The notes beneath the pieces were generated by a model. The model did no database searches. It was not told the origin of the DNA and saw nothing but the letters and a program-made list of their open reading frames with translations. From Oscillospiraceae bacterium (GTDB lineage Bacteria > Bacillota > Clostridia > Oscillospirales > UBA929): 37,200 nucleotides of DNA. Where the stretch lies: assembly GCA_031254575.1 (NCBI GenBank), contig JAIRUE010000113.1:1-37200 (forward strand). The letters run 5' to 3'. Position 1 is the stretch's first letter; the number at the start of each line of letters is the position of its first letter. A program made the position numbers and the translations under genes. This document shows, piece by piece, positions 1 to 37,200 of this stretch.

Positions 1-1040
1 ATACGGAAGAGGACGATGGCGACAGGCATAACGACGACGACCGCCAGCGCGAGCCTGAGGTTGAGCATACAAATCAGCGTAATGACCCCGGCCAGCGACA
101 GCACATTGACGACAAGGTACGGCAGGCCGTCCACAAAAAACCAGTAGATATTGTTGGCGTCCTGGATGACGCGGCTCATCAGCGCGCCGGTGCGCTTGCT
201 GGTGTAAAACCCGACGGACAGACGCTGCATGGCCTCAAAAATCTTGAGCTTGAGGTCGAAAACGATCCACGGCACGGTCTTGGCCAGCACAAACTGGTAG
301 AGGACGTTGAGCGCGACGTTGATGACCCGGACGGCAAAAATCAGCAGTACCGTGGCCGTGACCGCGCCGTAATACCGCCCGCCCTCCGTCAGGACCTCGT
401 CGATGAGCAGCTTCGAGCCCAGATAGGGCGACAGGATGGAGAAAGCGGTCCCCGCCAGCATAACCAGCAGAATGATCAGCACCCTGCGCCTATAATTACC
501 GAAAAACCCCATCAGGCGGCGGGTAATGCCGCGCTTGTCGAGGCACCTTGGGCATATCCTCCGCTCCGGCTCGGGGTATCTCTCCCCGCATTTGGGGCAG
601 AACGGCTCGTCCTCGATCACGACCTCCCGCAGCGGGTCTATCCCCTCGCGGATGTTTTTCACGACCTTTACAAGCCGTTCGGCGTGGGCGAGGAAGCCCA
701 GCGAAAACAGCAGAAGGACGCGGGCGTCCCCATCCTTTTCGGAGAACAGGCGGCCGGTCGTCAGCAGGCGCTCGCAGCCCAGCTCGCCCAGTTCCGCGAG
801 CGGGTAAGCCTCCAGCCTGTCGGATTCGTACAGCGCCACGACGCGGCGCGCGCCCTCGACCCTGACGACTTTCTCCCGCCCGTAGAGGATATACAGCGTG
901 TCGGAACTGAGGGCGCAGTATACGTCCGCGCCGCCGCCCTCGGGCGTCATGTCGGTATGTATGGCGTAGAGAAGCGTTGAAACGTCCAGCCCCTGACGCG
1001 TAAACGCCGGGGCCATATATCGCGGGACGGCTGACTTCAT
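1..1040 (-). CDS. ABC exporter, 5' part only (N-terminal soluble region + zinc ribbon + start of ABC transmembrane domain); continues beyond window start
   Basis: Reverse-strand frame is open from ATG at 1040 to base 1; missing from the ORF track because it has no stop in the window. RBS AGGAGG before ATG. Translation has FCPKCGERYPEPERRICPRC (two CxxC knuckles), then ABC exporter TMD text (..LGSKLLIDEVL..VGFYTSKRTGALMSRVIQDANNIYWFFVDGLPYLVVN..). Confidence 0.85.
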   Translation of the reverse strand, partial: MKSAVPRYMAPAFTRQGLDVSTLLYAIHTDMTPEGGGADVYCALSSDTLYILYGREKVVRVEGARRVVALYESDRLEAYPLAELGELGCERLLTTGRLFSEKDGDARVLLLFSLGFLAHAERLVKVVKNIREGIDPLREVVIEDEPFCPKCGERYPEPERRICPRCLDKRGITRRLMGFFGNYRRRVLIILLVMLAGTAFSILSPYLGSKLLIDEVLTEGGRYYGAVTATVLLIFAVRVINVALNVLYQFVLAKTVPWIVFDLKLKIFEAMQRLSVGFYTSKRTGALMSRVIQDANNIYWFFVDGLPYLVVNVLSLAGVITLICMLNLRLALAVVVVMPVAIVLFR

Positions 1041-1071
1041 AGAAACCTCCTGAAATTGCGTTATATACAAC

Positions 1072-1100
1072 AAAAAACCGGCCCATAGCGACCGGCCGCC
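1072..1100 (-). terminator. attenuator-like hairpin plus T-run in the 5' leader of the ABC exporter
   Basis: Reverse strand CGGCC-GGTCGCTATG-GGCCG-GTTTTTTG about 30 nt upstream of the start codon, preceded by hairpin GCGGGG-TTCCGTA-CCCCGC. Confidence 0.45.
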
Positions 1101-1299
1101 CGACGATCCGCGGGGTACGGAACCCCGCAAATATAAAAATCGCGGCAAGTCTCCGGCAACAGCGCCGGTCATGCCACGAACCGCAAAACGCTGACTGCCT
1201 ATATATGGATAACATTCCTTCCGTGGAAGATAAAAACCGTTTCCCTTTTTCTGTCTGTCACCGTGCGCAGCCCCCTTTCTTTCATAAATTCTTTTCTAA

Positions 1300-1328
1300 A
1301 GGATACCAGCTTCCCAATCACCTGTCAA
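1300..1328 (-). promoter_or_regulatory. sigma-A type promoter for the ABC exporter leader
   Basis: Reverse strand TTGACA-N17-TATCCT (-35 at 1323-1328, -10 at 1300-1305). Confidence 0.6.
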
Positions 1329-1409
1329 GTCTTTTTTCCTGATAATCAATTTTCTTTTTACAGGTATGCGGCCCGGCCTCCGTATCTGTAAAAATCTTTA
1401 TTTTCGAGC

Positions 1410-1438
1410 TTGACAAAACGCGGGGTTCTTAGTATACT
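1410..1438 (+). promoter_or_regulatory. tRNA-Leu promoter
   Basis: TTGACA (1410-1415) - 17 nt - TATACT (1433-1438), about 33 nt upstream of the tRNA. Confidence 0.75.
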
Positions 1439-1470
1439 GGGTTCTGCCCAAAGCGCGGTTTTTTCCGCGG

Positions 1471-1558
1471 GCACCCATGGCGGAACTGGCAGACGCGCTA
1501 GATTCAGGTTCTAGTCGGCAATACGCCGGTGGAGGTTCAAGTCCTCTTGGGTGCACCA
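1471..1558 (+). tRNA. tRNA-Leu (anticodon CAG), CCA encoded
   Basis: Acceptor arms GCACCCA/TGGGTGC-A-CCA; anticodon arm CTAGA-TTCAGGT-TCTAG; long variable arm; T arm GGAGGTTCAAGTCCTC. Confidence 0.95.
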
Positions 1559-1564
1559 GCGCGG

Positions 1565-1605
1565 CGCCGGACCCAACGTACCTTGGTACAGGGTCCGGCG
1601 TTTTT
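1565..1605 (+). terminator. Rho-independent terminator after tRNA-Leu
   Basis: CGCCGGACCC ... GGGTCCGGCG perfect 10-bp stem followed by TTTTT. Confidence 0.9.
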
Positions 1606-1668
1606 AAGAAAAAACACGCGCAGCCGGACAAAACAGTGACGTATATGCGCGATGAAAGGCAGGGTATT

Positions 1669-2628
1669 ATGACGACGTATCAGCCATGCGATCCCAATGC
1701 CTCACCGGAAGCCGCAAAGGTATTGACATACCTTTCCGGGTTGCGCGGAAACGGTATCCTTCTGGGACAGCATACACAGACAGTGGCGCAGAAAGAATTG
1801 GCCTATATCCGCGAGGTCACCGGCAAGGAGCCGGCTCTCTGCGGATTTGAGCTGCTGGGGTATTCGCCCAATATCAACCGCTCCATGAGCGGAGCGGAGT
1901 GCCTGACCGAGGTGGATGAAAACAAAAACACTCTGGATAAAGCGTGGGAATGGGCGAAACGCAAAGGACTGATTACCTTCACATGGCATTGGTTCTCGCC
2001 GCTGTACGGCAGTGACAAGTCATTTTACCAAAAGAACACCTCCTTTGACGCGCGTTTGGCGCTTGTGGAGGGCGCACCGGAACGGGAAGCGTTTTTGTCC
2101 GATATGGACGCGATGGCGGAACACTTACGGCCCTTCGCCGAAAAAGGCGTGCCGATCCTGTGGCGGCCCTTTCATGAATCCGATGGCGCGTGGTTCTGGT
2201 GGGGCAGCAAGGGCGCCGGAACCGCCAAGGAGCTGTACCGGGCCATGTTTGAACGGTATGTACATACCCACGGGCTGCACAATCTGATTTGGGTGTGGAA
2301 CTCGCCGCTGAAAGAGGGGTATGCCGGGGATGACGTCTGCGACGTTATTTCGCGGGACGTCTATCTGCCGGCGCACACCCACACCGATTACGCGGAGCAG
2401 TATGCGGAATTGACGGAGATCACACCCGCGGCCAAAATTGCCGCGCTGGGCGAGACGGGGCCGGTTCCAAGCCTTGCGGCGCTGGCGGAGTCGCGCGTCC
2501 CGTGGACGTGGTTCATGACATGGAGTAACGACGTCTGCCGCGAAGGAGTGACCGGCCGCGGGGAACTGGCCGCCGCCTACCGTCACCCCTATGCCGTGAC
2601 ACTGGATAAGCTCCCGGCGCTATACTGA
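1669..2628 (+). CDS. GH26-like beta-mannanase, no signal peptide
   Basis: Motifs ILLGQHTQT, TFTWHW, PILWRPFHE (acid/base region), LIWVWNSP, ALGETGPVP (nucleophile region). ORF-track start at 1477 lies inside the tRNA; ATG at 1669 chosen. Confidence 0.8.
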   Translation: MTTYQPCDPNASPEAAKVLTYLSGLRGNGILLGQHTQTVAQKELAYIREVTGKEPALCGFELLGYSPNINRSMSGAECLTEVDENKNTLDKAWEWAKRKGLITFTWHWFSPLYGSDKSFYQKNTSFDARLALVEGAPEREAFLSDMDAMAEHLRPFAEKGVPILWRPFHESDGAWFWWGSKGAGTAKELYRAMFERYVHTHGLHNLIWVWNSPLKEGYAGDDVCDVISRDVYLPAHTHTDYAEQYAELTEITPAAKIAALGETGPVPSLAALAESRVPWTWFMTWSNDVCREGVTGRGELAAAYRHPYAVTLDKLPALY

Positions 2629-2629
2629 T

Positions 2630-3838
2630 ATGTACGGGCAATCCGCCTCTCCCGCGATCGGTATGCGGGAGGTGAAAGAAAGGCTGACGCGGGCGCTGGC
2701 GGGGAAGCGGCTGAAAAAGGTCTTGCTCCTGCCGCCGGACGCGACGAGGGCGCATTCACACGCGGGCGAACTCGTACGCGCGCTGTTTGATCTGCTTCCC
2801 GGCTGCCGGATTGACGTCATGCCGGCGCTGGGAACGCATGAGCCGATGAGCGAAGCCGAGTGCGCGGCGTTTCTGGGAATCCCCTATTCCCATATCATCC
2901 GCCATGACTGGCGCGGAGACCTGGTCAAACTGGGCGAGGTCCCCGGCGGGTTCGTGGCGGAGGTCTCGGAGGGGCTGGCGGAGGAACCGGTCGGCGTCGA
3001 GGTGAGCAAGCGCCTGCTCGACCCCTCCTATGACCTGATTGTCTCGATCGGCCAGGTGGTGCCGCACGAGGTCGCCGGCATGGCGAATTACAGCAAAAAC
3101 ATCTTCGTCGGCTGCGGGGGCGCCGGTATGATTAACAGCTCCCATATGCTCGGCGCGGTCTACGGCATAGAGCGTATCCTCGGCAGGACCGACACGCCGG
3201 TCAGGCGCGTCTTTGACTACGCGGAGGAACATTTTATCGCGCACTTGCCGCTGCTGTATGTTCTGACGGTGGTGGAGCGGGACGCGCTGACCGGCCTGTT
3301 CATCGGCCGGGGACGCGAACTGTTTGAGAGGGCGGCGGCGCTCAGCCGGGAGAGAAACATCACCTGGCTGGACGAACCCCTGCGAAAGTGCGTCGTCCAT
3401 CTGAATGAACACGAATTCAAGAGCACATGGCTTGGCAACAAGGCGATTTACCGGACACGCATGGCGATGGCCGACGGCGGGGAACTTGTCGTACTCGCGC
3501 CCGGCGTCAGGCGTTTCGGCGAGGACGGGGAAACCGACCGGCTGATCCGCAAATACGGGTATGCCGGCCGTGAGCGCATATTGCAAGCGGTCCGCGAGAA
3601 CGCCGATCTCCGCAATAACCTCGCCGCCGCCGCCCACCTGATCCACGGGTCCGCCGACGGCCGGTTTACCGTGACTTACGCGGCGGGCGGGCTGACGCGG
3701 GAGGAAGTGGAAAAAGCCGGATTCCGGTACATGCCGCCCGATGAGGCCGAGAGGGTCACGGGCGGCTATGTCATCGACAATCCGGCGCTGGGGCTTTGGG
3801 CGGTCAAAGGGGCTATCCCTCCGGTTCCCAGTTCATGA
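2630..3838 (+). CDS. LarA / DUF2088 family protein (lactate racemase-like)
   Basis: IVSIGQVVPHEVAGMANYSKNIFVGCGGAGMINSSHMLG resembles the LarA central H/K region; N-term LLLPPDATRAHSHAGELVRALFDLL and ALGTHEPMSEAE. Starts 2 nt after the GH26 stop. Confidence 0.7.
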   Translation: MYGQSASPAIGMREVKERLTRALAGKRLKKVLLLPPDATRAHSHAGELVRALFDLLPGCRIDVMPALGTHEPMSEAECAAFLGIPYSHIIRHDWRGDLVKLGEVPGGFVAEVSEGLAEEPVGVEVSKRLLDPSYDLIVSIGQVVPHEVAGMANYSKNIFVGCGGAGMINSSHMLGAVYGIERILGRTDTPVRRVFDYAEEHFIAHLPLLYVLTVVERDALTGLFIGRGRELFERAAALSRERNITWLDEPLRKCVVHLNEHEFKSTWLGNKAIYRTRMAMADGGELVVLAPGVRRFGEDGETDRLIRKYGYAGRERILQAVRENADLRNNLAAAAHLIHGSADGRFTVTYAAGGLTREEVEKAGFRYMPPDEAERVTGGYVIDNPALGLWAVKGAIPPVPSS

Positions 3839-5216
3839 CCAGGGACTTGTGCTGCCAGCGCCCTGTCGCGTACATGACGCCGGCGGCGGCCAGGCTGAAA
3901 CACCAGCCGATGGGGTAGGAATAGAACATTTTGTCATGGCCCGCGAAACGCGCCAGCAGGTAAGCGGACGGGATGCGCACGATGATGAAACCGACGACGG
4001 TGGTGAACAGCGGCACCATCACCTGCCCGGCGCCGCGCATGACCGCCACCATCATAAACTGGAAGATGACAATGAAACAGAAAGGGATGACAGAGTAAAT
4101 ATAGATCATCCCGTTGTCGATAACAGCCTGGTCCGGGTTAAACAGCCCCAGCAGAAACCGCCCGAAAACGACCGTCAGGACAGCCATGACGGCATACACG
4201 GCCTGCGCGACGCAAAGCGTGACACGCAGGCCGTGTTTTACGCGCGCGATCTGCCGCATGCCCATGTTCTGCCCGGCGAACGTGGTCAGGGCTGCGAAAA
4301 AGCTGAATACGGGCAGGAAGACAAAGGAATCGATGCGCACGGCGTTGCCGAAACCGGCGATGAACGCGTCGCCGCCCTCGTTGACCAGCTTCTGCATCAT
4401 CAGCGACCCGACAGAAAACAGAGACTGCTGCACCGCCGAGGGCAGTCCCAGACGTAATATTTTTTGTAGGATGGGCCTGTCCGCCCCGAGTTTGAGCAGA
4501 CGGAGCTCCAGTTCCGGGTATTTTTTCCGTATATACCACGCGCCGTACAGCCATGAAAACGCCTGCGCGATGATTGTCGCCACGGCGACGCCCGTCACGC
4601 CCCAGCCGAAAACGGCCACAAACAGCAGGTCGAGGACGACGTTAATGAGTGTGGAGACGATCAAAAAGCGCAGCGGCGTCCTGCTGTCGCCCAGACCCTG
4701 CAATATCCCGGCGTTGATATTGTAGCCCAGCGAGCCGATCAGTCCTATGAAAATGATCCGCACATAGCCGACCGCCATGTCCATCGTGGTCGCGCCGCCC
4801 GTCCCGGAGGCGTCCGGCACGCCGAGCAGCCGCATGAGGGCGGGCGTGGCCGCAACGCCGACGACGGTCAGCGGGACGCTGACCGTCATAACAACGGTGT
4901 AAATGGTGCGGATGGTTTTGCGCACCGCGTCCATCTCTTTGGCGCCGTAGTTTTGCGAAAGGATGATCGTCGCGCCCATGCCCAGACCCATGAACACGGC
5001 GGTGATGAGCATAATGACCGGCATGCCGTTGTTGACCGCGGCCTGCGCCTGAACGCGCTCCTCCCCCATAAACTGGCCGACAATGATGCTGTCGGCCATA
5101 TTGTAGAACTGCTGGAAAAGATTCCCGATCAGCAGGGGAATGGAAAACCTGATAATATGTCTGAGCGGATTGCCCACCGTCATGTCGGTGAGACCCGCGC
5201 TCTTTTCACGGGGCAT
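3813..5216 (-). CDS. MATE family efflux transporter
   Basis: N-term DMTVGNPLRHIIRFSIPLLIGNLFQQFYNMADSIIVGQFMG, multiple TM segments; RBS upstream. Confidence 0.92.
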   Translation of the reverse strand: MPREKSAGLTDMTVGNPLRHIIRFSIPLLIGNLFQQFYNMADSIIVGQFMGEERVQAQAAVNNGMPVIMLITAVFMGLGMGATIILSQNYGAKEMDAVRKTIRTIYTVVMTVSVPLTVVGVAATPALMRLLGVPDASGTGGATTMDMAVGYVRIIFIGLIGSLGYNINAGILQGLGDSRTPLRFLIVSTLINVVLDLLFVAVFGWGVTGVAVATIIAQAFSWLYGAWYIRKKYPELELRLLKLGADRPILQKILRLGLPSAVQQSLFSVGSLMMQKLVNEGGDAFIAGFGNAVRIDSFVFLPVFSFFAALTTFAGQNMGMRQIARVKHGLRVTLCVAQAVYAVMAVLTVVFGRFLLGLFNPDQAVIDNGMIYIYSVIPFCFIVIFQFMMVAVMRGAGQVMVPLFTTVVGFIIVRIPSAYLLARFAGHDKMFYSYPIGWCFSLAAAGVMYATGRWQHKSLVMNWEPEG

Positions 5217-5247
5217 AAGGCGGCCCTCTTTCTATCCTCTTTGGTAT

Positions 5248-6510
5248 TTACGCCCGGATCTGGCCCTCGCCCTCAACGACAAACTGCGAGGTGGTCAGCG
5301 CGGCAAGGCCCATCGGCCCCCGGACATGCATCTTTTGCGTCGATATGCCGATCTCGGCGCCCAGTCCGAATTCCTCGCCGTCGGTAAAGCGTGTCGAGGC
5401 GTTGATATAGACGGCGGCGGCGTCCACACAACCGGCGAACCGCCTTGCCGTGAAATAGTTATTGGTGACGATGGCCTCGGAGTGTTTTGAGCCGTACCGC
5501 GCGATATGCGCCATAGCCTCGTCCGGCCCGCCGACGACGCGGACGGCGAGGTCATAGTCGTTATATTCGGTTTCCCAGTCGCTTTCCGTGGCCGGGCTGA
5601 GCGTGATCCCCGCCACATCCGCCTTTTGTAGAACGGCCAGCGCCTCCGGGCAGCAGTGCAGCCGCACGTTATACGCGGCGAGCGCGGCGGCCGCTTGGGG
5701 AAGGAACGCTTCCGCCACGGGCCGGGCTGTCAGCAGCGTCTCGGCGGCGTTGCAGACCGACGGGCGCGAGCATTTGGCGTTGAGCAGTATATTGGCGGCC
5801 ATCGCAAGGTCGGCTTCCCCGTCCACGTAGACGTGACAGTTGCCCACACCCGTTTCAATGACGGGTACTTTGGCGTTTTCGGCGACCGATCGGATAAGCC
5901 CCGCGCCGCCGCGCGGGACCAGCACATCCAGCAGGCCGGTCAGTCCCATCATCTCCACGGCGGACGAACGGTCCGTTTCCGTGATGAGGCAGACGCCGTC
6001 GGGCGGCAGTCCGGCGCTCTCCAGCGCCCGCCGCGCAAGGCCGGCGAGCAGCGTGTTGGAGCGCAGCGCCTCGCGCCCGCCGCGCAGCAGGCAGGCGTTG
6101 CCCGATTTGACACATAAGGCCGCTATGTCAACCGTGACGTTGGGGCGCGACTCGTAAATGACGCCGACGACGCCCAGCGGGACGCGCCGTTTGGTGATCA
6201 GCATCCCGTTCGGATGCCGGACGGCATAGTCCGCGCCGCCAACCGGATCCGGCAGCATGACGACCTTGCGCACCCCGGCCGCCATACCGGCAATCCTGCC
6301 CGGCGTCAGGGCAAGACGGTCGATAAACGCCTCCGTCCTGCCGGCTTTCCGCGCGGCTTCCAGATCGAACCGGTTTTCCTCAACGATTGTTTGCTCATTT
6401 TGCTCCAAAAGAACCGCCAGCGCTTCCAGCGCACGGTTTTTGGCGTCCGTTCCCGCCATGCGCAGCTGCGCCGCCGCCGCGCCGCAGCGCTCCGCAAGCT
6501 CCCTGACCAT
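5248..6510 (-). CDS. proA: glutamate-5-semialdehyde dehydrogenase (gamma-glutamyl phosphate reductase)
   Basis: PLGVVGVIYESRPNVTVDIAALCVKSGNACLLRGGREA; VPVIETGVGNCHVYVD; RFTDGEEFGLGAEIGISTQKMHVRGPMGL. Confidence 0.95.
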   Translation of the reverse strand: MVRELAERCGAAAAQLRMAGTDAKNRALEALAVLLEQNEQTIVEENRFDLEAARKAGRTEAFIDRLALTPGRIAGMAAGVRKVVMLPDPVGGADYAVRHPNGMLITKRRVPLGVVGVIYESRPNVTVDIAALCVKSGNACLLRGGREALRSNTLLAGLARRALESAGLPPDGVCLITETDRSSAVEMMGLTGLLDVLVPRGGAGLIRSVAENAKVPVIETGVGNCHVYVDGEADLAMAANILLNAKCSRPSVCNAAETLLTARPVAEAFLPQAAAALAAYNVRLHCCPEALAVLQKADVAGITLSPATESDWETEYNDYDLAVRVVGGPDEAMAHIARYGSKHSEAIVTNNYFTARRFAGCVDAAAVYINASTRFTDGEEFGLGAEIGISTQKMHVRGPMGLAALTTSQFVVEGEGQIRA

Positions 6511-6665
6511 ATAATCCCCTCCGCAGACAGTATACCTGTGTCAAGCGCCATGCGCCCCCGGCGGACAGCCGGAAAAGTGAATGTCCCGGCTTGCCGGGCG
6601 GCGGCGCTTTTCCAATCATACCACAGCCCGCGCGAAAAAACCAGCCCCGTTATCGCGGCGTTCTC

Positions 6666-7226
6666 TCAGCCCCTGTTGATCAGCCAGATCCCCAGATTCA
6701 GGTACGCCAGATACCCCGCCCACACGCAGCAGGGCGTTATCAGCTTTCCCGCGCGGGGCGAAAAAGCGTCCGCCAGCCGCCGGAGGCGCAGCCAGACCCC
6801 GGTCAGCAGCAGGCCGGTGAGCGCGGCGGCGAATTTCGCGTCCAGCCGGAAAAACACGGCGGCCCAGCAGACCGCCAGCCCAAGCGACACATAATACGCC
6901 AAAGCCATCTGCGTCCCCCTGGGAGAGCGGGCTGAGAATTCGCCGCCCGCCGGAACCTGATCCGGATGTTCCGCGCGGGTCGTGCCCGCCGAAACTCTGC
7001 CTTCCTTCAGAGCCCAACCCGGGCGCCCGTCCCCGATTGAGGAATAACCCCATACCAGCAAAATGAGCGCCGCCGTCCACCCGAACGGCAGCAGCCAGAC
7101 CGGCGGAAACAGAAGCGGCAGCTTCAGCTCCGCGAAGTCCGCTCCCATGCGCAGGGCGAACAGGCCCGCCAGCAGCCCGGCCGCCGCCGCCGGCAGGACA
7201 TAAAACGCCGGACGTCTTCCCGTCAT
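6666..7226 (-). CDS. TspO/MBR family membrane protein
   Basis: LLFPPVWLLPFGWTAALILLVWGYSSIG (cf. TspO PPxW..FG..W..LY) and C-term AGKLITPCCVWAGYLAYLNLGIWLINRG. Confidence 0.65.
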   Translation of the reverse strand: MTGRRPAFYVLPAAAAGLLAGLFALRMGADFAELKLPLLFPPVWLLPFGWTAALILLVWGYSSIGDGRPGWALKEGRVSAGTTRAEHPDQVPAGGEFSARSPRGTQMALAYYVSLGLAVCWAAVFFRLDAKFAAALTGLLLTGVWLRLRRLADAFSPRAGKLITPCCVWAGYLAYLNLGIWLINRG

Positions 7227-7319
7227 ACGGATCCCCCCTCCGCCCCGCCCGCCGGACAGGGCCGTTATGGTTCCAATGTATGTCCGGGAAAGGGACATTA
7301 TCACATCCGGCGTTTGCCC

Positions 7320-7976
7320 TCAGATGACCCCGTTCCACGCCATAGCCAGCAGGATACAGGTGACGACCACGAACGCCGCCGCGGCCAGCGCCGGGATACT
7401 GATCCCTCTCCCTTTGCGTCCGGCGGAGACTGGCAGCAGGCTGGTCCTTCCCAGAGCCAGCCGCACCGGTCTGTACAGCATCACGGCAAACCCCGCGTTC
7501 AGCCCGTTTTTGAGCAGGTTGAACGGCAGGAAGTACGGGATCAGCAGCCCTGTGATAAACTCGCGGGGCACGCCCATATAGAGGGGCAGGACAAGGTAAT
7601 TCCACAGCAGCATGACGCCGGTCGAGAGCAGCGCCCCCGCCGCAAGCCCAACCGCCGCTCCCGCGAGGGTGCGCTTTTGCCTGTATATGGCGGCCGCCGC
7701 GCAGGCAAAGGAACAGGTCGACACAATATTCATCAGGCAGCCCCAATACCCGGTATCGCTGACTGTGAACATCTCGATGACGGAAACCACCGCCGACACC
7801 GCAAACGAGGACAGCGGTCCGAACAGAAAACCCGCGATAACGATAACGGTGTCTTTCGGGTCATATTTGAGGTAGGGCGGCACCGGCATGACCGGTATGC
7901 GGAGGAAAAACATCAGCACATAGGCCAGCGCGCTGAGCATGGCGAGCACCGCCAGTTTTTGGGACCGCGTTTTCAT
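7320..7976 (-). CDS. ribU: ECF transporter S component, riboflavin-type (RibU-like)
   Basis: Small multi-TM protein, KLAVLAMLSALAYVLMFFLRIPVMPVPPYLKYDPKDTVIVIAGFLFGP, immediately downstream of an FMN riboswitch. Confidence 0.85.
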   Translation of the reverse strand: MKTRSQKLAVLAMLSALAYVLMFFLRIPVMPVPPYLKYDPKDTVIVIAGFLFGPLSSFAVSAVVSVIEMFTVSDTGYWGCLMNIVSTCSFACAAAAIYRQKRTLAGAAVGLAAGALLSTGVMLLWNYLVLPLYMGVPREFITGLLIPYFLPFNLLKNGLNAGFAVMLYRPVRLALGRTSLLPVSAGRKGRGISIPALAAAAFVVVTCILLAMAWNGVI

Positions 7977-8010
7977 ATTTAACCAGCTCCTATATAACAA
8001 TTGGTATGGA

Positions 8011-8038
8011 AAAGCCCCCAAACAAACAGTTTGGGGGC
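8011..8038 (-). terminator. FMN riboswitch expression-platform terminator
   Basis: Reverse strand GCCCCCAAA-CTGTTTG-TTTGGGGGC-TTTT. Confidence 0.8.
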
Positions 8039-8057
8039 GCAGCGGCGAAAAAATGCC

Positions 8058-8190
8058 GTCTTCTTCCATCCGGACTATGACCGTCGGCGCCGGGATCGCA
8101 CCGGCTCTGCGGAGAAAGCTCCGCCCGTAGGCTAAGGGCGTCGCGCCCCATCACTACCGGTGGGGACTCTCACCCCGCCCCGAAGATGCG
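8058..8190 (-). ncRNA. FMN riboswitch (RFN element)
   Basis: Reverse complement reads CTTCGGGGCGGGGTGAGAGTCCCCACCGGTAGTGATGG...CCGGTGCGATCCCGGCGCCGACGGTCATAGTCCGGATGGAAGAAG, the conserved RFN core. Confidence 0.95.
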
Positions 8191-8193
8191 CTC

Positions 8194-8222
8194 AGTATAC
8201 GCCCGCCGGACGGGTTTGTCAA
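8194..8222 (-). promoter_or_regulatory. promoter of FMN riboswitch-ribU
   Basis: Reverse strand TTGACA-N17-TATACT (-35 8217-8222, -10 8194-8199). Confidence 0.75.
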
Positions 8223-8310
8223 GCCCCTGTTCCGGAATCCGGGCGGACCGCCGGTTTACGCGCCGTGCAAAAAATTATTGTACAAATATTAAATTTTAAT
8301 GAAATTTGTA

Positions 8311-8339
8311 TTGACAAAGGCGGCGAAGGGGAGTAGAAT
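8311..8339 (+). promoter_or_regulatory. promoter of solute-binding protein gene
   Basis: TTGACA (8311-8316) - 17 nt - TAGAAT (8334-8339). Confidence 0.75.
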
Positions 8340-8382
8340 CATCTCAGCGAATTCCGTTTATTTTGAAAGGAGTGTCCCATTG

Positions 8383-9891
8383 ATGAAAAAAATCCTCCGC
8401 ATCGCGGCGCTGCTTCTGGCGCTCACTCTCGTCCTCGCGGCCTGTTCGTCCCCCTCGCCCTCCTCCGGTGGCGGCGGCACTGTAACCCCCGGCGGCGGCG
8501 GCGGCAGCGAAAATCCCCCTGACGACAGCGCTTTTAAGGCGGTCACCCTCAAGATGTACACGGTCGGCGACGCCCAGCCTGCCATCGACCGTATCAACAA
8601 AGCCGCCAGTGATTACCTCCACAGCATCGGCAAGCCCTATTCGATCGAAATGAATATGGAAGGCTGGCCGAGCGGCTATAGCGACGTGGTCAACCTCATG
8701 CTCGGCACCGGCGAAAAATTTGACCTTTGCTTCACGGCCAACTGGGCGGCTTCCTTCTATGAAAACGCCCCCAAAGGCTACTTTACAAACCTCACCCCGT
8801 ATCTGGCCAAATACCCCGACATTGAAAAGACCCTGAGCGCCGACTTTATGAACGCCACACTGATCGACGGCAAAAACTTTGCCCTCCCCTGCAACAAAGA
8901 GAAAGCCCGCCAGCTCGGCTGGGTCCTCCGCAAGGACATCGTAGACGCGATGGGCATGGACATCAGCAAAATCAAGTCCCTGGCCGACCTCGAGCCCTGG
9001 TTTGAGAAAGCTTACACCGACCATGGTCTCTGGATATGGCCGAACTTCGTCCCCGCGGACTATATGTTCGACCGCATCGAGGAGCCGATCATCGGCACCC
9101 GCAGCGAATCCAACGCCACAGAGATTATCGCCCCCGATCTCCAGCCCGAATTCATCGGCGCTATCAAGAAATACAACGAGTGGTACAAAAAAGGCTGGAT
9201 CAACCCCGACCTGACAAGCGAGTCCTCCGGCGATTCCGAATTCAAGACCGGCAAATACTTCGGCATCACCTATCAGCTCAAACCCGGCAAGGCTGATGAA
9301 TTGGTCGGCACCATCGGTTACGACCTCGTTCAGGTAGAGATGAACACCCCCGAGATCGCCAACTCCGAAACCTCCGGCGCCATGGTGGCCATCCCCGCCG
9401 CTTCCGATAACAAAGACGAGGCTATGGACTTCCTCAACCTCCTCTATACCGACAAGAACCTGATCAATATCCTTGTATGGGGCGAGGAAGGCGTAGACTG
9501 GAACTTTACCGATCAAGGCAAGGGCATCATCGAGAAGGTAGCCGATTCCGGTTACGCCTGGAGCCAGGGCTGGACGATGGGCAACCAGTTCAACAACTAC
9601 CTGCTGAGCAACGAAGACCCCGACAAGTGGCAGAAATTCCTGGACTTCAACGCGGCCGGCCATCCGCTTCCGGCTCTCGGCTTCGTGCCCGATACCTCCG
9701 ATATGGACATGCAGACCGCGATCGCCGGCATGAGAGCCGCCCGTGAAAACTTTGCCGACCTCTTCAGAGGCTATGTGGACGATGTGGACGGCGAGTTCGC
9801 CAAACTTCAGGAGCAATACAAGGCCGCGGGCATGGACGACCTGATCGCGAAATATCAGACGCAGTTCGACGCGTGGCGCGCCAGCAAGTAA
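8383..9891 (+). CDS. ABC transporter sugar/oligosaccharide solute-binding lipoprotein (LplA-type)
   Basis: Lipobox LTLVLAACSS with Ser/Gly linker; DLCFTANWAASFYENAPKGYFTNLTPYLAKYPDIEKTL; RBS AAGGAG. Start moved from 8299 to ATG 8383. Confidence 0.9.
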   Translation: MKKILRIAALLLALTLVLAACSSPSPSSGGGGTVTPGGGGGSENPPDDSAFKAVTLKMYTVGDAQPAIDRINKAASDYLHSIGKPYSIEMNMEGWPSGYSDVVNLMLGTGEKFDLCFTANWAASFYENAPKGYFTNLTPYLAKYPDIEKTLSADFMNATLIDGKNFALPCNKEKARQLGWVLRKDIVDAMGMDISKIKSLADLEPWFEKAYTDHGLWIWPNFVPADYMFDRIEEPIIGTRSESNATEIIAPDLQPEFIGAIKKYNEWYKKGWINPDLTSESSGDSEFKTGKYFGITYQLKPGKADELVGTIGYDLVQVEMNTPEIANSETSGAMVAIPAASDNKDEAMDFLNLLYTDKNLINILVWGEEGVDWNFTDQGKGIIEKVADSGYAWSQGWTMGNQFNNYLLSNEDPDKWQKFLDFNAAGHPLPALGFVPDTSDMDMQTAIAGMRAARENFADLFRGYVDDVDGEFAKLQEQYKAAGMDDLIAKYQTQFDAWRASK

Positions 9892-9908
9892 ACCTTACAG
9901 AAATACAC

Positions 9909-9936
9909 TTTGGGGACGCCTTTCGGCGTCCCCAAA
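9909..9936 (+). repeat. intercistronic hairpin
   Basis: TTTGGGGACGCC-TTTC-GGCGTCCCCAAA, perfect 12-bp stem, no T-run. Confidence 0.7.
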
Positions 9937-9955
9937 ACATAAACGGAGGGACTTT

Positions 9956-11638
9956 ATGCACTATAAAAATTTCATCAACGCCACCTACGCCCCGGCGGCC
10001 TACCTGAAGGAAACCTCGCTTGAGCAGATGGCGGCCGACATCAAAAAGGCGGCGCGGTATATAAAGCTGGACAAGATCTATCTGGAGACGTACCGTTCCG
10101 ACGTGCTGGTGGAGCGGGACAAGATGGAAGCGGCCAAAAAACTTTTCTCTGAGAACGGCTACGTCATCGCGGGCGGCATAACCACCACCGAGAACGGCCC
10201 GCTGATGGGCAGTATGTGCTATACCAACCCGGAAACGCGGAAAAAGCTGGGGGAGATAGCGGCGTATACGGCGGAGCTGTTCGACACGATCATTCTGGAC
10301 GATTTCTATTTCACCAACTGCCGCTGCGAGAGCTGTATCAAAGCCAAAGGGGACAGGGACTGGGCCGCTTTCCGTCTGGCGCTGATGAACGACATCTCGG
10401 AAAACGTCATCATCAAGAGCGCCAAAGAGGCCAACCCCAACGCACACGTCATTATCAAATATCCCAACTGGTATGAGAGCTTTCCGGCCTGCGGGTATAA
10501 CCTTGAGGACGAGCCGAAAATGTTCGCCAGCATCTACACCGGCACCGAGACGCGCGACCCCCATTACACCCACCAGAATCTGCAGCGGTATCTGAGCTAT
10601 TTCCTGCCCCGTCTGGCGGAGCGTATCAAGCCCGGCCTGAACGGCGGCGGCTGGTATGACCTGTTTGAATGTGATCTGGACGATTATGTGCAGCAGGCTT
10701 ATCTGACGCTGTTCGCCAAATGCCGTGAAAACATGCTCTTTTGTTTCCCGCTGATGCTGCGTTTCCCCGCCGCGTATATGGCGGCGGCCGGCGCGTTCTA
10801 CGACGAGGCGGATCTGTTTATGGGAGAGCTCGGCGAACCGACCGGCGTGGCCTGCTATAAACCGTATCACTCCCACGGCGAGCGCCATCTGTACGACTTG
10901 CTGGGGATGCTGGGCATTCCGCTCGACCCCTACCCCGAATACCCCTCCGCCGCGAAGACGGTGCTTCTCACGGCGTCCGCCGCGTGGGACGGCGGTATTG
11001 TCGATAAGATAAAGGGGAGCCTTCTGGCCGGCAGCCGCGTCTTTGTCACAAGCGGGCTGTATGACATGCTCAGGGACAGGGGCATCCGGGACATCCTGCC
11101 GATGGAAGTCACCGAAAAGAAAGCCGTCTCCGACGATTTTTCCTATAACGGGTACGCGCAGGGCGCGAACGCGTTTGTTAAGGCCGCCGGACCGGTGACG
11201 CTGCCGCATATCGCTTACGGCACCAACGACCTGTGGGTGCTGGCGTCCGCCCTGACGCCCTACGAGAGCCACCCGCTGCTGCTGCGGGGCGCGTACGGCA
11301 AGAGCTGGCTGTACGTACTGAACATCCCCGATCTTCCGGCGGACCTGTATAAGCTCCCCGCCGGGGTGCTCACACTGCTGCGCGGGGAAATGGACCTGCC
11401 CGTCACGCTGGAGAGCGGGGCGCGCGTGGGGCTGTTCCTCTACGACAACGACACGTTCATCATACAGTCGTTTTTGGAACGTCCCGAACGGGTGCGCGTC
11501 CGCGTGGGGCGATCCGGCGTCACGCTTGAACCGCTGACAATGGCCAAGGCGGAGCCGGCGCGTTCCGGCGAAGGCGAGAGCGTCTTTGAGGTGCCGCTGA
11601 TGCCGGGATGGTACGGCGTCTTCAAAGTAAAGGGATAA
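9956..11638 (+). CDS. unassigned 560-aa protein, probable TIM-barrel glycoside hydrolase-like
   Basis: RBS GGAGGG; N-term barrel-like pattern with ELFDTIILDDFYFTNCRCESC; possible Rossmann-like middle (KTVLLTASAAWDGGIVDKIKGSLLAGSRVFVTSGL) and beta-rich C-term. Not matched to a family by eye. Confidence 0.6.
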   Translation: MHYKNFINATYAPAAYLKETSLEQMAADIKKAARYIKLDKIYLETYRSDVLVERDKMEAAKKLFSENGYVIAGGITTTENGPLMGSMCYTNPETRKKLGEIAAYTAELFDTIILDDFYFTNCRCESCIKAKGDRDWAAFRLALMNDISENVIIKSAKEANPNAHVIIKYPNWYESFPACGYNLEDEPKMFASIYTGTETRDPHYTHQNLQRYLSYFLPRLAERIKPGLNGGGWYDLFECDLDDYVQQAYLTLFAKCRENMLFCFPLMLRFPAAYMAAAGAFYDEADLFMGELGEPTGVACYKPYHSHGERHLYDLLGMLGIPLDPYPEYPSAAKTVLLTASAAWDGGIVDKIKGSLLAGSRVFVTSGLYDMLRDRGIRDILPMEVTEKKAVSDDFSYNGYAQGANAFVKAAGPVTLPHIAYGTNDLWVLASALTPYESHPLLLRGAYGKSWLYVLNIPDLPADLYKLPAGVLTLLRGEMDLPVTLESGARVGLFLYDNDTFIIQSFLERPERVRVRVGRSGVTLEPLTMAKAEPARSGEGESVFEVPLMPGWYGVFKVKG

Positions 11639-11648
11639 TGCATAAAGA

Positions 11649-11677
11649 GGCGGGTCCGGGAAAATCCCGGACCCGCC
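11649..11677. terminator. bidirectional terminator between convergent genes
   Basis: GGCGGGTCCGGG-AAAAT-CCCGGACCCGCC perfect 12-bp stem flanked by short A- and T-rich tracts. Confidence 0.8.
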
Positions 11678-11691
11678 TTCATTTTATACAA

Positions 11692-12615
11692 TCAGCCTTT
11701 GATCGCGCCGACAGTCAGACCTTTGACGAAATACCTCTGGAAGAACGGATAGGCGAGTACGATCGGCCCGACGGCAACAATGGCGACCGCCATGCGGATG
11801 GTTTCCGACGGCAATTCTTTTGCCGAAATGCCCGCCGCGCCCGCAACCGTATTGGACATCTGCGCAAAAAACTGCACGTCGTCCAGCATCTTTTTAAGCA
11901 GATACTGGATACTGTAGAGGGACTGGCTCCTTATAAAAATCAGGGGCAGGTACCAGTCGTTCCAATAGGTGACCATTGAAAAGAGGCCCACCGTCGCAAG
12001 CCCCGCCGTACTCAGCGGGAAAGCGATCCGGAAGAAGATGCGGAACTCCCCCGCGCCGTCCATCCTGGCCGACTCCAAAAGCTCCTCCGGCACCGCCGAC
12101 CGGTAGAAGGTGCGCATAATCAGCACATACCACGCGTTCATCAGGTATGGCATGATGAGGACGGGGAGGGTGTCGCCTATTTTCAGCATCTGTGTGTAGA
12201 TGATATACCAGGGCACAAGGCCGCCCGAAAAAAGCATCGTGATAAAAACCAGCATGGTAAAGCCGTTGCGGAACTTAAAATTCGGCCGGGAAAGAGGATA
12301 GGCGTAGAGGGCCATGACAAGGGTGGAGCAGACGGTGCCGACCAGGGAAACCAGTATCGAAATCCCGTAGGCGTTGATGATGGCTTTGCCGCGCCTGAAT
12401 ATATACTCGTAGCTGGTAAATCCCAACTTCTTCGGGAAGAAAGTGTAGCCGTTTTGCAGCAGGGTCGTTTCATCGGTGATCGAGACAATGATGACCAAAA
12501 GGAGCGGCAGGACGCAGGAAAGGACAACAAAGGTGAAGATAACGTTGAGAATAACATTGGTTGGAGCCGCTATACGGTGGATATTGAATTCCCTTTTCCT
12601 CTTTATCATTTTCAT
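11692..12615 (-). CDS. carbohydrate ABC transporter permease (LplC/MalG-type)
   Basis: YTFFPKKLGFTSYEYIF; MRTFYRSAVPEELLESARMDGAGEFRIFFRIAFPLSTAGLATVGLFSMVTYWNDWYLPLIF (EAA motif). Confidence 0.92.
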   Translation of the reverse strand: MKMIKRKREFNIHRIAAPTNVILNVIFTFVVLSCVLPLLLVIIVSITDETTLLQNGYTFFPKKLGFTSYEYIFRRGKAIINAYGISILVSLVGTVCSTLVMALYAYPLSRPNFKFRNGFTMLVFITMLFSGGLVPWYIIYTQMLKIGDTLPVLIMPYLMNAWYVLIMRTFYRSAVPEELLESARMDGAGEFRIFFRIAFPLSTAGLATVGLFSMVTYWNDWYLPLIFIRSQSLYSIQYLLKKMLDDVQFFAQMSNTVAGAAGISAKELPSETIRMAVAIVAVGPIVLAYPFFQRYFVKGLTVGAIKG

Positions 12616-12629
12616 ACCTTACGCACCTC

Positions 12630-13598
12630 CTAAAACAGCGCCGATTCCGGATCGATCTTCCGGACAGCCAGATTAGCGGAAACGACCGTTATAAAGCCAA
12701 TGACGGACTGGAACAGGCTGGACGCCGTCGCCATACCGAACTCGTTGGCCCTGCGCATGGCCCGGTAGATAAAGGTGTCGAGCACCTCGGTGACCGGATA
12801 GAGGGCGCTGCGCCCCATCGGCACATTGTAGAAAAGGCCGAAATCCGAGTTGAAGATGCGCCCCACGGCGAGCAGGCTGAGCATGATGATGACCGGGCGG
12901 AGCAGGGGCAGGGTTATGTACCATATCTGCTGGCGTTTGGAAACCCCGTCGATCATGGCGGCCTCATAGTATTCGGTACTGATGCCGCTGAGGGCGGCCA
13001 GATAGATGACCGCGTTATAGCCTGTGTACTTCCACGACTGCAGGATAATCAGTATAGGCGGCCACGCGTTGCGCGTGTTATACCATTTCACGTCAATGCC
13101 CAGCGGCTTGAGAATCATGGTATTGACGGCGCCGTTTGTCTGAAAGAGAGCAAAAACCAGATAACTTACCACCACCCACGAGAGGAAATAGGGCAGGAAG
13201 TACATTGTCTGGTAGAATTTAGCGAGCCTCGGGCGCCACAGTTCGTTCAGGGCGATGGCGAACGCCACCGGAATGACCATCCCCAGTGCGATGAACGCCA
13301 GATTATAGGCGATGGTATTGCGCATGTTCTCCCAAAGAGTGGAGTTGCGGAAGAGAAACTCGACGTTTTTCAGGCCCACCCACTGGCTGTTCAGGATACT
13401 GTAGATAAAATTGTTCTGAAAACGGTATTGCTGGAAAGCCATAATGGTTCCCAGCATCGGCAGGTAGTTATTGACCAGCAGAATCACAAGCCCCGGAGTC
13501 AGCATCGCCAAAAACGGCAGGGTAACGGAGGTCTTTTTGATTTTTTTCTTTTTGCCGCTTATCTGCGTCTGCGCGCCTGCCGTCAGTTCCGTACTCAT
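12630..13598 (-). CDS. carbohydrate ABC transporter permease (LplB-type)
   Basis: YLPMLGTIMAFQQYRFQNNFIYSILNSQWVGLKNVEFLF; ISTEYYEAAMIDGVSKRQQIWYITLPLLRPVIIM. ATG at 13598 with GGGGATG upstream. Confidence 0.92.
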   Translation of the reverse strand: MSTELTAGAQTQISGKKKKIKKTSVTLPFLAMLTPGLVILLVNNYLPMLGTIMAFQQYRFQNNFIYSILNSQWVGLKNVEFLFRNSTLWENMRNTIAYNLAFIALGMVIPVAFAIALNELWRPRLAKFYQTMYFLPYFLSWVVVSYLVFALFQTNGAVNTMILKPLGIDVKWYNTRNAWPPILIILQSWKYTGYNAVIYLAALSGISTEYYEAAMIDGVSKRQQIWYITLPLLRPVIIMLSLLAVGRIFNSDFGLFYNVPMGRSALYPVTEVLDTFIYRAMRRANEFGMATASSLFQSVIGFITVVSANLAVRKIDPESALF

Positions 13599-13682
13599 TA
13601 GGTCATCCCCTTCTTCACCAAATGAGAGCGATCGCAACGCCGGCCTTGTCCCGCCATATCGCGGTCCCCTCTGACGATTTTG

Positions 13683-13711
13683 ATTATATACCCTTTTTCA
13701 GCATAATGCAA
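13683..13711 (-). promoter_or_regulatory. promoter of the permease operon
   Basis: Reverse strand TTGCAT-N17-TATAAT. Confidence 0.65.
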
Positions 13712-13743
13712 GGGGAATTATCACAGCCGCGTTTCCATATTAC

Positions 13744-14997
13744 TCATGACTCCCCGCCGGTCACGGCAATCGCTCTGACCTCGCCGCGGAAAACCAGCGT
13801 GAGAAGCCCCTCCGGACCGGGCAGCCGGTCTTTCGCGCCGGCCCTGCGGACCCTCAGCCCGGACGCCGGAATGCTCGCCTCGGAGATCTTTTTCACTTTT
13901 TTCCACTTGTTTTCGATAAAAGCCTCTATCACAACGGAGCTGTCAACCAACAGCACCCTGTTGGGGGCGGCGGCAAAATGCTCCGCGCCGACTTTGCCGG
14001 CGTCCCTCAGTTTGATCCTGGTTTCAAACGTGTCCGAAGGCGGCTTGCCGCCGCCCGCCGGGTTGCGGATACAGACGTCCTGCCCGTCGTTCAGATCGAT
14101 ATTCACCCTGCCGCCGGCGCCGGAAGCCGGAAGCTCGGTGACAGCGCCCAGGGGAAGCGTATTCCCGGTCATTTTTGCCCATGTTTTTCCGTCGTTTGAT
14201 ATTTCCATGCCGGCTCTCGCCGAAAGGAGCCCCTGCGAAAGATAGACATACACTTTCGGCGCTTTGGGAATCGCCGGAACGGACACTTTGACGGATTTCA
14301 GCGACGGTATGGTTATCCCGTCCGGGTCGTCCGTTTCGGCCCTGCCGCGCACATAGACGGTCTGCCTTCCCGCGGACAGAGCCACGCTGCACCATCTCTC
14401 CGCCGCGTCCTCGCCGCCCGGCCCGTTTCCGCCGGCGGAACGCCAGTTATAGCCGTCTTTCGACCACTCGTTTCCGGCGCCTATGTCGATATAAGCCGAG
14501 CCGTCCGCGTAGGTTATCCTCTCCTTACCGACCGGCGCGGGATCGGGCGCGGCGCCGGTCACCGTAAACACGGCGTATCCGGTTTTGCTCTCCGCGGCGG
14601 CGTTCTCGCAGTCCGCGACGGTTTTTGCCGGGTTATCCCCGGCGGACGCGGATGAAAGGATCAGTTTTCCGGGTTTGCGGACGATTTTGGATATATCCCA
14701 CCGGAGTTCTATGGTGAGGTCGCCGGATTTGATCTCCTTCCATCGCAGCGTGTCTTTACCCTGTTCCACAAACGCGTATGACCGGAAGTATTGAACGGCT
14801 TCGCCGCCGGCGTCTCCTTTCGCGGCGCCCGGCGCCTGACGGGAAACGTCAAGCAGCGTTGAGAAACCGGAAAAGCTGACATTCTCCCGGTTGCCCTCGT
14901 CGCCAAACAAAACCTTGCCGTTCACCGCCAGAGCGGTGACGGCAAGACAAAATATCAGGGCCGCCGCGAGGGCGGCCGCGGATATGCGCTTTTTCAT
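13744..14997 (-). CDS. secreted protein of unknown function (signal peptide)
   Basis: MKKRISAAALAAALIFCLAVTALAVNG signal peptide; two short similar segments (AYIDIGAGNEWSKDGYNWRS / MEISNDGKTWAKM). Confidence 0.7.
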   Translation of the reverse strand: MKKRISAAALAAALIFCLAVTALAVNGKVLFGDEGNRENVSFSGFSTLLDVSRQAPGAAKGDAGGEAVQYFRSYAFVEQGKDTLRWKEIKSGDLTIELRWDISKIVRKPGKLILSSASAGDNPAKTVADCENAAAESKTGYAVFTVTGAAPDPAPVGKERITYADGSAYIDIGAGNEWSKDGYNWRSAGGNGPGGEDAAERWCSVALSAGRQTVYVRGRAETDDPDGITIPSLKSVKVSVPAIPKAPKVYVYLSQGLLSARAGMEISNDGKTWAKMTGNTLPLGAVTELPASGAGGRVNIDLNDGQDVCIRNPAGGGKPPSDTFETRIKLRDAGKVGAEHFAAAPNRVLLVDSSVVIEAFIENKWKKVKKISEASIPASGLRVRRAGAKDRLPGPEGLLTLVFRGEVRAIAVTGGES

Positions 14998-15226
14998 AGG
15001 TCAGTCCCTCTTCCCCGGAATATATGCTTATCATCACGGGCACAGCCGCCCGGCAGTTTGAAAAAGACGCCATTCCCACCTCTGTCACGCTGAGCTGTTC
15101 ACATGATCCAACACCCTTCTTTCCTGTATGGAATACAGATTTGCCGCTGTGTCTTTTTGCGCGCCGCCGATGAATCTTAGATGACAGACGTGGGGTCATG
15201 GCAAGGAGGATTGCGTATCCATCTGT

Positions 15227-15291
15227 AGTGTAGCACGGTTTTTGTGAGACCGGTGTGAAAAACCGGCAGGCCGCTGTGAGGATACTGTGAG
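15227..15291 (-). promoter_or_regulatory. candidate response-regulator operator with four phased repeats plus -10 (TACACT)
   Basis: TGTGAG at 15243, TGTGAA at 15254, TGTGAG at 15275, TGTGAG at 15286 (spacings 11, 21, 11); reverse-strand -10 TACACT at 15227-15232. Confidence 0.5.
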
Positions 15292-15298
15292 AAAAGCG

Positions 15299-15997
15299 CT
15301 ATTCATCCACAAGCCTGTACCCGATGCCCGTTTCGGTGATGATATAGCGGGGCGTGGCCGGAACTTTTTCGATCTTTCGCCGCAGCCCCGCCATCAGCGC
15401 CCGCAGCGCCTGCGTATCGGTGCCGTACCCGGCGCCCCACACCTCCCTGATGATGTGTCCGCTCGTGAGCACCTTTCCGATATTCTTAAAGAGAAGGCTG
15501 AGCAGGCTGTATTCCATCGGGGTCGTATGCAATACCTCCCCGTCCAGATAGACCAGCCGCCTGTCGAAATGGATCTGCAGCCCTCCCACGGATCTGGACG
15601 CCTGCGGGGCGCCGCCGCCCAGTTTGCTCAGATGCCTTGCGGCGACCCGCACCCGCGCCGTAAGCTCGGTGGCGGAAAACGGTTTTGTCAGATAATCGTC
15701 CGCCCCGCAGTCCAGCGCCTTTGCCTTTTCCATGTCCCGGTCCCGCGCCGACACGATAATGATCGGCATCTCCGACCATTCGCGCACATTCGTTATAATG
15801 TCAAGCCCGTCCATATCCGGCAGTCCGAGGTCCAGCAGCAATATGTCGGCGGAAGCCGAAACGAGCCGGCTGAGGGCTTCCTGCCCCGTATACGCGGCGG
15901 AGCAGGAAAACCCCTCGTTTTTCAGGGCGTAGCAGATAAAACTGGATATTTGCCTGTCGTCCTCGACGACAAGGACGCGCTCACTGAACTGTCCCAT
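15299..15997 (-). CDS. OmpR/KdpE-type response regulator
   Basis: VLVVEDDRQISSFICYALKNEGF...DILLLDLGLPDMDGLDII...DDYLTKPFS; winged-helix C-term ALRALMAGLRRKIEKVPATPRYIITETGIGYRLVD. Confidence 0.92.
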   Translation of the reverse strand: MGQFSERVLVVEDDRQISSFICYALKNEGFSCSAAYTGQEALSRLVSASADILLLDLGLPDMDGLDIITNVREWSEMPIIIVSARDRDMEKAKALDCGADDYLTKPFSATELTARVRVAARHLSKLGGGAPQASRSVGGLQIHFDRRLVYLDGEVLHTTPMEYSLLSLLFKNIGKVLTSGHIIREVWGAGYGTDTQALRALMAGLRRKIEKVPATPRYIITETGIGYRLVDE

Positions 15998-17087
15998 GTT
16001 TCCCGTCCTCCGTCGGCAGCGTGAAAACAAACTCGGCCCCGCTCCTGTCGGGGCGGTTGCGCGCGGTGATACTTCCGCCGTGCGCTTTCACGATCGTTTC
16101 GCATATCGAGAGCCCCAGCCCGATCCCGTGCCCCGCGTCGGCATGGCGGGCGCGCGTGGTGTAAAAGGTCTTGAAAAGGTTCGGCAAATGCTCCTCGCCG
16201 ATCCCCGTCCCCTCGTCCAGCACCGAAAACCGCACCTCTCCGTCCCCCTTCTCCACGGCGACGCTGATGCCGTCTCCCGGCGCCGTACAGCGGACGGCGT
16301 TGTCCAGCAGGTTTATCAGCACCTGCTCGATCAGTTTCGCGTCCATCGGGATCATCAGCAGCTCATCCGGTATACGGACCTCGATCCCGCGTTCCGGCGA
16401 GCGCTTCGCGATGTGGCGGACGGCGCCGCCGACGATCTCCTCCACCGCTTCCGGCTGTTTGGGGAGCGCCCGCGAACCGTCCTGCAGGCGGGTCAGGCTC
16501 AGAACGTTTTCGACCAGGGAACGAAGCCAGTCCGCCTCGTCCCGTATACCGTTTATCAGTCCGCGCCGCGGGTCACTGGATTCCGTTTCCCCCTCCAGCA
16601 TTTCCGCCGTGCCGATGATGGCGGAGAGGGGCGTCCGGATGTCGTGCGATATGGAGCGGAGAAGGTTTGCCCGGTAGCGCTCCTGTTCCGTCTCCTCCTC
16701 CTTTTGCCGCGCGATCTGCGCGCTGCGCCGGGCGTGCAGGGTGAGGGAACTGGCGAGCAGGGCCGCGATGGCCAGGGTGATAAAGGTCATGATATAGCTC
16801 TTGTCATATACGCTGAAGGTAAAAAACGGGTCGGTAAAGAAGAAATTAAAGGCGACGGTGGCAAGACCGGTGGCGATAAGGCTGAAGATAAAATTATGCG
16901 TCAGCCACGCGATCACGATCACCGCCAGGCAATAGGTCAGCGCGATGTCGGTCTGGGGGAAGTCCGCGCCGTCGAGAAAGAGGCCGAGGGCGGAGGTCGC
17001 CGCGAGGATACCCGCCGTGAGCGCGGCGCGCAGAAAATTATCCCGCAGGGGGCGGTCCCCCCGGATGATGGGAAAGAACCTTTTCAC
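15981..17087 (-). CDS. sensor histidine kinase, DUF4118 (KdpD-like C-terminal half)
   Basis: Four-TM DUF4118-like N-term (ALTYCLAVIVIAWLTHNFIFSLIATGLATVAFNFFFTDPFFTFSVYDKSYIMTFITL), SISHDIRTPLSAIIG H-box, GIGLGLSICETIVKAHGG. GTG start; overlaps the RR start. Confidence 0.9.
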   Translation of the reverse strand: MKRFFPIIRGDRPLRDNFLRAALTAGILAATSALGLFLDGADFPQTDIALTYCLAVIVIAWLTHNFIFSLIATGLATVAFNFFFTDPFFTFSVYDKSYIMTFITLAIAALLASSLTLHARRSAQIARQKEEETEQERYRANLLRSISHDIRTPLSAIIGTAEMLEGETESSDPRRGLINGIRDEADWLRSLVENVLSLTRLQDGSRALPKQPEAVEEIVGGAVRHIAKRSPERGIEVRIPDELLMIPMDAKLIEQVLINLLDNAVRCTAPGDGISVAVEKGDGEVRFSVLDEGTGIGEEHLPNLFKTFYTTRARHADAGHGIGLGLSICETIVKAHGGSITARNRPDRSGAEFVFTLPTEDGKHGTVQ

Positions 17088-17141
17088 GGCTTTTCCGTCT
17101 CCGTTCCGTATATCCTTTCAAGCGCCGCGCGCTTTTTTATT

Positions 17142-17171
17142 ATAATACCACAAGCGCAAAGCGCGCGTCAA
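17142..17171 (-). promoter_or_regulatory. putative promoter of the kinase/RR operon
   Basis: Reverse strand TTGACG-N18-TATTAT. Confidence 0.45.
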
Positions 17172-17193
17172 ACATCCCTCCCGAAATTACCCC

Positions 17194-17222
17194 TTGACAA
17201 ACACAGTATTATACCGTACAAT
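17194..17222 (+). promoter_or_regulatory. promoter of padR operon
   Basis: TTGACA (17194-17199) - 17 nt - TACAAT (17217-17222). Confidence 0.75.
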
Positions 17223-17250
17223 GTGCTTTGTAATACAAAGTATATTGTAC
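17216..17250. promoter_or_regulatory. 35-bp nested palindrome, candidate PadR operator
   Basis: GTACAAT-GTG-CTTTGT-AAT-ACAAAG-TAT-ATTGTAC; overlaps the -10. Confidence 0.7.
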
Positions 17251-17268
17251 GATGAAAGAGGTGATCGC

Positions 17269-17607
17269 TTGAATGAAAACATTATACGGCAGTTCAAAAA
17301 AGGCGTTCTCGAGCTTATCATTCTAAAATTACTTTCAAAAAAGGAGATGTACGGCTATGAACTTGTAGCGGAGCTAAACCGGCAAAGCAATGCGTTCCAT
17401 ATAAAGGAAGGCACGCTGTACCCTATTCTATACAGACTGGAGGACGACGGCCTGATGAAAACGCGGTGGGAACAACCGGCTTCCCGCGTACAGCCGAAAA
17501 AGTATTATTCCGTTACCGATAAGGGCGGGCAGTTCATGCGGGAATCCTATGCCCAATGGAAAGCCCTTGCCGAAGACATTACAAGAATCATGGAGGACGC
17601 GATATGA
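17269..17607 (+). CDS. PadR family transcriptional regulator
   Basis: QFKKGVLELIILKLLSKKEMYGYELVAELNRQSN..IKEGTLYPILYRLEDDGLMKTRW. TTG start after AAGAGGTG chosen. Confidence 0.93.
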   Translation: MNENIIRQFKKGVLELIILKLLSKKEMYGYELVAELNRQSNAFHIKEGTLYPILYRLEDDGLMKTRWEQPASRVQPKKYYSVTDKGGQFMRESYAQWKALAEDITRIMEDAI

Positions 17608-18494
17608 ACCGGAAACAATATGTCAAGGAAATCGTCCAGCGTTCCTGCCTTCCGGCGGCGGAACGCAAACGCCTGAAAGGCGATTTGAATCATGAGATTG
17701 ACACGGCGCTGGAGCGCGGGGAGAGTATGGAACGGATCATAAAACGCATGGGCGACCCGGACTGCATAGCCGCCGAACTATACGCAAACCATACGGATAC
17801 AGCGGCAAGGCCGTTCCGGGAATACAAGTCAGAGAAAACCCTGTTCGGCCTTCCCCTCGTCCATATCATCCGCCCCGATTTCACGCCGTCCGTGCCGCAT
17901 GTGCGGACGGCGAGCGCGAGGGCGCTGAACACGGGAGGAAGACACAGCTATCAGGGAGCGGGACTGCCGGCCGCGCGCGGCGTTTTCGCGTTCGGGCCAA
18001 AGGCTACGGGTGTGTTCGCCTTTGGAAATTTTGCGTCGGGGTTTATCGCGATCGGCAATATCTCCGCGGGCATACTGTCGGTCGGCAATATATCGGCCGG
18101 ACTGTTTTCCATAGGAAATGTCGCCCTCGCCCTGTTGTTTGCCATGGGGAATCTGGCGGCGGGGCTCCTGTCGTTGGGGAATCTGGCGCTGGGATACGCG
18201 GCTGCGGGCAATCTCGCGGTGGGCGAGTACGCGGTCGGAAACGAGACGGCGGGGACGTTTACGTTTGCGATCCGCAACCTGACCGAACAGTTTGAGGAGG
18301 TACGGGCGTTTCTCGCCGGGCTGAACGCGCCTGCGCCGGTCAAATGGTTTTACGGGTTGGCGGAAAAAGTATTTGAAATCATCATCGACCCGTCATCCGC
18401 GATACCGCTGTATATCGCGCTGTTTATCGTACTGCTGTGTCTGATCCTTTTGCTGTACATTGTTCCGCACAAATTATTGAGCAAAAATGTCTGA
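17604..18494 (+). CDS. membrane protein with DUF1700-like N-term and decapeptide repeats
   Basis: ATGA overlap with padR. About nine GxxxxGNxxx decapeptides followed by a C-terminal TM helix (IPLYIALFIVLLCLILLLYIV). Confidence 0.8.
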   Translation: MNRKQYVKEIVQRSCLPAAERKRLKGDLNHEIDTALERGESMERIIKRMGDPDCIAAELYANHTDTAARPFREYKSEKTLFGLPLVHIIRPDFTPSVPHVRTASARALNTGGRHSYQGAGLPAARGVFAFGPKATGVFAFGNFASGFIAIGNISAGILSVGNISAGLFSIGNVALALLFAMGNLAAGLLSLGNLALGYAAAGNLAVGEYAVGNETAGTFTFAIRNLTEQFEEVRAFLAGLNAPAPVKWFYGLAEKVFEIIIDPSSAIPLYIALFIVLLCLILLLYIVPHKLLSKNV

Positions 18495-18875
18495 AAGAGA
18501 AAAACTGCCCTGCTTAACAGCCTTTGCCTTGATTTTCAGCGCCTTTTCCGGCGGCCTGCCTATTACTTTCTTGCAGTGGCCCACGCATCCCCCCAGCCCG
18601 AACAGGCCGCAAGTGACGATGAGCGAATACGCCTTTATACCCCGGCTATGCGCGTCCAGATACAGCTTCATCGGCTCGGACAGCGAAAACGCCCATACCG
18701 GCGAGAGGAGGACAACCCGGTCATACTCCGCCGGGTCGCGGGACGGCGTGACCATTTTGGTCTTTTCATCGTATTGCAGGACGTCGAGGTCGCAGCCCAG
18801 CTTCTTCACAACGGCGCCGGCGACCGTTTTGGTGTTCCCGGTCTTTGAATAGCATACGGCCAGTGTTTTCATCAT
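18474..18875 (-). CDS. flavodoxin family protein
   Basis: KTLAVCYSKTGNTKTVAGAVVKKLG FMN-binding P-loop; RVVLLSPVWAFSLSEPMKLYL. Confidence 0.85.
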   Translation of the reverse strand: MMKTLAVCYSKTGNTKTVAGAVVKKLGCDLDVLQYDEKTKMVTPSRDPAEYDRVVLLSPVWAFSLSEPMKLYLDAHSRGIKAYSLIVTCGLFGLGGCVGHCKKVIGRPPEKALKIKAKAVKQGSFSLSDIFAQ

Positions 18876-19092
18876 GCTTCCCCCTTATACTCAGATAACC
18901 GTATTATACAGGCTTACGGCTGTCTCCGCAAGCCCCGGCCCCGTCTTTCCCGGCGCATACGGCGGGCGGGCAAACGATACCCTGCGGCATTCCGCAATTT
19001 TGGAACAGCAGTACGCTTTTTTTGTGGTATACTGATCATGCTGCGCGGCGTATCACGCTCCCCACGGGGCGGAGCGGCTCTCAAAGGGAGGA

Positions 19093-19989
19093 GTGCCTTT
19101 GTCCTACGCGGATATTTTACAGGACACGCTGGAATACATCGACGCCCACCTGGGCGAAGAACTTGACCTCGGCCTTTTGGCGGCGCGCGCCGGGTTTTCG
19201 CCTTATCACTTTATACACGTCTTCCGCTTCGGCGTTGGTTACACCGTGATGGACTATGTGAGGAGGCGCAGGCTGGCGTTCGCGGCGGCGGAACTGTCGT
19301 CGGACCGGCGTATTCTCGACATCGCGCTGGAATACGGCTTTGAGACGCACTCCGGCTTTTCCAGGGCGTTCCGCCGCCACTACGGCTGTTCCCCGGAGAC
19401 TTACCGCACCCACGCCCACACGGGAACCCCCGAATTACCCTCGCTGTCCCATATAAAAAAATATAACACAGGAGGCATTGTCATGGAACCTAAATTTGTC
19501 ACCCGCCCGGCCTTCAAAATTGCCGGATACTCCATCCGCACCAAAAACACGGACGGACAGAACAGCACCGATATCCCCGCCTTTTGGGGGCGGTATATCC
19601 AAGACGGGCGCTGCGATAAGATGCACAAGGAGAACTTTTTGAAAAGCCACACCGAATACGGCGCTTCCTGTTTCGCCATGGAAGCCGACGGCAGCTTCCT
19701 CTACGCGATTGGCTGCGAACCGAAGGACGGCGCCGCCATCCCGGAAGGGTATGAGGTATTTGAAATCCCCGCCGCCACCTATGCCGTATTCTCCTCGCCG
19801 CCGGCGGACGGAGCCGGGTTTACCGCCAGTATCCAGGGTACGTGGGGATACATCTTCAACGAATGGTTCCCCAAGTCCGGCTACGAGTACGCCGAGGGCG
19901 GCGCGGACTTCGAGCTGTACGACGAGCGCTGCGTGGGTGAGACGGGCAAAGTATGCGACATATATATCCCCGTGAGCAAAAAAGGCTGA
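19093..19989 (+). CDS. AraC family regulator with GyrI-like effector-binding domain
   Basis: Double HTH (..LLAARAGFSPYHFIHVFRFGVGYTVMDYVRRRRLAFAAAEL..ILDIALEYGFETHSGFSRAFRRHYGCSPETYR) plus GyrI-like C-term (FEIPAATYAVFSSPPADG..YEYAEGGADFELYDERC). Confidence 0.9.
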   Translation: MPLSYADILQDTLEYIDAHLGEELDLGLLAARAGFSPYHFIHVFRFGVGYTVMDYVRRRRLAFAAAELSSDRRILDIALEYGFETHSGFSRAFRRHYGCSPETYRTHAHTGTPELPSLSHIKKYNTGGIVMEPKFVTRPAFKIAGYSIRTKNTDGQNSTDIPAFWGRYIQDGRCDKMHKENFLKSHTEYGASCFAMEADGSFLYAIGCEPKDGAAIPEGYEVFEIPAATYAVFSSPPADGAGFTASIQGTWGYIFNEWFPKSGYEYAEGGADFELYDERCVGETGKVCDIYIPVSKKG

Positions 19990-20006
19990 CGCGCGGTTTA
20001 CGGACC

Positions 20007-20036
20007 GGAGGCCCCGTCCTTTCCGACGGGGCCTCC
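20007..20036. terminator. bidirectional terminator
   Basis: GGAGGCCCCGTC-CTTTCC-GACGGGGCCTCC, between convergent genes. Confidence 0.8.
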
Positions 20037-20040
20037 CTCT

Positions 20041-20913
20041 TTATATCGCAAGCTCGACCAGATACTTTTCCAGCAGCGCCGCCGGGTGGTACGACAGCTT
20101 CGACCGGCGCAGCCCCTCGATCCCCATGTCCTCCTCGCGGTTTATGTAGCGCGCGCCGCCGCCGTATTCGCGGGCAAACAGGCTGACGGTCTTCTGATAC
20201 GCCCCGGCGTAGGATGTGTCGGCTTTCTCAATGTGTACAAAGAGCGTGTCGCCCACCACCTCCCCGACAGAAACCGAAACGATCTCTCCGTCCACAGTGA
20301 GGACGCCGCCCAATTGCCCGTATTCGTGATACTTCTCCAAAACCTCACAGACGATTTCCCGCTCGGCGCTCCCGAGGCCGTCCGCCGGCGGATTCATTGA
20401 GAAATACCGCTCTATGAACGCCAGCGCCGCCTTTGTGTCGGTCAGCGGGCCGTAGGCGTGGTTTGGGTACTCGCGGTCAAAGCGGCTGATATGGTTGCGC
20501 TGGCCGTGGAAACGCCGCCCTTTGAGCTCCATGAGGTCCCGGCTTTCGTAGAGGTAGTCGAACCAGTCGCGCATGGGCTCCGCGCGGATGATGCGGTACC
20601 GTGCCCGCAACCGCTCCAGTTCGTCCCCGGCGACAGCCGAGAAGAGCGGCCGGCAGCGGTGTATGCGGCAATAGGCCAGCAGTGTTTCCATACCCACATA
20701 AAAATCCCCGCCGAGCGGCGTCATAAAGGCCGGGACCCCGCCGTTGCGCAGTTTGACGTACAGCGCGTCGCCGCCGAAGGCGATCTCGGCGGAGAGAAAC
20801 TTACGCCACATGACGAGAACGGAGGAGCAGTCGCACAGGCGCGACGCGGATTGCTCAAAAAACGGCCTGACCGTTGAAATATCCGCCTGTTCAAGCGGAC
20901 GGAATGATACCAT
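20041..20913 (-). CDS. DUF2156 family protein (LPG synthase C-terminal domain-like)
   Basis: MVSFRPLEQADISTVRPFF..; ELKGRRFHGQRNHISRFDREYP; YINREEDMGIEGLRRSKLSYHPAALLEKY. Confidence 0.8.
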   Translation of the reverse strand: MVSFRPLEQADISTVRPFFEQSASRLCDCSSVLVMWRKFLSAEIAFGGDALYVKLRNGGVPAFMTPLGGDFYVGMETLLAYCRIHRCRPLFSAVAGDELERLRARYRIIRAEPMRDWFDYLYESRDLMELKGRRFHGQRNHISRFDREYPNHAYGPLTDTKAALAFIERYFSMNPPADGLGSAEREIVCEVLEKYHEYGQLGGVLTVDGEIVSVSVGEVVGDTLFVHIEKADTSYAGAYQKTVSLFAREYGGGARYINREEDMGIEGLRRSKLSYHPAALLEKYLVELAI

Positions 20914-20978
20914 GCAAAAGCCTTCTTATACCGCAGAATCATGACGTGGGCCTGAGCAGGCCTCTTTTACAGTTTACC

Positions 20979-21854
20979 TCAAACGCGCGTCAATGTCAAA
21001 CGTTTGCGGCAATCCTCCACCAATTCGCGCGGCGGGCAGTTTGTGCCCGGCGTCATCACGGCCGCCGCCGCCGCCGCCGCGGACAGCAGCGCGGCCTCCT
21101 CAAAGGGCAGTTCTTTGTCCAGCGCGTAGGCCAGCGCGCCCGTCATACAGTCTCCCGCCCCGGCGGGGGACGGGTTTCCGACCGTCAGCGCGGGGATGAA
21201 CCACGCCCCTTCCCTGCCGTAAAACCGCACGCCTTCCGCGTCCAGCGAATGAACCAGCAATCCGTCAAAGGCGTCACGGCAGACATATCGCATCTCCTCG
21301 CGGTTGGGCTTGGCAATCTCCGGACCCGCCAGCACGCCCAGCCGCAGAGCCTCGCCGTCCGTGTCCAGCACGACCTTCGCGCCGCCGCCGCGCAGCAGGC
21401 GGATAAGCCCGCCGTACAGCCCCGGCTCCGCGTCCGGCGGCAGACTGCCCGACAGCACGAACACCGTTCCCGGCTGGCACAGCCGGACAAGCGCCGTCCG
21501 CGCCTCGCGGTACGCATCCTCTCCCGCCGCGCCGCCGGGGCCGTTGAGTTCCGTCATATTCCCCTCCGCGTCCAGCAGCTTCATATTGACCCGCGTCCCG
21601 CCCGGCACGCGGATAAACGTATGCGGCAATCCCTCCTCGGCCAGCAGGCGCAGAAGCAGTTCCCCGGCCGGGCCTCCCGCGAATCCCACGGCCAGCGCCT
21701 CCCCGCCCAAAACCCGCGCCGCCCGCGCCGCGTTGACGCCCTTGCCGCCCGCGTTGACGACGCTCTCCGACAGGCGGTTCGTTTCACCCAAACGGAGCCT
21801 GCCGGTCCGCGCCGTGACGTCGAGCGCGGGGTTGAGGGTGACGGTGACGACCAT
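20979..21854 (-). CDS. PfkB family sugar kinase (1-phosphofructokinase / tagatose-6-phosphate kinase type)
   Basis: MVVTVTLNPALDVTARTGRLRLGETNRLSESVVNAGGKGVNAARAARVLGGEALAVGFAGG; VGNPSPAGAGDCMTGALAYAL. ATG 21854 with GGAGGCGCC RBS. Confidence 0.9.
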   Translation of the reverse strand: MVVTVTLNPALDVTARTGRLRLGETNRLSESVVNAGGKGVNAARAARVLGGEALAVGFAGGPAGELLLRLLAEEGLPHTFIRVPGGTRVNMKLLDAEGNMTELNGPGGAAGEDAYREARTALVRLCQPGTVFVLSGSLPPDAEPGLYGGLIRLLRGGGAKVVLDTDGEALRLGVLAGPEIAKPNREEMRYVCRDAFDGLLVHSLDAEGVRFYGREGAWFIPALTVGNPSPAGAGDCMTGALAYALDKELPFEEAALLSAAAAAAAVMTPGTNCPPRELVEDCRKRLTLTRV

Positions 21855-21883
21855 AGAGGCGCCTCCTTCCGTTGGCAAACGGT

Positions 21884-21912
21884 TTGACAAACGCTATTTT
21901 ACCATGTACAAT
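21884..21912 (+). promoter_or_regulatory. his operon promoter
   Basis: TTGACA (21884-21889) - 17 nt - TACAAT (21907-21912). Confidence 0.75.
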
Positions 21913-21925
21913 ACTTACACGTCAA
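21896..21925 (-). promoter_or_regulatory. pfkB-family kinase promoter, overlapping the his promoter
   Basis: Reverse strand TTGACG (21920-21925) - 18 nt - TAAAAT (21896-21901). Confidence 0.5.
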
Positions 21926-21942
21926 TTCCGGGAGGGACAACT

Positions 21943-22848
21943 ATGCGCGAATCCATCATCCGCGCGCCGGAGGGGACGCGCGACCGTCTGTTTGACGAAT
22001 GCGTCCTGCGGCGGGAGCGCGAAGCCGGGCTTTTTGAGCTGTTTCAAAACCGGGGCTTTCGCGAGGTTTCCACGCCTGTCCTGGAGCATTATGAACTGTT
22101 TACCCGCACCGGCTCCCCCCTTTCGGAGGAGACAATGGTCAAAGTGCTCTCCCGATCGGGGCGCATTTGCGTCCTGCGGCCCGACAACACCGCGCCGATC
22201 GCCCGTCTGGCCGCCACACGCCTGCAAAACGAGCCGCTGCCGCTGAAGCTGTGGTACGCCCAGCCGGTTTACCGCGCGCGGGACGGCGGGTGTTTTGAGG
22301 TGCCGCAGGCGGGGGCCGAGGTCATCGGCGGAGGCGACGACGCGGAGCTTTTACTGCTGGCGCGGGAGACGGCGGCGTTTTTTTACGGGCAGACGCCGCA
22401 CATCGAAATCAGCCACGCGGGCGTTTTACAGACGCTGCTCGAGCGGATGGAGCTTGACGGCGGGCAGACCGAGCATGTTTTATCGCTTATAGAGCGTAAA
22501 AACTTCGCGGCGCTGGGCGATGAACTCCCCGGCGGCGCGCAGGGTCTTCTCAGCCTGGTGTCGCTGTCGGGCGGGGCGGAGACGCTGGACGAGGCGGCGG
22601 GGTGCGCCGGCGTCCCGATTGACAAGCCGCTGGGTGAACTGCGCGGGCTGCTCTCCGCCTTGCCGGACGGCGCCGTCACCGTCGATTTCGGGCTTGTGCC
22701 GTCGCTTTCCTACTACACAGGCGTATTTTTCCGCGGGTATGTCGGCGGCGCGGCCGGAGCCGTGCTGACCGGCGGGCGGTATGACCGTCTTCTGGGCCTT
22801 CTGGGGCGCGACCTGCCGGCTGTCGGCTTCGCCGTCCAATGGGAATGA
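21943..22848 (+). CDS. hisZ: ATP phosphoribosyltransferase regulatory subunit
   Basis: HisRS-like: APEGTRDRLFDECVLRREREAGLFELFQNRGFREVSTPVLEHYELF..VLRPDNTAPIARLAATRL..LTGGRYDRLLGLLGRDLPAVGFAV; paired with short hisG. Confidence 0.93.
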   Translation: MRESIIRAPEGTRDRLFDECVLRREREAGLFELFQNRGFREVSTPVLEHYELFTRTGSPLSEETMVKVLSRSGRICVLRPDNTAPIARLAATRLQNEPLPLKLWYAQPVYRARDGGCFEVPQAGAEVIGGGDDAELLLLARETAAFFYGQTPHIEISHAGVLQTLLERMELDGGQTEHVLSLIERKNFAALGDELPGGAQGLLSLVSLSGGAETLDEAAGCAGVPIDKPLGELRGLLSALPDGAVTVDFGLVPSLSYYTGVFFRGYVGGAAGAVLTGGRYDRLLGLLGRDLPAVGFAVQWE

Positions 22849-22907
22849 GGCGGGCGCATGCCGTGTTTTATACCGTTTCCTACCTGTTCTTTTAGGAGGC
22901 TTGTCCT

Positions 22908-23579
22908 TTGGATACCCCCATCCGCATAGCCCTTGCCAAGGGCCGGCTTGAAAAGCAGTGCCGCGCGCTCTTCGCCCGTGCCGGGTATGACTGTTCGGCC
23001 CTTGAAAATCCCGGGCGGCGGCTGATTCACACCCTGCCCAACGGAGCGGGGCTTGCGCCGCTGGAGGCGGTGCTTGCCAAAGCACCCGATGTCGTCACCT
23101 ATGTTTCGCGCGGGGTCTGCGGCCTCGGCGTGGCGGGCAAGGACACGGTCATGGAACAGGGCGGTCCCTTTTATGAAACGCTCGATCTCAAACTGGGCGC
23201 GTGCCGCTTTGCGCTGGCCGCTCCGGAGGGAACGGTATTTTTCGGGGGCGCGGGACACAAGCGTGTCGCCACCAAATTTCCCAATATAACGCGCCGTTTT
23301 CTGTCGGAACTGGGTGTGGACGCGGAGATCATCCGCATTGAGGGCTCATGCGAGCTTGCGCCGCTGCTGGGGCTTGCCGACGCCATCGTCGATATTGTGG
23401 AAACCGGGGCTACGCTGCGGGAAAACGGGCTTGCCGTCCTGCGGGAACTGTTTCCGCTGTCGGCGCGGCTGATCGTCAACGTGGCGGCGTATAAACTGCG
23501 GCGGGCTGAAATCGACCGCCTGACCGAGAGACTGAGGGAGAGCCTTCCCCCGTCTTTGACGGGAGAAAATAAAGCCTGA
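22908..23579 (+). CDS. hisG: ATP phosphoribosyltransferase catalytic subunit (short form)
   Basis: IRIALAKGRLEKQCRALFARAGYD; VRVATKFPN-type motif HKRVATKFPNITRRFL; LADAIVDIVETGATLRENGL. TTG start. Confidence 0.95.
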   Translation: MDTPIRIALAKGRLEKQCRALFARAGYDCSALENPGRRLIHTLPNGAGLAPLEAVLAKAPDVVTYVSRGVCGLGVAGKDTVMEQGGPFYETLDLKLGACRFALAAPEGTVFFGGAGHKRVATKFPNITRRFLSELGVDAEIIRIEGSCELAPLLGLADAIVDIVETGATLRENGLAVLRELFPLSARLIVNVAAYKLRRAEIDRLTERLRESLPPSLTGENKA

Positions 23580-23593
23580 GAGGGATTAAGAGG

Positions 23594-24874
23594 ATGCTGA
23601 CGATTGTAAAAGCGGGAACGGAAGATTTTGAGGAACGCTTTGCCGCCACGGAGAGCCGCGCCGCTATCGACGCGGAGAGGGTGCGCAATGAAGTGCGCGT
23701 GATGCTGGACAACATCTTCACGCGCCGGACAGCCGCCGTCAATATCATCGCGCTGGAGCGGGACAACGCGCCGCCGCGCGAGATTCCGCGCGCCGAACTG
23801 GACGCGGCCGTGTCCGCCTGCGACCCCGTTCTGCTCGGTGACCTGCGCCGCGCGGCGCGCAACATAGAGGACTATCAAAAACACCTGCTGCCGGAAAGCG
23901 GCAGATGGTGGACTCCCGACGGCGGGTCGGCGGGGGTGTTGATAAGGCCGGTGGAACGCGCGGGACTGTATGTGCCCGGCGGCACGTCGGCGTACCCTTC
24001 GACGGTGCTGATGACGGCGATACCGGCCCGCGTCGCGGGGGTGAGGGAGATCCTTCTGTGCACGCCGCCGGGTGAGCATCTGAAACCGGAGGTTTTAGCC
24101 GCCGCGTCGATTGCCGGGGTAGACCGCGTATTCGCCATAGGCGGCGTCCCCGCCATAGCCTCTATGGCGCTGGGATTGGGCATCGTCCCGCGGTGCGACG
24201 TCGTAGCCGGTCCGGGCAACGCCTATGTCACCGAGGCCAAGCGGCAGTTGTACGGTTTTTGCGGCATTGAATCGACGGCGGGGCCAAGTGATATTCTCGT
24301 CCTGTGCGACGGTTCCGCAAACCCCGCGTGGGCCGCCGCCGACTTGCTCGGCCAGGCGGAACACGGGGCCCGTTCCCGCGCCGTGCTGGTGACGGCGGAC
24401 GAAAGTTTCGCGCGCGGGGTATGCTCCGAATTGGAGGCTCAGATCCAATCTCTCCCGCGCCGCGGGGAGGCGGAGGCGTCTTTGCGGGACTATGGCACGG
24501 CGGTCGTCGTTTCCTGCCGGGAGGAAGCGCTGACGGTCGTCAACCGCATAGCGCCGGAGCATTTGGAGATCATGGCGGACGACGCGGAAAGCTGGCTGGA
24601 CGGGATTCGGAACGCGGGCGCCGTTTTCCTGGGACCGTACAGCCCGGAACCGCTGGGCGATTACTGGGCGGGGCCCAGCCATGTGCTGCCGACAGAAGGC
24701 CACGCGCGGTTTTTCTCCCCCGTATCGGCCGAGACGTTTCTCAGGCGCGCCAGTCTGCTGTCATACGGTAAGGACGCCTTTCTGCCCATAGCGGACGGCA
24801 TAGCGCGGCTTGCCCGCTCCGAAGGGCTGGAAGCGCACGCGAAAAGCGCCGAGATAAGGGGGGATATGGGTTGA
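23594..24874 (+). CDS. hisD: histidinol dehydrogenase
   Basis: PVERAGLYVPGGTSAYPSTVLMTAIPARVAGV; DVVAGPGNAYVTEAKRQLYG; TAGPSDILVLCDGSANPAWAAADLLGQAEHG; NRIAPEHLEIM. Confidence 0.96.
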   Translation: MLTIVKAGTEDFEERFAATESRAAIDAERVRNEVRVMLDNIFTRRTAAVNIIALERDNAPPREIPRAELDAAVSACDPVLLGDLRRAARNIEDYQKHLLPESGRWWTPDGGSAGVLIRPVERAGLYVPGGTSAYPSTVLMTAIPARVAGVREILLCTPPGEHLKPEVLAAASIAGVDRVFAIGGVPAIASMALGLGIVPRCDVVAGPGNAYVTEAKRQLYGFCGIESTAGPSDILVLCDGSANPAWAAADLLGQAEHGARSRAVLVTADESFARGVCSELEAQIQSLPRRGEAEASLRDYGTAVVVSCREEALTVVNRIAPEHLEIMADDAESWLDGIRNAGAVFLGPYSPEPLGDYWAGPSHVLPTEGHARFFSPVSAETFLRRASLLSYGKDAFLPIADGIARLARSEGLEAHAKSAEIRGDMG

Positions 24875-25899
24875 CTCTGCCGGAAAAACTGAAACAGTTT
24901 ACGCCCTATCCCGCGATGACAGGGACCTTATCCGCCCGGCTGGACGGCAACGAGAGCTGTTATCCAACCGGCCTCGCGGATGAGATCGCGGAGGCCGTCC
25001 GAAGCCTTGACCTGCACCGTTATCCCGACCCGTACGCGGCGGAGGTCTGCTCGCTCGCCGAACGGTTTTGGGGCGCGCCGGAGGGCAGCGCCGTCGCCGG
25101 AAACGGTTCCGACGAGTTTATCTCCATTTCCCTGAGCGCTCTGCTGCCGCGCGGCGGCAGGCTGCTTGTCTGCGACCCCGATTTTTCGATGTATCGCTTC
25201 TACGCGTCGCTGTACGAGCTGGAATGCGTCGGTCTGGAGCGGTTTAACGGCGTTCCGGACGTAAACGAGATTATCCAGAAGGGGCAGTACGCCCACGCCG
25301 TGATCCTCTCCAATCCCTGCAATCCGACAGGACAGGCCCTGCCGCTCAAAGACATATTGCGCATTGCCGAAACGCTGCCCTGCCCTGTTCTGCTGGACGA
25401 GGCGTACATGGATTTCTGGGAGGGAGGGCGGCACTCGGCGCTGCCGTATATCAATCGTTATACAAACCTTATCATCTTCAAAACCTGCTCCAAAAATCTC
25501 GCGCTGGCGGGGATACGCCTGGGCTTTGCCTTTGCCGGGGAGGAATTGCGGAACGTCCTGCTCACAGTCAAGTCGCCGTATAATGTGAGCGTTCTGGCAC
25601 AGGCAGCCGGCGCGGCCGTACTGCGCCGTCCCGAATGGATACGCGAAAACACGCGGCGCCTTTGCGAGGCCAAGAACAGGCTGTATGAGCGTCTGAGCGG
25701 ATGGGCGCGGAACTCCGGGGCGCTGGTTACCGACACCGACACGAATTTCGTGCTGCTGGCCCTGCCGGACGCCGAAGGGTGGTTCAAATACTTGCAATCG
25801 CGGAGTATTGGCGTGCGGCTGATTGGCAGCTCTCTGCGCGTCACGGCGGGTACGGAGAGAGAAACCGATGCGCTGATGGAAGCTCTTAACAACCGATAG
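24871..25899 (+). CDS. hisC: histidinol-phosphate aminotransferase
   Basis: RLDGNESCYP; VILSNPCNPTGQALPL; LLDEAYMDF; FKTCSKNLALAGIRLGFAF; TTG start overlapping the hisD end. Confidence 0.95.
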   Translation: MTLPEKLKQFTPYPAMTGTLSARLDGNESCYPTGLADEIAEAVRSLDLHRYPDPYAAEVCSLAERFWGAPEGSAVAGNGSDEFISISLSALLPRGGRLLVCDPDFSMYRFYASLYELECVGLERFNGVPDVNEIIQKGQYAHAVILSNPCNPTGQALPLKDILRIAETLPCPVLLDEAYMDFWEGGRHSALPYINRYTNLIIFKTCSKNLALAGIRLGFAFAGEELRNVLLTVKSPYNVSVLAQAAGAAVLRRPEWIRENTRRLCEAKNRLYERLSGWARNSGALVTDTDTNFVLLALPDAEGWFKYLQSRSIGVRLIGSSLRVTAGTERETDALMEALNNR

Positions 25900-25978
25900 G
25901 GCATCTCTTTTCCCCCGAAAGAAGAGGGCGGAAATAAATTATAACGCCCCAACGCTTGCATATTGGGAGGCTGTTTAT

Positions 25979-26533
25979 ATGACCCGTAAAACCAAAGAGA
26001 CGGACATTACCGTCGAGCTGTCGCTTAACGGCGGCGGTATCGGCGCCGACACCGGAGTCGGTTTTTTTGACCACATGCTGACCACGATGGCGTTTCACGC
26101 CGGATGGGGTCTTGCGGTCAGGGCCGACGGTGATTTGGGGGTGGACGCGCACCATACCGTGGAAGACGTGGGGATCGTTCTGGGGCAGGTTTTGCGGGAA
26201 GCGCTGCCCGAAAACCGCGCGCGCTTCGGCCACGCGTTTGTCCCGATGGACGAGGCGCTGGGCTTTGCCGCCGCCGACGCGGGCGGGCGGGCGTTTTTGC
26301 GTTTCGACGCGGCGTTTCCAAACAGGTTGCTGGGAGGTTATGATACCGCGCTGACCAAAGAGTTTTTCCGCGCTCTGTGCCACAACGCCATGCTGACGCT
26401 GCACCTGCGCGTTGAGGGGGAAGATGCGCATCATATGACCGAGGCCCTGTTCAAGGCCGCCGGCGCCGCGCTGCGCCGGGCCTGTTCCCCTCAAGCCGGC
26501 GCCGGCGCGGTTTCGACCAAGGGAGTTTTCTGA
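25979..26533 (+). CDS. hisB: imidazoleglycerol-phosphate dehydratase
   Basis: GVGFFDHMLTTMAFHAGW; DAHHTVEDVGIVLGQ; EGEDAHHMTEALFKAAGAALRRA. Confidence 0.95.
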   Translation: MTRKTKETDITVELSLNGGGIGADTGVGFFDHMLTTMAFHAGWGLAVRADGDLGVDAHHTVEDVGIVLGQVLREALPENRARFGHAFVPMDEALGFAAADAGGRAFLRFDAAFPNRLLGGYDTALTKEFFRALCHNAMLTLHLRVEGEDAHHMTEALFKAAGAALRRACSPQAGAGAVSTKGVF

Positions 26534-26535
26534 AG

Positions 26536-27570
26536 ATGGAAATCTATCCGTCGATAGACATTAAAGACGGCCAATGCGTCCGTCTGCTCCGGGGCGATTT
26601 TGACACCGTACACACCGTCGCGCCCGACACCGCGGAGGTGGCGGTCTCATACCGCGACGCGGGCGCGAATGTCATCCACGTTGTTGACCTCGACGGCGCC
26701 AAAGACGGCATCCGTAAAAACGCCGCGCCGGCGGAGGCGATCGTCCGCGCCGCAAAGCCCGCTGCTGTGGAACTGGGCGGCGGGCTGCGCCGGATGGCGG
26801 ATCTGGAGGAAGCGGACAGACTGGGTGTCTGGCGCTTTATCATCGGCTCAGCGGCGCTCTCCGACCCCGGCTTTGTCAGGGAAGCGGTCAGGCGGTACGG
26901 CAGCCGCGTAGCCGTCGGGATCGACGCGCGGGACGGGCGCGTACGTGTTCGCGGCTGGACCGGAGAGACGGGGCGGGATGAAATGGAGTTTGCCCGCGAA
27001 GTGGCCTCGTACGGCGTCGGAACGCTCATATACACCGACATCGAGGTCGACGGCACGCTGGCGGGCCCGTCGCTGAAACGGCTTGCCGCGCTGCGCGCCG
27101 CGCTGCCGGAACTGTTCCTGGTCGCCAGCGGCGGCGTATCGTCGGTGGAAGACGTGCGCGCGCTGCGCCGGATGGGGATTGACGCCGCCGTCGCGGGAAA
27201 GGCGCTGTATACGGGCGATCTGCCGCTTAAGGACGCGCTGTTTGAGGCGCGATACGGCCATCTGTTTGACAACGCGCCCCTCATCCCGGCAATCACGCAG
27301 GACGAGGAGACCAAAGAGGTGCTGATACTGGGCTATATGTCACCCGAGGCTCTGCGGCTGACACTTCAAACGAGGCTGGTGACGTTTTTCAGCCGCAGCC
27401 GTCAAAAACTCTGGGTCAAGGGCGAGACGTCCGGCAATTTTCTGGACGTCGTGAGCATTGCCGCCGACTGTGAGGACAATTCCCTGCTGATCCGCTGCCG
27501 CCCGCGCGGCCCGGCCTGCCATACGGGGCATACGAGCTGCTTCTACAACGAGATTTTTTTGGGAGGCTGA
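26536..27570 (+). CDS. HisA-HisI fusion (ProFAR isomerase + phosphoribosyl-AMP cyclohydrolase)
   Basis: N-term YPSIDIKDGQCVRLLRGDFDTVHTVAPDTAEVAVSYRDAGANVIHVVDLDGAKDG (HisA); C-term VLILGYMSPEALRLTLQTRLVTFFSRSRQKLWVKGETSGNFLDVVSIAADCEDNSLLIRCRPRGPACHTGHTSCF (HisI); one uninterrupted 344-aa frame. Confidence 0.95.
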   Translation: MEIYPSIDIKDGQCVRLLRGDFDTVHTVAPDTAEVAVSYRDAGANVIHVVDLDGAKDGIRKNAAPAEAIVRAAKPAAVELGGGLRRMADLEEADRLGVWRFIIGSAALSDPGFVREAVRRYGSRVAVGIDARDGRVRVRGWTGETGRDEMEFAREVASYGVGTLIYTDIEVDGTLAGPSLKRLAALRAALPELFLVASGGVSSVEDVRALRRMGIDAAVAGKALYTGDLPLKDALFEARYGHLFDNAPLIPAITQDEETKEVLILGYMSPEALRLTLQTRLVTFFSRSRQKLWVKGETSGNFLDVVSIAADCEDNSLLIRCRPRGPACHTGHTSCFYNEIFLGG

Positions 27571-27574
27571 TCCG

Positions 27575-27901
27575 GTGAACGATGTGATGGAAGCACTCTA
27601 TCAAACGATAGAATCCCGCAAAACGGAACCTGTGGAGAACTCCTACACCAATTATCTCCTTTCACAGGGACTTGATAAAATTTGCAAAAAGGTGGGGGAG
27701 GAGTGCGCCGAAACGATTGTCGCGGCTAAAAACGGCGACCCCGCGCCACTGGCCGGCGAGGTCGCGGACGTTCTCTATCATTTGTTAGTATTGCTGGCGG
27801 AGTGCGGCGTCGCGTGGGCCGAGGTGCGGGATGAACTGGAGAGGCGCGCCGCGAAAATCGGGAACAAGAAGGTATTTCATGATGTTGACAGAGACACCTG
27901 A
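27575..27901 (+). CDS. hisE: phosphoribosyl-ATP pyrophosphatase
   Basis: [71 protein letters not shown] start. Confidence 0.95.
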
Positions 27902-28517
27902 CACCGTTCCCCCGGTTAAAGCCGGAGAAATGGAAGCCTCCGCGCGCCGCCGCTGGGACGAACTGAAGGCGGCCTGCCTTGTATGCGACCGGTGCGCCCT
28001 GAGCGAGACGCGCACACAGGTTGTTTTTGGCGTGGGAGACCCTTTGAGCGAAGTCCTGTTTATCGGCGAGGGGCCGGGACAGGAGGAGGACTTGCGCGGC
28101 GAGCCGTTTGTGGGCCGCGCGGGGCGGCTTTTGGATGTGATGCTGGCCTCGGTCGGACTGAACCGGAACGGCGTTTACATCGCCAATATCGTCAAATGCC
28201 GCCCGCCGGGCAACCGGGACCCTCTCAACATCGAGCAGGACGCTTGTATCGGCTGGCTGCGGGAACAGACCAAACTGATACGGCCCAAGATCATCGTATG
28301 CCTGGGGCGTGTCGCCGCGATGAAGATCATCAAGCCCGATTTCAAAATTACGTCGGAGCACGGCCTTTGGTTTGAAAAGGGCGGGTTTTTGATGACGGCG
28401 CTGTATCATCCGGCGTTTTTGCTGCGCGACCCGCGCCATAAGCCCGATACGTTCGCCGATATGAAGTCGCTGGAAAACAAAATGCGCGAGGTTTGCACGC
28501 GTACGCTGCCGGATTAG
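27879..28517 (+). CDS. type-4 (4Fe-4S) uracil-DNA glycosylase
   Basis: [74 protein letters not shown]. Confidence 0.93.
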
Positions 28518-28547
28518 GGCATCCTGAAAAAACGGGCCTGTCCCGGC

Positions 28548-29411
28548 TCACACATTTCCCACAAACACGTTTTTCAAAAACCGGCCCGCGACATCCCGGA
28601 GGCGGAAAAGCGTCTCCACCGGCGTGGGCTGTCTGTCCGCGTACCGGTAGCGCGGGAAAAAGCGGCTCAAATGAAGGGGTATCTCCGGGTCGAGTGAGGC
28701 GAGCCACGCCGAGAGAGGCTCTATATCATCCTCATTCTCCCCCGGAATGACAAGCGTGGTGACCTCCACATGGCAGCGCCCGCGGCTGAGAGTGATCGTC
28801 TGTTTGACCGTCTCCAGATCCCCGCCCAGACCGCGGTAGAAATCCCCGGTGAAGCCTTTGAGGTCGATATTCATGGCGTCTATTAAGGGCAGCAGCTCTT
28901 CCAACGGTCCTTTGTTTATCATGCCGTTGGTTACCAGGACGTTGCAAAGCCCCGCGCCGCGGATCAGCTTTGCGCAGTCAAGGACAAACTCAACCCCGAT
29001 CAACGGTTCGTTATAGGTGTAGGCGACGCCGATATTCCCGTCGGGAACGGCCTCTACGGCGAGAGCCGCCACCTGTTCCGGCGAGAGCGTCTTTGTCCGC
29101 CGGTGCCCGAACTCCGCCGAGAGTTCAAAATTCTGACAGAAAGGGCAGCGCAGATTGCACCCGACGCCGCCGACAGAGAGTATCCGTTTGCCCGGGTGGA
29201 ACAGCCGCAGCGGCTTTTTCTCAATAGGGTCCAGCGCGACCGACGACACCTTCCCGTAAGCGGTATACGCCACCTTGCCGGCGCGGTTTTCGCGCACGCC
29301 GCAAAAGCCCGTCCCTCCCTCCGGGATGACGCAGCGGTGCGGGCAGAGGCCGCAGCGGACGGCGGGGTCTCCGCCGCGCCCCGGTACAGCCGGAGCCGTC
29401 TGGTCACTCAT
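28548..29411 (-). CDS. amrS: AmmeMemoRadiSam system radical SAM enzyme
   Basis: CGLCPHRCVIPEGGTGFCGVRENRAGKVAYTAYGKVSSVALDPIEKKPLRLFHPGKRILSVGGVGCNLRCPFCQNFELS (CxxxCxxC). Confidence 0.93.
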   Translation of the reverse strand: MSDQTAPAVPGRGGDPAVRCGLCPHRCVIPEGGTGFCGVRENRAGKVAYTAYGKVSSVALDPIEKKPLRLFHPGKRILSVGGVGCNLRCPFCQNFELSAEFGHRRTKTLSPEQVAALAVEAVPDGNIGVAYTYNEPLIGVEFVLDCAKLIRGAGLCNVLVTNGMINKGPLEELLPLIDAMNIDLKGFTGDFYRGLGGDLETVKQTITLSRGRCHVEVTTLVIPGENEDDIEPLSAWLASLDPEIPLHLSRFFPRYRYADRQPTPVETLFRLRDVAGRFLKNVFVGNV

Positions 29412-30777
29412 GCCGCACGACCTCGAACCGCTCGATTTTGACAGGGGCGCCGTCGGGGATACCTCCTTTGTTCCGCGCGATGGCAAGCTGTTCCTCCACC
29501 GTATCGACCCCTTCCAGATCCGGCAGCAGCAAGCCGCGCCTGTGACCGCTCGAAACAATGACGCCGTAACGCTTCACGTCCAGCCCGGCGGGGCTTGCGA
29601 CGGTCTCAGGAGGGGAGAGGACGTCCACTTTGTAGGTGAGGTGAGGCAATTCGGAGGCTGTCACCGGGTCGAAACGGTTGTCATGCAACCCGGCCGAAAC
29701 GGCGTTTTGAATGATTTCAGCCGCCACACAGCCGGCCGTCGGGGCGATGGTACCCACACAGCCGCGCAGACGCCCGTATTTGTGCAGGGAAACGAAAGCC
29801 CCGGCGCGGACGTTCATCAGTTCCTCCGGCAAACCGTCCGGCAGGGGCAGCGTCTTGCCCGTTTGCACGGTGTATTCCAAAGACCGGCGGGCCAGAGCGC
29901 GGTAGGCGTCCTCGGAGCTTTGCCGCTCCCGCGCCCCGGCCAAAGCCGTCTCCTCATACTGCTCAAGAAAATCGCGCTTTTCATCCGGCCCGCCCGGCGA
30001 AAAGGACGCGGCGGCATATCCCACGCCGAAAGGGGCTTCGTAGGACAGGCGCCGGGCGGCGACGGCGAGGCGGTCAAAACAGCCCGCCAGCACCATGAAG
30101 GAGTTGTACCCGCACTCGGCGGCGCGCTCCCGCAGGCTTTCGGTGACGGCAAAGAGCGCAAGGAAGTCCCCGGTGGCAAAAATGCGCGTTATCTCGCCGT
30201 CAAACACTTCGCTCTCGGGCGCGTAGCCGTACGACCCGCCGTGTTTGTGGGAGAGGTCGCCGCTGGCGATCAGGACGGCTTTCGTCCGCTCCGCCGCCCG
30301 CGCGACGCATTGCCCGAGGCGGTAATGCTCCGACGGGTCAAAGCCGGACTGTGAGACGCGCACCGTTTTATAGTCCTGATAATGCCGGTTGATAAACCAC
30401 ATGGGCACCATGACCCCGTGGTCGAGAGCCGCGTCCCGCTCGCCCCGCGTCCCGGCCCGGATATTGCTCTGTCCGGCGAGGCGGATGATCTCCTCTGCCA
30501 TTTCGGTGTCGTACACCGCCTCAAGGCACGCCTCGCGGGCGCCGAAACGGGAAAAGCTGCCCCTCGCGCCGCCGCCCGGGGAGATGTGGAAGTAGTCGGA
30601 ATAGAGTACGCTGTGCGGCGTGACAAAGATAACCGTCTCGGGGGCGAGGGCGGCGATCTCCCGCGCGGCTTCGTCAAAAGCGGCGAGGGTCTTTGACACT
30701 TGCGGTTTATCGCCGTCCCCGACGCCGGGCACGGCCAGCGGAGGATGCGGGAGGGCGTACGCGCGGAGAATGGACAT
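29404..30777 (-). CDS. AmmeMemoRadiSam protein B (Memo-like) + protein A (AMMECR1) fusion
   Basis: N-term YALPHPPLAVPGVG..VFVTPHSVLYSDYFHIS..DHGVMVPMWFI..VLIASGDLSHK (class III extradiol/Memo); C-term AFVSLHKYGRLRGCVGTIAPT..DNRFDPVTASELPHLTYKVDVLSPPE (AMMECR1). Confidence 0.93.
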   Translation of the reverse strand: MSILRAYALPHPPLAVPGVGDGDKPQVSKTLAAFDEAAREIAALAPETVIFVTPHSVLYSDYFHISPGGGARGSFSRFGAREACLEAVYDTEMAEEIIRLAGQSNIRAGTRGERDAALDHGVMVPMWFINRHYQDYKTVRVSQSGFDPSEHYRLGQCVARAAERTKAVLIASGDLSHKHGGSYGYAPESEVFDGEITRIFATGDFLALFAVTESLRERAAECGYNSFMVLAGCFDRLAVAARRLSYEAPFGVGYAAASFSPGGPDEKRDFLEQYEETALAGARERQSSEDAYRALARRSLEYTVQTGKTLPLPDGLPEELMNVRAGAFVSLHKYGRLRGCVGTIAPTAGCVAAEIIQNAVSAGLHDNRFDPVTASELPHLTYKVDVLSPPETVASPAGLDVKRYGVIVSSGHRRGLLLPDLEGVDTVEEQLAIARNKGGIPDGAPVKIERFEVVRHE

Positions 30778-30798
30778 ACAATCACCTCTTCCCTATCC

Positions 30799-30827
30799 AG
30801 TATACCGCAGAAACAATCCCTTTACAA
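30799..30827 (-). promoter_or_regulatory. promoter of the AmmeMemoRadiSam pair
   Basis: Reverse strand TTGTAA-N17-TATACT. Confidence 0.5.
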
Positions 30828-30910
30828 TGCCTTACAATAATTGCAATCTGCCGTATCGCTCTTGAATTAACCTCTAAATCAGCACCGCAATCTGCGCATT
30901 TTACTGCTTT

Positions 30911-31189
30911 TTATTGCCCGTATACGTCAACGCGTGTTCCCGTGCGGGAAAGCATAAGTCTCAGCCTGCCACCGTCAACCTTGTATACCAACACCCAATC
31001 ATCGGCGATATGACAGCCTCGGCACCCGCTCCATTGCCCTTTGAGCGGGTGGTCACGATGCCGTGGTTCAAGCGGGGCTTGCCGTAACAGCAGCAAAACA
31101 ACCGCGTCGAGCCTTGTTGTGTCATAACCCCTGCGTATCAGCAAATCATAATCCCGCTTAAACTGGTTGGATAGTTCGGGTTTAAGCAT
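30911..31189 (-). CDS. YafQ/RelE-type mRNA interferase toxin
   Basis: SNQFKRDYDLLIRRGYDTTRLDAVVLLLLRQAPLEPRHRDHPLKGQWSGCRGCHIADDWVLVYKVDGGRLRLMLSRTGTRVDVYG. Confidence 0.88.
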   Translation of the reverse strand: MLKPELSNQFKRDYDLLIRRGYDTTRLDAVVLLLLRQAPLEPRHRDHPLKGQWSGCRGCHIADDWVLVYKVDGGRLRLMLSRTGTRVDVYGQ

Positions 31190-31379
31190 TTAGCCACTCC
31201 TTTGCCTGTTCCCAAGTTTCAAAGGAGTTGTATTCATCATCGGCTGGCGGTTCTCCAAGAGGTTCCGCGATTATATCCTCAATAGGAAGCCGCCGCTGTA
31301 TGACCGACTGTGTAAGAAATAAATTCACTGCCGATGAGGTACATAATCGAGCATCGCAAATTCGTGCAAGCTCCCGCAA
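31182..31379 (-). CDS. RelB/DinJ-type antitoxin, apparently N-terminally truncated
   Basis: LARICDARLCTSSAVNLFLTQSVIQRRLPIE matches the DinJ helical core; 8-bp overlap with toxin; no N-terminal RHH strand; only start is TTG, 3 nt after the upstream stop. Confidence 0.7.
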   Translation of the reverse strand: MRELARICDARLCTSSAVNLFLTQSVIQRRLPIEDIIAEPLGEPPADDEYNSFETWEQAKEWLNA

Positions 31380-31382
31380 CCC

Positions 31383-31643
31383 TTAATTCATCGTCTGTTC
31401 CTCCCTGCCCAACAACCAATTGACAGAAACACCTAATATATCCGCTAACGCGTTCAGCTCAAAATCCAAAACCGGCCGCTTTTGCCCCTCTAAAAGAGAC
31501 AGCGCCGGAGCGCTTATTTCAATATTTTCCAGCTGTAATTTGCCGAGCAGTTCAGTCTGTTTTATTCCCAGTTTCTTACGTGCTTCCGTAACTCTCGCGC
31601 CTACTATATTGCGGTTTCCCAGAGGCAACTTACGCGTTTTCAA
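31383..31643 (-). CDS. XRE-family HTH regulator
   Basis: GARVTEARKKLGIKQTELLGKLQLENIEISAPALSLLEGQKRPVLDFELNALADILGVSVNWLLGRE. TTG start after AAAGGGGTG preferred over ATG 31679. Confidence 0.85.
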   Translation of the reverse strand: MKTRKLPLGNRNIVGARVTEARKKLGIKQTELLGKLQLENIEISAPALSLLEGQKRPVLDFELNALADILGVSVNWLLGREEQTMN

Positions 31644-31693
31644 GTTACACACCCCTTTGCGAGTCAGTATATACAGCAAAGGGGTTGATTATT

Positions 31694-31734
31694 TTGGTAA
31701 TACCAATTATAATAAAAATATTTCATAATACCAA
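31694..31734 (-). promoter_or_regulatory. promoter and palindromic operator of the XRE-TA locus
   Basis: Reverse strand TTGGTA (31729-31734) - 17 nt - TATAAT (31706-31711); perfect palindrome TTGGTAATACCAA at 31694-31706; second half-site at the -35. Confidence 0.6.
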
Positions 31735-31749
31735 ATTTGAGAAAAAGGA

Positions 31750-31997
31750 ATGAACCTGATGACAACAGATGAAAAAGACCTAACCGCTGACGAAACAAAC
31801 TGGTGGATAACAAAACCCATTATGGCTCCCTACAACGCCGGGCCGGACGGCGAGAACGCGGAGTATAAGCAGATGTATTATACCCTCTTCAACGGCATGA
31901 CCGACGCCATCAAGGCCCTTAAAAGGCCCAATGTGACGCGGAGGAGATTTTCATGAACGGGGGCCCCTCATTCGCCAACGCGGCGTCCCCCGCATAG
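31750..31997 (+). pseudogene. small ORF of unknown function with an apparent frameshift
   Basis: In frame to ..NGMTDAIKALKRP..stop at 31956; adding one A to the A4 run at 31921-31924 gives ..DAIKALKKAQCDAEEIFMNGGPSFANAASPA* ending at 31997. Confidence 0.45.
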
Positions 31998-32033
31998 TAT
32001 GCCGTAGTACGGGTAACTGTGGAGGGGATTGGA

Positions 32034-33107
32034 ATGAACACGGCATTTTTCCTCGGCGCGAACACGCCGCAGGGGTTTGCGTCATATTACGATCAATGGC
32101 TTGATCTCAGGCGGCTCAACCGCCTGTATATCATCAAAGGGACGCCGGGCAACGGCAAATCCGGCTTTATGCGCCGCGTTGCCGGGCGGCTCGCGGAAAA
32201 GGGGTACGGCAACGAGCTTATCCTGTGCTCGTCGGACCCCAAGTCACTTGACGGCGTATATTTTCCGGAACTGGGCGTCGCCTTTGCCGACGGTACCGCG
32301 CCGCATGTGATGGAACCGAGGTATCCGCTCGCGGTCGAATGTTACCTGCCGCTGACGCAGTTTGTCAACGACGCGGCGCTGGCCCGCGAGCGCGGCGCGG
32401 TCATCCTCCTGCGGGACGGCTTGCAGGGGGACTACGCCCGCCTGTCGCGCGTTCTGACGGCGGTCAGAAGTTTGCGGGACGAGCAGCGGGCTATCGTTTC
32501 GGGCGGCGCGGCGCTGGATACGATACGCCGCCGCGCCCGCGGCGTGCTTCGGCGCGAAGTCAGAAAAGGGACGGGCGGCGTGCTGCGCAAACGGTTTTTG
32601 AGCGCGCCGGCCCCGGAAGGCGGCGTCGTATTGTGGGACACCGTACAAACGCTGGCAGACAAGGTTTATGAGTTGCAGGACAGTTACGGCCAGGCGCACG
32701 AACTGCTTGCCCCCGTGCTGGAAGCGGCGCTGGAAGCGGGGCAGGAAGTTATCGCCTGCTACGACCCCTGCGCCCCGTTTACACGGCTCGCCCACCTCAT
32801 TCTGCCGGGCCTGCGGCTGGCCTTTGTCTCGGCGACGGCAAAAGAGCCGTATCCCGGCGAGATATACCGCCGCGTCCGGCTGGACGCCGCCATACCGCGC
32901 GAAACCGCCCACCAGAACCGGCTGCGGCTGCGTTTCCTGCGCAAGACGGAAGCCGCGCTGACGCAGGATGCCCGCGAGATTTTAGCGCGGGCTTCTGAAA
33001 AGCACGTCCAACTGGAGGAGCTGTATAACCCGCACGTGGATTTCGCGGGTGTGCGCGCCCTCGCCGACGCCTACGCCGACAAAGTACTGCTGGACAGAGC
33101 GGAGTAA
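32034..33107 (+). CDS. P-loop NTPase-like protein of unknown role
   Basis: LNRLYIIKGTPGNGKSGFMRRVAGRLAEKG Walker A; ATG with GGAGGGG upstream. Confidence 0.75.
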   Translation: MNTAFFLGANTPQGFASYYDQWLDLRRLNRLYIIKGTPGNGKSGFMRRVAGRLAEKGYGNELILCSSDPKSLDGVYFPELGVAFADGTAPHVMEPRYPLAVECYLPLTQFVNDAALARERGAVILLRDGLQGDYARLSRVLTAVRSLRDEQRAIVSGGAALDTIRRRARGVLRREVRKGTGGVLRKRFLSAPAPEGGVVLWDTVQTLADKVYELQDSYGQAHELLAPVLEAALEAGQEVIACYDPCAPFTRLAHLILPGLRLAFVSATAKEPYPGEIYRRVRLDAAIPRETAHQNRLRLRFLRKTEAALTQDAREILARASEKHVQLEELYNPHVDFAGVRALADAYADKVLLDRAE

Positions 33108-33122
33108 GGATCGGCGGAGGCT

Positions 33123-33953
33123 TTACACCGCGAACCCGATTCGTATAACCAGCATATCCCCCTCCACGTCCGCGGCGATGTGCCCGCCCGTGCGCTCGGT
33201 GAGTTCCTTGGCGATCGCGAGCCCCAAGCCTGTGTTTTTGCTTGTGCGTGACGCGTCGGCGGTGTAAAACCGCTCGAAAATGCGCCCGGTATCCAACTCG
33301 TCCAGCCCGTCCGCTTTGTTGGCGATTTCGATCACACCGCCGTTCACCCGGACGCGCAGATACTCTCTGCCGTGGACGGTAACATTCTTAATAAGGTTTT
33401 GCAGGACGCGCCGCAGCGCGTCCTCGTCGCACAGGCACAGCACCGGCGCGTCCGGGATGTCCGCGTCAACCGTGAACCCTTTTTTCTCAAGCTCCGCGTA
33501 ACTCTCCGAAAACGCGTCGCGCAGAATATTGCAGATATTGATTTTTCTGACGTCAAACGCCGTGTTGTCCTCTATCACGCGCGCGAATTCAAACAGGCTG
33601 TTCATCAGCGCCGACAAAGCCTCAAGCCGCCCCCTGACGGTTTGCAGATAGCGCGCCCGCGTTTCGCCGTCGAGGCCGGGCGCCTCCAGCATTTGCAGAT
33701 AGCCCAGCGCCGAGGTGAGCGGCGTCCTCAAATCGTGCGATATGTTCGTGACGGCCCGTTTGAGCGCGGCTTCGGCGCGCGCCTTTTCAAACAGGCCGCG
33801 CCTGTTGCGCTCCAGCATGGCGTTGATACCGGCGGCAAGCGCCGCCACATCCTTATCGGATGTGACGGTGGTCAGCCGCGCGTTGGTGTCGGTTTTTATG
33901 ATTTCGTCAAGCCGGCGGCGCAGACGGCGCAGTTCCCGTTTGAGAAAAAACAT
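33123..33953 (-). CDS. sensor histidine kinase (no obvious TM segment)
   Basis: TNISHDLRTPLTSALGYLQMLE; LQNLIKNVTVHG; NTGLGLAIAKELTERTGGHI. Start at ATG 33953 overlapping the permease stop. Confidence 0.9.
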   Translation of the reverse strand: MFFLKRELRRLRRRLDEIIKTDTNARLTTVTSDKDVAALAAGINAMLERNRRGLFEKARAEAALKRAVTNISHDLRTPLTSALGYLQMLEAPGLDGETRARYLQTVRGRLEALSALMNSLFEFARVIEDNTAFDVRKINICNILRDAFSESYAELEKKGFTVDADIPDAPVLCLCDEDALRRVLQNLIKNVTVHGREYLRVRVNGGVIEIANKADGLDELDTGRIFERFYTADASRTSKNTGLGLAIAKELTERTGGHIAADVEGDMLVIRIGFAV

Positions 33954-34783
33954 CACTTGATCTCCGCTCTTTTGAACAATGCGTACCCGCCTATGGCCGC
34001 CGCGATGATGTATCCCGTCCCCACCGCGACGGTCCTCGCTATCTCCCCGGCGGACATGGCGCTGATCTGCGTCAGGGAAGAGATGTTCATGGTCAGTTCG
34101 TAATCGTATAATCTCACAAACCCATCGGACACGAGCGTCAGCAGCATAATGACGATTCCGGGCAGGAGGAGGAAGGCGATATACACCCCGGTAAACGCGC
34201 CCGACCGCTGAAAAAGGAACACAAAGAAATGTCCGACGCAGACGCCGGCAAGGCACAGAAAGAGCTGGGGCAGGAAGATTTTCAAAACATCGGACATAAA
34301 CGCCCCGTCAAACGCCCCGCCGAAGCCGTTGACCGCCGTGGCCAAAAGGGTGGAAAACAAGACATAGACCAGCAGCAGCAGGGTACAGCCTATACAGGAC
34401 AGGATCAACTTGGAGGCGTAGTATTTCGCGCGGGAGACGCCGCCGGAGAGCGTGTTTTTCGCGCCGCCGGAAGAAAAGTCGGCCGTTCCTATTATGACGA
34501 ACAAGGGCAGCATAAAATACAGGATGTTCGACGTCACATCCATCGCCTGGAACGGCGCCTCCGCGCCTGTGGGCGAATGGAACAGATCATCCAAATTGAT
34601 CTCCGCTTCCATCATATTTTCCATATTATCCATCTCGACAAAACTTCCGGTACTGACCCCGGCGTTCATGTTCGCGCCGCTCAGGATCTGCAAAAGGACG
34701 ACCCCCAGCAGGACAGCAAATGTGATATACAGGCTCTTCCCCCGCACGAGGCGGTATATATCCGCCCTGAGAATATTCCTCAT
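33953..34783 (-). CDS. ABC-2 type permease
   Basis: Six-TM-like protein, DIYRLVRGKSLYITFAVLLGVVLLQILSG; adjacent to the ATPase. Confidence 0.85.
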   Translation of the reverse strand: MRNILRADIYRLVRGKSLYITFAVLLGVVLLQILSGANMNAGVSTGSFVEMDNMENMMEAEINLDDLFHSPTGAEAPFQAMDVTSNILYFMLPLFVIIGTADFSSGGAKNTLSGGVSRAKYYASKLILSCIGCTLLLLVYVLFSTLLATAVNGFGGAFDGAFMSDVLKIFLPQLFLCLAGVCVGHFFVFLFQRSGAFTGVYIAFLLLPGIVIMLLTLVSDGFVRLYDYELTMNISSLTQISAMSAGEIARTVAVGTGYIIAAAIGGYALFKRAEIK

Positions 34784-35691
34784 TTGGATTCGCCCCCGAT
34801 CGTCTTTGTGAAATAATCCTCCAGACTGTCCCCGACCTCATGTATGGACGCCACGCGGACGCCGCCTTTATTGAGTTGGAACGTCACCTCGGCGGGGTTG
34901 TCCAGGTATTCGTACAGGCGCAGTTCATTCGCGCTGATCTGCTTATAGTTTCGTATGTTCAGTTCCGTTTCGAGGATGACGGCGGCTTTCGCCGCGTCGT
35001 CCGCCGTGACCGAGAGGGCGCGCTTGCACTCCTCACGAAGCTGCTCCTGCGTCAGCGATTTGATCAGCCGCCCCTGGTGGATGATGGCGTACTTTGTGGC
35101 GACCTGCGACAGTTCCGATAAGATATGGCTGGAAATCAGGATGGTGATGCCCTGTTCGTTCAGCCGCTTCATCAAATCCCGCATTTCAATAATACCCATA
35201 GGGTCAAGCCCGTTGACCGGTTCGTCGAGGATGATGAGATCCGGGCTGTTCAGAATGGCCAGCGCCAGCCCCAGCCGCTGTTTCATGCCCAGTGAAAAAT
35301 TTTTGAATTTCTTTTTGCCGGTGCCGGTCAGGCTGACCATCTCCAGTGATTTTCCCACCACAGACTTGTCCGGTATGCCGCGCTGAATACGGTAATACTC
35401 CAGATTTTGCGCCGCCGTCAGGTTCGGGTACAGCGCGGGCGTTTCTATGACGCAGCCCACCCGTGCCCTCGCGGCGTTCAGTCCCGCCTCATCCGCCTGT
35501 CCGAACAGCTCGATACTGCCGCTGTCGGGACGGGCCAGCGAGGTGATAAGGCGCATCAGCGTTGTCTTGCCCGCGCCGTTTTGCCCGATCAGGCCGAAGA
35601 TGTCGCTCTTTTCCACCGTCAGGCTTACGTTATCCACGGCGGCGGTATTGCCGTAGCGTTTGGTCAGTTCCCGCGTTTTCAGTACAGTCAT
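34780..35691 (-). CDS. ABC transporter ATP-binding protein (BcrA-type)
   Basis: LIGQNGAGKTTLMRLITSLARPDSGSI; FSLGMKQRLGLALAILNSPDLIILDEPVNGLDPMGI. Confidence 0.94.
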   Translation of the reverse strand: MTVLKTRELTKRYGNTAAVDNVSLTVEKSDIFGLIGQNGAGKTTLMRLITSLARPDSGSIELFGQADEAGLNAARARVGCVIETPALYPNLTAAQNLEYYRIQRGIPDKSVVGKSLEMVSLTGTGKKKFKNFSLGMKQRLGLALAILNSPDLIILDEPVNGLDPMGIIEMRDLMKRLNEQGITILISSHILSELSQVATKYAIIHQGRLIKSLTQEQLREECKRALSVTADDAAKAAVILETELNIRNYKQISANELRLYEYLDNPAEVTFQLNKGGVRVASIHEVGDSLEDYFTKTIGGESK

Positions 35692-35728
35692 TGACTTTCC
35701 CTCCTTTTATGGTTTCATCTTAACAGGG

Positions 35729-35767
35729 AAGTCTTTATTAAGCCTAAGCAAAGCCTTAAAAAAGTCT
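35729..35767 (-). promoter_or_regulatory. four direct repeats at exact 11-bp spacing, candidate RR operator
   Basis: Plus strand AAGTCT 35729, AAGCCT 35740, AAGCCT 35751, AAGTCT 35762; reverse strand reads AGRCTT four times; followed by TG-T-TAAGAT extended -10. Confidence 0.7.
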
Positions 35768-35772
35768 TAAAC

Positions 35773-36450
35773 TCATTCTTTCATCTTAAACCCGATCCCC
35801 CACACGGTCTGTACGTATTCCACACCGGGCGATATGGCGTTCAGCTTAGCCCTCAGCTTGCTGATATGCACGTTGACGGTGTTGTCGTCACCCAAAAATT
35901 CGCCGCCCCATACGCTCTCGTACAGGTTATTCTTGGTAAACACCTTACCGGGATATGTCATCATCAACCGCAGAATCTCAAACTCACGTTTGGACAGTCC
36001 CGCTTTTTGCCCGCCGGCCAGCGCGTCATAACGGTCGAGGTCGAGGATAATGTCTTTGAAACGGATTTGCGCGTTTTTTCGTTTTTGCGGCACGGCGCGG
36101 CGCAGCTGAACGGCGATCCTGGCAAGCAGTTCGCCGTTGTCAAAAGGTTTTGCGATATAATCGTCCGCTCCCAGCCGCAGTAACCTGACAGTGGTCTCTT
36201 TATCTGTCCGGGCGGTCAGTACAATGACCGGAACGGCGGAGCTCGTCCGCAGTTCCTCCAAAACCTGCTCGCCGGTCTTGCCCGGAAGCATCAGGTCAAG
36301 CAAAACGACCGAAAAGCTGTCCCGCGATAAAAGCAGCAGCGCCTCCGTGCCGGAATAGGCGGCGGAAGGCGCATAATTGTTTTGCCGCAACAGTTCGCAC
36401 AGCATTTCGCTTATGTGAATATCGTCCTCCACAATAAGAACCTTCACCAT
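35773..36450 (-). CDS. OmpR-family response regulator
   Basis: VLIVEDDIHISEMLCELLRQNNYAPSAAYSGTEALLL..VVLLDLMLPGKTGEQVL..GADDYIAKPFDNGELLARI; C-term winged helix NTVNVHISKLRAKLNAISPGVEYVQTVWGIGFKM. Confidence 0.94.
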   Translation of the reverse strand: MVKVLIVEDDIHISEMLCELLRQNNYAPSAAYSGTEALLLLSRDSFSVVLLDLMLPGKTGEQVLEELRTSSAVPVIVLTARTDKETTVRLLRLGADDYIAKPFDNGELLARIAVQLRRAVPQKRKNAQIRFKDIILDLDRYDALAGGQKAGLSKREFEILRLMMTYPGKVFTKNNLYESVWGGEFLGDDNTVNVHISKLRAKLNAISPGVEYVQTVWGIGFKMKE

Positions 36451-36558
36451 ATCCCTCACGTCCCCCGTCACGCGTATAAAAGGATACGCCGTATCCGCCC
36501 ATCCTCACAAACGCGGGAATGTCCGGTACGGCGCTAACTGTGTTAAGCCGGACGGCGC

Positions 36559-37200
36559 TCAGTCCCCCAATCGCCGGACAAAGGCGTTCAGAACACACCG
36601 GATAACGCGGCTGACCGGGCCATTTGGGCCGAGCCGTCTTGCGAGAGCCGGGCTTATCCTGTAATACAGAGCGCACAGACGCCGCCCAAAGCGGCTTTTA
36701 TTGAGCGATTCGTCGCGGAAACGGCGCAGGCGGCGCACTTCGCGCGCGTCAATATCCCCGTATACGGCGGTGGCGATATAGCAGTTGCGCATGACCTTGG
36801 ACGCGTCGGAGGATTCGTGGTTTTCGTTGATGGCGCGTATCTGGTAAGCGTTTTTCAGGTTATCGCTGCGCTGAAAGCACGGCATGGCCCGGCACTTATC
36901 GATAAAGGAGAGCGCCCGGCCGATACCCGGTACTTTATTGATCTCCGTGCGCGAGTAAAGCGCGGTCGGAAGGATTATAATATATTCGTAGACCGCCATC
37001 AGACCCAGTACCGGCGCGCCGCTCCCCGGCAAATCAAAATCTCCGCCCAATCCGGTCGCGGACGGAAAGTGCCGGTGCTCCCCCGCTATGACGCGGTTGC
37101 CCCGGTCAACTGTGACATACCGGTAGTAGTCATAGGCGTTGACCGACGTGCGATAGGCTTCCAGGTGCGAAACGCCCGCTTCGTTTTGGGAAAAATTGAG
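36559..37200 (-). CDS. CFI-box C-terminal domain protein, N-terminus outside window
   Basis: Reverse frame open from 37200 to the stop at 36559; C-term CYIATAVYGDIDAREVRRLRRFRDESLNKSRFGRRLCALYYRISPALARRLG. Confidence 0.75.
   Translation of the reverse strand, partial: LNFSQNEAGVSHLEAYRTSVNAYDYYRYVTVDRGNRVIAGEHRHFPSATGLGGDFDLPGSGAPVLGLMAVYEYIIILPTALYSRTEINKVPGIGRALSFIDKCRAMPCFQRSDNLKNAYQIRAINENHESSDASKVMRNCYIATAVYGDIDAREVRRLRRFRDESLNKSRFGRRLCALYYRISPALARRLGPNGPVSRVIRCVLNAFVRRLGD

Follow-up and report, generated by a model that had tools for sequence, protein, structure and literature searches.

The histidine operon of the window

The analysed window, a stretch of 37,200 nucleotides, carries on its forward strand a histidine operon in the order hisZ-hisG-hisD-hisC-hisB-[hisA-hisI]-hisE. 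This is the order given by an earlier sequence-only reading of the same DNA, and NCBIfam models support hisZ, hisG, hisD, hisC, hisB and hisE individually. The operon begins with hisZ (21943..22848; TIGR00443, 213.9 bits), coding for the regulatory subunit of the ATP phosphoribosyltransferase, with 301 residues from the ATG at 21943, which is the likely start. It is followed by hisG (22908..23579; TIGR00070, 181 bits, over the cut-off), coding for ATP phosphoribosyltransferase of step 1, hisD (23594..24874; TIGR00069, 437 bits, over the cut-off) for histidinol dehydrogenase of steps 9-10, hisC (24871..25899; TIGR01141, 217 bits) for histidinol-phosphate transaminase, and hisB (25979..26533; PF00475, E 5e-53; NCBIfam HisB models, 201-219 bits) for IGP dehydratase, which acts in the step after HisHF. 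A single frame coding for 344 residues (26536..27570), annotated with Pfam and NCBIfam as a predicted bifunctional ProFAR isomerase and PR-AMP cyclohydrolase, lies next, and hisE for PR-ATP diphosphatase of step 2 (27575..27901; TIGR03188, 106.5 bits, over the cut-off) closes the operon as a separate gene. The fused frame is separated from hisB by 2 nt and from hisE by 4 nt, which leaves no room for hisH or hisF, and the reported absence of both genes from the operon thus holds. An Rfam scan upstream of hisZ revealed no riboswitch and no T-box.

Elsewhere in the window, on the reverse strand, an FMN riboswitch was found at 8054-8191 (Rfam RF00050, 97 bits). By eye, a radical-SAM activase-like gene adjoins a gene for a 457-residue protein that is an apparent Memo-AMMECR1 fusion (28548-30777), and a 92-residue open reading frame at 30911-31189 is similar to RelE-type toxins of toxin-antitoxin pairs.

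Domains and residues of the HisA-HisI fusion

HisI performs step 3 of the pathway, the conversion of PR-AMP to ProFAR, and HisA performs step 4, from ProFAR to PRFAR. Since HisI makes what HisA consumes, the fusion joins consecutive pathway steps. The frame had been proposed to hold a whole HisA followed by a whole HisI core, and both Pfam and NCBIfam bear this out, with a complete HisA at residues 2-229 and a complete HisI at approximately 244-340. The Pfam domain His_biosynth (PF00977; 26539..27222, 225.9 bits) covers residues 2-229 with an E-value of 1.4e-66, and PRA-CH covers residues 265-337 with an E-value of 1.8e-29, the NCBIfam match stretching the HisI part to residues 244-340 (27265..27555). 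Against TIGR00007 the HisA half scored 227.3 bits, marginally below the cut-off of 228.95; its domain is full-length and both catalytic residues, Asp8 and Asp130, are present and invariant across 19 fusions. The HisI half has the Cys-Cys-Cys zinc ligands (C312, C328, C335), the general base H329 and the WxKGETS motif in the form WVKGETS, the roles of these residues being taken from PMC8102479.

The metal-binding Asp residues of HisI have been described as universally conserved (PMC8102479). In the window genome, the D-x-D-x-D triad of the Mg site reads D311-E313-N315, the motif D-C-D-x-D having become D-C-E-D-N (27466-27480). The same D-E-N is present in G001, D-Y-N (as D-C-Y-H-N) in the sister species G002 and G005, and the triad is intact in G003, G004, G011 and the fusions of family f23, so that four of the six genomes of the genus (g1) have an altered site. 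Despite the altered triad, membership of the HisI half in PF01502 is clear. No HisI besides the fusion was found in the window genome; as the sole HisI it is predicted to work, and this half is hence expected to be functional, perhaps with a changed metal dependence.

The stretch between the domains amounts to about 10-30 residues across the fusions. AlphaFold2, run on the alignment of 19 fusions, gave a model with a mean pLDDT of 93.0, a pTM of 0.89 and no residue below 50, in which the HisA half resembles solved HisA/PriA structures, its closest solved folds. A scan of NCBIfam found no model for HisA and HisI combined, and annotation may therefore recognise just one of the two halves, HisA or HisI, in such proteins.

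Spread and origin of the fusion

An unbroken fusion was present in each of the six genomes examined within the genus, with 61-74% identity between the window protein and its five counterparts, and synonymous change greatly exceeds non-synonymous change (pN 0.16-0.17 against pS 0.48-0.61), as expected under purifying selection. A sequencing deletion as the source of the frame is excluded by its intactness in six species under such selection. Among 394 sampled genomes of the order, HisA and HisI were found fused in family f1 (the six genomes of the genus and G011), f6 (G155), f7 (G023, G047) and f23 (eight genomes), as well as in G062, which is probably a mixed bin (4.9 Mb, 7% contamination). 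In f23, hisA and hisI are adjacent yet unfused in five more genomes. The check across relatives that the sequence-only reading had called for thus established the architecture as real and intact, but not as a peculiarity of one genome. On the HisA tree the fused state requires six changes, at least three of which are forced by well-supported branches; the fusion arose at least three times, with convergent origins in f6, f7 and f23.

The earlier proposal that hisA and hisI came to lie together once hisF had been lost agrees well with the gene orders. In none of the fused cases observed in the order does hisF lie between hisA and hisI, and family f1 provides a series of arrangements: hisA-hisF-hisI in G015 (and in G016 as far as the contig end), adjacent unfused hisA-hisI in G006, G010 and G013, an almost zero gap between end and start in G008, and the fused state. 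This series supports the departure of hisF as the first event and the fusion as the second. With its intermediates and repeated origins, the joining of two consecutive steps in HisA-HisI is a clear example of gene fusion brought about by the loss of a gene from an operon.

Relocated hisH and hisF and their neighbours

It had been suggested that IGP synthase must be encoded elsewhere, and the whole-genome search placed hisH and hisF side by side on contig C108 of the window genome, with hisF on the reverse strand (L036:6035-6844). Loss of hisHF from the genome is hence excluded. The suggestion stands as to the location of the genes, but the HisF concerned is not an ordinary one, its general base Asp130 being replaced.

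On C108 the pair is flanked by guaA, pyrG and nadE on one side and by dapL, gatC, purL and gatA on the other. Similar neighbours were found in related genomes: carB, guaA and pyrG with dapL, gatC, purL and gatA in G003, pyrG and nadE with gatC, purL, gatA and gatB in G007, carB and guaA in G013, glmS and glnA in G008, and asnA or dapL in G093, G144 and G155 (glnA, glmS, asnA and glnN were assigned by eye from the sequence). In f7 an ordinary hisHF pair lies beside guaA, again as judged by eye. Outside the operon, hisHF appears to have joined a gene set that uses ammonia or glutamine as a common substrate.

The five f1 loci (L036, L040, L043, L045 and L044) together hold carB, guaA, pyrG, nadE, hisHF, gatCAB, purL and dapL, with glnA and glmS in G008, a grouping of genes by nitrogen donor and not by pathway. 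A literature search for glutamine amidotransferase gene clusters with hisH returned nothing relevant. A second variant HisF, without HisH, is encoded in G003 (contig C7, L039:6984-7766) between an aminotransferase-like gene and an apparent type III glutamine synthetase gene.

Sequence and predicted structure of the variant HisF

The HisF of C108 aligns to HisF over its full length and has Gln at position 130, Asp at position 103 and Asp at position 146 (T. maritima numbering is used throughout for HisF). In HisF, D11 serves as the general acid and D130 as the general base (PMC11350729); the variant keeps D11 and has lost D130. Among 132 HisF sequences, 20 carry D103/Q130, 111 carry N103/D130 and one carries S103/D130. 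The pair is thus found in all 20 variants and in none of the 112 other HisFs, no sequence has a single change, and Asp146 as well as the replacement of D130 by Gln occurs in 20 of 20 variants. Most variant members also have A20, and the substitution G20A is known to lower kcat in T. maritima HisF (PMC11350729).

The variant clade falls within a fully supported branch together with proteins of Syntrophaceae, Desulfobacterales, Pseudomonadales and Poribacteria. The two Poribacteria likewise carry D103/Q130 and possess HisA, with this protein as their sole HisF; in two Syntrophaceae genomes the sister protein, which retains N103/D130, is again the only HisF. Against the NCBIfam HisF model (TIGR00735) the variant scored 271.5 bits, below the curated cut-off of 294.55, yet this was the top-scoring model; WbuZ gave 224 bits (cut-off 299.7) and AglZ/HisF2 186 bits (cut-off 310). 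As a sugar-amidation protein of the WbuZ/HisF2 kind, the variant is excluded by these scores and by its neighbours. The structural model has a mean pLDDT of 92.5 and its top Foldseek matches are HisF, the best PDB match being HisF-LUCA; as modelled, residue 103 would end strand 4 and residue 130 would lie in strand 5. Purifying selection acts on the variant HisF as well (pN 0.07-0.17 against pS 0.50-0.70). The C108 HisH scored 191.8 bits against TIGR01855, over the cut-off of 105.4, retains the Cys-His-Glu triad and has diverged along with its partner, PHMGWN having become PQMGWN and YFVHSY having become YFVNSY.

The change at position 130 raises the question of another reaction, as a non-negative residue in place of Asp130 gives HisF a moderate TrpF activity (PMC2667513). 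The variant might accordingly be a TrpF-like phosphoribosylanthranilate isomerase or a bifunctional HisF/TrpF enzyme, a reading to which the absence of an adjacent HisH in G001, in G021 and beside the second copy of G003 would conform, as would the lack of a TrpF match in 1.28 of the 2.14 Mb of the window genome, an approximate result obtained with a T. maritima TrpF query. However, the variant does not merely lose a charge but gains an acid at 103, and it is usually paired with HisH, which would be superfluous for an isomerase. TrpF may well exist in this genome, because a TrpA-like gene is located on contig C17 at about 19.5 kb and a trp operon would continue along C17 past the stretch covered by the search. 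We regard an isomerase role as highly improbable.

Does the variant make IGP?

The distribution of the two forms of HisF argues for the variant as an IGP synthase. No canonical HisF occurs beside it in 14 of the 17 HisA-bearing genomes that carry it, both Poribacteria included, whereas in the first sample the canonical HisF was found in each of 28 HisA-bearing relatives outside the family. The mutual exclusion has a Fisher P of about 4e-8 with G011 counted against it, a value that overstates independence since the genomes are related. The enzyme encoded by hisB consumes the product of HisHF, and hisB is retained in all variant genomes of the order that have HisA and were tested. The surveyed genomes are draft assemblies. 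Canonical and variant HisF occur together in three of them, G012, G062 and G394. In G012 (Oscillospiraceae bacterium Th196P3bin47, contig WRLW01000200.1), which belongs to the same family as the window genome, the variant was found on contig C200 (3.4 kb) and its tail on contig C183 (3.6 kb); a check for misbinning gave a G+C content of 58-59% in all three contigs and no separation by base composition. From the sequence data, the variant HisH-HisF pair probably functions as an IGP synthase.

A variant HisF was kept in G021, where hisA, hisB, hisD and hisH were not detected; given this genome, the variant may have another function. The intact G021 gene (contig C19, L053:2181-2987) lies beside a long open reading frame that also neighbours the variant of G062. 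Together with the three genomes that hold both forms, the loss of the general base and the position of nadE next to the pair in the window genome and G007, G021 would fit a repurposed paralogue that gives ammonia to another enzyme such as NadE; IGP would then come from some unknown enzyme, if it is formed. Yet nadE is a neighbour in these two genomes only and is replaced elsewhere by carB, guaA, pyrG, asnA, glnN, glnA or glmS, and single-domain NadE mostly draws on free ammonia in vivo (PMC3376133). The higher score for HisF than for WbuZ and AglZ/HisF2 and the strong mutual exclusion with canonical HisF likewise speak against an ammonia-supplying paralogue, which we therefore consider unlikely.

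Two further genomes depart from the common pattern: G001 has the variant HisF and no HisH was found in it, and in G011 of family f1, a 94% complete assembly, the fusion, hisB and hisD are present while neither HisF nor HisH was found. The latter genome and the eroded HisI metal site within the genus could be taken as signs of a pathway broken at step 5, the operon being a decaying remnant and histidine uptake supporting the cell. Such decay is hard to reconcile with the intact, closely spaced operon genes of the window, with hisB and hisD retained across the genus and with the purifying selection acting on both the fusion and the variant HisF, and we give it the least credence of the readings considered.

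Proposed course of events and significance

We favour, as fairly likely, a working histidine pathway in which a bifunctional HisA-HisI is followed at step 5 by the diverged HisH-HisF of C108. Under this proposal hisH and hisF would have departed from the operon, after which hisA and hisI fused. The fused enzyme would catalyse steps 3 and 4, and step 5 would be carried out by the diverged pair from within its cluster of glutamine- and ammonia-consuming genes. The carboxylate of HisF would have shifted from strand 5, where Asp130 became Gln, to the neighbouring strand 4, where Asn103 became Asp, possibly with assistance from Asp146, an invariant residue of the strand-5 hairpin, and the cyclase reaction would be retained in a rearranged active site. 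The fusion, the gene locations, the invariant residue swap and, in most genomes, the mutual exclusion with canonical HisF are observed; that the fusion is bifunctional, that the variant acts as an IGP synthase and what D103 does are inferred. The fuller claim of a natural IGP synthase lineage with a permuted site, its base moved from D130 to D103, and of a hisHF relocation that opened the way to HisA-HisI, we hold to be evenly poised.

Among the leading models for the study of barrel enzymes, ammonia channelling and allostery is HisF, whose catalytic base is taken to be D130. The altered HisF is a more surprising finding than the fusion, and the natural clade, whose members all carry D103/Q130 in place of N103/D130, allows a direct test of the mobility of a catalytic carboxylate on a (beta-alpha)8 barrel.

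Comparison with known systems

Five his gene fusions were listed by Fani et al. 2007 (PMC1963479), and HisA-HisI is not among them; the parts of a 2023 review available to us added no HisA-HisI fusion. A search of 5.39 million papers of the open literature with hyphenated fusion names found no description of HisA-HisI, which is accordingly a his gene fusion not found described in the open literature. As in HisIE, HisNB, HIS4 (HisIED) and HIS7 (HisHF), neighbouring his genes have been fused, and the known fusions often arose after the genes had moved progressively closer and come to overlap within a compact operon, with a convergent origin in the case of HisIE like that of HisA-HisI (PMC1963479). 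Unlike them, the window protein joins HisA with HisI, the enzymes of steps 4 and 3 in reverse pathway order, and leaves hisE separate.

HisH2/HisF2 proteins (WbuY/WbuZ, AglZ/HisF2) are glutaminase pairs that feed sugar amidotransferases. The variant pair resembles them in its location outside the his operon, but its HisF falls well short of the cut-offs for WbuZ and AglZ, and none of the neighbouring genes was recognised as a sugar amidotransferase. Compared with the canonical HisF-HisH of T. maritima (PDB 1THF, 1GPW), the variant has the same predicted fold, HisF retains D11, K19, R5, E46, K99, D51 and the D176 motif, and HisH retains its catalytic triad. The differences are the replacement of N103 by Asp and of D130 by Gln, the C-terminal SIFHFGE region, which reads SMLYSPRxERNY, the altered PQMGWN and YFVNSY motifs of HisH and the position of the pair in an amidotransferase cluster. 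With the HisF mutant D130V, which has TrpF activity (PDB 4EWN; PMC2667513), the variant shares the loss of charge at position 130; unlike that mutant, it is natural, carries a paired acid at position 103 and is usually accompanied by HisH.
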